From Alkalicoccus halolimnae (GTDB lineage: Bacteria > Bacillota > Bacilli > Bacillales > Salisediminibacteriaceae), in contig NZ_CP144914.1 in the NCBI RefSeq assembly GCF_008014775.2, positions 930,001-994,000 of the forward strand: a DNA stretch of 64,000 nucleotides, given 5' to 3'. Within the stretch, counting starts at the first letter, position 1. Each line of letters starts with the position of its first letter. The position numbers were made by a program, and so were the translations under genes. Under the pieces are notes generated by a model that was given only the letters and a program-made list of their open reading frames with translations, did not search any database and was not told where the DNA came from. This document shows positions 1 through 64,000 of the stretch, one piece after another.

Positions 1-1361
1 CTACACTTGGAGGCCTTTTATTCGGTTATGATACGGCCGTGATCTCGGGAGCGGAAGGTTCCCTTCAAACTTATTTTGCGGAAAACTTAGGTCTTAGTCC
101 TCTCATCCATGGACTGACAGTTTCCAGTGCACTGATAGGGTGTATTATCGGGGGGCTTCTCTCGGGGATTTTCGCCACTAGAATTGGACGAAAAAGAACT
201 TTGATTCTTGCTGCGGCGTTGTTCCTGGTTTCAGCAGTAGGCTCTGCGTTTCCTGAATTGTTATTTTTCACAAGAGGAGAGCCTACGATTGCCCTGCTGC
301 TTACCTTTAACCTGTACCGGATTGTGGGGGGAATTGGTGTCGGCCTGGCTTCCGCAGTAGCACCAATGTATATAAGTGAAATTGCTCCCGCTAAAATCAG
401 AGGGACACTTGTTTCTTTAAATCAGTTTGCAATTATTTTCGGTATGCTCGTCGTTTATTTTGTTAACTGGGGAATTGGACGCGGACAAACAATGGAATGG
501 ATTAACGATGTGGGCTGGCGCTACATGTTTTTATCCGAAGCGATCCCGGCTTTACTGTTCCTGCTCCTTCTGTTCACCGTTCCGGAAACGCCAAGGTATT
601 TAATTTCTATTAATAAAGATGAGAAGGCAAAGACCGTTCTTTCAAAAATTTACGAACCTACAATGGTGAAAGCAACGATGTTTGAGATTAAAAAATCCTT
701 CGACGTAAATAAAGCAAAAATATTTTCTTATGGAAAAGGGATTATTGCTATCGGGGTTTTATTATCGGTCTTTCAGCAGTTTGTCGGAATCAACGTCGCG
801 CTTTATTATGCCCCGAGAATTTTTGAAAGTATGGGAGCAGCAAGAGATGCCTCGATGTTCCAGACGATCGTAATGGGATTAGTTAACGTGATATTTACCC
901 TTATCGCAATTTTCACGGTAGACAAATTTGGTCGAAAGCCGCTTTTGATTATTGGTTCTGTCGGCATGACAATCGGTATGTTTGGTGTGGCAGGTATGGC
1001 CTATACCAACACTATCGGAATTGGCACATTGATTTTCATTATTATTTACACAGCATCGTTTATGATGTCCTGGGGACCTGTCGTCTGGGTGCTTATCTCA
1101 GAGATCTTCCCGAATAAAATCAGAGGGCAGGCTGTGGCCATCGCTGTAGCGGCGCAGTGGGCAGCCAACTATTTCATTTCCTCGACGTACCCTGCTATGA
1201 TGGATCTGAGCGGCGGACTTACGTATTCCTTTTACGGATTGATGAGTTTAATTTCAGCCCTCTTCATCTGGAAGTTTGTTCCTGAAACAAAGGGCCGTTC
1301 ATTGGAAGAATTAGAAACTATTTTGATTAATAAAAATAATGAAAAGAGAAAAACTGCCTAA
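1..1361 (+). CDS. Sugar:H+ symporter of the MFS sugar porter family, 5' end outside window
   Basis: Membrane transporter that brings a sugar (xylose, arabinose, glucose or similar) into the cell with protons. The reading frame is open from base 3, and the residues before the GTG at 39 (GGLLFGYDTAVISGA) are the classical first helix of sugar porters, so the gene starts upstream of the window. Family signatures are visible: RIGRKRT after helix 2, PETPRYL before the central loop, QQFVGINVALYYAP in helix 7, and PETKGRSLEE at the C-terminus. About 450 residues are visible against a usual 460-480, so only the extreme N-terminus is missing. A strong terminator follows. The exact sugar cannot be told from sequence. 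Confidence 0.93.
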   Translation, partial: TLGGLLFGYDTAVISGAEGSLQTYFAENLGLSPLIHGLTVSSALIGCIIGGLLSGIFATRIGRKRTLILAAALFLVSAVGSAFPELLFFTRGEPTIALLLTFNLYRIVGGIGVGLASAVAPMYISEIAPAKIRGTLVSLNQFAIIFGMLVVYFVNWGIGRGQTMEWINDVGWRYMFLSEAIPALLFLLLLFTVPETPRYLISINKDEKAKTVLSKIYEPTMVKATMFEIKKSFDVNKAKIFSYGKGIIAIGVLLSVFQQFVGINVALYYAPRIFESMGAARDASMFQTIVMGLVNVIFTLIAIFTVDKFGRKPLLIIGSVGMTIGMFGVAGMAYTNTIGIGTLIFIIIYTASFMMSWGPVVWVLISEIFPNKIRGQAVAIAVAAQWAANYFISSTYPAMMDLSGGLTYSFYGLMSLISALFIWKFVPETKGRSLEELETILINKNNEKRKTA

Positions 1362-1376
1362 GGAAAGTTTATGAAA

Positions 1377-1418
1377 AAGGGCGTCATTAAGTGGGGAAAC
1401 TTAATGACGCCCTTATTT
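1377..1418 (+). terminator. Rho-independent terminator after the sugar symporter
   Basis: Perfect 15-bp stem (1377-1391 with 1400-1414) with an 8-base loop, followed by TTATTT. It ends transcription of the symporter gene. Confidence 0.88.
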
Positions 1419-1590
1419 ATATGACTGATTATTTAGAAGAAGGTCAACTGGTAGAGAGAATGGCGAAAGGCCTTTTCAATTTTAATAGTAATTTCAAAAG
1501 AAGAACCTGGATACTCTGAGGATGTCTTTGCAAAATGTCATTGCTATACGAATTTCTTTAGAGGATGCATAAAAGCCTGAGTACGATTTT

Positions 1591-2856
1591 TCACGTAGCT
1601 GCGTTATAGTTCTTCCGACGTTTAATGATTTGACTGCCTTTTCTAAGCAGGAAGAACGCAATAATAAAGCTGAGTGCTGCTCCGTAAAAAAGGAACGGAT
1701 GGGTGAATACGTCCATTAAAAGTCCGAGAAAGCCGGGGGCAATGATGGAGGACGCCATCGAAAATAAATAATAGAGGCCGGTAAAGTAGCCGATCTTCTT
1801 TTTGCCGCCAAGGTCTGCGACGAGCGGGTAAGCCTGGACGTTTATGAAAGCCCAGAACACACCGCCGAGTAAAAGAAGGATCTGCAGAAGCAGCGTCGCA
1901 TTGATGCCGGGAATTATCTGACTGAGAGCCGGAGCGGACGGAATAACGATGAAGACGAGCGGAAGCATCACGAGACCGATGAGCATCACCGGTGCTTTTC
2001 CCCACCTGTTTCCGATCAGTCCTGCTGGTATTGCAAATAGAACGAAGGAGAGGCTGAAAAACCCGAGTGTAAAGCCGGCGTTGCTTTCCTCCATTCCAAG
2101 ATATTCCACAGCATAGATGGTAAACTGCGCTTCGACGCCGGAGTAGCCGATAAAATAAATAAATATAGCGGTCAAAATAAACAGATGACCTCGGAACTCC
2201 TGCTCCTTCAGTTTCGCCAGGCTTTTCCAAAAAGAGGGACTGCTCTCCTGAATGCCGCTTAAATCATTTCCGGCAGGCTCTGCATACGGCGGGTTCCGGT
2301 CGACGGTTATATATAGAAGCAAAAACGATAACAGCAAAAGCAGTCCGGCTGCGATAAACGGATAGGTGCGGTCAATCCCGTACAGGGCCGATAAACCGAA
2401 CAATGCGATAATAGCGCCGACGCCGCCCATGAAATTAATGATGCCGTTCGCAGAGGATCGTTTTTCAGGCGGTGTGTGATCGGGCATCAGGGCAATTACC
2501 GGGGCTCTGTAAATGGTCATCGCAAAAAGAAAAATAATATCTACAACGAGGAGCACCCATAGAGTGACCATGGCGCCGTAGGGAATTAATATGAAAAAGA
2601 GGGCGGCCACGGGCATCCCGACGACGAGAAAAGGCAGCCGGTTCCCGATTCGTGTCCTCAGCCGGTCAGACCAGGCTCCGATAACCGGGATAAGCAGGAC
2701 GGCTAAAAGGTTGTCGAGCCCCATGATTCCGCCGCGGATCGCTGCGCTCTCTATGAAGTCGCCGAGAATTAACGGCATATAGGCATTATAAAACGTCCAG
2801 ACGAGCATGAGTGCGAAGAAACCGCAGCCGATAACAAAGATTTTCTTGTATGACAT
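1591..2856 (-). CDS. MFS transporter resembling the SLC45/GPH sugar cotransporters
   Basis: Predicted 421-residue inner-membrane carrier with about 12 hydrophobic helices. The loop after helix 2 reads GAWSDRLRTRIGNRLPF, which matches the G-x-x-SDR-x5-G-R-x-PF signature of SLC45/sucrose and glycoside-pentoside-hexuronide transporters. A disaccharide or glycoside is the likely substrate, but this is inference. The ATG at 2856 has only a weak GGAACGG upstream. The gene converges on the sugar symporter and stands alone. A long arm of shared residues with true GPH proteins could not be tested here. Confidence 0.82.
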   Translation of the reverse strand: MSYKKIFVIGCGFFALMLVWTFYNAYMPLILGDFIESAAIRGGIMGLDNLLAVLLIPVIGAWSDRLRTRIGNRLPFLVVGMPVAALFFILIPYGAMVTLWVLLVVDIIFLFAMTIYRAPVIALMPDHTPPEKRSSANGIINFMGGVGAIIALFGLSALYGIDRTYPFIAAGLLLLLSFLLLYITVDRNPPYAEPAGNDLSGIQESSPSFWKSLAKLKEQEFRGHLFILTAIFIYFIGYSGVEAQFTIYAVEYLGMEESNAGFTLGFFSLSFVLFAIPAGLIGNRWGKAPVMLIGLVMLPLVFIVIPSAPALSQIIPGINATLLLQILLLLGGVFWAFINVQAYPLVADLGGKKKIGYFTGLYYLFSMASSIIAPGFLGLLMDVFTHPFLFYGAALSFIIAFFLLRKGSQIIKRRKNYNAAT

Positions 2857-3603
2857 ATTGCATCATCCGTTCCACTTATTTTAGAAGATATATCACTCTT
2901 TGATATACGGTCGAGACCCTACAATAAGAACGGTTTTTCAGCAGATTGGTAAGGAAGAGTTTAGACCTTCCTTCTTCCTCTTTTAACAGCTGATAACTTC
3001 CCATTCTGTCTTCCTTATGAAATTCCCTTTTTATTTACGTAAAATACACAAAGAAAGGGGGAGGTGTCAGAGGAGGAAGTGGCAGAAAAAAAGAGAGAAC
3101 TAGCAAAATTAAAGGTGATTGGCAGAATTATCGATATTTGTGGCAGAAATAAGCGAAGAAGCGGAACAAAAAATCAGAGCTGTGGAGGAATTAAGAGCAG
3201 AGGTGGCAGAAATCCTCTTCCAAAGGAACTCCGGTGCCCCCGATAAAGGGATAATTTTCGAAAAGTCCTTTCAAAATGCATTTTGAACGAGCTTACAGCC
3301 GTGAAAAACTTGAAAAGGAAAGGAACTTGCAGAAAGTCCGGCAGCAGTGGTAGTTTTTTCTGAAAAAGCCCTTACCTGCCTAATAAAAACCCTCCGAAAC
3401 GTCTTAACATTCCTTTCCGTAGTATGGAGAGGGGCAGCTTCAATCTTTCTTTATCTGCTCATTGAAGCGAGCTACAAAAACGCTTCCCGATTTGTTATAG
3501 TATAACTGACGACAGAACATACATTCTCTGACAAAAAGTTCGGTTACAAAGGAGAACGTTTCCGGGCTTACATAAAATACATCACGTTAAAGGGGCGTAC
3601 CAG
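2857..3603. other. Intergenic region with TGGCAGAA-like repeats, upstream of sbcD
   Basis: No convincing gene. Between about 3078 and 3222 the motif TGGCAG followed by A-rich sequence recurs at irregular spacing in purine-rich DNA. The open frame at 3064-3246 there has no ribosome binding site and changes to low-complexity sequence, so I do not call it. The part from about 3490 to 3603 carries the sbcD promoter region and a candidate LexA box. Confidence 0.5.
3514..3527 (+). promoter_or_regulatory. Candidate LexA (SOS) box upstream of sbcD
   Basis: AGAACATACATTCT is close to the Bacillus SOS box CGAACRNRYGTTYC: 11 of 14 positions agree, with one core mismatch (A for G). It lies just downstream of a TATAGTATAACT stretch (3496-3507) that could be the -10 region, and 77 bp before the sbcD start, a suitable place for repression. 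The match is imperfect, so this is tentative. Confidence 0.35.
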
Positions 3604-4758
3604 ATGAAATTTTTCCATACGGCGGACTGGCATTTAGGAAAGCTCGTGCAGGGCATTTATATGACCGAGGATCAGGAACATATTCTCGAGCAGTTTATCG
3701 AAGCGGTGAAAACCGAAAAGCCGGATGCGGTCGTGATTGCGGGGGATTTATATGACCGTGCGGTGCCTCCGACGGATGCCGTGCAGCTGCTGAACCGCGT
3801 GCTGGAAACGATCGCAATCGATTTAAACATCCCGCTGCTTGCCATTTCCGGAAACCACGACAGTCCAAGCCGTCTGCACTTCGGACGGGAAATGATGAGG
3901 CAGTCCGGGTTTCACATTACCGGGGAATTGAAACTGCCGCTCGATCCGGTCTCGCTCAATGATGAGTCCGGTGAGGTGCATTTTCATCTCGTGCCCTACA
4001 CGGACCCCAGCCAGGTGCGGCTTGCGCTGGAAGACGAAGCGATTAAAACCCACGACGATGCGCTGCGCGCGATCGCTGCAAAAATAGAGGAAACGAAAGA
4101 TCCCGAAGCACGGCACGTTTTTGTCGGTCATGCGTTCCTCACTTCGCACGGGGAAGAAAAGGAAAATACGAGTACTTCGGAAAGGCCGCTTTCCATTGGA
4201 GGAGCGGATCAGGCGAGTGCCGCTTATCTGGATGGATTTAATTACGTAGCGCTCGGCCATCTGCATCAGGCGCACCAGGTGGGCACGCCTAAAGTGCAGT
4301 ACGCCGGATCTCCGCTGAAATATTCCCTGTCGGAACAGAATCATAAAAAAGGCTATTTCGTTGTAAAAATCGATGAACACGGGGCAGTGGAAGTGGAGAA
4401 GCGGTTCTTACAGCCCCGACGCGATATGTACTCGGTCGAAGGGTATATGGCAGACCTCCTGCAGCACGACATCTGCGAAGACTACGTTTTCGTGAAATTA
4501 CTCGACGAGACGGTCGTATTGTCAGCCATGGAAAAGATCCGCTCCGTCTATCCGAATGCGATGCACGTGGAAAGAGAATTTCCTGCGCTGGCATTAAATG
4601 ATGCCGCTGCGCCGAAAGACCGCACGAAAATGGATGACTTCACCTTGTTTCAATCGTTTTACGAGGAAGTAAGAGGATCGGAAGCGCAGGAAGCGACCGA
4701 ACAATTATTTAAAGAAGCGCTGCAGGAGCTGTCTGCGAAAGAAGGGGAGCGGAAATGA
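3604..4758 (+). CDS. sbcD: Exonuclease subunit SbcD (Mre11-type phosphodiesterase)
   Basis: Nuclease subunit of the SbcCD complex, which cleaves DNA hairpins, covalently blocked ends and protein-bound ends during repair and replication. At 384 residues it has the normal family length. The metal-binding motifs are in order: DWHLGK (residues 8-13), GDLYDR, GNHDS, GHAFLTSHG and GHLHQAH. Its stop codon overlaps the start of sbcC as ATGA, so the two are translationally coupled. No clear SD is seen directly before the ATG (GGGGCGTACCAG is the nearest purine tract). Confidence 0.97.
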   Translation: MKFFHTADWHLGKLVQGIYMTEDQEHILEQFIEAVKTEKPDAVVIAGDLYDRAVPPTDAVQLLNRVLETIAIDLNIPLLAISGNHDSPSRLHFGREMMRQSGFHITGELKLPLDPVSLNDESGEVHFHLVPYTDPSQVRLALEDEAIKTHDDALRAIAAKIEETKDPEARHVFVGHAFLTSHGEEKENTSTSERPLSIGGADQASAAYLDGFNYVALGHLHQAHQVGTPKVQYAGSPLKYSLSEQNHKKGYFVVKIDEHGAVEVEKRFLQPRRDMYSVEGYMADLLQHDICEDYVFVKLLDETVVLSAMEKIRSVYPNAMHVEREFPALALNDAAAPKDRTKMDDFTLFQSFYEEVRGSEAQEATEQLFKEALQELSAKEGERK

Positions 4759-7700
4759 AACCATTAAAAATAAAAATGACCGCTTTCGGGCCGTATAAAA
4801 AGCAAGAAATCATTGATTTTAAAGAGTTGCAGGAACACAAGCTGTTTGTCATCTCCGGAAAAACCGGGGCAGGCAAGACGTCGATTTTCGATGCGATCTG
4901 TTTTGCGCTTTACGGCGATGCAAGCGGAGAAGACCGCAGTGACGTCCGGGGGATGCGCAGTCACTTTGCCGAAGATGACCTGCATACGTCGGTGGAGTTT
5001 GAATTCGAACTGAAGTCGCGCGCATACCGCGTGTTCCGCCAGCTTCCCCACGTAAAGGAAGGAAATAAAAGCGGCACCGGGGAAAAATATGAATTCTACG
5101 AGATCACAAACGGCACTGAAATCCCGTTAACCGATCGTTTTATCGCTACCCAGGTGAACGAAAAGATCCAGTCGATTATCGGCTTAACGAAGGACCAGTT
5201 CAGCCAGATCGTGATGCTGCCGCAGGGGGAATTCCGCAAACTGCTCACGTCGGAAACGGAAAATAAGGAAGAGATTCTGAGGAAAATTTTCAAGACGAGC
5301 TTTTATAAAAAAGTTGTCGAGCATCTGGACGGAAAACGTAAAGAGGTACAAAAGCAGTACGAAGGGCAGCGGAAAACGCGGGATATACATATTGAAAACA
5401 TCAAAGCTGCACTGCCTGAACGAGAAGGTTCGGCCTTTTTCCGTGTCCTCAAGCAGGAACACTACAACACGAACCAGATTATTGCAGGACTGGAAGAAGA
5501 GATGTCCTTCTACGAGCAGGATCAAAACGACAAACAGAAGACATTTCAGGCGAAAGAAGAGAGCTCGAGAAAATACGAAGCGGAGTTTCTGCAGGCACAG
5601 GAACGAAATAAACGGCTCGACTTGCTGGACGAAAAAGTTCGTGAAAAAAATCAGCTGGACGAAAAGAAGGAAGAGACCGCAGTAAAGGAAGAGCAGCTGA
5701 AGCTTGCAGAGAAAGCAGGCCAGCTGGAACTATACGAAAAGCAGGCCGTGGAAATACGGGAAGAATGTGAAAATCAGCGAAAGCAGCAGGAGACCGCAGA
5801 AACCTATTATCACAGCTGTGTGGAAAACCAGGAAAAAGCGCAGGCCGTTTATGAAAAGGAAGAAAAAAACACGGAACTCCGGGAAAAAGTCACAAAAGAA
5901 GTGGACCGCCTGGAAACGCTGCTGCCGGCAGTGGAAGAGCTTGAAGGCAGAAAAAAGACGATTCAGCGGCTGGAAAAAGAAGTAGAAACGATCTCTGAAA
6001 AAGCCGCGGCGGGGGAGAAGGAAGTCCACCAGGCCAAAGAAGAAAAAACGAAGCTGACAGAACAGCTGAAACCGCTGGAGGAAAGTGTACGATCCCTTCC
6101 ATCGCAGACAGAAAAGCAGGGACACATGCGAGCTGCGGCGATTGTTTTAAGAGATTACTTGAAAAAGCAGGCTGCAAAAGAAGAAGCGCGGAAAGAAACA
6201 GCGGCTTACAAAGCAGACTACGACAAAGAAGAAAAAGCATTCGGTGAACTGGAAGCCCGGTGGATCGACGGCCAGGCAAGCATTCTTGCTTCGGAACACC
6301 TGCACGACGGCAGGCCGTGTCCGGTATGCGGAAGCGAAGAGCATCCGGAAAAAGCCGTTTTGACAGACGATATCCCGACAAAAGACGAGCTGGAAGCAAA
6401 GCGCCGCGTGAAAAAGCAGAAAGAAACGGATTATTCGAACGCGCAGGCAAAAGTAAATGCCGCTCAGAACGAGGAAAAAGAAAAGAAGCAGGAAGTCATC
6501 GACTCCGGCTATGAGCCGGGAAAAGCAGAGGAAGACTTTCAGGAAATTTCACGGCAGGGGAAAAAGCTCGGAAAGGTTATCGAGCAGCTGAAGAAGGATC
6601 AGGAGACCGTGGATACTTTACGGGAAACCCTTCAAAAAACAGAAAAAACGCTGGAAGCGAAAATCGAAGAACAAACGAAAACGGCAGATCGGCTGACGGA
6701 ACTGCGCTCGGACTTCAAAACGGAAAAGTCTCTGTACGAACAGAGCATCACGGCGATTCCGGAAGAGCTGCGCTCCCTGGAACAGCTGAAGAAACAGATA
6801 AAAGAAACGAAACAGAAAAAACAGCAGCTTGAAAAGCAGTGGGAAGAGGCGCAGAAAAGCCGCCAGGAGGCGCAGGAGCAGTTTCTTAAGGCCCAGTCGA
6901 ACCTGAAGCATGCAGAAGAGCGGGTGAAAGAAGCGGAATTGAAGAAAGAGAGAATCCAAAACGACTATGAGATTGCACTTGAAAAAGCCGGTTTTTCCAC
7001 CGAAGAGGCTTACAAAAAAGCGAAGCTTCCGGCAGAAGTGCGGGAATCGCTGCAGCAGGAAATAGAACAGTACCACAAAGCAGTGCATACTGTTTCGGTG
7101 CAGGTGGCAGATCTGCAGGAGGAGTTAAAGAACAAAGAAAGGGTCGACGTAAACACCCTGAAAGAAACGCTCGACGCGCTTAATCGGGAAATGGAAGAAG
7201 CGCGTACGGCTTTTCAGAAGGCAAAAACCTGTCTGGAAACGGCCGTGCAGGGAAGGAAGAAAATCACGGATGCGGAAATGGAACTGGCAGACGTGGAAAA
7301 GGAATTTCAGCTCGTGAAAGACCTTTACGACGTCGTCAGAGGTGAAAATTCGAAAAAGATCAGTTTTGAACGGTATCTACAGATTGAATTTCTCGAGCAG
7401 ATTATCCATGCTGCAAACGAACGGCTGAAACGCCTCTCCAATGGGCAGTATTACTTGATACGGAGCGACCGGCTCGAGAAGCGGGGAAGGCAGAGCGGTC
7501 TAGGTCTTGACGTCCTCGATAACTATACCGGCCAGATGCGTGACGTTAAAACGTTATCCGGCGGGGAAAAATTCAACGCCTCCCTTTGTCTGGCTCTAGG
7601 TATGGCAGACGTCATCCAGTCTTACGAAGGAGGCATTTCCATCGAAACGATGTTCATCGATGAAGGCTTCGGCTCCCTTGACGAAGAGTCGCTGCAGAAA

Positions 7701-7850
7701 GCGATCGATACGCTCGTCGACCTGCAGCAGTCCGGAAGAATGATCGGCGTCATCTCCCACGTCCAGGAAATGAAGCAGGTTATTCCCGCAACGCTGGAAG
7801 TGAAGAAGTCAAAAGAAGGACACAGCGAAACAACATTTGTGCTGAGTTAG
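4755..7850 (+). CDS. sbcC: Exonuclease subunit SbcC (Rad50-type SMC ATPase)
   Basis: ATPase and DNA-tethering subunit of SbcCD. At 1031 residues it has the full architecture: N-terminal Walker A (SGKTGAGKTSIFDA, about residue 35), Q-loop region MLPQGEFRKLL, two long charged coiled-coil arms, a central zinc hook CPVC (Cys522 and Cys525), and a C-terminal half with the ABC signature LSGGEKFNASL followed by Walker B TMFIDEGFGSLDE. It overlaps sbcD by 4 bp and ends in a terminator, so sbcDC is a two-gene operon. Confidence 0.97.
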   Translation: MKPLKIKMTAFGPYKKQEIIDFKELQEHKLFVISGKTGAGKTSIFDAICFALYGDASGEDRSDVRGMRSHFAEDDLHTSVEFEFELKSRAYRVFRQLPHVKEGNKSGTGEKYEFYEITNGTEIPLTDRFIATQVNEKIQSIIGLTKDQFSQIVMLPQGEFRKLLTSETENKEEILRKIFKTSFYKKVVEHLDGKRKEVQKQYEGQRKTRDIHIENIKAALPEREGSAFFRVLKQEHYNTNQIIAGLEEEMSFYEQDQNDKQKTFQAKEESSRKYEAEFLQAQERNKRLDLLDEKVREKNQLDEKKEETAVKEEQLKLAEKAGQLELYEKQAVEIREECENQRKQQETAETYYHSCVENQEKAQAVYEKEEKNTELREKVTKEVDRLETLLPAVEELEGRKKTIQRLEKEVETISEKAAAGEKEVHQAKEEKTKLTEQLKPLEESVRSLPSQTEKQGHMRAAAIVLRDYLKKQAAKEEARKETAAYKADYDKEEKAFGELEARWIDGQASILASEHLHDGRPCPVCGSEEHPEKAVLTDDIPTKDELEAKRRVKKQKETDYSNAQAKVNAAQNEEKEKKQEVIDSGYEPGKAEEDFQEISRQGKKLGKVIEQLKKDQETVDTLRETLQKTEKTLEAKIEEQTKTADRLTELRSDFKTEKSLYEQSITAIPEELRSLEQLKKQIKETKQKKQQLEKQWEEAQKSRQEAQEQFLKAQSNLKHAEERVKEAELKKERIQNDYEIALEKAGFSTEEAYKKAKLPAEVRESLQQEIEQYHKAVHTVSVQVADLQEELKNKERVDVNTLKETLDALNREMEEARTAFQKAKTCLETAVQGRKKITDAEMELADVEKEFQLVKDLYDVVRGENSKKISFERYLQIEFLEQIIHAANERLKRLSNGQYYLIRSDRLEKRGRQSGLGLDVLDNYTGQMRDVKTLSGGEKFNASLCLALGMADVIQSYEGGISIETMFIDEGFGSLDEESLQKAIDTLVDLQQSGRMIGVISHVQEMKQVIPATLEVKKSKEGHSETTFVLS

Positions 7851-7855
7851 GACAG

Positions 7856-7898
7856 AACCTCCTGATAATGGAACCGTTCCTTATCAGGAGGGTTTCTT
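7856..7898 (+). terminator. Terminator of the sbcDC operon
   Basis: A 13-bp stem (7856-7868 with 7881-7893) of the sequence AACCTCCTGATAA and its complement, followed by GTTTCTT. It begins 6 bp after the sbcC stop codon. Confidence 0.85.
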
Positions 7899-7918
7899 AG
7901 AATTGGCTATGCTAAACT

Positions 7919-7978
7919 GCAGGCTGCCTTGAAAATAAAGTAAATAAGTGATAGAGGTACGCTTTCGTTACCATTGAA
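7919..7978 (+). repeat. Partial copy of repeat family A (left end only)
   Basis: Starts with GCTGCCTTGAAAATAAAGTA and matches the first ~60 bp of the complete family A elements at 12437 and 27888, including TACGCTTTCGTT-CCAT, then loses similarity. It sits in the 265-bp gap between sbcC and the oxidoreductase gene. Confidence 0.7.
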
Positions 7979-8115
7979 TTTCAACATATATGAGAAAGAT
8001 TTGTTTCCTTGATTTAGTGAAAAGCAATCGAGTGAATGACCTGCATTGCCGCATTTTTTATTCAAAAAGTTGCGCGTGACATACTTGTACCAAAACATTT
8101 TCAGGAGGTAATCAT

Positions 8116-9102
8116 ATGAAAGAGATACGGTGGGGAATAATAGGCTGCGGGAATGTTACTGAAGTTAAAAGCGGTCCGGCTTTTCAGCGGATCGAGCACA
8201 GCTCTCTCAAAGCGGTTATGAGAAGAGATGGGGAAAAGGCAAAGGATTACGCGGAGCGTCACGGAGTATCTAAATGGTATGACAAGGCAGAAGATTTGAT
8301 TCATGATGACGAAGTGGATGCTGTTTACATTGCGACTCCTCCTTCTTCACACAAAGAATATACCATTATGGCTGCCGAAGCAGGAAAGCCTGTTTACGTG
8401 GAGAAACCGATGGCAAACAATGCAGAAGAGTGTGCAGACATGGTAGAGGTGTGCCTTAAAAACGGTGTTCCGCTTTTTGTTGCCTATTATAGAAGATCTC
8501 TTCCGCGGTTTAAAAAAGTGAAAGAGCTTATAGAAAACGGGAGTATTGGCGAAGTCCGGGTTGCTTCGATTCAGCAGGTCCAGCGGCTCGTTCAAAAAGA
8601 TAAAGATGGACAATGGCCGTGGCGGGTTCTCCCCGATCAAAGCGGGGCAGGGCTGTTTTACGATGTCGGTTCTCACACGTTAGACCTTTTTGATTACCTG
8701 CTGGGGCCGATAAGCGATGTGAAAGGGACGGCTCTTAACCTGGCTGCTTCGTATCCGGCTGAAGACACGGTGAGCGGAGTATGGAAATTTGAAAGCGGAG
8801 CTGTAGGGACAGGCATGTGGAACTTCTCTTCCTATAAAAATGAGGATGTCAATCGCATCGTCGGTACGAAAGGAGAAATAAAATTTTCCTCGTTCGATGA
8901 CGAACCGGTTACCCTTATCACGGAGTCCAGTGAAGAAACTTTTTATATTGAGCACCCTAAACATATTCAGCAGGATCATATTCAAACGATTGTGCAGGAG
9001 CTGCGCGGAGAAGGAGCGTGTCCGAGTACCGGAGAAACGGCTATGCGTACGAATAAGGTAATGGAGGAGCTCGTTAAAGCGTATTATCAGGAAAACAAAT
9101 AA
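8116..9102 (+). CDS. Gfo/Idh/MocA family NAD(P)-dependent oxidoreductase
   Basis: Cytosolic sugar or polyol dehydrogenase of 328 residues, the usual length. The N-terminal Rossmann domain has WGIIGCGNVTE (residues 6-16), followed by the family signature EKPMANNAEE and by DVGSHTLDLFDYLL, whose Asp and His are the usual catalytic residues. The ATG is set by AGGAGGT 6 bases upstream. It stands alone between sbcDC and a repeat-containing gap, so the substrate cannot be inferred from neighbours. Confidence 0.92.
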   Translation: MKEIRWGIIGCGNVTEVKSGPAFQRIEHSSLKAVMRRDGEKAKDYAERHGVSKWYDKAEDLIHDDEVDAVYIATPPSSHKEYTIMAAEAGKPVYVEKPMANNAEECADMVEVCLKNGVPLFVAYYRRSLPRFKKVKELIENGSIGEVRVASIQQVQRLVQKDKDGQWPWRVLPDQSGAGLFYDVGSHTLDLFDYLLGPISDVKGTALNLAASYPAEDTVSGVWKFESGAVGTGMWNFSSYKNEDVNRIVGTKGEIKFSSFDDEPVTLITESSEETFYIEHPKHIQQDHIQTIVQELRGEGACPSTGETAMRTNKVMEELVKAYYQENK

Positions 9103-9526
9103 CAGCGGAAGAGGTTCAGCCTGCAGGACTGCTGCACTCACATAGATGAAAAAACCTTTCGATTAAGGTTGAACGCATCCTTTTAGCAACCCGCTTCTTC
9201 CGAAGATGCCGGAGGGCTCAGGGAGTCTTCGGAACGAATGAGCCGAAGATCCGTTTAGAAGTGAGGAAGGGAGGTCCTGCGTCCCCACGGAAATGAAGGC
9301 GGCTGTTTACAGAAGCTGTAACTATAAATGGTGTTCAAGCGATAATAAATGCTTTATTTCCAAGGTAGTAAAAAAGTAAAAAAGACCAGCCTTCTGCTTT
9401 CTTTTCGAATAGCGGAAGGCGTGCCTCTTTTGCTCATTTACAGATAACCGGTCCTTCCAAAAAGAAGGGCTTTTTCTCATCGCTCTGGTTTATGGATCAA
9501 CAAGTGAGAAAAACACGCATTGGATT
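9103..9526. other. Gene-free stretch with hairpins and a degraded repeat
   Basis: No gene seen. 9215-9300 contains a degenerate copy of the GC-rich repeat type also found near 14610, 22780 and 38870 (GGGAGGTCCTGCGTCCCCACGG part). An imperfect GCCTTCTGCT/AGCGGAAGGC hairpin at 9394-9421 and CCTTC/GAAGG before GCTTTTTC near 9452-9474 could act as terminators between the two flanking genes. Confidence 0.4.
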
Positions 9527-10276
9527 TTATTCATTATCCAAACCGTTCTTCTTATAAGCATAAATGAAAATACCTAAGGCAAGGAATAGAGATACTATAA
9601 GAACACCGGTATCTGTAAGATTCCATTGATACTCGCTGTTTAATGAAAAGGAGTCTGCTAGATTGGCCAAAACTCCTCCATACGTGAAATTTAAAATTTC
9701 AGCGAAATCCTCATTGAAAATACGGAGGACCGGAGTGGACGTTAACAGAATTAAAATCGGCGTACTTACGAGCGTAGCCTGCGCCTGATTTTTTGCATAA
9801 ATGCCAATTATATTTCCGATTAAAATGCTGATTAGGCTGGCAGCTGTCGTCATGATCAGATATATAAGTACGGGTATTTCCCCAAAGGAAATTCCGCTTG
9901 CCGGAATAATTAATATGTTGGTAGTGACTAGAATGAGCAGGATTGGAATCATACTGCCTAAGAAATATTCAATGCCGTTTACTGACGAAGTCATTAATAC
10001 TCTCAACGTATGTTTTTCCTTTTCTTCCGCTATAGGTGAGCTGCTCATTGATATACCTGCTATAGCAATATTGAAAATCAGACCAAAACTCAGCAAAAAA
10101 CCATCTGTTGAAAACGGAGCTCCTCCTTCTCCGGCATCCACTTCCGGCAAAAGATTTCTCATGACGATAACGAAAATTATAGCAAATACCGGTGAGAAAA
10201 GGATGCTCATATTACCCAGTATCAATTTTATTTTCAATTGAAAAATGGCGTTAACTTTTCTAAGTGACAGTTTCAA
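9527..10276 (-). CDS. ABC-2 type transporter permease
   Basis: Six-helix membrane subunit of an ABC exporter, 249 residues. The N-terminal cytoplasmic helix is followed by a first helix with the acidic motif LLPEVDAGEGG exposed outside and a second helix with SSSPIAEEKEKHTLRVLMTS, the coupling segment typical of ABC-2 permeases. The TTG start at 10276 overlaps the ATPase stop (TTGA) and is preceded by GGGAGGG, so it is coupled to the ATPase gene. The exported substrate is unknown. Drug, peptide or lipid export is typical of such small two-gene systems. Confidence 0.88.
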   Translation of the reverse strand: MKLSLRKVNAIFQLKIKLILGNMSILFSPVFAIIFVIVMRNLLPEVDAGEGGAPFSTDGFLLSFGLIFNIAIAGISMSSSPIAEEKEKHTLRVLMTSSVNGIEYFLGSMIPILLILVTTNILIIPASGISFGEIPVLIYLIMTTAASLISILIGNIIGIYAKNQAQATLVSTPILILLTSTPVLRIFNEDFAEILNFTYGGVLANLADSFSLNSEYQWNLTDTGVLIVSLFLALGIFIYAYKKNGLDNE

Positions 10277-11124
10277 ACTAATTCCCTCCCGGTAACTTCC
10301 AAGAATACTTTTTCCAGATTTGGTTCACATGAGTGAATCGTCATGAGTTCATCATTTGCCAGCCAATGATTTATTTTTGCGAATGAGTCCGCAGTATGGG
10401 GTAAAAGATGTTCTTTTTGATTCCTTAACAGGATCTGGTACTGTTTATCCTGATTATATTTAAGTGTTAAAGCCTTCGGTGAATCATGTTCCACGATAAG
10501 CCCCTCGTTTAAAAGTGCTACGTTATCACAAAGTTTGGCAGCTTCATCCATATTATGAGTAGTCAGGAAAATGGCCGTCCCGCTATCCTTTAATTCGGTC
10601 AATAAGGCGTGAATTGATTCTGTTGTAACGGGGTCGAGCCCGCTTGTAGGTTCATCTAAAAAAAGTATTTTTGGTTGATGCAGCATGGCTCTTGTAAGAA
10701 TTAAACGCTGTTTCATTCCTCTGGATAAATTTTGGGCAGGTTTATTTTTATCTCCAAATAAACCGACTTTTTTGAGGAGGAAATCAATCCTCTTTTTATC
10801 CACATTCAATAACTTGGCAAATACGGTCAAATTATTATAGACTGACAGCCTCTCGTATAACCCGCTATTATCCGTGACAATTCCCAATTGTTCATAAATA
10901 CTTTCTTCGATCTCTTCTACTGGTATTCCCAAAATAAAAGCTTTCCCGGAAGTTGGTGCCAGCTGTCCGGTTAAGATTTTAATCGTGGTTGTTTTTCCTG
11001 AGCCGGAAGGACCTAAAAATCCAAATATTTCTCCTTCGTGTACAGAAAAGCTTATATCTTTTAAAGCTTCTTCATCCTTGAATTTTTTTGATAACTTTTC
11101 CACCTGGATTAATTTTTTTGCCAC
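10273..11124 (-). CDS. ABC transporter ATP-binding protein
   Basis: ATPase of the exporter, 283 residues. All catalytic motifs are intact: Walker A GPSGSGKTTT (residue ~39), signature NLSRGMKQR, Walker B ILFLDEPTSGLD and the switch His in TTHNMDEA. The C-terminal ~60 residues are the usual extension of ABC-2 exporter ATPases. The start is GTG with AAGGAG 8 bases upstream. A LytTR-type promoter lies directly upstream (see 11194-11264), so the operon is probably controlled by the LytTR protein encoded just before it. Confidence 0.94.
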   Translation of the reverse strand: MAKKLIQVEKLSKKFKDEEALKDISFSVHEGEIFGFLGPSGSGKTTTIKILTGQLAPTSGKAFILGIPVEEIEESIYEQLGIVTDNSGLYERLSVYNNLTVFAKLLNVDKKRIDFLLKKVGLFGDKNKPAQNLSRGMKQRLILTRAMLHQPKILFLDEPTSGLDPVTTESIHALLTELKDSGTAIFLTTHNMDEAAKLCDNVALLNEGLIVEHDSPKALTLKYNQDKQYQILLRNQKEHLLPHTADSFAKINHWLANDELMTIHSCEPNLEKVFLEVTGRELV

Positions 11125-11193
11125 TTAGTTTCTCTCCTTTATAACGCATGTGATGGTTATCAACGGACGTTGTCTAACCTGTTCACAATCTAC

Positions 11194-11222
11194 TCTATAG
11201 AAACAAACTGAAATTGTCGTAA
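11194..11222 (-). promoter_or_regulatory. Promoter of the ABC exporter operon
   Basis: On the minus strand TTACGA (11222-11217), a 17-bp spacer and TATAGA (11199-11194). The LytTR-type repeats lie immediately upstream of the -35 box, the position of activator sites in AgrA/LytTR systems. No terminator was seen between the regulator gene and this promoter. Confidence 0.6.
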
Positions 11223-11236
11223 ATCCCCGCTGAACA

Positions 11237-11264
11237 GTAACAATACTAAGCCCAAATGTAACAA
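11237..11264 (-). promoter_or_regulatory. Candidate LytTR binding site: TTGTTAC direct repeat, 21-bp period
   Basis: Two identical TTGTTAC heptamers in direct orientation on the minus strand (11264-11258 and 11243-11237) are exactly 21 bp apart, two helical turns. LytTR regulators are known to bind 9-bp direct repeats with a 12-13 bp gap, that is a 21-22 bp period, with a GTT core. The site ends 14 bp before the -35 element. Confidence 0.55.
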
Positions 11265-11304
11265 AAAGAGACTGAAATAATGCTATTTCAACCTCAAATG
11301 TTCG

Positions 11305-12300
11305 TTAAAATTCAATTAATGTCCGCATTTCTTCTAAACGGCTGCGTGAGAGGGGCAGTTTCACGTTGGGATTTCCTTTCAGAATTAATGTATAGCTGTT
11401 CTTTGAATAACTCACTAATTCGGATACACGCTGTAAATTAACAAGGTAAGAACGGTGGCATCGAAAGAAGCCGAAATGAGTCAGCTTTTCTTCCAGTTCA
11501 TTCATCGTTAAATCAGTCGGGAAGTGTTCGTTCCCTATTCGAATCGTGCTCACACTGTTAACACTTTCAATAAAATCAATTTCGTCAGGGCTGAAAAAGA
11601 CAGTTTTATCAGCCGAGCGGCTGGATACTTTATAGACTTTACTGGGCTTCATTCCCATATCGGCTTTATCTGCCGGCACCAGGTTATGGTCATCAGAGAG
11701 ATCTGTTTTTTCCAGTCCGCTATAACGGTTGTAACGGTAAATATCGCTGCTCAATAACAATAATTCTTCAAGGTAATGAGAGGTAAATAAAACAGCGGTA
11801 TTATTTTCCTGAAGATGTTTTATGGCTTTCAAGTATAATTCAATCCCATCCGTCGAGGAATTGCTCAGAGGACTTTGAATCAATACTAACTCTGGAGAAA
11901 ATAAGGACATTCGTAATAAGCTGACTCTCCTTTTTTGATCCAGGGTTAATTTGCTGATTTTTGTTTTCCAGACATCAGATAACGAAAATGTGCCAATAAG
12001 ATCTTCAACAGAAGTTTTAAAACCAGCTATCTTTTTAAAAATAGTTAAGTAATTGCAGACAGTTAAGGTTTCATATAAACCATCTTCCGTAAATTCCGTT
12101 AATATGTTGTTCGTTTCCTTTTTGATATGGCCGCTGGAAGGAGCGATCTTCCCGGCCATCAGCTTTATAAGAATACGGCTTTCTTCGCTGGTCATCTTAA
12201 TTCCAATCTGGGAATTTTCTTTTATAATTAAATTAATATCTTTTAAGACTGTATAGTTATCATCTTGTTTCATGACGTTTTCTAAAGTCATTAAGGTCAC
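11305..12300 (-). CDS. Degenerate ABC-ATPase domain fused to a LytTR DNA-binding domain; likely regulator of the exporter
   Basis: A 331-residue two-domain protein. Residues 1-195 follow the fold order of an ABC ATPase but every catalytic motif is lost: the Walker A position reads GIKMTSEESR with no GKS/T, the signature is KLTLDQKRR, and Walker B is LVLIQSPLSN with no Asp or Glu. Only TSHY of the switch region remains. Residues 225-331 are a LytTR domain (RCHRSYLVNLQRV, then PLSRSRLEEM). It probably binds DNA rather than ATP. The GTG at 12300 suits AAGGAAAGG 10 bases upstream; an ATG at 12291 is an alternative. It precedes the exporter operon by 180 bp. Confidence 0.85.
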   Translation of the reverse strand: MTLMTLENVMKQDDNYTVLKDINLIIKENSQIGIKMTSEESRILIKLMAGKIAPSSGHIKKETNNILTEFTEDGLYETLTVCNYLTIFKKIAGFKTSVEDLIGTFSLSDVWKTKISKLTLDQKRRVSLLRMSLFSPELVLIQSPLSNSSTDGIELYLKAIKHLQENNTAVLFTSHYLEELLLLSSDIYRYNRYSGLEKTDLSDDHNLVPADKADMGMKPSKVYKVSSRSADKTVFFSPDEIDFIESVNSVSTIRIGNEHFPTDLTMNELEEKLTHFGFFRCHRSYLVNLQRVSELVSYSKNSYTLILKGNPNVKLPLSRSRLEEMRTLIEF

Positions 12301-12436
12301 TCAAAGCACGCCTTTCCTTATTTAAGTGTTTCCATCAGGTTTATTGTAATCAAAATCACATGGGAAGAATACAGCCATTTTTTGCTGTGCGGGATGTTAA
12401 CGAAACGGAAGATGCTTTTTGAAGGATTAAAAATAA

Positions 12437-12780
12437 TGGCTGTCTTGATAATAAAGTAAATAAGCGGTGAACGTGCGCTATCGTTTCCATGGGGACGCTT
12501 TCCGGGACCGGTCTCAGCTAATCCCGTCCTCCCTGCGGTCGTGCGGGGTGGATCTTCAGCTCGTCCTTATTCGCCACGGAGTCGCCCCATGTCCTCTCCA
12601 GCTTACGTTAAAAAGACAGAGCAGATCTGATAAGGAAGGCCATTCTGAACTGGATAGAGGGGAAACTCCATTCCTATAGAATGACCTTTTCATGACTCAT
12701 GGGGCAGCTGTCCGGCATACGTATCTCTATATAGCTTGTTTTCACCAAGTCTGCGTAAGAGCCACTGAGTTTAACACAGC
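12437..12780 (+). repeat. Repeat family A, near full-length copy
   Basis: About 340 bp, starting GGCTGTCTTGATAATAAAGT, with the conserved block CGTTTCCATGGGGACGCTTT (12482-12501) and the central GGAGTCGCCCCATGTCCTCT (12580-12599), ending near GTTTAACACAGC. It matches 27888-28205 (same strand) and 32330-32654 (opposite strand). The open frame inside it (12467-12679) is not conserved between copies and is not a gene. Confidence 0.8.
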
Positions 12781-12924
12781 AAAAAAATACGAACTGTTAC
12801 AACTTATTGAGGTGAAGGAAGATCAAACGAAACAAATCCTGGATTATAAGTAATTATAACAAAATGAAAAGTTAAATTAGGAAAGGTATTTGATATTGAA
12901 CGGAGATCGTCATCAGGGAGGGAC

Positions 12925-13009
12925 AGTTGAAGACAGGCCCCTTGGTAAGTGTCCCGAGTGAAACAACGACGGCGGGCAATAGAGAAATTTATAAATAATA
13001 AATTCATCA
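12925..13009 (+). repeat. Short repeat shared with 22810-22862 (family C)
   Basis: The stretch around 12957-13009 contains ACGACGGCGGG and then AGAGAAATTTATAAATAATA followed by TTCATCA. Nearly the same sequence occurs at 22810-22862 next to the DapA-family gene. It occupies the region just upstream of the YdeI-like gene's true start. Confidence 0.6.
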
Positions 13010-13041
13010 GATGTATTGAACTCAGAAAGGAGGCGTTCAAA

Positions 13042-13614
13042 TTGGAAATTAATAATTTAATCAAAGTGAAGACGAGGCAGGAATTAAGGGAATGGTTCGA
13101 GGAAAATTCAAAGACGGAAAAATTCTGCTGGATAATAGTGAGCAGGACTGAAAAAGAAGATGTCATATTGTATCTGGATGCCGTGGAGGAAGCTTTATGT
13201 TTTGGCTGGATTGATGGGATAGCAAAGAAAACTTCAGACACAAACGAACCGGCACAAAGGTTTTCTCCGAGAAAGAAAAACAGTAACTGGACAGAATTAA
13301 ATAAAGAAAGAGTAAGAAGATTAGATAAGCTGGGATTGATGAAAGAAGAAGGACTCGCCATTCTCCCTGATATGCGGGACGAATCTTTTACTATAGATAA
13401 ACATATTGAAAACCGCCTAAAAGAAGACGCTCAGTTATATAAGAACTTTATGAAATTCCCCGAACTTTACAGAAGGATCAGAATTGATACTATACAGAGT
13501 TATAGAAAGGAACCGGATATCTATAATAAAAGGTTGGAAAAGTTTATTGAGAATACAAGAAATAATAAAATGTACGGTCAATGGAATGATAATGGCCGCC
13601 TGATCAATTATTGA
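13042..13614 (+). CDS. YdeI/OmpD-associated (YdeI-like) family protein
   Basis: Predicted cytoplasmic protein of 190 residues. The conserved block EEALCFGWIDGIAKKTSD, followed by RFSPRKKNSNWTELNKERVRRL, is the signature of the YdeI/OmdA family, whose biochemical role is unclear (bacteriocin or envelope-stress tolerance has been suggested for some members). I place the start at the TTG at 13042 because AAAGGAGG lies 8 bases upstream. The longer open frame from 12949 runs through repeat DNA. No operon partner. Confidence 0.85.
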   Translation: MEINNLIKVKTRQELREWFEENSKTEKFCWIIVSRTEKEDVILYLDAVEEALCFGWIDGIAKKTSDTNEPAQRFSPRKKNSNWTELNKERVRRLDKLGLMKEEGLAILPDMRDESFTIDKHIENRLKEDAQLYKNFMKFPELYRRIRIDTIQSYRKEPDIYNKRLEKFIENTRNNKMYGQWNDNGRLINY

Positions 13615-13745
13615 TCAGGCAAAGATAATGCCTGAAACCCAGATGCCCACTGTGGGAAGGGATACAGGTTGATTCTTTCGACAGTCCTTGAGGAGGAAAT
13701 ATTCGAAAAGTACCTGGTTCAATTTACTCTGCTTATGAAAGATAG

Positions 13746-13773
13746 TTGACATTGAGAATCATTATCATATAAA
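13746..13773 (+). promoter_or_regulatory. Promoter overlapped by a Fur box
   Basis: TTGACA (13746-13751), a 16-bp spacer and TATAAA (13768-13773). The spacer is almost wholly occupied by the Fur box at 13753-13767, so it should be repressed when iron is sufficient. It reads towards the broken ORF at 13816 and the IDEAL-domain gene. Confidence 0.6.
13753..13767 (+). promoter_or_regulatory. Fur box 1
   Basis: TGAGAATCATTATCA matches the Bacillus 7-1-7 Fur box TGATAATNATTATCA at 14 of 15 positions and lies between the -35 and -10 elements. Confidence 0.72.
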
Positions 13774-13787
13774 ATAAGATCATTAAA

Positions 13788-13802
13788 TGATAATTGTTCT
13801 CA
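13788..13802 (+). promoter_or_regulatory. Fur box 2
   Basis: TGATAATTGTTCTCA matches the 7-1-7 Fur box at 13 of 15 positions. It lies about 35 bp downstream of box 1, near the expected transcript start. Confidence 0.55.
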
Positions 13803-13815
13803 ATTGTTTTGTGTT

Positions 13816-14045
13816 GTGATTTATGGTAATCCGCCCTTTTATCAAGATGACGTTCTTATACTTCCTTTTCGTGAAAGCAGAGGACATAACTTTCATGCGA
13901 ACTGGATAGAGAAAAATGGGTAAAAATGGTATTTAATGCATTAAAGAAAAATGAAGGTGAGCTGCCGTTCAAAAGGAAATTAAATTTGAAAATAAATGGA
14001 CGGCTTGAAAAAGTATTCGTCCAAATGGAGGGTGCATATGGTTGA
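13816..14045 (+). pseudogene. Remnant of a Fur-controlled gene, frameshifted
   Basis: Two adjacent open segments in different frames look like parts of one protein: 13816-13923 (GTG start, contains GNPPFYQDDVLILPF and ends WIEKNG-stop) and 13926-14045 (starts MVFNALKKNEGELPF, contains NGRLEKVFVQMEG). Neither has an SD. A single-base change near 13921 would join them into about 75 residues. I do not recognise the family. The iron-regulated promoter in front suggests a former iron-acquisition or iron-sparing gene. The second segment overlaps the start of the IDEAL gene by 8 bp. Confidence 0.45.
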
Positions 14046-14442
14046 TCATTATATTGCCGTACAATCATTCCTGTATCAAATAGACTGTTCCTGCCCGGAT
14101 AAGAAACACGCAGGGAGAGTGAAAATTAATCAGAAGGATATTATCAGCGTTCAGAATGATCAGATGATTAAGAGAGCAGACGTATGGTATGTTTCCGTCA
14201 AAGTGAACGAGCACCGTTTTTATATGTCCTGCGATGATTTAAACCGCTGTTACACCCTGGGCTTAGTATTATCCGAAATGGACGTTGAACTGCAGCTCAA
14301 TCATCTCCATTACCAAATCGACAAGGCCCTGGATCTTTCTGATAAAAGTAAATTCAACGAACTATCACAGAAATGGGTAGAAACGAAACAGTACAGCCGG
14401 AAATTTGCGTCTGTAAAACGTCCTGTGGAACTCTCTGTGTAA
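14038..14442 (+). CDS. IDEAL-domain protein
   Basis: Small cytosolic protein of 134 residues. Residues ~92-115 (YQIDKALDLSDKSKFNEL) fit the IDEAL domain (I-D-x-ALD-x-x-DK-x-x-F), a short module at the C-terminus of several Bacillus proteins of unclear function. The N-terminal ~90 residues contain CSCPDKKHAG, a possible metal or redox motif, and a beta-rich segment. The ATG at 14038 follows GGAGG with 7 bases spacing. It may be read from the Fur-box promoter 270 bp upstream. A terminator follows. Confidence 0.78.
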   Translation: MVDHYIAVQSFLYQIDCSCPDKKHAGRVKINQKDIISVQNDQMIKRADVWYVSVKVNEHRFYMSCDDLNRCYTLGLVLSEMDVELQLNHLHYQIDKALDLSDKSKFNELSQKWVETKQYSRKFASVKRPVELSV

Positions 14443-14510
14443 ATGAGATTAAATCCCGGGAGGTAGACTTAAACCTGGAATATCCGCCCATAGAGAAGCT
14501 GTAGAAAATG

Positions 14511-14545
14511 GCCGTGCTCCTGAACAGGGAGACGGCTTTTTTTGT
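14511..14545 (+). terminator. Terminator downstream of the IDEAL-domain gene
   Basis: Stem GCCGTGCTCC with GGGAGACGGC (one unpaired base), loop TGAACA, then seven T residues. Confidence 0.85.
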
Positions 14546-15063
14546 TACTTTTTTAGTTATTTTAACGTACATTTTATTAATAGATAAAGTAACTGTTCGT
14601 ATATAAAGTCGGAGGACTGAAACGGCAGACGGCGGCTGCGACGGGATTTTAGCGAAGTCTAAAAATCCGTTCTTCCGGTTCCGAGCAGTGGAAGAATTAG
14701 TTGAAGACGAGCCCCGCGGAAAGCGTCCGTCTGAAGTGGAAATCATTCACCATGTTCGGAACTCCCTTTCTTACAGCGACTTATGTAATTGATTCAAGCA
14801 TGCGAATATTCACATACTATTTCAAAATACTTGAAGCGGATAAAAAAGTAGTGCAAAATAGTGGAATATTCAGAAATGTAATGATAGTCACAAAAGACGA
14901 GTACTGAAATTTTTAAACTGCCGGCATGAAGCATTGGAAAATTACGCAGAACGCAGTTCCGGCCGGAAATCCTCTTCAAGGCGAACGGAAGCGAATCTGC
15001 CTATTGAACTAACAGCACTTTATGTTATAAATACAAATCCTGCTGAGAAGGAGGAAGATAAAA
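14546..15063. repeat. Gene-free stretch with a family C copy and a 45-bp repeat
   Basis: 14605-14745 is a GC-rich family C element (ACGGCAGACGGCGGCTGCG, then GCGGAAAGCGTCCGTCTGAA). 14827-14872 (ACTTGAAGCGG, then TGCAAAATAGTGGAATATTC) is about 80% identical to 19651-19695. The open frame at 14934-15131 lacks an SD and overlaps the next gene, so I do not call it. Confidence 0.5.
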
Positions 15064-15519
15064 ATGGAAGAAACGAAATGGGATATGCAGGAAGTGAAGC
15101 GTTTGAAAAAGAAGCGGTTAATTCATACTAATCTCATCATGCTTATCCTTTTCTTCCTGCTCGTTTATTACATACAGTCAGGTGGTTCCGTTCTCGTCTT
15201 ATTCGGGTTATGCTGCGTGATTATGTGGATGATGATCATCCAGATGCTGTTTACGCTGAAAACCGGAAAGACTATCGGTACAAAAACAAGTCAGCTTGTT
15301 CAGGCTTTCGATAGAGATCATAAGGGAGAAAAGAGCTGGAAGCGCAGAAGAACAGCAGAAACTATTTTTCTCGTTACATTTAATCTTTTCCTCACTATTT
15401 CCTTATTTATTTTCAACTTTGAGGCACTAGACCTGCGTTTTTCTTCAACCGCATTCCCATTTATCGGAAGCTGGATAGGCTATAACATAGGAGAGAGTTA
15501 CAGAATAAACCGTTTGTGA
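15064..15519 (+). CDS. Four-helix membrane protein, first of two paralogues
   Basis: 151 residues. A charged N-terminus (EVKRLKKKR) precedes two hydrophobic helices, a cytoplasmic loop with QLVQAFDRDHKGEKSWKRR and two more helices ending in WIGYNIGESYRINRL. I do not recognise the family. The gene at 16055 encodes a protein of the same length and layout with well over half the residues identical in the loops. The ATG is set by AAGGAGG. A family B repeat separates the two genes. Confidence 0.75.
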   Translation: MEETKWDMQEVKRLKKKRLIHTNLIMLILFFLLVYYIQSGGSVLVLFGLCCVIMWMMIIQMLFTLKTGKTIGTKTSQLVQAFDRDHKGEKSWKRRRTAETIFLVTFNLFLTISLFIFNFEALDLRFSSTAFPFIGSWIGYNIGESYRINRL

Positions 15520-15599
15520 AGAAGGCAGAAGCTGTAGGGGCGATATTAAAAAATAAGCTCTGTTAAGTCTGTTGTTGATATATATAAGAAAACTTCGCT

Positions 15600-15925
15600 T
15601 CAACTCGGCAGGCTTGCCGTGGAGGAGCTTTCCAGCTTCCTCGTGCTTCGCCCTGCGGGATCTTCCAATCTCCTTTTTCCACAGGCGTCCGCCGGTTTCC
15701 GCTTCGTTTTGATTCTTCCATACAGAAACCCCGCTTGTTGAATCAAGAAGATACCAAGGTAAAAACCAGTGCCAAGGTGATTTTTCAAGACGCCTGCGGA
15801 AAAAGAAAGCGGGAAGATCCTCCCGGACGCAAGGGAGGGAGAGCTGAGGGCTTTCTCCGCGGCAAGCGAAGAAAAAAGAGCCGCAGGCAATCCAATAACA
15901 ACACGGAGCTTTAACAGAGCCAAAA
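15600..15925 (-). repeat. Repeat family B, near full-length copy, reverse orientation
   Basis: Reading the minus strand from 15925: CTGTTAAAGCTCCGTGTTGT, then GCCTGCGGCTC, CTTCCGCTTTCTTTTTCCGCAGGCGTCTTGAAAAATC-type sequence, CTTGATTCAACAAGCGGG and TTTCTGTATGGAAGAATCAAAACGAAGCGGAAACC-type sequence. It matches 28206-28468 and 31936-32150. It lies between the two paralogous membrane protein genes. No transposase is encoded. Confidence 0.75.
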
Positions 15926-16054
15926 AATCAGTAATTACGACGAAAGACTATGACCATTAGAGTTTAAATTGGTTCACTCCAGTTACAGGAATAAATTTTA
16001 TGACTGGAAAATCAAAAAGAGAAACAGAACCCTTTTACAGAAAGGGAGGATAAG

Positions 16055-16510
16055 ATGGCTGAATCAAACTGGGATATACAGGAAGTGAAGGATTTAAAAA
16101 AGAAGCGGTTATTTCATATTGATATCATGGTATTTTTTATGCTCGTTCTACTGGCTTTTTATATAGAGGCCGGGGGGAGAGGGGATGTTTTATTAGGACT
16201 CTGCTGCGCGTTTTTATGGTTGTGGGCAGCAAGCATGTTTTACTCTGTTAAAACAGGAAAGGCATTCGGCACGACAACGAACCAGCTTGTTCAGGATTTT
16301 GACAGAGAGCAGAAAGGGGAAAAACAGTGGAAGCGTAAAACTATAGGAGAGGCTGTCTTTCTCAGCATTGCAGCACTCGGGTTTACCATTTTATTAGTTG
16401 TTCTCGATTTTAACTCTCCAAGTTTGAGTTTTACGCCCATCGCTTTTTCAATCATAGCGAATTGGGTTGGTTTTAATATAGGAGAGCTGATCAGGATGAA
16501 TAATTTATGA
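16055..16510 (+). CDS. Four-helix membrane protein, second of two paralogues
   Basis: 151 residues, paralogue of the protein at 15064: same charged start (WDIQEVKDLKKKRL), the same loop (NQLVQDFDREQKGEKQWKRK) and the same C-terminus (WVGFNIGELIRMNNL). The function is unknown. The ATG is preceded by AAAGGGAGG. The pair looks like a recent tandem duplication, later separated by a repeat element. Confidence 0.75.
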   Translation: MAESNWDIQEVKDLKKKRLFHIDIMVFFMLVLLAFYIEAGGRGDVLLGLCCAFLWLWAASMFYSVKTGKAFGTTTNQLVQDFDREQKGEKQWKRKTIGEAVFLSIAALGFTILLVVLDFNSPSLSFTPIAFSIIANWVGFNIGELIRMNNL

Positions 16511-16966
16511 GGAAGGGTAATTTTTATTGCCATAGATTGCCGATTATCAAAAAATTCATCTATGGTTTTCATACTAAATAGCTTTACTTAAGAAAAAGCT
16601 TTGTTAAAGCTTGGTGTTCATAGCAGGAGGACTGAACCTCTTTCCCCTTTAGAAGTGAATGCATGTGGTCACCCTTATGTCCAGGGTGATCTTCCAGCTT
16701 TCTTTTGTCCGCAGGTGTCTCGAAAAATCATGTTGATGCTCGTTTAATAAAAAACTTCGTTCATATAATCAGTAGGCTTTCAGCTGTAAGGGACAATGGC
16801 CCTATGGGAGAAGGTAATTGAAAGATGACGAAGGAACACAAATCTAACCGGAGATCTCCCCACTGCTGATGAAAAAGAATAGTCCTTGGAAAAAAGGGAG
16901 GTGACTGGAGTCGACTAACTTTTACTTCAGCATTACTGGCTTATTTAACTAATTCCACCTGTTAGT
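16511..16966. repeat. Gene-free stretch with fragments of repeat families B and C
   Basis: 16601-16740 starts TTGTTAAAGCTTGGTGTTCA and contains TTTGTCCGCAGGTGTCTCGA, matching the ends of family B elements with the middle decayed. 16790-16900 has a weak family C resemblance. No gene is supported. Confidence 0.45.
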
Positions 16967-17248
16967 TTAATGGACTGCCACGATTTTAGAATAAAGAAAA
17001 GTGATAAGCAGAATTAATACACCAAGAAGTACGGTTCCTCCGCCGATGAAAAGAGAAATACCCATTCCATCCCATCCTCCTACATACAACAATCCCCAGT
17101 AAAATATTCCTGCCCCAGAGAAGGCGAATAAAAATCCCGTTATATATTTTCTTTTTTTCAAAACACTCCAAACAATCCCAAGAAAAGCAAGGACTAAAAC
17201 AATAACTGGAAACCATAAAAGAAGGATATCCATCATTGCAGAATTCAT
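16967..17248 (-). CDS. YesK-like small membrane protein
   Basis: 93 residues with three hydrophobic helices. The block GGWDGMGISLFIGGGT before the last helix resembles the conserved GGWEGMG motif of YesK-like proteins, a Bacillaceae family without known function. AGGAGCT precedes the ATG at 17248 by 7 bases. It is a single gene, convergent with the upstream accessory region. Confidence 0.7.
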   Translation of the reverse strand: MNSAMMDILLLWFPVIVLVLAFLGIVWSVLKKRKYITGFLFAFSGAGIFYWGLLYVGGWDGMGISLFIGGGTVLLGVLILLITFLYSKIVAVH

Positions 17249-17484
17249 CGTAACAGCTCCTATTCTTTGTTAGGTGACGTTTTTATTTCGTTTTGGTGTT
17301 TATTCTTCTATGTGAACGTGCCAGTTTGTTTAACAGGAAACGTTGTTTATAACATGAATCCAGATAACCTGATTGTATCATACGCCTGCTTCCGTCTTTT
17401 ATTTTCAAGGCAGTCTGACAAAAGGGGTCCACAACTAATATGCTGTGGACCCCTCTCCTGTATTATATATTTATTTCACCGAAT

Positions 17485-18708
17485 TTATTTAGTAGACCTT
17501 AATAATTTTTCTTCAAAAGGGAAGTCGGAGAAGTTTTCGACGCCGTCCTCTGTTACGAGAAGCTGCTCTTCCAGTTTGACTCCTTCTTTTCCTCCCGGAG
17601 AGCCAATATAGCTTTCCACTGATAAAACCATGTTGGGCTGAATGATGCCGTCATAGCCTTTCTCTTCAAAATCCTGAGGGTAGACGATATAAGGGTATTC
17701 CCCGCTCAGACCTGTTCCGTGAGCGACAGTGAAATAACGGTTAGGAAAAAATTCATCGGGTATCTGCCAGCTTTTTTCTGCGTATTCCCGGAAAGACATG
17801 CCAGGTTTCAGAAGCTCAATATTGTTTTGAATTTGTGCGTAAGCCGTCTGATACAGCCGCTTCTGTTCGTCCGTCGGTTCGCCTTTGCCGCAGTAGAACG
17901 TGCGGCTGATATCTGTGAAGTAACCGAATGGGCCGTTCATATCCGTATCGAAAGCCACGAGCTCCCCATCCTGAATCACTTTATCGCTGCATTCCTGGAA
18001 CCATGGATTCGTGCGGCTGCCGGAGTTGAGAAGTCTCGTTTCAATATAATCGCCGCCTTGGGAAATGTTGACGGTATGAAGGTTCGCCCATAATTCATTT
18101 TCCGTAATACCGGGCTCCAATGCCTGCTGCATGCGGATCATGCCTTCTTCCGCCGTTTTAACGGAAATCTTCATAGCTTGAATTTCCTGATCGCTTTTAA
18201 TGCTTCTTGCATGTTCAATAGGTTCCTGTCCGTCCACGACGTCGATGCCTTCTTTTGCAAGCTCAATAGCTCCGACGGATGGCACGTAGTCAATTGCCAG
18301 CTTTTCGTTTTCTCCTGCGTGAGTCCGGAAAAGGTCGGCAATTTCTTTTGCCCAGTCTCTGGCATTTTGGTACAGGTTCTCACCTGATGCGACGTAAGAA
18401 AGTGTCGTCGCCGGCCTTACTTCGTCGATCGTCTCGATCCCATCGGAAAGATGCTCACAGTTTGGAAAATCAAATAAGGTGACCGGCCCTTCCGTAGGGA
18501 TAAAAGCATAGCGGGCAGGATTTCGCAGCATGAATACCTGCATGTTCCGGCTTCCCGTGGCATATCGCAGATTGACGGGATCAAAAATGACAATGCCTCC
18601 ATACCCGAGCTTCTTTAGTTGTTCCCGGACCCTGCCTAAGCGATACTGTCTCATTTTAACAATATCGATTTGTGTTTTATCATGACGGATGCTCGTTAGT
18701 TTACTCAT
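17485..18708 (-). CDS. M24-family metallohydrolase, close to DddP but without its catalytic Asp
   Basis: 407 residues, pita-bread fold: an N-terminal creatinase-like domain (DPVNLRYATGSRNMQ) and an M24 domain with the dinuclear-metal ligands in order (FDTDMN, FTDIS, HGTGL, VESYI, LEEQLL). The stretch ETRLLNSGSRTNPWFQEC is, as I recall the family, characteristic of DMSP lyase DddP. However, the DddP general base (Asp in HGVGLCDE) is Gly here (HGTGLSGE), so lyase activity is doubtful and a peptidase or amidohydrolase role is likely. The ATG at 18708 has GGAGG 6 bases upstream. It is downstream of a GntR regulator. Confidence 0.85.
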   Translation of the reverse strand: MSKLTSIRHDKTQIDIVKMRQYRLGRVREQLKKLGYGGIVIFDPVNLRYATGSRNMQVFMLRNPARYAFIPTEGPVTLFDFPNCEHLSDGIETIDEVRPATTLSYVASGENLYQNARDWAKEIADLFRTHAGENEKLAIDYVPSVGAIELAKEGIDVVDGQEPIEHARSIKSDQEIQAMKISVKTAEEGMIRMQQALEPGITENELWANLHTVNISQGGDYIETRLLNSGSRTNPWFQECSDKVIQDGELVAFDTDMNGPFGYFTDISRTFYCGKGEPTDEQKRLYQTAYAQIQNNIELLKPGMSFREYAEKSWQIPDEFFPNRYFTVAHGTGLSGEYPYIVYPQDFEEKGYDGIIQPNMVLSVESYIGSPGGKEGVKLEEQLLVTEDGVENFSDFPFEEKLLRSTK

Positions 18709-18755
18709 GATTGTCCTCCGTTTCGATTTTTGTGACTGTATAACTAACATATTAT

Positions 18756-18782
18756 AATAAGTTTTAACTTATTGCAATAAGT
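18756..18782 (-). promoter_or_regulatory. Candidate GntR operator: three AATAAGT half-sites
   Basis: ACTTATTGCAATAAGT (18767-18782) is a perfect 16-bp palindrome. It overlaps AATAAGTTTTAACTTATT (18756-18773), an inverted repeat with 8 of 9 matching pairs. It lies in the 88-bp gap between the GntR gene and the M24 gene, where GntR/HutC repressors typically bind. Confidence 0.6.
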
Positions 18783-18796
18783 GGCGGAGGGACCAT

Positions 18797-19504
18797 CTAC
18801 TCAATTTCAATCGTATAGTTAAATGCTTTAGGCGTATATTTTGTCAAACTGTATTCAATGGGAGCGGCGTCTATACCGAGCGTAGTTCTTTCAATGGTAA
18901 TTAAAGCTTCTCCCGGTGTAATACCGAGCAGGTCGGCTTCATAAGGTGCAGCGTTTGCTGCGGAGACATGTTCTTTTATGTTTTTGTGATGAATTCCGTG
19001 CTCTCCCAAAGCGGGGAAATAGTCAAATTCCTTATTGGCCGCTTCTTCGACTGCTTGTCCGACTTCGAGGGGAAAGTAGGAACGCTGGACAGCGATTGGG
19101 CTGCCATCAGCAATACGCAGCCGCTCCATAAAGAAAACCTCTGCCGTTTCCGGGAGGGAAAGCTGATATTTGGCAGCGTAATGTGCCTGGCTCTTTTCCA
19201 TACGGAGAATAATAACAGACATCTCAGTCCCGGTTTCATGGTGGATGATTCCGGGATTGCCGATACCTTCCTCCGGTATTTTTTTCACTTTTGCAGGAGC
19301 CCCGCGGCTTATCTCCAGCGTGCCGTTCTGCACCAGTTCCCGTATCGCCTGCCTGATTGTTGTACGGCTGACGTTGTACTGCTCAATCATCTGACTTTCA
19401 GAAGGGAGCGAATCTCCGGGTTTCCAGGTCCCGTCTTTTATATTGGCTGTTAACTTATTTTTTATTTGAACATATAAGGGCAGTTTCTTTTGTTTTTGAT
19501 TCAT
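18797..19504 (-). CDS. GntR/HutC-family transcriptional regulator with UTRA domain
   Basis: 235 residues. The winged-helix N-terminus has LPLYVQIKNKL, GDSLPSESQM and VSRTTIRQAI; the C-terminal UTRA ligand-binding domain includes FFMERLRIADGSPIAVQRSYFP and ends EYSLTKYTPKAFNYTIEIE. I start it at the ATG at 19504 because GAAGGAGAG lies 6 bases upstream. The longer frame to 19630 runs into a repeat. It is transcribed towards the M24 gene and probably represses it in response to that enzyme's substrate or product. Confidence 0.9.
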   Translation of the reverse strand: MNQKQKKLPLYVQIKNKLTANIKDGTWKPGDSLPSESQMIEQYNVSRTTIRQAIRELVQNGTLEISRGAPAKVKKIPEEGIGNPGIIHHETGTEMSVIILRMEKSQAHYAAKYQLSLPETAEVFFMERLRIADGSPIAVQRSYFPLEVGQAVEEAANKEFDYFPALGEHGIHHKNIKEHVSAANAAPYEADLLGITPGEALITIERTTLGIDAAPIEYSLTKYTPKAFNYTIEIE

Positions 19505-19590
19505 CTTTATCTCTCCTTCTGTATCTATACTATTTCTTTCAATCAAATTGCTCAAGTGCAGAAGAATAACCGGCGGGAAAAATTTTTCGC

Positions 19591-19695
19591 GAGGCTGCCT
19601 TGAAAATAAAACACTGGCGTCCATTTTCATCCACCAACGACTATTCCAGAATGCTTGAAGCAGGGAAAGATATGATGCAAAATAGTGGAATATTC
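19591..19695 (+). repeat. Repeat fragments: family A end and a 45-bp repeat
   Basis: 19591-19612 (GAGGCTGCCTTGAAAATAAA) is the extreme left end of family A, cut off after 22 bp. 19651-19695 (CTTGAAGCAGGG, then TGCAAAATAGTGGAATATTC) is the second copy of the 45-bp sequence at 14827-14872. Confidence 0.55.
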
Positions 19696-19714
19696 AAAAT
19701 TATGAGGTGATTTA

Positions 19715-20077
19715 ATGGTTATAAACTATGAGGGAAAGAGATTTATTGCTATAGAAAACACGGAGAACGGGGAGGTATCCTCAAAGACAATTTTCGAGTA
19801 CAAACAAGATAAGAATATCCTTTCTGCCACGTACAGCGGTGGGGACGTTGTAAAAGGAACATTAATCGGGATAGTAGAGAAAGACGGGTGCTTAAACTTC
19901 AGGTATAACCATGTGAATACTGGTAATGAAATAAGGGGAGGGAAATGTTATTCTACGCCTGAGATTCTTTCAGACGGTAGAATTAGACTGCACGAAAACT
20001 GGAAATGGTTTGATAGAGAGCAGACGGAAGGAACGTCTACTATAGAAGAAGTAGTGTCACAGACAGACATTCCATAA
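19715..20077 (+). CDS. Small conserved beta-rich protein of unknown function
   Basis: 120 residues, no signal peptide, no membrane segment. Regular beta-strand pattern with conserved-looking stretches [17 protein letters not shown] and [13 protein letters not shown], then [10 protein letters not shown]. Homologues are, as far as I recall, often labelled N-acetylglutamate synthase in databases, but nothing in the sequence supports an acetyltransferase, so I leave the function open. The ATG follows GAGGTGA by 6 bases. Confidence 0.72.
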
Positions 20078-20118
20078 GGATTTTGTTTTCCAGGGTTCAA
20101 GGGAGTTGAGGTGTGAAA

Positions 20119-20295
20119 ATGAAAAGTCCGAATCGCATTTTATCTTTAGTGATTTTACTTATTGGCATTACTTTTTTAATACTTTCTTTCCTGTTCCCAA
20201 GCGAAATACAAATAGGAGCTTTTATTGCTTGTCTATTCATATCCTTATTGTTCTATGTCCTTTATAAAAGGGAAAAACCAGAAATCAGAGAATAA
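20119..20295 (+). CDS. Small two-helix membrane protein
   Basis: 58 residues with two hydrophobic helices (ILSLVILLIGITFLIL and IGAFIACLFISLLFYVLY) and a charged tail. GAGGTG precedes the ATG by about 6 bases. It starts 41 bp after the preceding gene and is probably co-transcribed with it. Family not recognised. Confidence 0.6.
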   Translation: MKSPNRILSLVILLIGITFLILSFLFPSEIQIGAFIACLFISLLFYVLYKREKPEIRE

Positions 20296-20595
20296 GAAGC
20301 GATGTAATCATGATGTATGGAAAGGCAGGTTATTGTGGAGGCTTATAAACATGGAAGGAAGACCCTGAATGTACCATTTTTACAAGAAGAAAACCGGAAC
20401 TGATGCTGTTTTTGTGAAAATGCATTAAAAAAAGCGAAAAGACTTTGTTGAAAGGAAAGCGCACGTTCCCCACTCTTCTACTTTATTACAAAGGAAGCCT
20501 TGATAATTAATCGTGATGGATCATTCTCAAGCATAATTCGGAACCGGTCATGCCGCAGACATCATTTAACAGTTTTTAAATCTACTATAAAGAGA
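20296..20595. other. Gene-free stretch before a strong terminator
   Basis: No gene or known RNA recognised. It ends in a strong terminator at 20596 without an obvious gene in front, so either the transcript from 19715-20295 reads through to it or a short RNA lies here. Confidence 0.35.
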
Positions 20596-20623
20596 GGAGC
20601 CGCCTTTAGCGGCTCCTTTTTTT
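20596..20623 (+). terminator. Strong terminator
   Basis: Perfect 8-bp GC-rich stem GGAGCCGC/GCGGCTCC, five-base loop, seven T residues. Confidence 0.88.
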
Positions 20624-20710
20624 ATTTTGTGCATTTCTTTTTTTGCCGCTGTCCAAACCGGCGAGAGCGTCATTTTCATCCACGTATGAATCGAAAAACA
20701 ACAAGGCAGG

Positions 20711-20739
20711 TTTACAAAAAATCTCCACTGTGGTAAATT
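20711..20739 (+). promoter_or_regulatory. Candidate betA promoter
   Basis: TTTACA (20711-20716), a 17-bp spacer and TAAATT (20734-20739). The GbsR-type palindrome starts 16 bp downstream of the -10, as in the gbsA promoter of this window. Confidence 0.45.
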
Positions 20740-20754
20740 TAAAATATTAAATAT

Positions 20755-20772
20755 GTTAAATAAAAATTTAAC
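20755..20772 (+). promoter_or_regulatory. Candidate GbsR operator upstream of betA
   Basis: GTTAAATAAAAATTTAAC is a perfect palindrome GTTAAAT-N4-ATTTAAC. It is one of four such sites in the betaine locus (others at 24937, 25641 and 25845). It lies about 200 bp before the betA start and just past the candidate promoter, a roadblock position. Confidence 0.65.
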
Positions 20773-20968
20773 AAAACTAATAGGAATGGTATTCTATCAA
20801 CTTCATAGGCGGAAGCAGAAGCCAAATCTAAAAAAACAAAAGGGAACAACTGCGTTTTTTTGGATTGAAAAAATAAATACGGCTGCATCTGTGAAGTCTT
20901 TTAATGAATGCCTTTCATAAACGTTCGACTAAAGCAGTGAATGCTTAATTTCCAAGGAGGTTTTTAAT

Positions 20969-22654
20969 ATGAGTGAAAAATTTGATTATGTCATCATTGG
21001 CGGAGGCAGCGCCGGTTCGGTCCTTGCCAACCGTTTAAGCGACGGCGGAGAACACAGTGTGCTGGTACTGGAAGCAGGAAGAAGCGATTATGCGTGGGAT
21101 CTGTTGATTCAGATGCCGGCAGCGCTGCCGTTTCCTGCAGGAAAGCGACTGTACGACTGGAAATACTTATCCGATCCGGAACCGTATATGAACGGCCGGC
21201 GTGTGAAGCATGCCCGCGGAAAAGTGCTCGGCGGTTCAAGCTCTATCAACGGAATGATTTATCAGCGCGGAAATCCACTGGACTATGAGCGGTGGGGAGC
21301 AGACACCGGAATGGAGCAGTGGGATTATGCACACTGCCTTCCGTACTTCAAACGTCTGGAAAATGCGTTAGCTTCAAAAGATGATCATGAATACCGCGGC
21401 CACGATGGTCCGCTTAAATTAGAACGAGGACCGGCAAAGAATCCTTTATTCCAGGCTTTCTTTGAGTCTGCTGTCGAAGCGGGCTATTCAAGGACGCCGG
21501 ATGTGAACGGCTACCGTCAGGAAGGGTTCGGTCCGTTTGATAAGCATATTTACAAGGGCAGACGCATGTCTGCATCCCGTGCCTTTTTGCATCCGGTCAT
21601 GAAGCGCAAAAACCTCACGGTGAGAACCCGCGCGTTTGTCGCTAGTATCGATTTCGATGGTACAACGGCGAACGGTGTCACCTACAAACGTAACGGGAAA
21701 ATGCACAAGGTTGAGGCGGGGGAAGTAGTTCTTTCCGGCGGGGCGATCAATTCACCGCAGCTGCTGCAATTGTCAGGTGTAGGGGATGCTTACCACCTGC
21801 GCTCCCTCGGGATTGAACCGGTCGTTGATCTTCCGGGAGTAGGGGAAAACCTGCAGGATCACCTTGAATCCTACATTCAGTATTCCTGCCCGCAGCCGGT
21901 TTCAGAGCAGCCGAACTTAAAGAAAACTCGTATGCCGTGGATTGGGCTGCAGTGGCTTCTCGGACGCAAAGGACCTGCCGCAAGCAATCATTTCGAAGGC
22001 GGTGGCTTTGTTCGCTCCAATGAGGAAGTCCCTTACCCGAATCTGATGTTCCACTTTCTCCCGGTAGCGGTCCGTTACGATGGGCAGAAAGCAGACACAG
22101 AGCACGGATTCCAGGTTCACGTCGGGCCGATGTATTCGGATGCCCGCGGAAGCTTGAAGATTCGTTCGAAAAATCCAAGAGAACATCCCAGCATGGTCTA
22201 CAACTATCTTTCTACGGAACAGGACCGCCGCGAGTGGATTGAAGCGATCAGAATTTCACGGGAAATTATGGCTCAGCCGTCGATGGCGCCTTATAACTCA
22301 GGAGAAATTTCCCCTGGTCCTGCTGTGCAGACAGACGAAGAGATTTTGGAGTGGGTCGCAAAAGACGCCGAAACTGCGCTTCATCCGAGCTGTACCGCTA
22401 AGATGGGACCGGCTTCTGATCCGATGGCTGTCGTTGATCCAGAGACGATGAAAGTCCACGGACTCGAAAATATCCGTGTTGTCGACGCGTCAGTGATGCC
22501 TTATGTAACGAACGGCAACATTCATGCTCCGGTATTGATGCTTGCAGAAAAGGGAGCGGACCTGATCCTCGGACGTAAACCGCTCGAACCTATCCATGCA
22601 GACTTCTACCGTCACGGTGTTCACCCGGCAGATTCAGGCACAGTGAAAGCTTAA
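20969..22654 (+). CDS. betA: Choline dehydrogenase (GMC flavoprotein)
   Basis: FAD-dependent membrane-associated enzyme that oxidises choline to betaine aldehyde. At 561 residues it has the usual length. FAD motif [13 protein letters not shown] (residues 11-23), GMC signature 1 [19 protein letters not shown], signature 2 [17 protein letters not shown], and the active-site His motifs [10 protein letters not shown] and [14 protein letters not shown] are all intact. AAGGAGG precedes the ATG. Bacillus subtilis uses the alcohol dehydrogenase GbsB for this step, so a BetA enzyme beside gbsR is a different combination. A related alcohol substrate cannot be excluded by sequence alone. Confidence 0.92.
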
Positions 22655-22673
22655 TAAGAGCAATTTAATAGGG

Positions 22674-22722
22674 AAGGCCCTTTTCAACATGCAAGGCTGC
22701 ATGGTTGAAGAGGGCCTTTTTT
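22674..22722 (+). terminator. Terminator of betA
   Basis: Long hairpin AAGGCCCTTTTCAACATGCA with TGCATGGTTGAAGAGGGCCTT, four-base loop, then TTTTG. Confidence 0.88.
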
Positions 22723-22734
22723 GTGGTGAAACAT

Positions 22735-22862
22735 TACTTTCAGCGATGCTGAAAAATGGTAGTCACCGTCTGTATTCTGCTGAAGACGATCCCCTCGGAG
22801 AGCGTCTCAAGTGATACAAAGACGGCAGAAAGGAGAGAAATTTATAAATAATAAGTTCATCA
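22735..22862 (+). repeat. Family C repeat between betA and the DapA-family gene
   Basis: Contains CCCCTCGGAGAGCGTCTCAA and then GACGGCAGAAAGG with AGAGAAATTTATAAATAATA (22834-22853), matching 12957-13009. It reaches to within 8 bp of the next gene's stop codon. Confidence 0.55.
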
Positions 22863-22869
22863 TATATAA

Positions 22870-23697
22870 TCAATTATTTCCGATTGGACTTCTGCAGGTC
22901 CCCATCGAAATACCCCTTTGATGAATGATTTTTTTCAGGTTCACAATAGCATTTCCTTCATACACTTGATCCATGATCGTTTCAATTTTTTCGTTTTCCT
23001 GCCTGCTTATTTTCTGCTTCATAAGCATCGTTTGAAACCACTCGCTGATTTCTTCGGGGGATACATTCCCCGCAATAGAAGAAAGCCGGTCATATCCATG
23101 TGAGATTTTTTCTTCCAAATCGACTTCTCCACCAGCATAAAAATAGAAATCATTTTTACGCATCCCGCTTTTTATTTGTTCTACTTTTTCTTTACTTCCG
23201 GCATCTTTTATTCCTATGACCAAGTCCAGCTTACTTAATTCAATAATACTTTCCTCCGATAAATCGAAGCCGGTTCTGCCTGGATTGTTATATAAAATGG
23301 CTGGTTTATTACTGTGGTCGATAATCCTCTTCGTATAAATGAGTGCTTCTTCCTGGGTCGGTATGACATAAGGAGGATACCCAAGCATGATACCGGCTAT
23401 TTTTGTGTGAGATATCTTTTCCGCTAATTTCTCGGCCTCTTTCTGCCTGGTGGAAGCAACACCAAATATAATTTCCATATTACTCATAAGATCTTCTTCC
23501 AGTTCCAAAGCGTTTATCAGATCTGTTTTCTCCGGAAGACTTAAACTGTGTTGTTCACCAGTCGTTCCTGACACAAGAACAGACTTTACTCCTTGGTTAT
23601 ACAGGTCTCTTATATGGCTTATCGTCTCTTGAGTATTTAAAGATTCATCTTCAAAAAAAGCTGTCGGCACGGCAATATGAATTTTTTCTTTCAGCAT
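22870..23697 (-). CDS. DapA/N-acetylneuraminate lyase family (Schiff-base aldolase)
   Basis: TIM-barrel lyase or synthase of 275 residues, a little short of the usual 290-300. Diagnostic features are GTTGEQHSLS near the N-terminus (DapA type GTTGE), the YNNPGRTGF segment with the catalytic Tyr, and the Schiff-base Lys in IGIKDAG. The C-terminus is short and ends in the repeat-bordered region. As true DapA is normally in a lysine operon, this orphan copy is more likely a catabolic 2-keto acid aldolase. AAGGAG precedes the ATG. It sits inside the betaine locus but carries no GbsR-type site. Confidence 0.82.
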   Translation of the reverse strand: MLKEKIHIAVPTAFFEDESLNTQETISHIRDLYNQGVKSVLVSGTTGEQHSLSLPEKTDLINALELEEDLMSNMEIIFGVASTRQKEAEKLAEKISHTKIAGIMLGYPPYVIPTQEEALIYTKRIIDHSNKPAILYNNPGRTGFDLSEESIIELSKLDLVIGIKDAGSKEKVEQIKSGMRKNDFYFYAGGEVDLEEKISHGYDRLSSIAGNVSPEEISEWFQTMLMKQKISRQENEKIETIMDQVYEGNAIVNLKKIIHQRGISMGTCRSPIGNN

Positions 23698-23871
23698 GCT
23701 GTTTTCTCCTTTCTCTTTTTTATCTGCTTTATCGAGGGGGCGGTCTGTCTGCAGCGAAGATCCTGTACCTTATTCAATTTTTACTGGGTTACCTATACAT
23801 AAAATCTTCTAATTAAGACTATACACGATTAGAAGGGAGAAAACTGCTGTGCGAAAGGAGGTTTATAACAC

Positions 23872-23907
23872 AAAAAAGCCGGTTTCTCCTTTTCAGAGAA
23901 ACCAGCT
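23872..23907 (-). terminator. Terminator of the betaine-type lipoprotein gene
   Basis: On the minus strand AAGCTGGTTTCTC/GAGAAACCGGC with loop TGAAAAG and six T residues, 20 bp after the stop codon at 23927. Confidence 0.85.
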
Positions 23908-23926
23908 TCGTTATATTTTCGATATT

Positions 23927-24886
23927 CTATTCATTAATCCACTCATCAATCAGGTCCTGATTCTCATCAATCCATTCCTTCGCTCCATCAAGAGGATCTT
24001 CGGCACTTTCCACGTAGTCGATGAGCTCGCCGATTTCCTGGTCGTCCATCTTCCAGTTTTTAAGCCACTCGTCTACTTCCGGATGATCGTCTGCAAAACC
24101 TTGACGCGTCGCATGGTGAATTTTTTCGGAACCGCCGAATATGTTCTCAGGATCATCAAGGAATTTAAGATCATGACTGGAGAAGACCCAGTGAGGGCTC
24201 CAGAGAGGGACAACGATCGGTTCTTCATTACTTACGGAATTATCTACTTCCCCGAGCATGGCCGGTTCCGAGCTTGGCTGCAGGACAAAATCGAGGTCAT
24301 ATTCCTGGATAGCATCTTCCGTTACTTCCATCGTTCCTGCGCCGGCATCAAGACCAATAATTTCGCCCTCAAACATCTCTTTATGTTCATTTAAATCTTC
24401 GATACTGTTCACTTCGTCCACGTATTCCGGTACGACGAGTCCTACCTGGGCGTTATCAAACCAGGTTTCCTCGGAGAAATCCACCGAATCTTCGTATTGT
24501 TCCAGATAGTTAGCGTCCTGAACCGGCAGCCAAATTTCCAGATTGGCATCCAGCTCACCGCTTGAGAGAGCTTCCATCGTAAAGCCCATTTCCAATACGT
24601 TTAAATTGACGGTGTATCCTTCTTCTTCTAAAATAGCTTTCCACATGTTGGTTACAGCAATGTTTTCAGACCAGTTAATCTGGGAAAACGTTAGTTCTTC
24701 TCCGTTTGATTCGGTTTCTGTATCCGTATCCTCTTCCGTTTCCGCGTCAACTTCAGCTTCAGCCGGGTTGCTGCCTGTATCTGCCTGTTCGTTGTCCGCT
24801 TCTTCATTTGAATTTCCGCAAGCTGTAAGTGTAACCGCTGCGAGTACGGTAAAGCTGAGGCCAAGTTCTTTTTTCCAACTATTCAT
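23927..24886 (-). CDS. OpuAC-type substrate-binding lipoprotein (glycine betaine/choline family)
   Basis: 319-residue precursor. A signal peptide ends in the lipobox LTAC (Cys23), then an acidic linker of about 45 residues and the OpuAC domain (SQINWSENIAVTNMWKAILEEEGY, LWSPHWVFSSHDLKF with the aromatic residues that form the ligand box, and GFADDHPEVDEWLKNW). It should bind betaine, choline or a similar quaternary amine outside the membrane. No permease or ATPase gene is adjacent, so it must work with a transporter elsewhere. The ATG at 24886 is favoured over the upstream GTG because GGAG is 10 bases away. A GbsR-type palindrome lies 51-68 bp upstream. Confidence 0.88.
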   Translation of the reverse strand: MNSWKKELGLSFTVLAAVTLTACGNSNEEADNEQADTGSNPAEAEVDAETEEDTDTETESNGEELTFSQINWSENIAVTNMWKAILEEEGYTVNLNVLEMGFTMEALSSGELDANLEIWLPVQDANYLEQYEDSVDFSEETWFDNAQVGLVVPEYVDEVNSIEDLNEHKEMFEGEIIGLDAGAGTMEVTEDAIQEYDLDFVLQPSSEPAMLGEVDNSVSNEEPIVVPLWSPHWVFSSHDLKFLDDPENIFGGSEKIHHATRQGFADDHPEVDEWLKNWKMDDQEIGELIDYVESAEDPLDGAKEWIDENQDLIDEWINE

Positions 24887-24936
24887 GTGCTTCACTCTCC
24901 ATTATTTTTATTTTGAATATTAACAACGTTAAATTT

Positions 24937-24954
24937 ATTAAATAAAAATTTAAT
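24937..24954 (-). promoter_or_regulatory. Candidate GbsR operator upstream of the OpuAC-type gene
   Basis: ATTAAATAAAAATTTAAT, a perfect palindrome of the form RTTAAAT-N4-ATTTAAY, with an additional GTTAAAT half-site at 24928-24934. Confidence 0.6.
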
Positions 24955-25057
24955 ATAAATTTTATAGTTAACCTGTCTCTTCTATAAAAAGAGACAGAGG
25001 AAACGTTCATTTTCGAGGCAGTCCACAGGGAAGGGTGAACCGCCTGTTCCGTTCACA

Positions 25058-25609
25058 TTACTTTTTAGGATCTTTCGGGAGAAACTCAAATATTTCCCCG
25101 GACCGGATACTTGCGACAAGGTCATCCAGCCAGTGATAGTAGGCTTTGGAATCTTCAAGCTGGTCATAGTATTTTTTGGACTCTGTCACCATCTCCGGCG
25201 TGCTGGAGGAATCCTTCATGACGTCAACTAAATCTGCCTGGGCTTCTTCAATGGCTTCCATGTTCATTTTGACTTCCCGTTCCCACATCTGGCAGTAAAA
25301 AACCATAAAGGAACGGAAAAAATTTTTCTCGGCTGCATACGTATGTTTTCTGGAGCCGCGGGTGTAGGTTTTTTTCACCATCTCGATTTCCTGCAGCTTA
25401 CGGACACTTGTACTCATGCTCGGTTTGCTCATTTCAAGCTCCGTCCGCATTTCATCGAGCGTCATCTGATCTTTAAAGTACATCGTCGCATACAAATTTG
25501 CAGCAGCGGGAGTGACCCCGTATAAATCCATTGTTTCTGCAATAGCACCGATGACTTTATCTTTTGCGTCTTCAATTTTTTTTCTGGATGTTTCCGCAGA
25601 TTCGTTCAT
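25058..25609 (-). CDS. gbsR: GbsR-type transcriptional repressor of choline/betaine genes
   Basis: 183-residue winged-helix regulator, same length as Bacillus subtilis GbsR, which senses choline and represses gbsAB and opuB. Visible features are the helix-turn-helix MTLDEMRTELEMSKPSMSTSVRKL, the wing with YTRGSRKHTY, and the aromatic segment FFRSFMVFYCQMWEREVKMNM, where the ligand should bind. It is placed between the lipoprotein gene and gbsA, and four copies of one palindrome lie at betA, the lipoprotein gene, itself and gbsA. Confidence 0.92.
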   Translation of the reverse strand: MNESAETSRKKIEDAKDKVIGAIAETMDLYGVTPAAANLYATMYFKDQMTLDEMRTELEMSKPSMSTSVRKLQEIEMVKKTYTRGSRKHTYAAEKNFFRSFMVFYCQMWEREVKMNMEAIEEAQADLVDVMKDSSSTPEMVTESKKYYDQLEDSKAYYHWLDDLVASIRSGEIFEFLPKDPKK

Positions 25610-25640
25610 AAAGTCGCCCCTTCGGTCTAAAGTAAAGATC

Positions 25641-25658
25641 GTTAAATAATTATTTAAT
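25641..25658 (-). promoter_or_regulatory. Candidate GbsR operator upstream of gbsR
   Basis: GTTAAATAATTATTTAAT: GTTAAAT-N4-ATTTAAT, 32 bp before the gbsR start. This suggests autoregulation. Confidence 0.6.
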
Positions 25659-25806
25659 CTTCTTTATAAACTTCATGTTACCTAACTCATTTGAAATGTC
25701 AATGGAAAAACGAAATTTCCTCAGTGGAAAAAAGGACTGACCTCAACAGGGAGAGCACTTTTCCTATCTTTTAATTCTTGCTGCTGTTTTACGTATCCAG
25801 GCATTT

Positions 25807-25835
25807 TTGACAGCTCTGAAGAGCCGTGATACGAT
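25807..25835 (+). promoter_or_regulatory. gbsA promoter
   Basis: Consensus -35 TTGACA (25807-25812), 17-bp spacer and TACGAT (25830-25835). The palindrome at 25845 would lie at or just past the transcription start. Confidence 0.65.
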
Positions 25836-25844
25836 ATGATTAAC

Positions 25845-25862
25845 GTTAAATAAATTTTTAAC
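25845..25862 (+). promoter_or_regulatory. Candidate GbsR operator upstream of gbsA
   Basis: GTTAAATAAATTTTTAAC: the same palindrome with one mismatch in the right arm. It is about 10 bp after the -10 box, consistent with the roadblock mechanism described for Bacillus subtilis GbsR. Confidence 0.65.
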
Positions 25863-25899
25863 AAACTTAATTATAACATAAAAACTGGAGTTGACTGAT

Positions 25900-27372
25900 T
25901 TGAATTTAAAACTACAGCACTATATTAACGGCAAATGGACAGATGCACAGTCCGGCAGCACGCGGGATATTATTAACCCTTTTAATCAGGAAATTATCGC
26001 AGCGGTTCCGGAAGGAGACGAGAACGATGCCAAAGCAGCGATTGCGGCCGCAAGAGAAGCATTTGATAACGGCGGATGGTCTTCCACGCCGGCAACGGAG
26101 CGGGGGACTATCGTACGAAAAATTGCGGAGCTCATTGAACGTGACAGAGAAGAGCTGGCGGAACTGGAATCACTCGATACCGGAAAAACAGTAGAAGAAA
26201 GCCGGGGCGACATGGATGATATTGCCGGCGTCTTCCGATATTATGCCGAAATAGCAGACAAAAACGGAGGAGAGCTGATCGCTTCTCCTGTACCGGACTC
26301 CCTCAGTAAAGTCGTTCACGAGCCGGTGGGCGTGTGCGGTCAGATTACACCTTGGAATTATCCACTGCTTCAGGCGTCCTGGAAGCTGGCCCCGGCACTT
26401 GCGACGGGCAATACGCTTATCATGAAGCCGAGTGAAATCACTCCGCTTACGACAGTAAAAGTATTTCAACTGATGGAGGAAGCGGGCGTCCCTGCTGGAG
26501 TCGCAAACCTCGTTCTCGGCGCAGGAGGCACAGTCGGTGCAGAGCTCGCCGGTAGTGTTGATGTGGATCTTATTTCCTTTACCGGAGGCATTGTCACCGG
26601 CAAGAAAATTATGCAGGCGGCAAGTGTGAATGTGAAAAAGCTTGCTCTTGAACTCGGCGGAAAAAATCCGAATATTATCTTTGCGGATGCGGATTTTGAT
26701 ATCGCGGTAGACCAGGCGTTAAACGGCGTATTTTTCCACGCAGGGCAGATCTGCTCGGCCGGTACAAGGTTAATCGTAGAAGAAAGTATTCACGATGAAT
26801 TTGTGAACGCACTCGTCGAGCGGGTGAAGAACTTTAAGCTCGGCAGCGGTTTTGATGAAGATACGCAGATGGGGCCGCTTATTTCGGCAGAGCACCTTGC
26901 TAAAGTAGAGGAATACGTGAAAAATGGGAAAGAGGAAGGTGCAACCCTTGCAGTCGGCGGGAGCCGTCCAGAGGAGCCGGAGCTGCAGGACGGATTTTTC
27001 TACCTGCCTACGATATTCACAGACTGCACGACAGACATGCACGTCGTGCAGGAGGAAGCGTTCGGTCCTGTTATTACGGTCGAAAAATTTCAGACTGAAA
27101 AAGAAGCCGTCAAGATTGCGAACGACTCTATCTACGGCCTTGCCGGCGGCGTCTGGACAAACGACACTACAAAAGCAGAGCGCTGTGCTGCAAACATGCG
27201 CATGGGGACGGTATGGATTAATGAATTCAACTTGTATTTCCCGCACGCGCCGTGGGGCGGATACAAGCAGTCCGGTATTGGAAGGGAGCTCGGAAAACTC
27301 GGTATTGAAGAATACACCGAAACAAAGCACATCTTCCAGAACTTGAAACCTGCACCGCTCAACTGGTTCTAA
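25900..27372 (+). CDS. gbsA: Betaine aldehyde dehydrogenase
   Basis: NAD(P)-dependent enzyme that oxidises betaine aldehyde to glycine betaine, 490 residues. Visible ALDH features are the nucleotide-binding FTGGIVTGKKI, the catalytic Glu in ELGGKNPN, the catalytic Cys in GQICSAG and the C-terminal GGYKQSGIGRELG. PWNYPLLQASWKLAPAL is typical of BADHs. I start at TTG 25900 because GGAG lies 9 bases upstream; the TTG at 25891 directly abuts it. Together with BetA it completes choline oxidation. A terminator follows. Confidence 0.93.
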   Translation: MNLKLQHYINGKWTDAQSGSTRDIINPFNQEIIAAVPEGDENDAKAAIAAAREAFDNGGWSSTPATERGTIVRKIAELIERDREELAELESLDTGKTVEESRGDMDDIAGVFRYYAEIADKNGGELIASPVPDSLSKVVHEPVGVCGQITPWNYPLLQASWKLAPALATGNTLIMKPSEITPLTTVKVFQLMEEAGVPAGVANLVLGAGGTVGAELAGSVDVDLISFTGGIVTGKKIMQAASVNVKKLALELGGKNPNIIFADADFDIAVDQALNGVFFHAGQICSAGTRLIVEESIHDEFVNALVERVKNFKLGSGFDEDTQMGPLISAEHLAKVEEYVKNGKEEGATLAVGGSRPEEPELQDGFFYLPTIFTDCTTDMHVVQEEAFGPVITVEKFQTEKEAVKIANDSIYGLAGGVWTNDTTKAERCAANMRMGTVWINEFNLYFPHAPWGGYKQSGIGRELGKLGIEEYTETKHIFQNLKPAPLNWF

Positions 27373-27398
27373 AATGCACCAATAAAAATATGTCTACG

Positions 27399-27446
27399 AC
27401 TGGAGGCAGGCCTCATTGATTATGAGACCTGCCTCCAGTTTTTTAT
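27399..27446 (+). terminator. Terminator of gbsA
   Basis: ACTGGAGGCAGGCCTCA with a nearly perfect complement ending CCTGCCTCCAGT and then TTTTTT. Confidence 0.9.
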
Positions 27447-27533
27447 GTGGAAAAGAAGTTCTTTAAATTAACTTATAAAAAAATGCGAGTACCTTTCTGT
27501 TCTTTCACCAGCTCCGCTGAGTGTATCAACAAA

Positions 27534-27770
27534 TTATGTAGTGAAAAGATATAGTAATCCGAGCACAAAAAAGAGGGAAGTGAGGATGCTCATAAAAATC
27601 AAATACGCTTTGCCGGGGTTAAATGCATCATCCTTTTTCATGTCTATTAACGACCATAGATTTAAAATCGCAATAGTGAAGTACATGATATACAAGGGCA
27701 GGTTTAACGTAAAATACAGAATCAGCATGATGACAGCGAGAGTTACCATAACAATTCTTGAAATGCTCAA
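27534..27770 (-). CDS. Small three-helix membrane protein
   Basis: 78 residues with hydrophobic helices MVTLAVIMLILYFTL, YIMYFTIAILNLWSL and FMSILTSLFFVLGLLYL and a short polar loop (DMKKDDAFNPGK). The TTG at 27770 is chosen because AAAGGATG lies 9 bases upstream; the longer frame to 27824 has no SD. Not recognised. Confidence 0.55.
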   Translation of the reverse strand: MSISRIVMVTLAVIMLILYFTLNLPLYIMYFTIAILNLWSLIDMKKDDAFNPGKAYLIFMSILTSLFFVLGLLYLFTT

Positions 27771-27887
27771 ATAAATAACATCCTTTATAGAGAAATTTAG
27801 GCAGCGGACAAGGAATAAGGTCATCCGCTCCTGAGAAAAATGAAATCTTTTTTCTGGTTTTCAGCTAGGAATTGTTCCTATACTTAA

Positions 27888-28205
27888 GGCTACCTTGAAA
27901 ATAAAGTAGATAAGCGATGAACGTACGCTTTCGTTTCCATGGGGACGCTTTCCGGGCGGGCCGGCCTCAGCTGATCCCTTCTTTCCTGCGGTCGGGAGGG
28001 ATGGATCTTCGGCTCGTCCTCCATCGCCCCGGAGTCGCCCCATGTCCTCTTCCGCTTACGGTAAAAAGATAGAGAAGTATCTGCCATCTAATAAAGAAAA
28101 TTCCTTCTTGAAAATCATTCATACCACCTTAATAGATAGGAAATTCCATTCCTGTAAAAGGGGATTTTCATCCTTCATGGTGCAAGGCTTTTGCATGAGT
28201 GTCTC
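27888..28205 (+). repeat. Repeat family A, complete copy, directly followed by family B
   Basis: Starts AAGGCTACCTTGAAAATAAA, contains CGTTTCCATGGGGACGCTTT (27930-27949) and GGAGTCGCCCCATGTCCTCT (28031-28050), and ends GAGTGTCTCTGTTATAG where family B begins. The same end sequence is seen in the reverse copy at 32330. Confidence 0.8.
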
Positions 28206-28468
28206 TGTTATAGCTCCGTGTTGTTTTTGGAGTGCCTGCGGCTTCCCCTGCGTCCGGGAGGATCTGCGCGCCTTCCGCAGGCGTCTTGCCCTGGCACTGG
28301 TTTCTACCTTGGTACCTTCTTGATTCAACAAGCGGGCTTTCTGTATTAGAAAATTAAAACGAAGCGGAAATATGCCCGTGGAAGAAGGAGATCTCCTCCA
28401 CGGCAGGTCAGTTGAAGCGGAGTTATCAACATTTATCAACACCAGACTTTACGACAGCTTTACTTAAA
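28206..28468 (+). repeat. Repeat family B, complete copy
   Basis: Starts CTCCGTGTTGTTTTTGGAGT, with GCCTGCGGCTTCCCCTGCGT, CTTCTTGATTCAACAAGCGG and TCTCCTCCACGGCAGGTCAG, ending with GAAGCGGAG-TTATCAACA. It matches 15600-15925 (reverse) and 31936-32150. Confidence 0.78.
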
Positions 28469-28657
28469 AATATTAAAAAGCCTTTTGAACAGTCTTTTTA
28501 TTTTAGGAAACCAGACGATGATTGCAGCTAGTGCAAGGATAATGAACGATTCCATCTGTGGCATAGTGTCTCCTCGGTAGAGAACAGAAGCAAACCAGAG
28601 GGTGAGTATAGAAAAACCAGCAATTAAATAGGGCTGGTCTTCTTTTGAATTAAGCAA
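28460..28657 (-). CDS. Small membrane protein
   Basis: 65 residues with two hydrophobic helices (YLIAGFSILTLWFASVLY and FIILALAAIIVWF) and a basic C-terminus KIKRLFKRLFNIFK. The TTG at 28657 has GGAG 8 bases upstream. Its stop codon touches the end of a family B repeat. Not recognised. Confidence 0.5.
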   Translation of the reverse strand: MLNSKEDQPYLIAGFSILTLWFASVLYRGDTMPQMESFIILALAAIIVWFPKIKRLFKRLFNIFK

Positions 28658-28715
28658 ATAGAACTCTCCTTTAATCACATGTTTCTCCAGGTTTTATAAT
28701 AGGTTTCTTAAATAA

Positions 28716-29020
28716 GGCTGCCTTGAAAATAATTTTGATTAGTGAAAAAGGGAGTGCTTTCGTTCCCATGGGATCACAGGGCCGGCTTCAGCTAATTCCG
28801 TGTGCGGGGTAGGACTCGTCCTTGATCGCCTCGGATTCGCCCCGTGTGCCTTTCAGCTTACGATAAAAATGACCGGGCAGCATATACAAAACCCATTCTT
28901 GATTCAACCAGCGGGCTTTCTGTGTTGGAAAATCCTGCAGAGGCGCAGCCCGCCCGGAAATCTCCTCCACGGCATGTTGAAGCGGAGTTTTCTGCATGTA
29001 TTCACAATAGATTTTAACAC
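28716..29020 (+). repeat. Decayed composite of repeat families A and B
   Basis: 28716-28870 matches family A with internal deletions (AAGGCTGCCTTGAAAATAAT, then CGGATTCGCCCCGTGTGCC). 28890-29020 matches the right part of family B (CTTGATTCAACCAGCGGGC, then TCCTCCACGGCATGTTGAAG). The middle parts of both are missing. This fills most of the gap between the neighbouring genes. Confidence 0.65.
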
Positions 29021-29097
29021 AGCTTCAATGAAAAAGGACGAAGCTGGGCGCGCAGACGCCCCTGTGCTCATTTTCTGGTACTAATTAAACGTCTTTC

Positions 29098-29838
29098 TTA
29101 TAAATCGTCTACGTAATTAAACACTTCTTCTATGCTCTCCACCCGGTGCGGCTGCCTGCCTTCCTGATAGATAAAATAGGAGGGATAGATGACTTCATCT
29201 CCTGCGATCGCTTCCGTCATTTCATGGCTGTACCCATTGATGGACCAGTTTCCTCTATCGCTGCCGGGCTCATTTAGTTTTTCATGAAACGTACTATTCT
29301 GAATGGCAAACTCCATAGCTTCTTTTGAATCATCTTCCAAAAGAGCTAGTACAAATCCGCCATCATAACTTGGAAGTACAGCCTCTTCTATATAGGAGTG
29401 AATAGTTTCCAGGTTCGTATACTCAATTTCAATCCGTTCCGCGCGTACGACAGGAAGCAGAGAAGAGTCTTCCAATATATAGTTTTCTCTGTTTCGGGAG
29501 ACCTGCGGCTCAAATGCATCGTCCATGATCACCCGCATTTCTTTAGGGACAGGAGCTTCCAGAATTACGGGGTTCTCCACCTCTTCTTCTGTTTCCAAGT
29601 AGACGATTTCAGTATCCTCATCGTACGCTACTTGATAGGCTTCCACCTCGTACTCTTCCGAATCAAAGTCTCTTACATAATCCGCTGTTAATTCTTCTCC
29701 GTTCAAATTATCTTCTACAAACAAAACGATCGGCGTGCCGTTTTCCGACGTGCCCAGATTTTGCCCGGTAATCTCCGTGTTTTCCTCCTCTGCTCCACAG
29801 GCAGCGAGAAGAAAAACGAACGGCAGCAGTTTTTTCAT
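29098..29838 (-). CDS. Secreted lipoprotein of unknown function
   Basis: 246-residue precursor. A short signal peptide MKKLLPFVFLLAAC ends in a lipobox (Cys14) and the mature part is strongly acidic, as expected for an extracellular protein of a salt-tolerant organism. No domain recognised. The ATG at 29838 is chosen because GGGGGGA lies 6 bases upstream and a signal peptide follows at once; the frame upstream to 29973 has no SD. Confidence 0.7.
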   Translation of the reverse strand: MKKLLPFVFLLAACGAEEENTEITGQNLGTSENGTPIVLFVEDNLNGEELTADYVRDFDSEEYEVEAYQVAYDEDTEIVYLETEEEVENPVILEAPVPKEMRVIMDDAFEPQVSRNRENYILEDSSLLPVVRAERIEIEYTNLETIHSYIEEAVLPSYDGGFVLALLEDDSKEAMEFAIQNSTFHEKLNEPGSDRGNWSINGYSHEMTEAIAGDEVIYPSYFIYQEGRQPHRVESIEEVFNYVDDL

Positions 29839-30198
29839 TATGTATCCCCCCGTGTCTTCTTTCTTTTTATACGGAAACGAAGGGAAGAAGTTCCTCATTC
29901 CATAATTAACGAGAAATAGATTACATTGGAGATATATTTTTCTGAAGATGTTCTCAGCGGTAAACATCAGCAAGATTCAAAAAATTCGCCCAGTGTGAAG
30001 CCAAAAGTAATTTGAATAACGACACATTTTCAAGAGAGAAGATTCGTTCAAGTTAATTAATCGTTTCTAGGAATTCGAAATAAAAATTACCAAATAAGCA
30101 AAATAAATACCAAATTATGTACTATAATGTATTAATTTCCTGTAAAATGAAGTTATCCATCGTAAATTTTCAGAATTATTAGAATGGAGAGGGTATTG
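29839..30198. other. AT-rich divergent intergenic region
   Basis: Separates the lipoprotein gene (minus) from the Mrr-like nuclease gene (plus). It is markedly AT-rich from about 30030 to 30180. Promoters for both directions are expected here, but I could not single out a convincing one. Confidence 0.35.
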
Positions 30199-31194
30199 TT
30201 GACGAGATATTTTAAATATGTGGCTATGAACGAAGGGAACGAGGATTGGATGTATGAAGAACTTCAAAATGGGAGAGCCCGTTTTGGGTGGAGTGGTCCT
30301 GGTTCAAACCTTAGAAAGATTAAAGCGAAAGATATTGAAAATAGAAGTCGGGAAGAAAAAGTAATATGGAGATATACGCAATTTCTTATTCAACGATTAG
30401 AGCTAGGAGACCGTTTGGTTGTTCAGCTGGAACGACCTTTAAGAAAATTTCTTATTGTGGAAGTTACCGGTGATTATAAGTCCACCGACCCGAAGCAAAA
30501 AGACTTTAACCATTACGTGGAGTGCCGCCTTATTACAGATGATTTTATAAATGTAGAATCGAAGGCCGTTTCCCAATCACTCAGGCACCACCTTTCCAAA
30601 AGAGGCCAGTACTACTTAATTTATGATCAGGATGCGCAGGCAGAACTAGAAAAAATAAGTCAGCAAGCAATACTAAAAGATAAAACTTTTTATGAAAATA
30701 ATCAAAATGATCGATCGACAGAATTCGAAATAAATCGAATGAATGAGGATACTCTCCAGCGCACGTATGAATCGATCTCTCAAAAATGGCCCAGCGCCTA
30801 TTTCGAAAAATTTGTAGCTGATTTAATTAATTCCACTTATGGAATGGAGGTTTTTAATCAAGGAGATACAAAGCAGGGGTGGGATCTTACAATGAGAATA
30901 CTGGATCCTATGGATCATAAATCACTCCTGCATGACGACGTGCCGGTGCAGTGTAAAAATTATCAAGGAGATGTTATTGGTACAAGGCCTATTGATGATT
31001 TGGAAAGGTGTACCGCAAATTCTGATTCACCGATCGTCTATCTGTTTATTCTGGGAAACTTAACAGAACAATTTAATAAGGAATTTAATGAAAGACTGGA
31101 AATACAAAAAAATAAGCGGTATGTGGAATGGAAAATTGTTGGTCAAAATCAAATCGCGCAGATGTATTTAAATAGTATAAATTTTCAAAGATAA
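30199..31194 (+). CDS. Mrr-like restriction endonuclease with N-terminal PUA/EVE-like domain
   Basis: 331 residues. The C-terminal ~130 residues carry a PD-(D/E)xK nuclease core of the Mrr type: a helix with a conserved Glu in YFEKFVADLI, the catalytic Asp in QGWDLTM (about 229) and QCK (about 251-253) in VPVQCKNYQG. The N-terminal ~150 residues (ELGDRLVVQLERPLRKFLIVEVTG) look like a PUA/EVE-like fold that may read modified bases. Such proteins act as type IV, modification-dependent restriction enzymes. The TTG at 30199 is favoured by GGAGAGGG upstream; the ATG at 30184 has no SD. AT content and codon use differ from the neighbours, suggesting transfer. Confidence 0.75.
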   Translation: MTRYFKYVAMNEGNEDWMYEELQNGRARFGWSGPGSNLRKIKAKDIENRSREEKVIWRYTQFLIQRLELGDRLVVQLERPLRKFLIVEVTGDYKSTDPKQKDFNHYVECRLITDDFINVESKAVSQSLRHHLSKRGQYYLIYDQDAQAELEKISQQAILKDKTFYENNQNDRSTEFEINRMNEDTLQRTYESISQKWPSAYFEKFVADLINSTYGMEVFNQGDTKQGWDLTMRILDPMDHKSLLHDDVPVQCKNYQGDVIGTRPIDDLERCTANSDSPIVYLFILGNLTEQFNKEFNERLEIQKNKRYVEWKIVGQNQIAQMYLNSINFQR

Positions 31195-31310
31195 ATAAGA
31201 GGAAATATTCCTCGTTTAAAAATGAAATGAAAACCAACTTAGTTCAAACAGCGGATTGATCGGCTTATTTAAAGGGTATTTACAGTGGAAAAGAGGAGAA
31301 ATGATTTCAT

Positions 31311-31742
31311 GTGATGAAGTTCAAGAACTCCCATGTGGTAATAAATACAAATTACAAACATAACCCCCAGGCCCACAGCGAGATGCTGAGAGAAGGGAAA
31401 GCAGCGGCTTATTATCATCCTTGGAAAGAAAAAATCAAACGTATTCAGAAAGGGGATAAAGTCTTTTTGTACCAGAGCGGAAGAGGCATTGTCGCCATAG
31501 GTATCGGTACCGGTGTGGTGGATGCAAAAGACTACAAAGGGCAGGTGGATGAAGAATACTTCACGTCGCTGAATTCGTTTCAGAAACTGAAGGCCCCTCT
31601 TTCCGCAAGAGAAATGAAAGAGATTGCCGGAAAAAACATAGTTTTTCAGCAGACTTATTTATCACTGGATGAAGAAGCTGGAGAAAAAATCTGGACATAC
31701 ATTACACAAAATTATCTAGAAGAGCCAACTGATAAGAAATAA
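31311..31742 (+). CDS. EVE/PUA-like domain protein
   Basis: 143 residues, a single domain. The pattern VVINTNYKHNP at the start, GKAAAYYHPWKEKIKRIQKGDKVFLYQSGRGIVAIGIGTG, then a C-terminal helical tail resembles EVE/PUA-like domains, which bind modified nucleotides in DNA or RNA. It follows the Mrr-like gene by 116 bp on the same strand, and the pair may form one modification-dependent defence unit. GAGGAG lies 12 bases before the GTG at 31311 (15 before the ATG at 31314), so the start is not certain. Confidence 0.65.
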   Translation: MMKFKNSHVVINTNYKHNPQAHSEMLREGKAAAYYHPWKEKIKRIQKGDKVFLYQSGRGIVAIGIGTGVVDAKDYKGQVDEEYFTSLNSFQKLKAPLSAREMKEIAGKNIVFQQTYLSLDEEAGEKIWTYITQNYLEEPTDKK

Positions 31743-31935
31743 GAGCTGAAAAAATTATGGTTCTCTGTTACCAAGTAAAAGCAGGAGAACGTAAATCCGT
31801 TCCAGTCCTGATTACAGGAACTTACTCCTCCATTACTGGTCGATTGAAACCGGGTTTACTCCTCAGTAAAATTATCATTATAAGAACCCTTTCTGATGGT
31901 TATTTCGTAGTCGTTTTAACCTTGTCGGAGGCGGG

Positions 31936-32150
31936 TTCTTTTTTATTGGTTCTGTTAAAGCTTCGTGTTGTTTTCGGAGTGCCTGCGGCTCCTCCGCCTG
32001 CCGCGGAGATAACATGCGGCTTTCCTTGCGTCCGGGAGGATCTTCCCGCTTTCTTTTTCCGCAGGTGTCTTGAAAAATCACCTTGGCACTGGCTTCTACC
32101 TTGGTACATTTTTGATTCAACCAGCGGGCTTTCTGTATTTATCAACAATA
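31936..32150 (+). repeat. Repeat family B, copy facing an inverted family A copy
   Basis: Starts GTTCTGTTAAAGCTTCGTGT and contains GGAGTGCCTGCGGCTCCTCC, TTGCGTCCGGGAGGATCTTC, TGATTCAACCAGCGGGCTTT. It matches 28206-28468 with small internal changes. The 152-residue open frame across it (31757-32215) is repeat sequence, not a gene. Confidence 0.72.
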
Positions 32151-32329
32151 GACTTGGTTCTTACGCGAACTTGGTGGTAAAAAGATATATCTTTAATAAT
32201 TCTAAAATGAATTAATTATCTCAAAATGCTCATGCCTGTTACTGTGGCTTTTAAAGGGAAGAAGCAGATTGTAAATGATAAAGAGCAGGAACGATCCCCT
32301 TTATGTACGTAAGAGCCATAGACTTTAAC

Positions 32330-32654
32330 AGAGACACTCATCCAAATATTTTTGCACCATGAAGGATGAAAATGCCCTTTTACAAGAATAGAATTTCCCA
32401 TCTATAAAGGTGGGATGAAGGATGTTCATGAAAGGATCTTCTTTAATAGGTGGCAGATACTTCTCTATCTTTTTACCGTAAGCTGGAGGGGACATGGGTC
32501 GACTCCTGGGCGAATAAGGACGAGACGAAGATCCATCCCGCACGACCGCAGGGAGGAAAGGATTAGCTGAGCCCGGCCCGCCCGGAAAGCGTCCCCATGG
32601 AAACGAAAGCGACCATTCATTGCTTATCTGTTTTATTTTCAAGGCAGCTTTTTT
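32330..32654 (-). repeat. Repeat family A, near full-length copy, reverse orientation
   Basis: On the minus strand it runs from GCTGCCTTGAAAATAAAACA (32654) through CGTTTCCATGGGGACGCTTT to GAGTGTCTCTGTTAAAGT (about 32330). It is in the opposite orientation to 27888-28205. With the family B copy before it, it fills the 1-kb gap 31743-32751. Confidence 0.78.
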
Positions 32655-32751
32655 ATTATACGAATGAAGTATGTCCGTCGCATACCTGTTGTAAATCTGT
32701 GCATAAGCTGTTTTTTTCATTAGATTCTCATAGTGACGAGGAGGAGCGTAT

Positions 32752-33552
32752 ATGAAACAGCCAGGAAAATATCGAATAAATTCTTTTCCCTCAAGCAGAA
32801 TATCGACAATTGATATTGGAGCTGCCAGTAAAAGAAAACATTATATAAGGGCATTAATCGAGCTGGATGTAACAGATGCCCGGCAGTTGATTCTTGAAAA
32901 AAAGAAGCAGAAACAGAACGTTTCTTTTAACGCCTGGTTCATTAAATGCATTAGTAAAACAGTAGAAGAATGCAAAGAGCTTCATGGAGTCAGGAAAGGG
33001 AAGAAAAAAGTCGTTATTTTCGAGGATATTGATATATCCATCATGATTGAAAGAGAGGTCGAAGGAGAAAAAGTGCCGCTGCCTTATGTGATTCGAAAGA
33101 CCAATGAAAAGGAAATGGCAGAGATTCATGAAGAAATAAAAGCAGCACAGGCACAGGCTGTCGACGGCGAAGGGGATTTCGTTTTAGGAGAGAAGAAAAA
33201 CGCATATTTAATGAAAGCCTATTATGCTATGCCCGGGTTCGCCAGAGGATTTGTCTGGAAAAAAATTATTGGAGATCCTTTTTTGACAAAACAGTACATG
33301 GGGACTGTGATGATTACTTCTGTAGGGATGATAGGAAAAATTAATGGCTGGGTTCTCCCCATGAGCATTCACCCCCTTTCTTTTGCAGTTGGTTCCATTA
33401 TTAAAAAGCCGGGAGTAAAAGATGGTAGAATCGAAATAAGGGAATATCTTTTCGTAACAGCTGCCGTTGACCATAATGTCATCGACGGAGCACCTGCAGT
33501 CAGAGCTTTATCGAAGCTGATAAAGCTGGTCGAAAAGGGAGAAGGGTTATGA
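32752..33552 (+). CDS. 2-oxoacid dehydrogenase E2-type acyltransferase without lipoyl domain
   Basis: 266 residues consisting of only the catalytic (chloramphenicol-acetyltransferase-like) domain of dihydrolipoamide acyltransferases. The C-terminal active-site motif is DHNVIDGAPAVRAL: the catalytic His and Asp of HRxxDG are kept, the Arg is Asn. No lipoyl or E1/E3-binding domain is present and no E1 or E3 gene is nearby, so it is not part of a normal complex; transfer of an acyl group to another acceptor is likely. GGAGGAG precedes the ATG. A terminator follows. Confidence 0.82.
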   Translation: MKQPGKYRINSFPSSRISTIDIGAASKRKHYIRALIELDVTDARQLILEKKKQKQNVSFNAWFIKCISKTVEECKELHGVRKGKKKVVIFEDIDISIMIEREVEGEKVPLPYVIRKTNEKEMAEIHEEIKAAQAQAVDGEGDFVLGEKKNAYLMKAYYAMPGFARGFVWKKIIGDPFLTKQYMGTVMITSVGMIGKINGWVLPMSIHPLSFAVGSIIKKPGVKDGRIEIREYLFVTAAVDHNVIDGAPAVRALSKLIKLVEKGEGL

Positions 33553-33593
33553 CAATCGTTAGTCGAAGCAAATTGAAAGCTGCCGGTATGACC

Positions 33594-33621
33594 AAAAAAA
33601 GCGCAGTGACTGCGCTTTTTT
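33594..33621. terminator. Bidirectional terminator
   Basis: AAAGCGCAGT/ACTGCGCTTT with As before and six Ts after. It can serve the acyltransferase gene (plus) and possibly the EamA gene (minus). Confidence 0.82.
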
Positions 33622-33762
33622 CAGAATGTTTATTTGGTAAAGAGTGAAGAATTTTTTTAGTTCGTATATTCAATTATGCCCTTTGTCCTGACTCTGTTAA
33701 GAATCTTCCGACTGCATTTCCATCTCTTAGACGTCCCCGCCGTACACTTCAAAGAACAGTTT

Positions 33763-34632
33763 TTATTTGATCTGCTTCCTGCTGAGAACGGTAACCGTAA
33801 GCAGGATGATCAGCATACCGAGAAGCTGGATGACGGTGAGGTGATCTCCGAGAAGAAGAACGACAAACAAAGAAGCTGTCACCGGTTCTACCATAGCGAC
33901 CATCGAAGCAGTGGTCGGTGCCGTATATCGAATACCAACCACATAAAAGATAAACGAAAGGCCTGCACCGATAAGTCCTAATAGAAGAAACCAACCTAAA
34001 TCACCTGATAGAACAACCCTGGCAGCTTCATTTTTATCTGCAAAGAAAATAAGGATAATACAAAAAGAAAAGAAAGCGAGTGTCAGGATCGTCTGCGGCT
34101 TTCCATAGGCAGAGGCATTTTTAAATCCGAAAATAAATAACGCATAGGAAAGCCCCGCAGCAAGCCCCGCAGCTGTTCCGAGGTAGCTCACGGAAAGGGA
34201 AGAGATATCATAGGACCCTGTAAGCAGGAAAATCCCCATCAGCACACTGGCAATACATCCCCATTTAAACCATGTCGAACGCTCTATTTTCAGTAAAAAA
34301 GAAGTTAACAGAACGAATATAGGAGCGGTATACATCAGCGTAGCGGCAACAGCAACACTGGAGGCCTCGATACTTAGAAAATAAAAGGAGAAATTGCCGG
34401 CTACTCCCACACCGGCAAGCATAGACCAGATGAATGTACGCCTGGACACGTGCCGGCTTTCTCCGAAGCGAACGAGAAACCACGCAAAAAAACATAAAAA
34501 TCCGACAGCGCCCCGGTAAAAGGAGATGACGATGGGATCCCAGCCTTCAGCTATTAAAATAGCAGCAATCCCCCCGCTGATGCCCCAGCATACAGCGGCC
34601 AGTATAATTAAAAATAACCCTTTAGCCTGCAT
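33763..34632 (-). CDS. EamA/DMT-family transporter, copy 1
   Basis: 289-residue membrane protein with ten helices in two EamA repeats. It carries CWGISGG at the N-terminus and GIRYTAPTTASMVAMVEPVTASLF in repeat two, characteristic of drug/metabolite exporters. A paralogue of equal length and with long identical stretches lies at 42823. The ATG has AGGAGG upstream. The substrate is unknown (amino acids or related metabolites are common in the family). Confidence 0.9.
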   Translation of the reverse strand: MQAKGLFLIILAAVCWGISGGIAAILIAEGWDPIVISFYRGAVGFLCFFAWFLVRFGESRHVSRRTFIWSMLAGVGVAGNFSFYFLSIEASSVAVAATLMYTAPIFVLLTSFLLKIERSTWFKWGCIASVLMGIFLLTGSYDISSLSVSYLGTAAGLAAGLSYALFIFGFKNASAYGKPQTILTLAFFSFCIILIFFADKNEAARVVLSGDLGWFLLLGLIGAGLSFIFYVVGIRYTAPTTASMVAMVEPVTASLFVVLLLGDHLTVIQLLGMLIILLTVTVLSRKQIK

Positions 34633-34802
34633 TTGTTCCTCCTGAAAATAAGTGATCTAACGAATTCTTTAGAAATCCTCCTGCCGGGGAAAAGGCATGT
34701 ACATGACTTCCAGCTGGGTGCTTTCTCTAAAGAATGATTAATCCTGAAAAATAAAGGGAAGCGTTTTTTGTTTTCATACGACCAGTTTCTTCAAGGGTAG
34801 TA

Positions 34803-36542
34803 TTATTCTGTACTTTCCACCCGCCAGTCTCCTTCGCGCCGCTCGTCGAGTGCTCCTGTTATCTCTCCCGTTCCGCGGTCAATTTCCAATACCTGCATAG
34901 ATCCAAAATAAAGAGGCGTCGGTGGCTCACGAATTTCACTGTATCCGATAGAAAGCAGTTCGTCCTGCTGCTCCGAATCTGGAGGCTCTTCCATAATAAG
35001 CGCATCCTCATCCAGCTGAAAACGAGGGGCCTGGACGGCTTCTTCCAGGTCAGCACCGCTTCCCGCCCAGTCTGCGATCACCTGCGTGAGCATGATCGGG
35101 ATTCTTTCGCCACCGGGGCTTCCGATTGCCAGAACCGGCCCTTCCTCATCAGCGGCTATCATCGGGGAGGACCACGTTACGGAGCGTCTTCCGGGCTCGG
35201 GTTCATTCACTCCATCTTGACCAATACTGAATCTGGCCATTTGATTATTGAGAAAGAAACCTTCTGCATAGACGCCGGAACCCCAGAAGTTCGTATTTGT
35301 ATTTGTCATGGAAACCACAGTCCCCTCCGCATCGACGACGGAAATATGGGTCGTATTCGGGTCAAATCCCCCGTAGGACCCGCCGGAATCCACGGCAGTC
35401 AAAGATTCACTGGAAATCTCCTCTGCAATAGAAGCGTTGCGGGAAGAATCAGTTAAATCCTCTACAGGTACTTCTACAAACCCGGGATCTCCAAGGTCCG
35501 TTTCGAGAAACTGTCTTGCGATGCGCCAGGACATCGCCGTATGGTGAATGAAAGCCGTACTGTTTCGATCCATCTCTGCAATTTCTTTTGCTTCAAGCAT
35601 CTGCAGCATTTGAATCACGTTGATTCCGGGAAGCGGGGGAGGGGCAGCGACGATTTCATACGATGCGAATTCCCCCGTGGCAGGCTCGTGACGGCCCACT
35701 TCAAAGCCAGCAAGAGAATCAGTGTCCACCCCTTCTATCTGAGAAGCCAGCTCCTCAGCGAGAGCTCCTTCGTAAAAAGATTCCCCTCCGCTGTCGTGTA
35801 TTGCTTCCAGAGACGCTGCCAGTTCTGCCTGCTCCAGCTCGGCACCTTCACTTAAAGGAACTCCCTCAGGATAAAAATGTGCGAGCTGCTCTGCAGGAAG
35901 ACGCCCCTGGCCTGATTGGAGCTGCTGGGACAGCAGTTCAGAAACTTCCGCACTTTCAGCAAGGGAAATTGCAGGATCAAGCAGGTCTTCCCATTCTGCT
36001 GAGCCGAAATCCCCGTGCAGTTCCATCATGCCGGCCACAAACCCCGGCACGCCGATATCTGAGTCAGGTATCCCTTCCTCCGGAACAACTTCCCGATAGT
36101 CATATGCCTGGGGGTCCTCTCCCTGTTCGTGAATAAGTGCTACGCCCCCGCCGCCGATCCCGGAAGCGAACGGCTCAACTACCGAAACGGCGTAAGCAGC
36201 CGCTACAGCAGCGTCGACCGCACTGCCTCCATTCTCAAGAACTTCCATACCTGCGTCGACCGCGTCCGGATGCCCGGCACTAACTCCATAAGAAGTTAAT
36301 AGAGAAGTTTCCTCTGTATTTGTTTCATTGTCGGCATTCTCATTTTCTTCAGATTCGGGCTGGGAAGTCTCATTTTCCTGAACATTCTCCTCCGTATCGT
36401 TGGAATTGTCGGGAGCTTCTACCGGATCTTCTTCCGGAGAGCACCCGCTTACGAGCAGGGGTAAAATAGCAGCGGCAGTAAAGACATAAGCGATGGAAAG
36501 AGGGGTCTTTAAAGAAACGGTGGACTTGCTTCTGTCACCCAT
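34803..36542 (-). CDS. Gamma-glutamyltranspeptidase, lipoprotein form
   Basis: 579 residues. A basic N-terminus and one hydrophobic helix end in the lipobox LVSGC (Cys34), then about 45 very acidic linker residues, then a GGT domain. Visible are SGIGGGGVALI, the large-to-small subunit cleavage site with the nucleophile Thr in NTTHISVVDAEG, TNTNTNFWGSG and SPGGERIPIML. It would cleave glutathione or gamma-glutamyl peptides (or poly-gamma-glutamate) at the cell surface. Membrane anchoring of a GGT by a lipid is unusual, as most are soluble and secreted. AAAGGAG precedes the ATG. Confidence 0.9.
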   Translation of the reverse strand: MGDRSKSTVSLKTPLSIAYVFTAAAILPLLVSGCSPEEDPVEAPDNSNDTEENVQENETSQPESEENENADNETNTEETSLLTSYGVSAGHPDAVDAGMEVLENGGSAVDAAVAAAYAVSVVEPFASGIGGGGVALIHEQGEDPQAYDYREVVPEEGIPDSDIGVPGFVAGMMELHGDFGSAEWEDLLDPAISLAESAEVSELLSQQLQSGQGRLPAEQLAHFYPEGVPLSEGAELEQAELAASLEAIHDSGGESFYEGALAEELASQIEGVDTDSLAGFEVGRHEPATGEFASYEIVAAPPPLPGINVIQMLQMLEAKEIAEMDRNSTAFIHHTAMSWRIARQFLETDLGDPGFVEVPVEDLTDSSRNASIAEEISSESLTAVDSGGSYGGFDPNTTHISVVDAEGTVVSMTNTNTNFWGSGVYAEGFFLNNQMARFSIGQDGVNEPEPGRRSVTWSSPMIAADEEGPVLAIGSPGGERIPIMLTQVIADWAGSGADLEEAVQAPRFQLDEDALIMEEPPDSEQQDELLSIGYSEIREPPTPLYFGSMQVLEIDRGTGEITGALDERREGDWRVESTE

Positions 36543-37150
36543 ATCTCATGCTCCTTTCACTTTATTCGGAAAGCTGTGTTAAAGTTTGTTTTTGATAAAT
36601 ATAGAAAACTTCGCTGGAAACGGAACTTCCCCTCTTTACAGGTGGAATCGATGATGTTCAAGAAGAGGTTTTCTTTATTAGAAGGCAGATGCTGCCCGGT
36701 CTTTTTTACCGTAAGCTGTGGGGCACATGGGGTGACTCCAGGGCGGTCAAGGACGAGCAGAAGATCCATTTCTTCCAAACCGAAGGGCGGAAGGTACTGG
36801 AGGAACGCTTCAAAGGGAAATACGTGTGTTGTTCGGTTTTTCCCTGATTATCAGAAAGACAAACTACAGAAATTCCATTATTTTTCCTGAACAGAGCTTA
36901 TCTGTGTGTTCGGGAGGGTGTAATGAAAAAGAGAAGCGGGAATAGAACAAGAAAGAACAAGTTTAATAATGAATACCATCTGTGTTCAGGGGGGGGGGCG
37001 GGAGAAGAGGTCTTTTAGATAAATGCCAGTAATTATCCAGTCTTTACTTATCAGGATTCGTAAAGAGCCCGGATGAAGTTGAAGAATTTACGATGGATTT
37101 TAAAAACATACATGATGCAGCAGTAACTCACCAGGAAAGAAGGTTCTCCT
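36543..37150. repeat. Gap with a decayed family A copy (reverse) and a G10 run
   Basis: 36570-36790 matches family A in reverse (GTTAAAGTTTGTTTTTGAT, CCGTAAGCTGTGGGGCACAT, GGACGAGCAGAAGATCCATT). From there to 37150 there is no recognised gene; 36988-36997 is a run of ten G residues. Confidence 0.55.
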
Positions 37151-38251
37151 ATGGCCTCTACTGAAAATACAGCAAAAGGGGAAAGAATAGAAATACTGGA
37201 CCGGCTGCGGGGGTTCGCTTTATTAGGAATATTATTAATGAATTTCCCGGGTCTTGCAGGGGTTGCCTCTGATTCTCAACCTCTGCTTCGAAGTTTTTTG
37301 GAAATTTTAATCAAAGATAGTGCCAGACCTTTATTTGCCGCTATGTTTGGCATCAGTATCGCCCTTATTTATGATAGAACGAGGGAACGCCAGCGGAATC
37401 CATATCCGCTGCTGATTCGAAGGCTGGCCATTCTTGGTATTGCCGGAGCGGTTCACGGCTATGCTGTCTGGGCTGGAGATATCCTGATGATGTTTGCCAT
37501 GGCAGGATTTGTGCTGCTTTTCTTTTTAAAGCTTCAGGATAAATGGCTTCTCTTACTGGGACTCGCGTTCTGGCTCCTTTATACGGTAGGCCTCGATTTT
37601 CTCAATCACTATACCCCTTATCTATTTGATTTGGAAACAGGGATGAAATCACTAGGGGGAGAAGGGATACCAGGCTACACGTACCTCCTTCGAGAGTTTT
37701 CTTCCATGGTCAGTCACCTGGGATTCTTTCTGCTCGGCAAGTATATGTATCGGAAAGAGGCTTTTTCTTATATGGAGGCGAACCGCCGTAAAATGTGGGT
37801 TACCGCTTTCTTCTTTTTCACTGTCGGGTTCTTTGGAAAAACTGCCATGATGGAAATGCCGGAAAATCTTTTCATTAACAGTTTACAAACCTTTTTCCCG
37901 TTTGTTCTCACTATCGGAGTGACGATTGGAGTAATACTTCTAGGAACGAGTCCGAAGCGGGTCTCCAGGCTGCTGCATCCCTTTACAGCGGTAGGAAGAA
38001 CGACATTCACCAATTACCTTATGCAGTCGGTTGTGTTTGTTACGATCTTCGCAAATGCAGGAAGAACGATCTTCCGGGACGTCGGTATCTGGTCAGACCC
38101 GGGCTACTATTTTGCTCTTAGTATCGCAGTCTCACTGTTTCTCGCCCAAATGATCATCAGTCACTTCTGGTTAAAAAAATTTTATTACGGCCCGTTTGAA
38201 TGGGTATGGAGAGCCGGCACCCATGGAAAGTTTGTTTCTTTCAGAAGATGA
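37151..38251 (+). CDS. DUF418/YeiB-family membrane protein
   Basis: 366 residues with about eight to ten helices. The N-terminus EILDRLRGFALLGILLMN and the C-terminal TTFTNYLMQSV are the typical signatures of the DUF418/YeiB family. The role is unknown; some are linked to transport. The ATG follows GAAAGAAGG. Alone on its strand, with a broken osmC after it. Confidence 0.88.
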   Translation: MASTENTAKGERIEILDRLRGFALLGILLMNFPGLAGVASDSQPLLRSFLEILIKDSARPLFAAMFGISIALIYDRTRERQRNPYPLLIRRLAILGIAGAVHGYAVWAGDILMMFAMAGFVLLFFLKLQDKWLLLLGLAFWLLYTVGLDFLNHYTPYLFDLETGMKSLGGEGIPGYTYLLREFSSMVSHLGFFLLGKYMYRKEAFSYMEANRRKMWVTAFFFFTVGFFGKTAMMEMPENLFINSLQTFFPFVLTIGVTIGVILLGTSPKRVSRLLHPFTAVGRTTFTNYLMQSVVFVTIFANAGRTIFRDVGIWSDPGYYFALSIAVSLFLAQMIISHFWLKKFYYGPFEWVWRAGTHGKFVSFRR

Positions 38252-38396
38252 AAGTGACAGTGGGAGTATTTCTTTACTTTAAATTTTTCTTAGAATTGAG
38301 GAACGGGGTTTCTTTTATAGTGTAAGCCAGGTTACATCACAAAAGCTGACGTCCAGTTATAGTAAAGAGGTAATCTACTATATAGGAGGCCCAATC

Positions 38397-38744
38397 ATGA
38401 GCGGAAAAATGAGATTTGAAGTATCAGGAAAAGCAAAAAATATGACTGCTGAACTGCAGGCTAAAAACCATACGATAATTATTGACGAGCCGGCAGAAAT
38501 GGGAGGCGCGGATAAAGGACAGGATCCGCTGTCCAATATGCTCGCTTCGCTTGCAGGCTGTGAAAATGTGATCGCGAATATGGTCGCAAAGGAAATGATG
38601 TTTAGATTCAAGCAAGTGTGAGCACGTCAGAATCAGAGAAGCGTATCCAGGAGCTAAAACAGAAAACGGACTCGAGATGTCCGGTCTATACGACATTTGA
38701 AGCCGCTAATATTCCTATTACGGCCACGTGGACCCGTGCTTAAT
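38397..38744 (+). pseudogene. Broken OsmC-family gene (internal deletion and frameshift)
   Basis: The N-terminal half (38397-38621, ATG with AGGAGG upstream) reads as an OsmC-like peroxide-resistance protein up to GCENVIANMVAKEMMF and then meets a stop at 38619-38621. The C-terminal part is present in another frame (about 38608-38744: SVSTSESEKRIQELKQK, then SRCPVYTTFEAANIP, with the second catalytic Cys). Roughly 35 residues between them are missing. Each half keeps one of the two redox Cys regions (CEN and CPVY), so the gene was functional in an ancestor. Confidence 0.8.
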
Positions 38745-38751
38745 AAAAAAA

Positions 38752-38784
38752 CAGCTCTCACAGAAAAAAGTTCTGTGGGAGCTT
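38752..38784 (+). terminator. Terminator after the broken osmC
   Basis: AGCTCTCACAGAA with TTCTGTGGGAGCT (one G-T pair), loop AAAAG, then TTTGT. Confidence 0.75.
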
Positions 38785-38849
38785 TGTCTACTTATATGAA
38801 TCTCTGCGTTGCAACGTATCTTAATGAACCTTCTGGAAATAATAATATG

Positions 38850-38935
38850 AAGGTTCGTATACGAAGAAGACCCCTGGGAAAGACGGCGGCTCCTGAAGGA
38901 TAAGGCGTCCGTCTGAAACGGAGGTCATGGTCGCT
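38850..38935 (+). repeat. Family C repeat
   Basis: ACCCCTGGGAAAGACGGCGG then AAGGCGTCCGTCTGAAACGG, similar to 14605-14745. It fills most of the gap before the FMN-reductase-like gene. Confidence 0.5.
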
Positions 38936-39003
38936 ATTTGTTTTTTACAGAATGACCTTCTATTATAAAATGGAGTCATATAAAAAATATTACAGAAAGC
39001 GAG

Positions 39004-39630
39004 ATGAAGGATATGGTAAAAGCGCTGTATTTGAACGGATCCCTAAAGAACAGCAGCGAGCCTTCCCACACATCGGGCCTGCTTCACAAAGCGACGGAAT
39101 GGTTTACTCACCTGGGGGTGGAAACAGAAGAAATTCGTTTAGCGGACTACCGCATTCTTCCCGGAATGGCACCGGATATGGGAGAGGGGGATGAGTGGCC
39201 GCAAATTATGCAAAAGGTGCTGGCGGCTGATATTTTAATCGTCGCCACGCCCATTTGGATCGGAGAAAAAAGCAGTGTCTCAACGCTTGCGATGGAACGG
39301 CTATATGCCTCCAGCGGAGAAAAGAACAGCGAAGGACAGGCGATTTATTACAATAAGGTGGGAGGAGCCGTCGTAACAGGGAATGAAGACGGCGCGAAAG
39401 AATCAGCGAAATCGATTCTGTACGGGCTGTCCCATATCGGCTTCACTGTCCCGCCGAACGTAGACGCCTACTGGGTAGGAGAAGCAGGTCCGGGACCGTC
39501 TTATCTGGAAACCGGGCAGGACAACGCCTTCACGATCAAAAATACTAAAATGATGGTCCACAACCTCGTTCACTTTGCCCGTATGCTGAAAGAAAACCCG
39601 ATTCCTGCAGAAGGGAATACAGGAGAGTAA
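39004..39630 (+). CDS. NADPH-dependent FMN reductase-like flavoprotein
   Basis: 208 residues with a flavodoxin fold: phosphate-binding loop LYLNGSLKNSS near the N-terminus, ATPIWIGEKSSVSTLAMERL and GGAVVTGNEDGAKESAKSIL. It is probably a flavin or quinone reductase in the cytosol. ATG 39004 and ATG 39013 are both possible and no clean SD decides between them. It ends 136 bp before the redoxin gene and could share its promoter. Confidence 0.85.
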   Translation: MKDMVKALYLNGSLKNSSEPSHTSGLLHKATEWFTHLGVETEEIRLADYRILPGMAPDMGEGDEWPQIMQKVLAADILIVATPIWIGEKSSVSTLAMERLYASSGEKNSEGQAIYYNKVGGAVVTGNEDGAKESAKSILYGLSHIGFTVPPNVDAYWVGEAGPGPSYLETGQDNAFTIKNTKMMVHNLVHFARMLKENPIPAEGNTGE

Positions 39631-39766
39631 AGATGATAAATGCGGGAAATGAGGGGAAAACCTTAAAACGTCACTTTCCTTAAACGCACTGGCAAAATGG
39701 CTGAAGGAACGTGAAATTGAGGAGCTCTTTAGAATTTATAAATATAATATGCGAGGAGGAATACGG

Positions 39767-40522
39767 ATGTTGCTAGACAAAATTGAAAATATCGCCTTAA
39801 CTGATTTAGAAGGAAATACCGTCTCCCTTCATGATTTTCACGGTAAAAAGACGTTAATTTTTATGTGGGCTTCCTGGTGACGATGCAGAGGACAGCTGCC
39901 AGGGTGGCAGCAGCTATATGATAGAAAAATAGGGGAGAATTTCGAAATTTTATCCGTAGCGGTCGATGGCCAGGGTGCCGGGACCGTAAAGCCTTTCTTA
40001 AAAGAAACGACTTTTCCTACGGTAATAGATGAAAACAATCAATTAGTAAATTTGTTTCAGTTCAAAAAAATCCCTAATGGAATATTTATTGATGAAGAAG
40101 GTACGATCCGGCTGCTCAAAGAAGGATTCGATGTGGCAGACCCTGCGGATGTCAAAGCGGTGGAACAGTTGATCAGCGGGGAAGCAGAAACGGTGAATTT
40201 TGATAAAAGTCATAATGGCAGCCAGGAAACCGGTCTTGAACTTCAGCTGGCCCAGACCAAATACAAACTGGGTATGGAGTACGCCAGACAGAAGAGAGAC
40301 ACGGAAGCGTTGAAAGAGCTGGACGATGCTGTTCTATTGGACCCGGATAATTTTACGATACGGAAACAGCGCTGGCAGATCCGTTTTCCGGAAAAATTTG
40401 GTTCTGAAATTGATTTTGACTGGCAGCAGGAGCAGCTTCAAAAAGAAAAAAAGCAGGAAGATCTTCATAGAAGCCAGGGACTGGTCTGCGGGCCGGATGG
40501 CTGCTTTCTTCCTGGAAGCTAA
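39767..40522 (+). CDS. Redoxin (thioredoxin-fold) selenoprotein candidate with in-frame TGA at codon 38
   Basis: A continuous 251-codon frame interrupted only by TGA at 39878-39880. N-terminal part: AhpC/TlpA-like (LEGNTVSLHDFHGKKTLIFMWASW), then TGA, RCRGQLPGWQQ, the thioredoxin segment FPTVIDENNQ and KIPNGIFIDEEG, a helical TPR-like part (LGMEYARQKRDTEALKELD) and CGPDGC near the C-terminus. TGA stands exactly where the first Cys of the WC-motif is expected; Cys40 follows as U-R-C. A SECIS-like hairpin lies at 39895-39911. GAGGAGG precedes the ATG by 7 bases. If not selenocysteine, it is a pseudogene by a nonsense change of a Cys codon, but the frame is otherwise undamaged. Confidence 0.75.
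39895..39911 (+). promoter_or_regulatory. Candidate bacterial SECIS hairpin
   Basis: GCTGCC (39895-39900), loop AGGGT, GGCAGC (39906-39911): a perfect 6-bp stem whose loop starts 20 nt after the TGA. The published rules for bacterial SECIS elements (apical loop of 3-14 nt with a G in its first two bases, 16-37 nt from the UGA) are all met. The lower stem is only weakly paired. Confidence 0.65.
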
Positions 40523-40578
40523 GTAAGGAACTCCGTAGCATCAATAACAAAACAGAAGAATAGCAGATTTCAATAGAA

Positions 40579-40617
40579 AAACCACTGGAGGATAAGTTGT
40601 TCTCCGGTGGTTTTTTT
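40579..40617 (+). terminator. Terminator of the redoxin gene
   Basis: AACCACTGGAG with CTCCGGTGGTT, 11-base loop, seven T residues. Confidence 0.88.
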
Positions 40618-41016
40618 AGGCTGGCTGCTTTCTAAAGAAAGAAGACCCTTTTTGATCATCATTTACTCCATCTGTACAGAGAGGAAGTTCTTTTCCTGTA
40701 CAAGGATATTTTTCATCCCTTCTGGTGCAGGGGTCCTGAATGAGTGGCTCTGTGCAAGCTGCCTGTTGTTTTTGAGTGTCCGGGGCTTTTTTTTCTTCGC
40801 GGCAAGCGAAACAACTACCCCTGTATTAATAACTTTATCACTCATGTACCTGGTTCTATTCCCGTTATACGAGAAAACATTAGAATATGTAAATGTAATA
40901 CCGCTTACGGATTGTCAGACCAAAAAATCGTTAAGCTGGTCTTGAGGAAAGGTATTAAGAAGAGTAAGGATGGATAAAGAAAAATAGTGTTTTTTGGAAA
41001 ATATTAATTGGCCTGC
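40618..41016. repeat. Gene-free stretch with decayed family A/B fragments
   Basis: 40655-40760 shows traces of the family A right part (GAGAGGAAGTTCTTTTCCTG, CCCTTCTGGTGCAGG) and 40760-40830 of family B (GCCTGTTGTTTTTGAGTGTC, CTTCGCGGCAAGCGAAAC). The rest to 41016 holds nothing recognisable. Confidence 0.45.
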
Positions 41017-41466
41017 TTATAGAGGTACAGGTGCCGCTTCGAAGAACAGTTTCCGGATTCTTTGAAGCACGTTAACAACGACCGCTGTGATAAAAGCGAA
41101 AAACAGGTGAGTGACAAGGCTCATCAACTGGTCAGGAGCCAACGCCTGACCAATCATGGTGCCCATTCCAAGCATCAGCGGCATGATCACCAGCGGACCG
41201 GCAATCCAAATACCGATCCCCAAAACGACCGCGGCAGTCCACATATTACGGATGAAGAAGGTCAGCATAACGAATGAGATACCGAATATGACGCTGATCA
41301 CCATATGAACGAACCATCCGACAACGGTACTTTCACTCCCGACCATCGCAGCGGCCATGCCGATCATTCCCTGCATCTGCATCATTATACCGAAAAGGAC
41401 CCCGCTGATAATGCCGCCAAACACGACGTAGGAAAGGGCTTTTCCTCCTGGACGTTTCACTTTCAT
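41017..41466 (-). CDS. Four-helix membrane protein of unknown function
   Basis: 149 residues. Met- and Gly-rich helices (GVLFGIMMQMQGMIGMAAAM, PLVIMPLMLGMGTMIGQAL) and a short soluble C-terminus. Conserved-looking but not recognised. ATG 41466 is preferred over GTG 41469 because AAAGGA is 5 bases upstream. It is upstream-adjacent to TVP38 on the same strand with a 70-bp gap. Confidence 0.68.
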   Translation of the reverse strand: MKVKRPGGKALSYVVFGGIISGVLFGIMMQMQGMIGMAAAMVGSESTVVGWFVHMVISVIFGISFVMLTFFIRNMWTAAVVLGIGIWIAGPLVIMPLMLGMGTMIGQALAPDQLMSLVTHLFFAFITAVVVNVLQRIRKLFFEAAPVPL

Positions 41467-41536
41467 CACGGTCCTTTGTTTATTTACAGGTTCAGCTTAC
41501 TAAAGGAACCATGATTTTTCTGTAAGGCCGCTTACA

Positions 41537-42193
41537 TTATTCGTCTGCCAGTCCAAGATACCGCTTTACATGGCTGCGGAAGTAATAAGTGATTCCGAGC
41601 AGGACAATAAATACCCCTATAGCAGCGAAAATCATCACTGCCTCCCCGGAGGCGATGCTCGCTCCTAAAAAGCCGTAGGCGAACACGCCTGGAATAATTC
41701 CGATAACGGTGGCAATCATGTAATAATTGAATTTCACTTTGGCAAAACCGGCTAAGAAACTGAGCAGATCAAAACTGACGACAGGGATGAGGCGGAGGAC
41801 AAACACGTACATAAATCCCCGTTTGTCCATTTGTTTGAAGACCTTTTCCGACCAGGCGTACTGGTCTATTTTTATGACAGAGCTCCCAAAGAAGCGAGCC
41901 ATAATATAGCCTGTAACGGCTGCTCCGGAGGCTCCGAGCATGATATACAGGACACCAGGCCAAACCCCGAATGCCAGTCCTGCACCAAGAGATAAGACAG
42001 AAGTAGGCAGAAATACAAGAGGGCCGATTGTGTAGATGAAGAAAAAAACGACCGGGCCCCACCATCCGAAGGAAAGAATGAATTCCCGAATAGCCTGCGG
42101 GCTAATGTCATAATAAGAATGGGTAATATAGGCGACGGTGCCGAATATAAGTAAGGACAGAATAATTTTGATCCATAAACGTTTGTTTTTCAT
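41537..42193 (-). CDS. TVP38/TMEM64 (DedA superfamily) membrane protein
   Basis: 218 residues with about five helices and the central SNARE-associated motif: GPVVFFFIYTIGPLVFLPTSVL, then GAGLAFG-WPGVLYIMLGAS and the acidic/Arg stretch FVLRLIPVVSFDLLSFLAG. Members take part in membrane lipid handling. AAAGGAG precedes the ATG. It lies upstream of the 149-residue membrane protein gene and may be in one operon with it. Confidence 0.9.
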   Translation of the reverse strand: MKNKRLWIKIILSLLIFGTVAYITHSYYDISPQAIREFILSFGWWGPVVFFFIYTIGPLVFLPTSVLSLGAGLAFGVWPGVLYIMLGASGAAVTGYIMARFFGSSVIKIDQYAWSEKVFKQMDKRGFMYVFVLRLIPVVSFDLLSFLAGFAKVKFNYYMIATVIGIIPGVFAYGFLGASIASGEAVMIFAAIGVFIVLLGITYYFRSHVKRYLGLADE

Positions 42194-42534
42194 GATCTGA
42201 TCTCCTTTTAACAGTCTGCTGTCTGAAGTGTTTTCCTGAAGACTGTAACAAAAGTCAGTATAGACGCTGCCGGGTGTAAATTCAGTAAGGCAGCTGACAG
42301 TTTTCTAAAATTTCAGCAGAAAAATTCAGGCAGCTTTGTCTACACAGTTTCGCATAATTATTGACTTGGAGTAAGGAATAAGGTCTGAGAGGTATAAAGA
42401 TTTTAGAGGGATTAATAAAGTTTCCTGAAATAAGAAGGGCCTTGAACGAAGGGAGAGAATAAAATAACATAAGGATGTAATATGTGGATAGGAGACTGGA
42501 ACAAGAACCCAGTTAAATTGAAGGAGGATCTGCT
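42194..42534. other. Gene-free stretch
   Basis: AT-rich, with no SD-linked frame and no recognised element. It probably holds the promoter of the TVP38 gene and of the short fragment that follows. Confidence 0.3.
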
Positions 42535-42654
42535 ATGGCAAAAGTAAAACTCAGCGATGTCGTTGATGGAATGGATTTAATGTCGCCTAATTTCAGAGGT
42601 TTTCTTAAATCTTCCGCAGGACGGTTTCCGCTTCGTAAGACAGCCATTCAATAA
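42535..42654 (+). pseudogene. 5' fragment of a UPF0158-like gene, cut by a repeat
   Basis: AAGGAGG and ATG at 42535 start an ordinary-looking frame beginning AKVKLSDVVDGMDLMS, which resembles the N-terminus of UPF0158 proteins (V-K-L-S-D-V-V-D-G-M). After about 24 residues it runs into CTTCCGCAGG-ACGGTTTCCGCTTCGT, sequence typical of family B ends, and stops at 39 residues. The rest of the gene is absent. Confidence 0.5.
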
Positions 42655-42822
42655 ACATTCACCGGGCTAAGACGCCTGCCGGAACGTGAAACATGGGTAG
42701 AACTATAAATGAAAAGAGGTCTCCTATAAGTCTAGGGCACGGCTTCGCGCATCATAGCCACTCCAGCATAAAATAGGACAGAGGTACTTTCCTCTGTCCA
42801 TTCCATGGTGACTCTATTTTAT

Positions 42823-43692
42823 TTACCCGGCCTGCTTTACACTTAGGAACGTGACTGTAAGCAGGATGAGTGCCATACCAAGAAGCTGAATGATGTTCAA
42901 AAAATCGCCCAGCAGCAGGACACCAAATAACGAAGCAGTGACCGGTTCGACCATGGCGACCATCGAAGCTGTAGTAGGTGCCGTCATCCGGATACCAATC
43001 ACATAAAATATAAATGAAACACCGGCCCCGACAAGCCCTAACAGAATAAACCATCCAATATCGTCCGATGTTACGACACTGAAAGCTTGATTCCTATCCG
43101 AAAAGAAAAGAAGGACGACACAGAAAGAAAAGAAGGCGATAGTCAAAATAGCCTGCGGTCTTCCTGCAGCGGAGGCATTTTTAAAACCGAAGATAAACAC
43201 AGCGTAGGAAAGACCGGCTGCAAGCCCCGCTGCTGTTCCGAGGAAACTGACGGAAATCGATTCGGGATTATAAGCACCCGTAAGCAGGATAATTCCCGTT
43301 AGTACGCTGGCAATACAGCCCCATTTAAACCAGGTTGAACGTTCTATGCGAAATATAAAAGAAGCTAACAGAACAAACACAGGAGCGGTGTACATTAATG
43401 TAGCTGCTACAGGAACGCTGGAGGCTTCGATACTCAAATAATAAAATGAAAAGTTTCCAGCTACGCCGACACCGGCTAAAAGCGACCAGGTGAACACACG
43501 CTTGGAAATATTCAAATTCTTTTTGAAGCGTAAGAGAAACCATATGGAGAAGCATATAAACCCAACAGCCCCTCTGTAAAAGGAAATCACGATAGGGTCC
43601 CAGCCCTTGTCCATTAAAATATCACCAATTCCTCCGCTGATCCCCCAGAATACAGCAGCCATCATCACTAAACCTACACCTGCATATTTCAT
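42823..43692 (-). CDS. EamA/DMT-family transporter, copy 2
   Basis: 289 residues, ten helices, paralogue of 33763-34632. Many stretches are identical or nearly so (GVGVAGNFSFYYLSIEASSV, IERSTWFKWGCIASVL, APTTASMVAMVEPVTASLFG). AGGAGG precedes the ATG. The two copies lie 8.2 kb apart on the same strand, so either tandem duplication with later insertion or recombination is possible. Confidence 0.9.
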   Translation of the reverse strand: MKYAGVGLVMMAAVFWGISGGIGDILMDKGWDPIVISFYRGAVGFICFSIWFLLRFKKNLNISKRVFTWSLLAGVGVAGNFSFYYLSIEASSVPVAATLMYTAPVFVLLASFIFRIERSTWFKWGCIASVLTGIILLTGAYNPESISVSFLGTAAGLAAGLSYAVFIFGFKNASAAGRPQAILTIAFFSFCVVLLFFSDRNQAFSVVTSDDIGWFILLGLVGAGVSFIFYVIGIRMTAPTTASMVAMVEPVTASLFGVLLLGDFLNIIQLLGMALILLTVTFLSVKQAG

Positions 43693-43769
43693 CGCGCACC
43701 TCCTAAAGATAATTAATGATCCGAATTACTGCTCGAACTGTCAGCCCTACAGTTGATCATCATTTTTAG

Positions 43770-44050
43770 TTTCCATCGGGGCGGGATGGATCTTCGACTC
43801 GTCCTTCACCGCCCCGGAGCTCTCTTTCGTGGGAGAGCTGCAGCTGAGTTTCTTGTACTAGTCAACAACGAACGCTTCAACAGCGTTTTCTAAAAAATGT
43901 TTTATTAATGGCTTTATCGCTGATTCCTTTTATTACCTATACCTAAACCTGAAACTGTCTTCATACAGAATGGAAATTCAAATTTTAAGGGGTGAAAAAA
44001 TGTAAAGCAGTTTACTGATTGAAATCTGAAATGCCTAACGACGTAATATA
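43770..44050. repeat. Gap with a short family A fragment
   Basis: 43776-43830 contains GGGGCGGGATGGATCTTCGA and CTCGTCCTTCACCGCCCCGGAG, a piece of family A. Nothing else is recognised between 43693 and 44050. Confidence 0.45.
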
Positions 44051-44051
44051 A

Positions 44052-44084
44052 AAAGCAGAGAAGGTAAAATGCCATCTCTGCTTT
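44052..44084. terminator. Hairpin, possible terminator
   Basis: AAAGCAGAGA/TCTCTGCTTT stem with a 13-base loop, weak T tract. Confidence 0.5.
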
Positions 44085-44130
44085 CGTAAATGATAAATCA
44101 GAAGTATTCAATCGATTTTAATTAAGAAAA

Positions 44131-44160
44131 GGCTGTCTCAAAAGGTATATCGAGACAGCC
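44131..44160 (-). terminator. Hairpin, terminator-like on the minus strand
   Basis: GGCTGTCTC/GAGACAGCC with a T-rich stretch following on the minus strand. Confidence 0.5.
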
Positions 44161-44184
44161 TGGAAAGGAGCAGGACGAAGTATT

Positions 44185-44224
44185 AAAAAGCCTGTTAGAC
44201 GTGAATTTGTCTAACAGGCTTTTG
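44185..44224 (-). terminator. Terminator of the capsular-type gene
   Basis: AAAAGCCTGTTAGAC/GTCTAACAGGCTTTT, eight-base loop, with T residues on the minus strand. Confidence 0.75.
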
Positions 44225-44274
44225 TCCGTATGAAGCTGTGCCTCTATCCTTACGGAACAGCTCTTTTAACTGAC

Positions 44275-45132
44275 TTATTCGTTTACGGTGGAACGGGAAA
44301 TATGCCGGACATCGTTTCGATTCTGGAGGTACTTTTCCTGATAAGAGGCTTTTTCATCGTCTGTATAAAAATGACTCATATAATCGGATTCATATAGCTG
44401 ATGGAGGTATTCTCTTTTCGGATGCAGCTTTTCTTTAAATTCCTTATAGACCGCATGATACCATTTTTTGCTTCCCATATTATCATTTTTTAATTCGAAT
44501 TCCGGCAGGTCGAGAAAATCTGCGATCACTGTCTCCGAGTCGTTCAGCCTTTCCATCTTTAAAAGCAGAATTTCAAGGTTTCCTTCGCGGATAACCGTAT
44601 GTCCTTCCTCCCGGTTAAACGGGTATTCGTAGATGTTAACTCCCCACGCCCGCTGAAATTCTTCGTGAAACCAATTAACACCGTAAGTGTGATTAAATTT
44701 TTTGAAAAAATCATTCCTGAAAGCTTCCATATTGGTGTTTTCTTCCCTGCGGTTGTCTTTGTGTTTGTTAATATCCATAAGGGGAACATGAAAAGCATGA
44801 AAATACATCGACATATTTCTTGATACCGGCTCCCGGACAAGGCTGATTATCTTTAATTTTTTCCGGCTTTTCAGCAGCCGCAGAACGAGCTGATGCCGTA
44901 AGAAATAACGGAGACGATAGCCGAAGGAACGATAATACTTGGTCGAGTGATAGTGTTTGTACATTTGAGTAGAGAGAGGCGAGTAAAAACTGTGCACATG
45001 GATAGGAGTAAATCCGATGGTCTTCAAAGAACTTGTAATCGAAGTGGATCCTACTTTACCCATTTGATGAATCAGTACCAGATTTTCATTTTTTCGGTAC
45101 GTGTCGTTAAAATACTTGATTTTTCTAAGCAT
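44275..45132 (-). CDS. Putative capsular polysaccharide synthesis (sulfotransferase-fold) protein
   Basis: 285 residues. The N-terminal P-loop-like segment IHQMGKVGSTSITSSL and the later ISLVREPVSRNMSMYF are the PAPS-binding signatures of the sulfotransferase fold, in the arrangement used by the 'putative capsular polysaccharide synthesis' family. The product may transfer a sulfo group to a surface glycan. The ATG at 45132 is set by AAGGAG 8 bases upstream rather than the ATG at 45168. It is alone, not in a capsule gene cluster. Confidence 0.8.
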   Translation of the reverse strand: MLRKIKYFNDTYRKNENLVLIHQMGKVGSTSITSSLKTIGFTPIHVHSFYSPLSTQMYKHYHSTKYYRSFGYRLRYFLRHQLVLRLLKSRKKLKIISLVREPVSRNMSMYFHAFHVPLMDINKHKDNRREENTNMEAFRNDFFKKFNHTYGVNWFHEEFQRAWGVNIYEYPFNREEGHTVIREGNLEILLLKMERLNDSETVIADFLDLPEFELKNDNMGSKKWYHAVYKEFKEKLHPKREYLHQLYESDYMSHFYTDDEKASYQEKYLQNRNDVRHISRSTVNE

Positions 45133-45450
45133 AAAGAGCTCCTTTCTTTTGACATCCGTTTTTTCCATAGAAAACGGCTTACCTCAATGATCAATTCTCT
45201 CCGCATGGAGCAGCCTTTTTTCTTTCTTTTGAGTGAAATTCCTGTTTTTGATTGTACCATTTATATAGAAGGACGTTCAAAACTAAATGGGAAGTGACTT
45301 ATGGAAAAGATGTTTTCCCTGCCATTTCACGATGATTTTTTATCGAATCCGATTTTCCCCAACGACTTTACCCGACTGAAGTGAGCATAAAATGTCGGGT
45401 GGGAAGTTGTTCCACCTTTTATAATATTAAAGAGAGGGGGACGTACATTC

Positions 45451-45530
45451 ATGGATATGTTAAAAGAAATAAACGCCGCATTAAATTACATTGAAGAGAA
45501 TCTTAGTGATCCTATTGATTTAAAACGAGA
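45451..45530 (+). pseudogene. 5' fragment of an AraC-family regulator gene
   Basis: GAGGGGG and ATG at 45451 start KEINAALNYIEENLSDPIDL, the usual N-terminus of AraC-type DNA-binding domains (I-x-x-A-L-x-Y-I-E-E-N-L). The similarity stops after DLK at about 45530, where the terminator hairpin of the nox gene begins. The helix-turn-helix and everything behind it are missing. Confidence 0.55.
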
Positions 45531-45531
45531 A

Positions 45532-45575
45532 AAACAGCCGGCCCCTGATTTTTGCGGGCCGGCTGTTTCTTTGTT
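45532..45575. terminator. Strong terminator of nox
   Basis: Perfect 13-bp GC-rich stem AAACAGCCGGCCC/GGGCCGGCTGTTT. It ends convergent transcription from both sides; A- and T-rich tracts flank it. Confidence 0.82.
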
Positions 45576-45686
45576 GTTTTTTTACAAGAGAAAATGAGCA
45601 GAACAGGTAATGAACTCAAGCAGGTAAAAGACGAGTATTTATCAGAAAGGCATCACGATCCTTTGTACATCTTTTCCTCTACTTTT

Positions 45687-47015
45687 TTACAGGGCAGCTG
45701 CCAATCCAGCTTTGTTCATAAAATTCCAAGGCTGGTTGAAGTGCGGCTGGAAAAAGAAGTCGACATAGCCGAGCTCGTCAATGGTCATACCTGTCTGTAC
45801 ACAGACACTCAGCGTATTGATGGACTGCGTGACGTCAGCTTTTGAAATTACCTGAGCGCCGAGAATTTTTCTCGTTTCCGGCTCATAGGAAATCTTCAGC
45901 TGCACATCTTCTGAAGTCGGCATAAATTCCGGACGGTGTTTTTCATTTATTGTGATGTTTTTCACATTGACTCCTAAAGCAAGAGCGGACGTTTCCGTCA
46001 ATCCGGTAGAAGCCATATTTAAATCGAAAATATGGAGGCCGGACGTTCCCTGGGTGCCGATATTTTTCATGGTCGGCTGGATAATGTTTTTGGCGACAAG
46101 TGTTCCCATCCGTACAGCATTCGTAGCGAGCGGGATGTAGGCATGCTTTCCGGTAGGGTTATATTTTACCGCACAACAGTCGCCGGCGGAGTAAATGGCA
46201 GGATCACTCGTCTGCATATATTCATTCACTTTGATCGCGCCGTTGTCGAGCATGGCCACTTTTCCTTTTAACAAGCCGGTGTTGGGACGGAAGCCTACGC
46301 ACATAATAACGAGATCTGTCTCGACACGGCCTTTATCCGTAACGACCGCTTCCACTTTCTCTGCTCCGGAAAATTCCTTCACGGATTCTCCGAGCCGCAG
46401 TTCAATTCCCCGGCTTTGAAAGTCCTGCTCAACGAGATTCGTAAATTCTTCATCCAGATATTTGTTTAAAATCCGGTCGACGCCGTCAATCAGTGTTACC
46501 TGCTTGCCGGCTTTCTCGAATGCTTCTACAAGCTCCACGCCGATGTAGCCTGCACCGACGACCGTAACGTGTTCAGCCTGTTTCGCTTTGTCGATAATCG
46601 TATTGGCCTGGTTGTAGTTTTTAGCAAGCAGTACATTTTCGAGTTCAATTCCCGGGATCGGGGGAGTGACGGGCCATGAACCTGTCGACATTACGAGTTT
46701 ATCGTATCTGTCTGTCAATTGTTCGCCGGTCACGAGGTTGACAGCTTCTATAACCTGATTGTCCGTATCGATATTTAATACATCGTGCTGCAGTTTCAAG
46801 CTGATGCCAAGCGCTCTCAGTTTTTCCGGTGAGGAGTAAAACAACCCTTTAGGATCTTCCACGACACCGCCAACGTATAAAGCAAGGCCGCAGGAAAGAA
46901 AAGAGACATTGTCATTTCTCTCATATACGGTAATTTCCGCTTCAGGATAAAGTTCCGCCATATTTGTAACCGCTGCAGTTCCAGCATGGGTGCTTCCAAT
47001 AACAGCTATTTTCAT
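45687..47015 (-). CDS. nox: Water-forming NADH oxidase
   Basis: FAD enzyme of 442 residues that oxidises NADH with O2 to water and keeps redox balance. FAD motif GSTHAGTAAV at the N-terminus, the redox Cys in SFLSCGLALYVGG (about Cys42), NADH motif VVGAGYIGVEL and the dimer domain with EVDFFFQPHF-type ending (ELGYVDFFFQPHFNQPWN) fit the Nox/CoA-disulfide-reductase family. AGGAGG precedes the ATG. A Rex-type operator lies 25 bp upstream. A CoA-disulfide reductase role is the main alternative. Confidence 0.9.
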   Translation of the reverse strand: MKIAVIGSTHAGTAAVTNMAELYPEAEITVYERNDNVSFLSCGLALYVGGVVEDPKGLFYSSPEKLRALGISLKLQHDVLNIDTDNQVIEAVNLVTGEQLTDRYDKLVMSTGSWPVTPPIPGIELENVLLAKNYNQANTIIDKAKQAEHVTVVGAGYIGVELVEAFEKAGKQVTLIDGVDRILNKYLDEEFTNLVEQDFQSRGIELRLGESVKEFSGAEKVEAVVTDKGRVETDLVIMCVGFRPNTGLLKGKVAMLDNGAIKVNEYMQTSDPAIYSAGDCCAVKYNPTGKHAYIPLATNAVRMGTLVAKNIIQPTMKNIGTQGTSGLHIFDLNMASTGLTETSALALGVNVKNITINEKHRPEFMPTSEDVQLKISYEPETRKILGAQVISKADVTQSINTLSVCVQTGMTIDELGYVDFFFQPHFNQPWNFMNKAGLAAAL

Positions 47016-47039
47016 TTGATGATCCTCCTAAAAATATTA

Positions 47040-47057
47040 TTGTGAAATTAATCACAA
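47040..47057 (-). promoter_or_regulatory. Rex operator upstream of nox
   Basis: TTGTGAAATTAATCACAA matches the Rex consensus TTGTGAANNNNTTCACAA at all but one position and is itself an almost perfect palindrome. It lies 25 bp before the nox start. Rex represses when NADH is low, which fits an NADH oxidase. Confidence 0.78.
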
Positions 47058-47447
47058 ATTGCTTATAACGTTAGTATAGACACTTGAAAAAAGAATAGCA
47101 AAATAAATGCTCACTAATTCACAAGAAGGAATATTTTTAACTTGATTAACGGTATGAAGGGGATGTTAAGAATAAGCTCCAACGTTATTTATGGGGTGGG
47201 AAGGCTCTTTTTGAGCAGTTCAAAAAGAACTTTGAAGTTGGAGATATTACGTGTAATACAAAGGAGGAAAGGTGGAGGAGTCTTTATTTTACAATCTTGT
47301 GATTTCTATAATTTTTAAGTTAGTTAATTTTTGTTCTAAAGAAAAAACACCCTCTAAGGCATCTGTTGTTCCATCTGACTTAAGGGGTGTTTTTAAATTT
47401 GGTTTTCGAGCATATTTTATTTGAAAAAAGTGAAAATCAATCATGAA
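47058..47447. other. Gene-free stretch between nox and the rhaR-like gene
   Basis: No gene seen. 47342-47395 forms an imperfect AAAAACACCC/GGGTGTTTTT hairpin with a long loop, likely the terminator of the DeoR-type gene. Confidence 0.4.
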
Positions 47448-48221
47448 TCAGGCCAATACCAAATGGAAGTTTTTTTCTTCATAGCGCCTTTTAGCAGCGG
47501 CATCGAGTGAGGAGGAGGTAATGATCGTATCGACACTATCAATCGGCAGCCATCTTATCAGGGACCGTTGATCAAATTTCGTATGATCCGCAAGCACAAC
47601 GATACGATCAGCCAGTTCCGCGATACGCTGTTTTGTACGGGCCTGGAGTTCATGACTGTCGCTGACTCCCCAGGAAACGTCTATACCTGTACAGGAAATA
47701 AAAAATGTGTTGATGTGGTAATCATTAATAATTTTATCAGAGGTGACACCTACAAGGGACATCGATTCTGTCCGGAGATATCCGCCGGTGAGTATCACCG
47801 TAACGTGTTCTTTTCTGGAAAGTTCGATGGATACATGAATAGAATTAGTAATAACAGTAAGTGGTATATTTGGAATTTTTCTTGCCATTTGCAGTGTGGT
47901 CGTACTGGCATCAATTGCTATGATTTCCCCTTCTTTGATTTCCTTTAAAGCAACGTCTGCTATATTTTTCTTTTCCTTAAGGTGTTTTTTCTCCCTTTCC
48001 AGGGAGGGAATTTCAAATCCTTCCGAGCTGGATTGAATGGCTCCTCCACGAGTGCGAATAAGTAATTTTTGTTTCTCCAAAAATTCCAGGTCGCGGCGGA
48101 TTGTTTCTTCGGTTACCGTAAGATCACGGCTTAGTTGGTGTACTTTAACTTTCCCCATCTGTTTAAGCTGGTCAAGAATTTTCTGGTGACGTTTGTCAAC
48201 TTTGGATTCTACAGAAAGCAT
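47448..48221 (-). CDS. DeoR/GlpR-family repressor, probable regulator of the rhamnose genes
   Basis: 257 residues: N-terminal helix-turn-helix (KILDQLKQMGKVKVHQLSRDL, VTEETIRRDLEFL) and a C-terminal sugar-phosphate isomerase-like sensor (AIDASTTTLQMAR, VILTGGYLR). In Bacillus such a regulator (RhaR) sits beside rhaEW-rhaB-rhaA and responds to a rhamnulose phosphate. ATG 48221 is chosen as GAGGAG lies 9 bases upstream; TTG 48230 is too close to it. It is divergent from the rha operon. Confidence 0.88.
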   Translation of the reverse strand: MLSVESKVDKRHQKILDQLKQMGKVKVHQLSRDLTVTEETIRRDLEFLEKQKLLIRTRGGAIQSSSEGFEIPSLEREKKHLKEKKNIADVALKEIKEGEIIAIDASTTTLQMARKIPNIPLTVITNSIHVSIELSRKEHVTVILTGGYLRTESMSLVGVTSDKIINDYHINTFFISCTGIDVSWGVSDSHELQARTKQRIAELADRIVVLADHTKFDQRSLIRWLPIDSVDTIITSSSLDAAAKRRYEEKNFHLVLA

Positions 48222-48471
48222 GTAATTCAACTCCTCTAATATGGAATTTATAAATATTGTGTCAAATAATACTCCTAGTATAGAAGATAATTGCTAAAAG
48301 CTAATTATTCAAGCAATAAAGTCCTTTCAGGAAAAGAGATTAATATTCAAAAAGTAGAATTATGCAGTTTGTATTCCTCTCTATAATAACCAATTTCAAT
48401 AAAAATAGGTAGATAAATGTGGAATTTATTTTATTAAACCATAAAAAATCCATGTTATAAAATAAAAAATG

Positions 48472-48500
48472 TTGAAAACAAAAATTTTTATGTCTATAAT
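48472..48500 (+). promoter_or_regulatory. Promoter of the rhaEW-rhaB-rhaA operon
   Basis: TTGAAA (48472-48477), 17-bp spacer and TATAAT (48495-48500). The region 48466-48501 is nearly identical to the promoter of the rhamnosidase operon at 53831-53866, so both are expected to bind the same regulator. Confidence 0.75.
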
Positions 48501-48541
48501 ACACATAAGACAGGAAGACACTTTATTATATGGAGGATACT

Positions 48542-50608
48542 ATGGTAAAAAATCTCTGGAATGACCAAAAAGCAGAATCAATTTCATCGCCGTTGGAAGA
48601 ATTGGTTTACCGGTCAAATCTGATCGGTTCGGACCGTGCAGTCTGTAATGTGGGTGGTGGAAATACATCCATGAAGACAGTGGAAAAAGATTTCCGTAAC
48701 CGGGACCAGGAAGTCATGTGGGTGAAAGGGAGCGGCTCTGACCTTGCTTCAATGGGACCAGAAAATTTCACGGGACTGAACCTGGAAGACATTAAGCCAC
48801 TCCTCGAAAGAGAAGACATGAGTGATGAAGAGATGGTGAAGTACTTAAGTAACTGCATGATAGACAGCAGCCATCCGCGTTCTTCGATTGAAACTCTGCT
48901 TCATGCTTTTCTTCCTTTTAAACATGTAGATCATACTCATCCGGATGCTATTATTAGTATTTGCTGTGCTGACAACGGCAGGGAAGTAGCTGATGAGATA
49001 TTCGGAGACCGCTATGTATGGGTGCCATATATACGCCCGGGTTTTAAATTGTCCAAAATGATTGCTGAAGGAGTAGCGGCTAATCCTAAGGCAGACCTTG
49101 TTTTAATGGAAAAGCATGGACTTGTGGTTTGGGGAGATACAGCGAAAGAGAGTTACGATAAAACCATTTCCGTAATTCTGGAGGCAGAAGCGTACATTAA
49201 TAAGCAGAACAGCAAAGAGCCATTCGGAGGAGATGCCTTTAAATCTCTTTCAGAAGCTGAACGAAAAGAAGTCTTGAGCGAGATCCTTCCTTTAGTGCGC
49301 GGTCAGATGAAAGAAGAGAAGCAGGTATTGTTAACATATGATGACAATGAAGCTGTATTGGAATTCGTGAACGGAAAAAATGCAGACTCTACCTCTCAGG
49401 TGGGAGCGGCGTGTCCAGATCATTTAGTTCATACGAAGCGGGTGCCGCTTTATATTTCCTGGGATCCGCAGAAGGATAGTATTGCTGCTCTGAAAGATAA
49501 ATTAAAAAAAGGCATTCATACTTATAAATCAGACTACAGGGATTACTTCGAGCGTAACAAACGAGATGGAGACGAGATGTTTGAGCCTGCACCGCGGGTA
49601 ATTTTGATACCTGGTATTGGCATGATTAACAGCGGAAAAGATGTCAAGATGGCCAACGTCAGCGGCGCTTTGTATAACCGGGCAATCCAGGTGATGAAAG
49701 GAGCAGAGAAACTCGGTAAATTCGTTTCTTTAAATGAAAAGGAGTCATACGAAATTGAGTACTGGCCGCTAGAGCTTTATAAGCTTTCGCTTGCTCCTCC
49801 AGAATCAGAATTTTCAAGGTCTACCGCGATTGTAACAGGCGGAGCCGGGGGAATTGGAGGCGAGACGTGCAAGCTTTATGCCCAGCAAGGAGCTCACGTA
49901 ATCGTTACAGATCTTAATCTGGAAGGTGCTCAGCAGGTAGCCGATAAGATTAATGCTTCTTATGGGGCGGGCAGAGCGATAGCAGTGAAGATGGATGTAA
50001 CGAAAGAAGAAGAAATTAAATCTGCTTATCAACAAGCAGTCCTTCATTTCGGAGGCATTGACATTATAGTTAATAACGCAGGACTTGCCACCTCGAATCC
50101 TATTGAAGAAACCACACTTAAGGAATGGCAGCTTAACATGGATGTGCTCGGTACGGGTTATTTTCTTGTATCCAAACAGGCATTTTCTTTATTGAAAGAT
50201 CAAGGGACAGGAGGAGCCATCGTTTTTGTCGGATCTAAAAATTCAGTATATGCAGGAAAAAATGCTTCCGCGTATAGTTCTGTGAAAGCATTGGAAGCTC
50301 ACCTGGCAAGATGTTTAGCAGCAGAAGGCGGAGCTTTTGGCATCCGTGTGAATACAGTTCTCCCCGATGCTGTTCTTCAAGGTTCTGCAATTTGGGATTC
50401 CTCTTGGAAAGAAGAGCGTGCGGCGGCTTATGGTATTCATCCTGATGAACTGCAGGAACATTACCGCAAGCGTACGACGCTGCTCGTTGATATTCTGCCG
50501 GAAGATATCGCTAAAACCATCGCCTTTTTATCCTCCAGCCAATCATCCAAAACTACAGGCTGTATGATTACTGTAGACGGTGGCGTCCCGGCAGCCTTTA
50601 CACGCTGA
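48542..50608 (+). CDS. rhaEW: Bifunctional rhamnulose-1-phosphate aldolase / L-lactaldehyde dehydrogenase-type SDR
   Basis: 688-residue fusion. N-terminal class II aldolase domain (GGGNTSMK; the Zn ligands in FKHVDHTHPDA) splits rhamnulose 1-phosphate into glycerone phosphate and L-lactaldehyde. The C-terminal short-chain dehydrogenase domain (TGGAGGIGGETC nucleotide site, catalytic Tyr and Lys in YSSVKALEAHLAR) converts lactaldehyde. GGAGG is 5 bases before ATG 48542; ATG 48530 is less well placed. First gene of the rha operon, 25 bp before rhaB. Confidence 0.94.
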   Translation: MVKNLWNDQKAESISSPLEELVYRSNLIGSDRAVCNVGGGNTSMKTVEKDFRNRDQEVMWVKGSGSDLASMGPENFTGLNLEDIKPLLEREDMSDEEMVKYLSNCMIDSSHPRSSIETLLHAFLPFKHVDHTHPDAIISICCADNGREVADEIFGDRYVWVPYIRPGFKLSKMIAEGVAANPKADLVLMEKHGLVVWGDTAKESYDKTISVILEAEAYINKQNSKEPFGGDAFKSLSEAERKEVLSEILPLVRGQMKEEKQVLLTYDDNEAVLEFVNGKNADSTSQVGAACPDHLVHTKRVPLYISWDPQKDSIAALKDKLKKGIHTYKSDYRDYFERNKRDGDEMFEPAPRVILIPGIGMINSGKDVKMANVSGALYNRAIQVMKGAEKLGKFVSLNEKESYEIEYWPLELYKLSLAPPESEFSRSTAIVTGGAGGIGGETCKLYAQQGAHVIVTDLNLEGAQQVADKINASYGAGRAIAVKMDVTKEEEIKSAYQQAVLHFGGIDIIVNNAGLATSNPIEETTLKEWQLNMDVLGTGYFLVSKQAFSLLKDQGTGGAIVFVGSKNSVYAGKNASAYSSVKALEAHLARCLAAEGGAFGIRVNTVLPDAVLQGSAIWDSSWKEERAAAYGIHPDELQEHYRKRTTLLVDILPEDIAKTIAFLSSSQSSKTTGCMITVDGGVPAAFTR

Positions 50609-50633
50609 TGTAGTATGGAAGGAGGAAGCGATC

Positions 50634-52067
50634 TTGACGAATTGTTATCTAGCTGTTGATATTGGCGCTTCAAGCGGCCGTGTTATTGCAGTTTCATATA
50701 TTGATAACCATATCTATGAAAATGAAATGCACCGGTTTTCAAATGAAATGATCAGTTGGAAAAATTACAAAACGTGGGATATAGATGCTTTATTTGAACA
50801 TATTCTTTATGGTATCAAAACAGCAGTAAACAACGGCTGGAAGCCCCAAAGTATTGGAATTGATACATGGGCTGTGGACTACGTACTTTTAGACGATAAA
50901 GACGAACGGATCATGCCTCCGATAGCTTATCGTGATGCACGTACGTCTACTGTAATTGGCGAGCTCCATGAGATTGTTTCTTTTGAAGAGATATATAGTA
51001 CAACTGGTATTCAGTTCCAGCCATTTAATACCATTTATCAAATCTATGCCCACCGAAAACAGGAAAGCGAAGCCTGGAAAAAAGTATCGAGCATTCTATT
51101 GCTGCCCGATTACCTGCATTTCTGTCTCACAGGAAAAAAAGCTGCAGAATATACGAATGCAACTACAACACAGCTCGTCGATGCAAAATCCAGAGAGTGG
51201 TCACCTACGGTATTGAAATTGCTGAATTTTCCAGATTCGATCTTCCCTGAAATCCTTGCACCAGGAAGTTCATTGGGCCAGGTGAAAAAGGAGTTTCTCC
51301 CGGGCACCCTTTCGAAACTCGATGTTATTCTCCCTCCGACGCATGATACAGCTTCAGCTGTAGCCGGAGCGCCGCTCACTGAAAACAGTTTATTTATAAG
51401 CTCGGGAACATGGTCTCTTATGGGAGCAGAGCTGGAAGAACCGAGTCTTACACCAGCCTCCCTTGAACGAAATTTTACAAATGAAGGGGGCTATGAAGGC
51501 CGCATCCGTTTTCTTAAGAATATCATGGGATTGTGGATGATCCAGGAAATAAAACGTGAATATAGCAATGCCTATTCGTTTACGGACCTTGTCCACCTGG
51601 CTAAAGAAGCATCATTTGATGAGATCATCGATGTGAACGATCCCAGATTCCTGCATCCTGAAAGCATGAGAAAGACACTGCAAACCGTCTGCCGGGAAAC
51701 AGGTAATAAACCAGATGGACCGGGAGAGGAAGCCCGCTGCGTGTTTCGAAGTCTGGCGTCCTCATATGCAGCAGCCGCTTCAGAATTAGAAAAGCTTACG
51801 GAAAACGAGTACAAATCGATTCACTTATTCGGCGGGGGGAGTCAGAACGAATGGCTGAACCAGCTCACGGCTGATTTTTCCGGAAAAACAGTGATAGCAG
51901 GACCGGTGGAAGCCACAGCTTTAGGTAATGCAGTCGTTCAAATGATCGCTCAAAAGCAGTTTTTTAATCTCACCGAAGCTCGGGATACTATTCGCAAATC
52001 ATATAACCTAAAATGGTATGAACCTAAGGAGGGTCTTTTTGGATACAACAACGAACCAGCGTTTTGA
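50634..52067 (+). CDS. rhaB: Rhamnulokinase
   Basis: FGGY-family kinase, 477 residues, phosphorylates L-rhamnulose. ATP-site motif [12 protein letters not shown], substrate region [10 protein letters not shown], and the C-terminal [19 protein letters not shown]. The TTG at 50634 follows GGAAGGAGG with suitable spacing; the frame that continues back to 50580 lies inside rhaEW. It overlaps rhaA by 29 bp. Confidence 0.95.
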
Positions 52068-53298
52068 ATCAGCAAAGCAAATGTATGAACAATGGGGCAT
52101 TGATGTGGAGGCTGCCATGAGGGATACTGCGAAGATTCCTATCTCGGTTCACTGCTGGCAGGGAGATGACGTTACAGGCTTTGAGGTGAATCAACAGGAA
52201 CTTTCCGGAGGTATAGAAGTAACGGGCGATTATCCGGGGAAAGCTTCAAACGGAGAAGAGCTTCGTCAGGATTTAGAAAAAGCTCTTTCTCTTATCCCGG
52301 GAAAACATAGAGTAAACCTGCATGCCATTTATGCGGAAACAGATGGAAAAGATGTTGGACGGGATGAATTGGAGCCGCATCACTTCCAAAGATGGATCAA
52401 CTGGGCAAAAGAAAACGGACTCGGACTCGACTTTAATCCTACTTTGTTTTCTCATCCGAAGGCTGAAGACGGGCTGACGCTGGCCCATGCAGATGAAAAC
52501 ATCCGCCGCTTCTGGATTGAACACTGCCGAAGGTCGCGGAAAATCGGCGAAGCATTCGGGAAGGCGCTGGGGACGCCGGCGTTAACGAATATATGGATTC
52601 CGGATGGGTTTAAGGATGTGCCTTCCGACCGCTACACGCCGAGACTGCGTTTAAAAGATTCTCTTGATGAGATCTTTAAAGAAGAGATCGACCCGCGGCA
52701 TAACCTGGATGCGGTGGAAAGCAAGCTGTTTGGCATCGGTTCAGAAGCCTATGTGGTCGGTTCGCACGAGTTTTATTTAAGCTACGCGATGAAGAACAAC
52801 AAATTGTGTCTTCTCGATACCGGGCATTATCATCCGACAGAAATGGTATCGAATAAAATTTCCGCTTTTCTTCCTTTCCAGGAGAAAATAGCCCTTCACG
52901 TTTCCCGTCCGGTACGCTGGGATTCCGATCACGTTGTGGCATTTGATGACGAACTGAAAGAACTTGCCCTCGAAATCGTTCGAAATGGGGCAGCAGAAAA
53001 AGTGAACATCGGCCTTGATTTTTTTGATGCTAGTATCAACAGGATTGCAGCTTGGGTGATTGGCACACGCAATATGTGTAAGGCCCTTTTGTTTGCCCAC
53101 TTGATGCCAAACGAACAATTGAAACAGTTGCAGGAGGCGGGAAATTATACAGAACGCCTTGCAATACTTGAGGAATTCAAAACCTATCCATTCGGCGCTG
53201 TTTGGGACTACTATTGTGAAACACATGACGTCCCTCCAGCAGCCGAATGGCTGACTGAAGTAAAAACCTATGAAAAAGACGTTCTTTCTACACGTTGA
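52039..53298 (+). CDS. rhaA: L-rhamnose isomerase
   Basis: 419 residues. It interconverts L-rhamnose and L-rhamnulose. Diagnostic residues and blocks are [28 protein letters not shown] (metal ligands), [18 protein letters not shown] and [12 protein letters not shown]. The TTG at 52039 is preferred because AAGGAGG lies 6 bases before it; the ATG at 52018 precedes the SD. It is the last gene of the operon. No rhaM (mutarotase) follows. Confidence 0.96.
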
Positions 53299-53830
53299 AG
53301 ATGAGTGTTATTCAAGCTTTGGAATAGGGTTAAGCAGGATAATAATTAGGAATGAAGCTGCTTGTGCTTAAGATTATGATACGGAGGCAACCTGGACGTT
53401 CTTAGCAGGAATGTTGAAAATGTGGATTATCCACATTGGAGTATCGGAAACGGCTGATATAGCTGAAGGCTAATAATAAAAACAGGAGATCCTTCTGTCT
53501 AAAAGTAAAGTGACCGTCTTTACCACTCTCACATATCGACTTGCTTATTCTGATACAACAGCCCTTTTGCGAATAGATCAAAAAGGAAAAGCTGTTAGAC
53601 TGCATCTTTTAAACAATATTGAGATTTAAAAAAGTCTCCCTGAGCCTCTTGTGGCTCAGGGTACTAAAAAATTTATCGAGTGTCTGACGATGGTACATTG
53701 TCGGACTGTATCAATTTTATTTTAATTGGCCGCCAGGTAGGAATGAGAGCTGAATTCACAGTGGGCGAAAGTGCTCTGCAGGCGGGTTTAAGAATAGCAG
53801 AAGAAGACGATTAATATTAATTCCCAAAAT
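53299..53830. other. Gene-free gap in the rhamnose locus with a strong hairpin
   Basis: No intact gene. CCCTGAGCC/GGCTCAGGG (53638-53661) is a perfect 9-bp stem with a six-base loop, A-rich after it, so it acts as a terminator on the minus strand more readily than on the plus strand. A short frame ending at 53814 (VGMRAEFTVGESALQAGL) looks like the C-terminus of a lost protein. Confidence 0.4.
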
Positions 53831-53836
53831 AAAATG

Positions 53837-53865
53837 TTGATTTTAAAAATTTTTATGTTTATAAT
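53837..53865 (+). promoter_or_regulatory. Promoter of the rhamnosidase-transporter operon
   Basis: TTGATT (53837-53842), 17-bp spacer and TATAAT (53860-53865). The 36-bp region 53831-53866 matches 48466-48501 at all but about five positions, including spacer bases that a promoter does not need. Confidence 0.72.
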
Positions 53866-53906
53866 AAAAAATAAATTGATTATTACAAATATTAAGGGGT
53901 GGTAAG

Positions 53907-56525
53907 TTGGGAATAAAAGATTTGCGAGTAGAACATCAGATTAATCCCATCGGAATAGATGAAGTTTTCCCCAGGTTTAGTTGGAAATATACTGCAGGAT
54001 CGATAAAACGACAGAGGGCATATCAGATTATTGTAAGCGCTTCATCAAAAGAAATTTGGAACAGTGGGAAAGTTCATTCTTCGGAGTCACATTTGATACC
54101 TTATGAAGGTGAGGAGCTGGATCCTTTAACTAAGTACGAATGGCAGGTTCAAGGATGGGATGAAAACGATAAGTCGATTGAATGGAGTGATAAAGCGGTT
54201 TTTATCACAGGAAAAAGAAATACTCCGTGGCAAGCCTCATGGATTTCTCTTTCAAAAGAAAAATATAATGGAATACAGCAAAGCAGGGATCTTCCTGTTG
54301 TCCGCTTCCAGCACACAATAATACCGCAGCAGGCAATTGCATCGATACGTATTACCTCTTCAGCTCTCGGAGTTTATACTATGCAGCTGAATGGTGCACT
54401 GCTGACTGAGGACAGGCTGGCACCAGGCTTTACCGATTACGAAAAACGTATCCAATATCAAATGTACGATATTACTGATCAATGGAAATCGCAGAGTGGA
54501 CAAGACATAACTATTTCAGCAGATCTGGCGCCTGGATGGTACTGCGGGCAGGTCGGAATGATTGGCAGGGAGATGTATGGAACCATTCCTGCTTTTGCAG
54601 CAGAAATACATGTTGAATATGAAGATGGATCCTCGGACATTTTCCCCACCTCCAGCGAATGGGAAGTAAGGGAAACAGAAATCGAAATGGCTGACATTAT
54701 TCATGGGGAAGATATCGATGCGAGAAAACAAGAATCGCTGAATAATCTCGGTTCTCCCGAAGTTCACGCCATGAATCCAGATCTGCTATTTTCTCAGGTG
54801 GACCCTCCTGTTAAAGTGCAAAAAGTATGGGAACCGGAGTGGCAAAAGACGAAAGGGCAACGCACAGTGATGGACTTCGGACAGAATCTTGTAGGATGGG
54901 TTCGTTTTAAAGCTTCCGGAAAAAGAAATACGCGTCTTAAAATCAGGTTCGCTGAAATGCTGGAAGAAGACGATGAGCTTTACAGGGAAAACTTAAGAGG
55001 ATCACGCGCCGAAATTAATTATACGATGAGAGGCGGGGAGGAAGAAGTTTACGAAACCAGATTCTCTTATTTTGGATTTCGCTATGTAGAAGTCAGTGTA
55101 GAAGAAGGAACTTTGGACGATATGCACATAGAAGCTTGTGCCGCATATTCTTCCCTGGAGGAAATAGGGAATATTACGACAGGGCATGAAAAAGTAAACC
55201 AGTTGTTTCATAATATTCTTTGGGGGCAGCGAGGTAATTTTGTTAGTATTCCCACCGATTGTCCTCAGCGGGATGAACGACTTGGATGGACCGGAGATGC
55301 TCAGATATTTGCACGGACGGCAAGTTATAATATGAATATTTCCAATTTTCTTACAAAATATGTTTATGACATAGTCGATGCTCAGTTTGAGAGCGGGGCG
55401 TTTCCCGATATTGCACCGGATGCCGGCTGGCACCAAGTAAAAGCAGCTAATTATCAAAAACAGCGCACTATTCTTCCAGAGGTAAATCATCCAATTGAAA
55501 ACTGGATGGCTGAGAGCAATGCAGGCTGGGGAGATGCAGGAGTAGTCATTCCCTGGACCATATATTTGACCAACGGAGATAAGAGAGTACTTCAAACATT
55601 TTATCCAGCAATGAAGAGATGGATGAACTATTTGGAAAATAGAAGTGAGAACGGACTGGGATCTGCCAACACGGTATACAGTGACTGGCTGGCAGTAAAT
55701 TCGTATACTCCCAAAATTGTGGTAGCAAGTGCTTACTACGCCCATAATGCTAATCTGATGTCCAGAGCTGCGACTGTACTCGGACATAAAGAAGATGCTG
55801 ATTACTTTAGAAAACTTGAATCCTCTATTAAACGAGAATTTGATAAGCAGCTTATACATGAAAATGGAGAAGTGCACGGGGATTCTCAAACAGGTTATGT
55901 GCTTGCGTTGTATATGAATCTAGTAACAGGAGAGAAAAAGGAACTTGTGTTAAAGAAGTTCCTGGAAAATCTTCAACGGCATAATAATCATCTAACTACA
56001 GGATTTTTAGGTGTCGGCTACCTTCTTCCTTCTTTAACTGAAGAAGGAAGGCAGGACAAAGCTTATGATCTGCTTCTAAACGAAAGCTATCCTTCATGGA
56101 TATACTCTATCAATCACGGGGCAACAACAATATGGGAAAGATGGGATGGATGGACAGCTCATAATGGCTTTCAAACAGCGCAAATGAATTCCTTTAATCA
56201 TTATTCGCTTGGGTCTGTAGGTGAATGGATGTACCGGTATATGGCTGGAATAGAAACATCAGAGCAAAACGCAGGATTTCGTCACATCCGGCTTCAACCG
56301 TATCCGGATCCACGGGTTGGTTTTGTAGACGCCGTTTATGAAACTCCATATGGAGAAGTTAGGTCTCATTGGAAGCTGGACAAGGATGACTTTTCCTGGG
56401 AGGTGACGGTCCCTCCGAACACGACAGCCACGGCTGTTTTGCCTGATGGTTCAAAGGAAATAGAGCTTGAGGCCGGAACACACGTTTTTCAATCCACTGT
56501 AACTAACAGCAAAGCTTCATTATAA
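53907..56525 (+). CDS. Alpha-L-rhamnosidase (GH78)
   Basis: 872 residues, no signal peptide, so intracellular. The layout is that of GH78: N-terminal beta domains (PRFSWKYTAGS, QTAYEWQVQGWD-like part), then the (alpha/alpha)6 catalytic domain with TDCPQRDERLGWTGDAQIF, the general acid and base acidic residues in this block, and GATTIWERWDGW, followed by a C-terminal beta sandwich. It hydrolyses terminal rhamnose from imported glycosides. TTG start with AAGGGGTGG. It is the first gene after the second rha-type promoter. Confidence 0.93.
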   Translation: MGIKDLRVEHQINPIGIDEVFPRFSWKYTAGSIKRQRAYQIIVSASSKEIWNSGKVHSSESHLIPYEGEELDPLTKYEWQVQGWDENDKSIEWSDKAVFITGKRNTPWQASWISLSKEKYNGIQQSRDLPVVRFQHTIIPQQAIASIRITSSALGVYTMQLNGALLTEDRLAPGFTDYEKRIQYQMYDITDQWKSQSGQDITISADLAPGWYCGQVGMIGREMYGTIPAFAAEIHVEYEDGSSDIFPTSSEWEVRETEIEMADIIHGEDIDARKQESLNNLGSPEVHAMNPDLLFSQVDPPVKVQKVWEPEWQKTKGQRTVMDFGQNLVGWVRFKASGKRNTRLKIRFAEMLEEDDELYRENLRGSRAEINYTMRGGEEEVYETRFSYFGFRYVEVSVEEGTLDDMHIEACAAYSSLEEIGNITTGHEKVNQLFHNILWGQRGNFVSIPTDCPQRDERLGWTGDAQIFARTASYNMNISNFLTKYVYDIVDAQFESGAFPDIAPDAGWHQVKAANYQKQRTILPEVNHPIENWMAESNAGWGDAGVVIPWTIYLTNGDKRVLQTFYPAMKRWMNYLENRSENGLGSANTVYSDWLAVNSYTPKIVVASAYYAHNANLMSRAATVLGHKEDADYFRKLESSIKREFDKQLIHENGEVHGDSQTGYVLALYMNLVTGEKKELVLKKFLENLQRHNNHLTTGFLGVGYLLPSLTEEGRQDKAYDLLLNESYPSWIYSINHGATTIWERWDGWTAHNGFQTAQMNSFNHYSLGSVGEWMYRYMAGIETSEQNAGFRHIRLQPYPDPRVGFVDAVYETPYGEVRSHWKLDKDDFSWEVTVPPNTTATAVLPDGSKEIELEAGTHVFQSTVTNSKASL
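54032..54044 (+). promoter_or_regulatory. Candidate catabolite-repression (cre) site in the rhamnosidase coding region
   Basis: TGTAAGCGCTTCA has the palindromic AAGCGCTT core of cre sites but the 3' arm departs from the consensus. It lies about 125 bp inside the gene, a common location for cre. Tentative. Confidence 0.3.
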
Positions 56526-56548
56526 AATATAATTCAGGGGGAATTAGT

Positions 56549-57874
56549 ATGAAAAAATATTTGTTAGGTTCTACACTTGTCTCAGTAGTCTTGATTGCAT
56601 CTGCCTGCGGGAATAGCAGTGATTTCGAGGAAGAAGGGGGAGGAAACACTGAAAATGAAAACGCAGGTGAAAATAGTGCTGAAGAAGGAGATGTACGAAC
56701 GGTAAACCACTTGTCAAATAATACAATTAGTGATTCAGAAGCTTATATATTAAATTCATTAGATGAAGAGTTCGACGGGACCGAATTCAGCGTGGAGACG
56801 ATCGAGCAGGGTAATATCGTGCAGCAGGTACAGCTGCGGGCCTCCAGCGATGATCTCCCGGAATTGTTTAAGTATGAAGGAAATCAGCTGGACGACTTTA
56901 TCGATAATGATCTAATTGTCAATATTGGAGAAGAGTTTGAAGAAATGGGAATTTATGAGGAAATTAATCCCGCTGCACTAAGTTTACTTGAGTCTATGAC
57001 AGATAGTGAAGAACTATATGCTCTTCCTACTGAACTTAATATTGAAGGTTTCTGGTACAACCAGGAAATGTTTGATGAGTACGGACTGGAAGAACCTCAG
57101 ACTTGGTCAGAAATGATGGAAGTAGCCCAGCAGCTTACTGATGAAGGCGAACAGGCCTTTTCAGCAGCTGGAGGAGAAATGTGGCCGCTTACCCGTTACA
57201 TTAATGGATATGTTATCCGTTACTACGGTGTTGATGCCATGGAGCGTGTGGAAAACGGTGAACTAAGCGTTACAGATGAGGGCTTTATAGAGGCCGCAGA
57301 AACTGTGCAGGAGATGGCAGACAATGGGTACTTCGGACGAGGTGTAAATACGATTGATTCCGATACGGCGCTCGATGTATTCCTTCAAGGCAATGCTGCT
57401 ATGTACTACAGTGGAAGCTGGGATTTAGGCAATTTCAGTAATGAAGAGCGGAACATGATTGGCATCGATAATATCGGTCTCTTTAACATTCCAGAAGTAG
57501 AAGGCGGAGAAGGGAATTTAAATGAATGGTCAATGAATACAGGTCTTTCGGTGGTTATGTCGCAAAATAATTATGACGAGCAAATGAAAGAATGGACCGA
57601 ACACACATTTTCGCAGTATGGAGAGCGCGCAATGAATGAATTAGGAATGATTACAGGATTTGAAATTGATGAAATTCCAGAGGATACCAACGACCTGACC
57701 CGGAACGTCATCGAACAAATCAATGAAGCAGAAGATGCTGCCCTGTGGTTTGAAGGCCGCTTTAATTCGGAGCAGCAGAGTGTGTCCGAAAACAATGTCC
57801 AGCTGCTGATCGGTGGAGATATGTCAGCTCAGGAATATATGGAATCCCTGCAGGAAGCGCTGAACGACGAATAA
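56549..57874 (+). CDS. ABC transporter sugar-binding lipoprotein
   Basis: 441-residue precursor: signal peptide ending in lipobox SAC (Cys20), an acidic linker, then a family 1 extracellular solute-binding domain (TLNLYALPTELNIEGFWYNQEMFDEYGLEEPQTWSEMMEVAQ-type region, SAAGGEMWPLTRYI, GNAAMYYSGSWDLG). It is the receptor of the CUT1-type importer formed with the next two genes, most likely for rhamno-oligosaccharides or rhamnose glycosides. Confidence 0.92.
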   Translation: MKKYLLGSTLVSVVLIASACGNSSDFEEEGGGNTENENAGENSAEEGDVRTVNHLSNNTISDSEAYILNSLDEEFDGTEFSVETIEQGNIVQQVQLRASSDDLPELFKYEGNQLDDFIDNDLIVNIGEEFEEMGIYEEINPAALSLLESMTDSEELYALPTELNIEGFWYNQEMFDEYGLEEPQTWSEMMEVAQQLTDEGEQAFSAAGGEMWPLTRYINGYVIRYYGVDAMERVENGELSVTDEGFIEAAETVQEMADNGYFGRGVNTIDSDTALDVFLQGNAAMYYSGSWDLGNFSNEERNMIGIDNIGLFNIPEVEGGEGNLNEWSMNTGLSVVMSQNNYDEQMKEWTEHTFSQYGERAMNELGMITGFEIDEIPEDTNDLTRNVIEQINEAEDAALWFEGRFNSEQQSVSENNVQLLIGGDMSAQEYMESLQEALNDE

Positions 57875-57954
57875 TGCACATCTGAATGTAGGAGGATTTT
57901 CTCCTGCATTCAGCTTTTCTCTCAAATTTAGGCGACGAAAGTGGGTGAAAATAA

Positions 57955-58842
57955 ATGAAAAAAGTTTTAGGTGATAAAAAAGCGATTTTTATATTCATCG
58001 CACCTGCTTTTTTGATTTATTTATTGATATTGCTCGTACCGATAGTCTGGTCCATTGTGTATACATTTTTTTCCGGATCTCCGCTGTCAGGTTTTGAATT
58101 CACCGGTATTTCTAACTACATCCAAATGTTTAGAGATGGAGAATTTTATAACAGCCTTTGGATCACGATAGGATTTACAGTTATTGTTACTTCAGGCCAG
58201 GTGCTGCTGGGACTTTTGCTGGCACTGCTATATGCTTTTTATATTAAAAAAGGATCTTTTATTATCCGGACACTTATATTTTTCCCGGTTGTCCTCCCTA
58301 CTGTAGCCATTGCCCAGCTGTTTTCCAAGCTGTTTGAAATTGCACCGCAGTTAGGGCTCGTGAACAGTTTATTTGATGTCCTTCAGCTTGAAGCGATGAT
58401 TCAGCCATGGCTTGGGCAGACGAGTACAGCTTTTTGGATTCTTTGTCTCATGGAAATATGGAAAGCCATGGGCTTCTATGCAATCATTCTCTACACTGGA
58501 TTGATGGATGTTCCAGAAGATATCATTGAGGCGGCCAGAATGGACGGAGCTCACGGATTGAAACTCGCTCAATTTATTGTCGTGCCTTTGATGAAGCCTA
58601 TTCTTATTTCAGCAATTATCTTCAGCCTTAACGGAACACTGAAGGTGTTTGAGCAGGTTGTCGCTCTTACAGGCGGCGGACCGGGAAACAGCACGATGAC
58701 GCTTTCGGTGTTAATGTATGATAATGCATTTACATATGGAAACTATGGATACGGCAGTACTTTGGCGGTTTTCCTTTTAATTATTAGCTTCATAGTTTCG
58801 TATGTAGTATATAGGTATTCATGGAAAGATTCGACACAGTAA
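57955..58842 (+). CDS. CUT1-type ABC sugar permease 1 (MalF-like)
   Basis: 295 residues, six helices. The EAA loop reads EAARMDGAHGLKLAQFIVVPLMKP and precedes the last two helices, as in MalF-type permeases. It forms the channel with the following MalG-like protein. The operon has no ATPase gene, so a shared MsmX/UgpC-type ATPase encoded elsewhere is expected. Confidence 0.94.
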   Translation: MKKVLGDKKAIFIFIAPAFLIYLLILLVPIVWSIVYTFFSGSPLSGFEFTGISNYIQMFRDGEFYNSLWITIGFTVIVTSGQVLLGLLLALLYAFYIKKGSFIIRTLIFFPVVLPTVAIAQLFSKLFEIAPQLGLVNSLFDVLQLEAMIQPWLGQTSTAFWILCLMEIWKAMGFYAIILYTGLMDVPEDIIEAARMDGAHGLKLAQFIVVPLMKPILISAIIFSLNGTLKVFEQVVALTGGGPGNSTMTLSVLMYDNAFTYGNYGYGSTLAVFLLIISFIVSYVVYRYSWKDSTQ

Positions 58843-58854
58843 GGAGGGATTGAA

Positions 58855-59691
58855 ATGAATAGGTTTCTGGAGTTATTAAATAAAATGTCAGGAAAGCTTC
58901 TGGTAGCTTTAATATTAATTATTGTCGTTTATCCAATTTTTTGGCTCATTACTTCTTCTTTAAAAGCACCGGGAGAATTTACCAATCCCATGTTCATGCT
59001 TCCAGAAGGCCTTTATTGGGAAAATTATCGAGTAGCCTGGGTGGATGGAAATATGGGCACCTATTTTCGAAACAGTGTGTTTGTAACGTTTCCGGCACTT
59101 TTTCTAATAATTGTGATGGGAGCAGGGGCTGCTTTTGCTATCGAAAAAATGAGATGGAAACTCAGCCGGAATACTTTGCTCCTCTTTCTTGTAGGTATTA
59201 TGGTTCCGATTCCTATTGTGCTGCTCCCATTGTTTACGATATTTTTCAACGTGGGCATGCTTAATAACTTATTAACTTTAATTATAGTTTATGTTACTTT
59301 TGGACTGCCATTAACAATCTTCCTTTTCTCCACTTACTTCAAAGCAGTACCGAATGAAGTAATTGAATCAGCAGTTGTAGACGGGGCAAGTATTTATCGG
59401 GTATTTTTCAGTATTGCTATGCCTATGATTTTAAATGCGGTCGTTACCGTCACTCTGGTGCAGTTCTTCTTTGTATGGAATGACCTGATATTTGCTATGA
59501 CTTTTATCAATGATTCGGAATTACGAACCATACAGACTGGTTTGATGAGCTTCTCCGGGGAATATGGGCAGAGGCAGTGGGGGCCGACTTTTGCCGCTAT
59601 TTCTATGGCAGTTCTTCCAACGCTGATCCTTTATCTCTTTTTAAATAAGGTTGTTATGAAAGGAATGACAGGTGGGGCAGTTAAAGGATAA
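58855..59691 (+). CDS. CUT1-type ABC sugar permease 2 (MalG-like)
   Basis: 278 residues, six helices. N-terminal WLITSSLKAPGEF and the EAA loop ESAVVDGASIYRVFFSIAMPMI identify it as MalG-type. It follows permease 1 by 12 bp with AAGGAGGG. Same operon as the rhamnosidase and binding protein. Confidence 0.94.
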   Translation: MNRFLELLNKMSGKLLVALILIIVVYPIFWLITSSLKAPGEFTNPMFMLPEGLYWENYRVAWVDGNMGTYFRNSVFVTFPALFLIIVMGAGAAFAIEKMRWKLSRNTLLLFLVGIMVPIPIVLLPLFTIFFNVGMLNNLLTLIIVYVTFGLPLTIFLFSTYFKAVPNEVIESAVVDGASIYRVFFSIAMPMILNAVVTVTLVQFFFVWNDLIFAMTFINDSELRTIQTGLMSFSGEYGQRQWGPTFAAISMAVLPTLILYLFLNKVVMKGMTGGAVKG

Positions 59692-59736
59692 TAAACGACT
59701 TTTCCTGCTTGCAGAAATAAGAAAGGAGCCTCCTGT

Positions 59737-61311
59737 ATGGCTATGCAGCAACAGACTGAAAGGGTTATTCAATATAATAATGAATTTTTGGAAAAAGCGG
59801 AACAACTTAAACCTACTTTCCGCTACAAAGAAGTAAAGCCTGTAGATCTGGTAAAGGTAAATGAAAATCCAAATGTGATACACGGGTGGGAAATATCACG
59901 TGAAGCAGGGGCAGACATATTGAAATCAAAAGAATTTGGTAAGGGAGACGAGGCAGTTCTGGATTTCAAGACGCACCTTGTAGGCCGGGTGACTTTCGAT
60001 GTGAATGCAGTAGGCAGTCCGCCTGATGCACCTGCTTATATTCGACTTACTTTTGGAGAAATGCCTGTAGAGGTTGGAGAAGACTTTTCGGATTATAATG
60101 GATGGCTCAGTCGATCATGGCTGCAGGAAGAGTACATTCATGTTGACACTCTCCCAACCCATGTAGAACTCCCTCGCCGCTATTGTTTTCGGTTTATGAA
60201 AATGGAAGTTCTGGATACCTCAAGAAAATACAACGTGACTATTTCTAATGTAATTTGTCGTACGGAGACATCAGCCAATGAAAAACCTGAGCTTATGGTT
60301 CCTGAGAAAGACAAGTTAAACAGAAAATTAGAGCAGGTAAGTCTGCTGACATTAGAAAATTGTATGCAGGATGTTTTTGAAGATGGACCTAAACGTGATA
60401 GACGGCTCTGGCTTGGCGACCTACGTCTGCAGGCGCAGGCAAACTACGGCACATTTAACAATGACGATCTTGTGAAACGGTGCTTATATTTGTTTGCTGC
60501 AGCCCCTGACTCTCAAGGGAAAGTAGCAGCCAACTTATTTATCCATCCAACTCTTATGCCGGATGACACGTACCTGTTTGATTATTCGTTGTTTTTCAGC
60601 ACGACTCTTTATGATTATGCATTTGCTGCTAATGAATGGGAAACAGCTTTAAATCTTTGGAGTACAGCTTTCCGTCAGTACGAAATTGCAGCGGAAAGAA
60701 TCGATGGAAACGATCTTTTAATGGATGATGAATCCTGGTGGTCATTTATTGACTGGAAAGATGGGTTGAACAAACAAGCTCCAAGTCATGGGGTCTTCAT
60801 GTATGCTCTTCAAAAAGGAATAGCACTGGCTGAAAAGGTCGGCACGGACCAGCAAACCACTTATCTCCGAGAGCTTTACAGGCAGCTTAAAAAAGCAGCA
60901 CTCTCTCATCTGTGGTCTTCAGAGAAGAAGTTTTTTGTGAGTGGATCCGACAAGCAGGTTTCGATAGCTTCTCAGGTATGGATGATTCTGGGTGGAGCAC
61001 TGGATAAAAACGAAGCACAAAAACTTCTGAAACGTATAGAAAACGAAACTGATATCCTGGGAATGAATACCCCGTATATGTATCATCACTACGTGGAAGC
61101 TTTATTTCAGACAGGACTTAAAGAAGAAGCGGTGAAACAGCTGCAGTACTATTGGGGAGGAATGCTCGATCATGGAGCCGATACTTTTTGGGAATTATAT
61201 AACCCTGAAGATTTAAATTTTTCTCCATACGGAAGTCATATTATTAATAGTTATTGTCACGCATGGAGCTGCACGCCTATTTATTTTCTGCGTAAGTATT
61301 TATATAACTAA
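59737..61311 (+). CDS. Second GH78-like six-hairpin glycosidase
   Basis: 524 residues: a beta-sandwich N-terminus with RLTFGEMP and an (alpha/alpha)6 catalytic part with EDGPKRDRRLWLGDLRLQAQANY, the same DGPKRDR-x-x-W-x-GD block found in GH78 and related rhamnosidases. It is shorter than the 872-residue neighbour and lacks its C-terminal beta domain, so it probably has another substrate or linkage. No signal peptide. ATG with AAAGGAG. Last gene of the operon, followed by a terminator. Confidence 0.8.
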   Translation: MAMQQQTERVIQYNNEFLEKAEQLKPTFRYKEVKPVDLVKVNENPNVIHGWEISREAGADILKSKEFGKGDEAVLDFKTHLVGRVTFDVNAVGSPPDAPAYIRLTFGEMPVEVGEDFSDYNGWLSRSWLQEEYIHVDTLPTHVELPRRYCFRFMKMEVLDTSRKYNVTISNVICRTETSANEKPELMVPEKDKLNRKLEQVSLLTLENCMQDVFEDGPKRDRRLWLGDLRLQAQANYGTFNNDDLVKRCLYLFAAAPDSQGKVAANLFIHPTLMPDDTYLFDYSLFFSTTLYDYAFAANEWETALNLWSTAFRQYEIAAERIDGNDLLMDDESWWSFIDWKDGLNKQAPSHGVFMYALQKGIALAEKVGTDQQTTYLRELYRQLKKAALSHLWSSEKKFFVSGSDKQVSIASQVWMILGGALDKNEAQKLLKRIENETDILGMNTPYMYHHYVEALFQTGLKEEAVKQLQYYWGGMLDHGADTFWELYNPEDLNFSPYGSHIINSYCHAWSCTPIYFLRKYLYN

Positions 61312-61327
61312 AAATATTTCATTTAAG

Positions 61328-61357
61328 CTGCTGGATAAATATGATCCGGCAGTTTTT
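61328..61357 (+). terminator. Terminator of the rhamnosidase-transporter operon
   Basis: CTGCTGGAT/ATCCGGCAG stem with a seven-base loop, then TTTTTATT. Confidence 0.82.
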
Positions 61358-61696
61358 ATTTATGTAAATTAATCGGGAAATGGGGAGGAGAGCGGAGTAG
61401 AAAAGTGGGCCTGTTCTAAACGAGAGACTGCCAAGTTACCCTGGTGAAAATATACGAATTTTCGCGGTCGGCATTCTCCTGTAAAGACAAGAAACCTGCA
61501 ATGAATCTCGCATGCAAGGAAAGATGGTAGGAGCTGGGGAAAATAGTCAAGCAGGACAAGTGGGTGAGAAATACAGCCGAGGGTGGAATTTTTCAGGCGG
61601 GTTAAATATTTCTCCTCGAAACCACGGGAATTTAGTATTTAACTAAGCAGTGAAAATGGTACAATGAATAAGGATTAACAAACATGGAGGCGGATG
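61358..61696. other. Gene-free stretch before ddl
   Basis: No gene or repeat recognised. The last 60 bp before ddl are AT-rich and likely hold its promoter (TGGTACAATGAATA near 61655-61668 has a plausible -10 TACAAT). Confidence 0.3.
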
Positions 61697-62785
61697 ATGA
61701 AGATGAAACTTGGACTATTATACGGCGGGAAGTCAGCCGAACATCAAGTATCGCTGCAGACGGCAAAAGCAGTTATTAAAGCACTGGATCTGACGAAATA
61801 TGAGGTTCACCCGATATACATAACGGAAGACGGCGAGTGGGTCAGAGGTGAGCAGCTTCACAGCCCGGTGGACGACGTAAAGACGCTGCGCCTGAACGAC
61901 AACGGAAAAAAGGTTTCCCCGACGTCCCTCAATTCGGAAATTTTTCCGGCGGCGGAAAATGAACGTGGAGAAGGGAAATTTGATGTCGTTTTCCCGCTGC
62001 TTCATGGACCGAACGGCGAAGACGGCACGGTACAGGGGCTTCTCGAACTGCTGAACATTCCTTACGTTGGAAACGGCGTGCTGTCGTCTTCAGCAGGAAT
62101 GGATAAAGTGATGATGAAAAACATTTACGAGCAGGCGGGTATCAGCCAGCCGGCTTACGTCTGGTATCTCCGCGGCGAGTGGGAAAAGAATGCCGAAGCG
62201 GCCTACGAAAAAGTAGAAGAGAAGCTTGGCTATCCGTGCTTTGTGAAACCGGCGAACCTCGGCTCGAGTGTCGGTATCAGCAAGGCGGAAGACCGTGAAA
62301 GTCTCGCGGAAGCTTTCCGAGTGGCCTTTGAATACGACCGGAAAATCATTATCGAAGAAGGCATCGACGGACGCGAAGTGGAAATCGCTGTTCTCGGTAA
62401 CGACGAGCCGGAGTGTTCGGTCGTTGGAGAAATCGTTCCAGAAGCAGGATTCTATGACTATAAGGCAAAATACGAAGATGGAAGCACCGGTCTGATTATC
62501 CCGGCAGAAATTACAGAAGACGAATTTGCGCGCATTAAAGAAGTGGCCGTGCAGTCTTTTAAAGCGATTGACTGCTCCGGGCTTGTTCGCGCTGATTTCT
62601 TTTTGACAAAAGACGGTGGCGTCCTGATGAACGAAATCAACACGATGCCCGGCTTTACGCCTTTCAGCATGTTCCCGATGCTCTGGCAGAAGTCCGGTCT
62701 CGAGTACCCGCAGCTGATCGAAAAGCTCGTCCAGCTCGGCGTGGAACGCTTTGAAGAAAAGCAGAAGATCAAGCACACATTTTAA
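61697..62785 (+). CDS. ddl: D-alanine--D-alanine ligase
   Basis: ATP-grasp enzyme of 362 residues that makes the D-Ala-D-Ala dipeptide for peptidoglycan. [13 protein letters not shown] at the N-terminus, [25 protein letters not shown], and the C-terminal [30 protein letters not shown] are the conserved blocks. ATG 61697 has the best distance (6 bases) from GGAGG, but ATG 61694 is also possible. It is followed by murF, as in many Bacillaceae. Confidence 0.97.
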
Positions 62786-62796
62786 GGAATCTCTCA

Positions 62797-62830
62797 AAAG
62801 GCTGACTCCTCAGTGGGGCAGCCTTCTTTT
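62797..62830 (+). terminator. Hairpin between ddl and murF
   Basis: AAAGGCTGAC with G-GCAGCCTTCTTTT, imperfect stem. It may partly end ddl transcription before murF. Confidence 0.5.
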
Positions 62831-62864
62831 ACATCATATGGATAACGAAGAAGGAGCGGATAAG

Positions 62865-64000
62865 ATGATCAAACGTACGCTGCAGGACATAGCGCCTTGG
62901 GTGAACGGAGAAAAACTCGGGAATGCCGAAATAAGCGGAGTGTCAACAGATACGAGAACGATCCGGGAAGGCAGCCTTTTTGTCCCGATCGCAGGAGAAC
63001 ATTTCAACGGCCATGATTTTGGGGAGAAAGCCCGGGACAACGGAGCTGCTGCGGCACTCTGGGGCAAAAACCAGCCGGCGCCTCCAGCAGGATTCCCGGT
63101 CATTTATGTGGAGGATACGCTTCAGGCGCTGCAGGATCTTGCCAGAAACTACCTGGCCTCTCTGCCGGCCAGAGTCATTGGCATTACCGGCAGCAATGGC
63201 AAGACAACGACGAAGGATATGGTGGCCTCTGTACTCGGCACCACCTATAAAGTGCAGAAGACAGAGGGTAATTACAATAACCATATCGGACTTCCGCTGA
63301 CGATCCTCGGCCTCGAGGAAGATACGGAGATGGCAGTACTGGAAATGGGCATGAGCGGCCGGGGAGAAATCGAACTGCTTTCAAGCATCGCCCGGCCGCA
63401 TGCGGCTGTCATTACGAATATCGGAGAATCCCACCTGCAGGATCTCGGCTCCCGGGAGGGCATTTCCGAAGCGAAGTTTGAAATTGCGGCAGGGCTCCGC
63501 GAAAACGGCACGCTGATTATAGACGGGGAGGAGCCGCTGCTGACGAAAAAGGCAGCCTCCGCTCCGTTCCGGGTACTCACATTCGGTACCTCGGATACGA
63601 ATGATTATTACCCGGTACGATCCGAACAAAAAAAAGACGGAACGAATTTTACGATTTATAAGGAAGCAGAAGAAAGCTTCTTTATCCCGGTGCTCGGAAG
63701 CCACAATATCAACAACGCTCTCGCTGCTATCGCCGTGGCAGGCCTGTTTGAAGTGTCATATTCCTCGATCCGGAAAGGACTGGAACGGCTCCAGGTCACC
63801 GGCATGCGCACGGAACTTGTAGAGGGCAGGGACGGCGTGACGGTTATCAATGATGCTTATAATGCCAGCCCGACCTCCATGCGCGCTGCTGTAAAGCTGC
63901 TTCAGGATTTACAGGCCGACGGCAAAAAAATTGTCGTACTCGCTGATATGCTGGAGCTCGGTGAAAAAGAAGAAACGTTTCATATGGAAACCGGGAAAGA
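62865..64000 (+). CDS. murF: UDP-N-acetylmuramoyl-tripeptide--D-alanyl-D-alanine ligase, 3' end outside window
   Basis: Mur ligase that adds D-Ala-D-Ala, the Ddl product, to the UDP-MurNAc tripeptide. 378 residues are visible of a usual ~450. The N-terminal domain has SGVSTDTRTIREGSLFVPI, the ATP loop is GITGSNGKTTTKDMV, and NNHIGLPLTIL plus VLEMGMSGRGEIELL are typical of MurF. AAGGAG precedes the ATG. It is 79 bp after ddl. Confidence 0.97.
   Translation, partial: MIKRTLQDIAPWVNGEKLGNAEISGVSTDTRTIREGSLFVPIAGEHFNGHDFGEKARDNGAAAALWGKNQPAPPAGFPVIYVEDTLQALQDLARNYLASLPARVIGITGSNGKTTTKDMVASVLGTTYKVQKTEGNYNNHIGLPLTILGLEEDTEMAVLEMGMSGRGEIELLSSIARPHAAVITNIGESHLQDLGSREGISEAKFEIAAGLRENGTLIIDGEEPLLTKKAASAPFRVLTFGTSDTNDYYPVRSEQKKDGTNFTIYKEAEESFFIPVLGSHNINNALAAIAVAGLFEVSYSSIRKGLERLQVTGMRTELVEGRDGVTVINDAYNASPTSMRAAVKLLQDLQADGKKIVVLADMLELGEKEETFHMETGK

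Follow-up and report, generated by a model that had tools for sequence, protein, structure and literature searches.

Results

A redoxin reading frame interrupted by a single TGA

A reading frame for a redoxin in the genome of Alkalicoccus halolimnae is broken by one TGA at the place where related enzymes carry their nucleophilic cysteine, raising the question of whether this codon is a stop or is read as selenocysteine (Sec, U). We investigated the locus within a 64,000-nucleotide stretch of contig NZ_CP144914.1 (positions 930,001 to 994,000; hereafter the window, numbered from its first letter). Translation of the plus-strand frame gave 251 residues ending in TAA (40520-40522), and its only internal stop is the TGA of codon 38, as the first-pass annotation of this DNA had described. 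The surrounding residues read FMWASW-U-R-C-R-GQLPGWQ, and a gene caller using the standard code would stop this redoxin at residue 37. The good Shine-Dalgarno sequence noted earlier is also present, and the features of the locus are collected in Table 1. The proposed terminator stands in part: a hairpin and T run can be read by eye, but our terminator scan, with a loop limit of 8, listed none there (the loop is 11). An Rfam scan of 39600-40700 returned one sub-threshold small RNA match over the terminator (24.1 of 60 bits, E = 0.21), which we took as chance.

Table 1. Features of the redoxin locus (window positions)
Feature	Position	Strand	Basis
Predicted selenoprotein gene, Sec at residue 38	39767..40522	+	translation; full-length orthologues
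Shine-Dalgarno sequence AGGAGG, ATG 7 nt downstream	39754..39759	+	letters
UGA codon 38, predicted to be read as Sec; aligns with first Cys of ResA/StoA CxxC	39878..39880	+	
Cys40, presumed resolving partner of Sec38 (U-x-C)	39884..39886	+	invariant in 14 rows of alignment A2
Predicted SECIS stem, 5' arm CTGCC	39896..39900	+	39/39 aligned sequences pair at all 5 positions
Predicted SECIS apical loop AGGGT, 20-21 nt after UGA	39901..39905	+	
Predicted SECIS stem, 3' arm GGCAG	39906..39910	+	pairing; codon constraint at L44 and Q48
Redoxin domain (AhpC-TSA / ResA-TlpA thioredoxin fold), residues 4-115	39776..40111	+	Pfam and PDB matches
TPR-like helical region, residues 156-236	40232..40474	+	TPR_2 below cut-off; model helices
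C-terminal CGPDGC, second candidate redox pair	40487..40504	+	CxPxxC in orthologues
Terminator-like hairpin and T run	40578..40617	+	letters, stem read by eye

Nearby in the window, at 38397-38760, lies a gene that we take to be OsmC-like and that is apparently frameshifted, with its start in one frame and the DSRCPVYTTFEAANIPITATW piece in another. Its first piece had no Pfam match.

The host encodes a complete Sec decoding system

The host genome is a single 3.69-Mb contig, and a genome search recovered selA (519 bits), selD (400 bits), selB (378 bits) and tRNA-Sec (61 bits), all above their curated cut-offs. The machinery whose absence would have spoken against Sec decoding is thus present, with the sel genes lying within 5.4 kb of each other, between 1,968,271 and 1,973,604. 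ARAGORN likewise called a tRNA-SeC with anticodon tca. The host selD has an in-frame TGA of its own (GUGCK; L062:6210-7289), and given this UGA the Sec machinery would itself need Sec. SelD is listed as a Sec protein with motif UxxK in the available sections of a recent inventory (PMC13188914). The formate dehydrogenase alpha (FdhA) model had three matches in the host genome, one of them above the cut-off, and because none contains an internal stop, FdhA is apparently not among the Sec clients of this host. As to the capacity for Sec decoding, the earlier remark that few Bacillaceae are known to make selenoproteins did not hold up, since 28 of 35 family genomes and 181 of 397 genomes sampled from the order have selA.

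The TGA is conserved in 45 of 45 distinct homologues

We searched samples of 35, 397, 398 and 398 genomes at the level of family, order, class and phylum, with cut-offs of 1e-10, 1e-25, 1e-18 and 1e-22, respectively; the alignment searches scored up to six candidates per genome. Some named loci and sampled genomes look like the same genomes under different labels, so we rely on counts of distinct proteins.

The nearest named orthologue, from Alkalicoccus saliphilus, is 96% identical, and the family genomes have seven full-length orthologues with one TGA each, at 54-100% identity when the window's own is counted. A scan of contigs yielded eight full-length loci (L053-L060), from two Alkalicoccus, three Planomicrobium, Salsuginibacillus, Bacillus sp. 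SG-1 and one record labelled Pseudomonas, as well as one locus (L061) with the C-terminal part only. The record titled Pseudomonas sp. ISL-84 (L060) places within the Bacillales part of the tree, and its assembly may be mislabelled or contaminated. At the order level, 32 of 397 genomes from 14 families gave a match at E 1e-25, 30 of them full length and two C-terminal remnants. Among the 36 matches listed for this sample, 31 are orthologues of full length, and every one of them has a single TGA (31/31); the others are one paralogue, two proteins resembling the NCBIfam family NF041054 that also carry a TGA (G184, G249), and two C-terminal parts (G031, G079). The class sample added five full-length carriers with one TGA each (G882, G853, G887, G821, G1119) and a frame broken by a run of N (G816). 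In the phylum sample the only carrier was the window's own genome (1/398). A plasmid search turned up weaker relatives in 146 records; in no case did the match reach 80% of the query, so this search yielded no annotated orthologue.

To the loci collected we applied a motif that left the residue at the U position free and required the U-x-C spacing. This picked 45 distinct proteins (42 orthologues and the three paralogues L051, L102 and L103), with U in 45, Cys in none and any other residue in none; two proteins that the motif missed, L113 and L115, also have U. The residue after U is R in 41 of the 45, K in L058, Q in L114 and G in L102 and L103. We found no Cys orthologue in the sampled genomes (35, 397, 398 and 398, with at most six candidates scored in each). 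Lower-scoring Cys-type proteins align with the N-terminal domain alone, and look like ordinary ResA-type CxxC redoxins (17 seen). The TGA is therefore not private to this strain: aligned homologues have a Sec codon at this position in 45 of 45 cases, where ResA and StoA have Cys, and in full-length homologues the part downstream is intact. A sequencing error at the codon, raised as a concern in the first-pass annotation, cannot account for a TGA that dozens of independently sequenced genomes share.

The host paralogue (C1:689654-690325; L051, also collected as L109) is 41% identical and has one TGA as well. It reads VWGSWURCRDQLP around the Sec codon and has the same SECIS stem, without the CGPDGC tail. 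Three loci (L061, L106, L107) comprise only the C-terminal TPR-like/CGPxGC part, so a locus can lose its redoxin part; they may be relics of such loss or represent a module that exists in its own right. Fragments resembling an IS3-type transposase were seen by eye 5' of L061.

Carriers of the redoxin gene in the order sample also carry selA

In the order sample selA is present in each of the 32 carrier genomes, even the two that keep only a remnant, compared with 181 of the 397 genomes overall (hypergeometric p = 2.4e-12, relatedness ignored). In one genome (G206) selB and selA are followed by the redoxin gene on the same strand, and at two Planomicrobium loci (L054, L056) the redoxin gene lies directly 3' of selA. 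A neighbouring selA was seen at 4 of 43 loci, from three genomes, a count that may miss others with most flanks being 1.5-3 kb; other loci examined had varied neighbours. Within the order sample, 149 genomes have selA and neither the redoxin gene nor a remnant.

A hairpin downstream of the UGA is constrained at the RNA level

A CTGCC-AGGGT-GGCAG hairpin follows the UGA. It can gain one pair on either side, giving 5-7 bp in all, and the A and T of its loop may also pair to leave a GGG loop. The first-pass annotation had placed a stem twenty nt downstream of the UGA; the hairpin is real, but that distance is the one to the apical loop (20-21 nt), and the stem itself begins after 14-15 nt. Bacterial SECIS elements are described as having a loop of 3-9 nt with a G in the first two positions, 16-37 nt from the UGA, and an upper stem of 4-16 bp (PMC13188914, available sections). 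The hairpin lies within these limits for loop, stem and spacing, as the annotation had proposed for the loop and the spacing.

Folded as a single sequence, the element does not stand out from chance: shuffling a 45-nt piece gave folds at least as good as the native one in 43 of 200 cases, and shuffling a 71-nt piece did so in 14 of 200. We therefore turn to the comparison between relatives that the annotation had suggested. The five core stem pairs form in 195 of 195 cells of the homologue alignment (39/39 distinct sequences) and hold in 45 of 45 once later loci are added, while sliding the stem by 1-3 columns leaves 16-84% of cells paired. Among the 39 sequences, pair 19-33 changes from CG to UA five times and to UG twice, pair 21-31 to UG once and pair 22-30 to UG four times. 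The TTG/CAA state requires at least four changes on the tree, or two when well-supported branches alone are counted. Because a tree-aware covariation test has only two well-supported pairs available (p = 0.5), too few changes for significance, we place weight on the pairing and on codon constraint.

Codon use was compared across 86 conserved columns. Leu44 is the most constrained (G = 89), with 27 CTG, 6 TTG and 1 CTT among 34 non-redundant orthologues, while CTG makes up 13% of Leu codons elsewhere in these genes. Gln48 is second (G = 27; next column 22), and the two codons sit in opposite arms of the stem. Judged from these alignments, codon choice is a stronger test of the predicted hairpin than tree-aware covariation, and it demonstrates selection on the hairpin at the RNA level. 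The conserved residues LPGWQ are also encoded by the stem, so part of the stem's invariance is protein constraint.

We also ran a simple hairpin scan on 40 family members and, as a control, on the 17 Cys-type redoxins. The best hairpin lay at the same place in 40 of 40 family members (scores 12.5-19). Three of the controls had no hairpin and 14 had some hairpin, with the loop at an offset of 34-35 in eight, 32 in two and 23, the family's place, in four. Control scores ranged from 0 to 16, six of 17 reaching 12.5 or more, the level of the weakest family members. Hairpin strength thus overlaps with the control and is an incomplete discriminator; the family is distinguished by the single hairpin place (40/40) together with the codon constraint.

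Within the loop (columns 24 and 27 of alignment A4), a T-ending Pro or Ser codon always occurs with GGA and CCC with a G-ending codon, while CCA occurs with all four partners. This pattern is possibly covariation within the apical loop.

The protein has a thioredoxin fold with a shortened active site

Pfam matched the N-terminal domain to AhpC-TSA (2e-15) and Redoxin (1.1e-11), and a profile of 14 homologues matched ResA, StoA and TlpA chains among PDB sequences. In the alignments, U38 falls on the first and Cys40 on the second Cys of the ResA/StoA CxxC, with one intervening residue missing; the TGA thus occupies the nucleophilic Cys position, as had been claimed. An AlphaFold model from nine sequences (pLDDT 85.7, pTM 0.76; five models, 57.8 to 85.7) has a thioredoxin fold with a helix (39-53) after the active site, followed by helices at 156-236 and a tail. 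The first Foldseek matches were 3kcm, 3gl3 and ResA, with TM scores (target) of 0.83-0.84 to ResA 1su9. The protein therefore resembles ResA and TlpA in having a thioredoxin fold with the active site at the N end of a helix, but has U-x-C, one residue shorter, in place of CxxC. The helical region gave a TPR_2 match below the cut-off (20.3 of 27 bits). The second CxxxxC pair reported downstream is the C-terminal CGPDGC; a CxPxxC tail is found in 40 of 42 orthologues (40 of 45 counting the three paralogues); L096 and L097 have an altered version, and L051, L102 and L103 lack the tail. By eye, no N-terminal signal sequence is evident, and for this reason the protein is probably cytosolic.

Alternative readings of the locus

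If the TGA were a true stop, the locus would be a pseudogene, or would encode a 37-residue peptide and a separately started C-terminal protein of 156 residues. The standard code does end the frame at the TGA, an open reading frame of 156 aa beginning with TTG at 40052 follows, and some relatives retain the C-terminal part only. Yet that TTG frame begins within the redoxin domain, the TGA stands in 45 of 45 distinct homologues between residues conserved on both sides, the codons just 3' of it are constrained at the RNA level, and selA is present in 32 of 32 carriers, making a true stop scarcely credible. TGA conservation and codon constraint likewise led us to reject a pseudogene or sequencing error, and reassignment of TGA to another residue was set aside in view of the alignment of codon 38 with Cys and the complete Sec system of the host.

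Other alternatives accept Sec decoding and concern what kind of protein is made. One is that the redoxin is simply a member of NF041054, a ResA-like WAxxUGC selenoprotein. That model is the best NCBIfam match (9.9e-36), with the same U-x-C-R position and the same order of a redoxin followed by a TPR-like part, and the NF041054-like proteins L102 and L103 have the same SECIS stem. Against this, the protein scores 123.7 bits against a cut-off of 300 (three orthologues 114-121, paralogue L051 69), although L102, at 281 bits, falls short as well, which marks this as a stringent threshold for closely related members too. It has 251 residues against 354 in the model, lacking the N-terminal ~80, and has R rather than G between U and C (WASWURC, not WAxxUGC); L102 and L103 are without the CGPxGC tail, and both kinds coexist in genomes G184 and G249. 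We consider simple membership rather improbable, and the coexistence suggests sister families. An AhpC-TSA-type peroxidase, rather than a disulfide oxidoreductase, would agree with the top Pfam family and with the several known selenoproteins that are peroxidases (PMC13188914, available sections). The Sec-peroxiredoxin motif given there is TxxU, however, while the motif here is WxSWUxCR and aligns with the ResA/StoA CxxC, and the closest folds are ResA, DsbE-like and other thioredoxin-family proteins; a peroxidase is therefore unlikely, if still a reading with some chance of being right.

Discussion

The gene very probably encodes a selenoprotein in which SelB and the hairpin would direct Sec to residue 38 of a ResA/TlpA-fold thiol-disulfide oxidoreductase with a U-x-C active site, a TPR-like part and a C-terminal CGPDGC. 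Taken by itself, Sec decoding of codon 38 is near certain from the genomic evidence, and relatives in many Bacillus-like bacteria almost certainly use the same UGA for Sec. The machinery, the conserved TGA and the codon-constrained hairpin all support the original proposal that the UGA is read as Sec in a U-x-C motif, and from these and the homology we infer actual Sec insertion.

We propose that SelB carrying Sec-tRNA would recognise the hairpin, which spans positions 18-34 when numbering starts at the U of the UGA, and that codon 38 would then be decoded as Sec. Sec38 would be the nucleophile attacking a disulfide (or a sulfenate or peroxide), and Cys40 would resolve the selenenylsulfide in the shortened motif. 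Judging from CXC motifs in general, U-x-C spacing should give a strained, oxidising Se-S link. The TPR-like region may bind a partner, and the C-terminal CGPDGC may relay electrons to or from the active site. We likewise infer the kind of substrate, disulfide rather than peroxide chemistry, the cytosolic location, and these roles of the TPR-like region and tail.

How does this protein relate to known systems? It shares its fold and active-site position with ResA, StoA and TlpA, but has U-x-C where these have CxxC, has a TPR-like region and Cys tail in addition, and shows no signal sequence. ResA, StoA and TlpA oxidoreductases are membrane-anchored or extracytoplasmic. NF041054 (WAxxUGC_long) likewise combines a redoxin domain, Sec-x-Cys followed by Arg, and a TPR-like C-terminal part, but is ~100 residues longer and has UGC where the window protein has URC; it is perhaps the 'UGC-containing TlpA disulfide reductase family protein' in Table 1 of PMC13188914. 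Its relatives L102 and L103 (from G184 and G249) are longer; they read WASWUGCR with an in-frame UGA and share the CTGCC/GGCAG stem, so the predicted SECIS may predate the split between the two kinds. Two selenoprotein groups, Prx-like (UGC-containing; pfam00578, motif UGC) and Prx-like UXC, are also peroxiredoxin-like with U-x-C, but were reported from metagenomes of the ocean (PMC2398784 and PMC1088965), and the available text of these papers mentions neither Bacillales nor a C-terminal Cys pair. Thioredoxin-like selenoprotein Sec.2 shares the UxC motif and belongs to a different Pfam family (PF13192; PMC13188914, Table 1).

A 2026 inventory comprises 119 prokaryotic selenoprotein families, the UGC-containing TlpA family included, and no Bacillales redoxin of the present kind is recognisable in its available sections (PMC13188914). 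No NCBIfam model of June 2026 was passed by the window protein, NF041054 being the nearest, and we found no description of this redoxin family in the literature searched (open-licence papers); that the family is not catalogued rests on these searches. Selenoproteins are mostly recognised through Cys-containing relatives, and a family with UGA in every member found would be one that such recognition may miss. The authors of deep-Sep state that their method may miss selenoproteins without Cys relatives (PMC12013277, available text). An earlier survey held that the Sec trait is largely maintained by FdhA or SelD, and put the number of Bacillales selenoproteins at 3 (Zhang et al. 2006; PMC1794560, available text). 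We advance only tentatively, as a possibility somewhat short of probable, the broader reading that this is an uncatalogued, Sec-only redoxin family of Bacillales and their relatives, without Cys orthologues and so missed by pipelines that depend on Cys/Sec pairs, and that with its paralogue, and not FdhA, it is the main reason for keeping the Sec machinery in lineages which, like this one, have no UGA-containing FdhA. The redoxin family would then help to account for the use of Sec decoding by organisms whose formate dehydrogenase contains no Sec or that have none.
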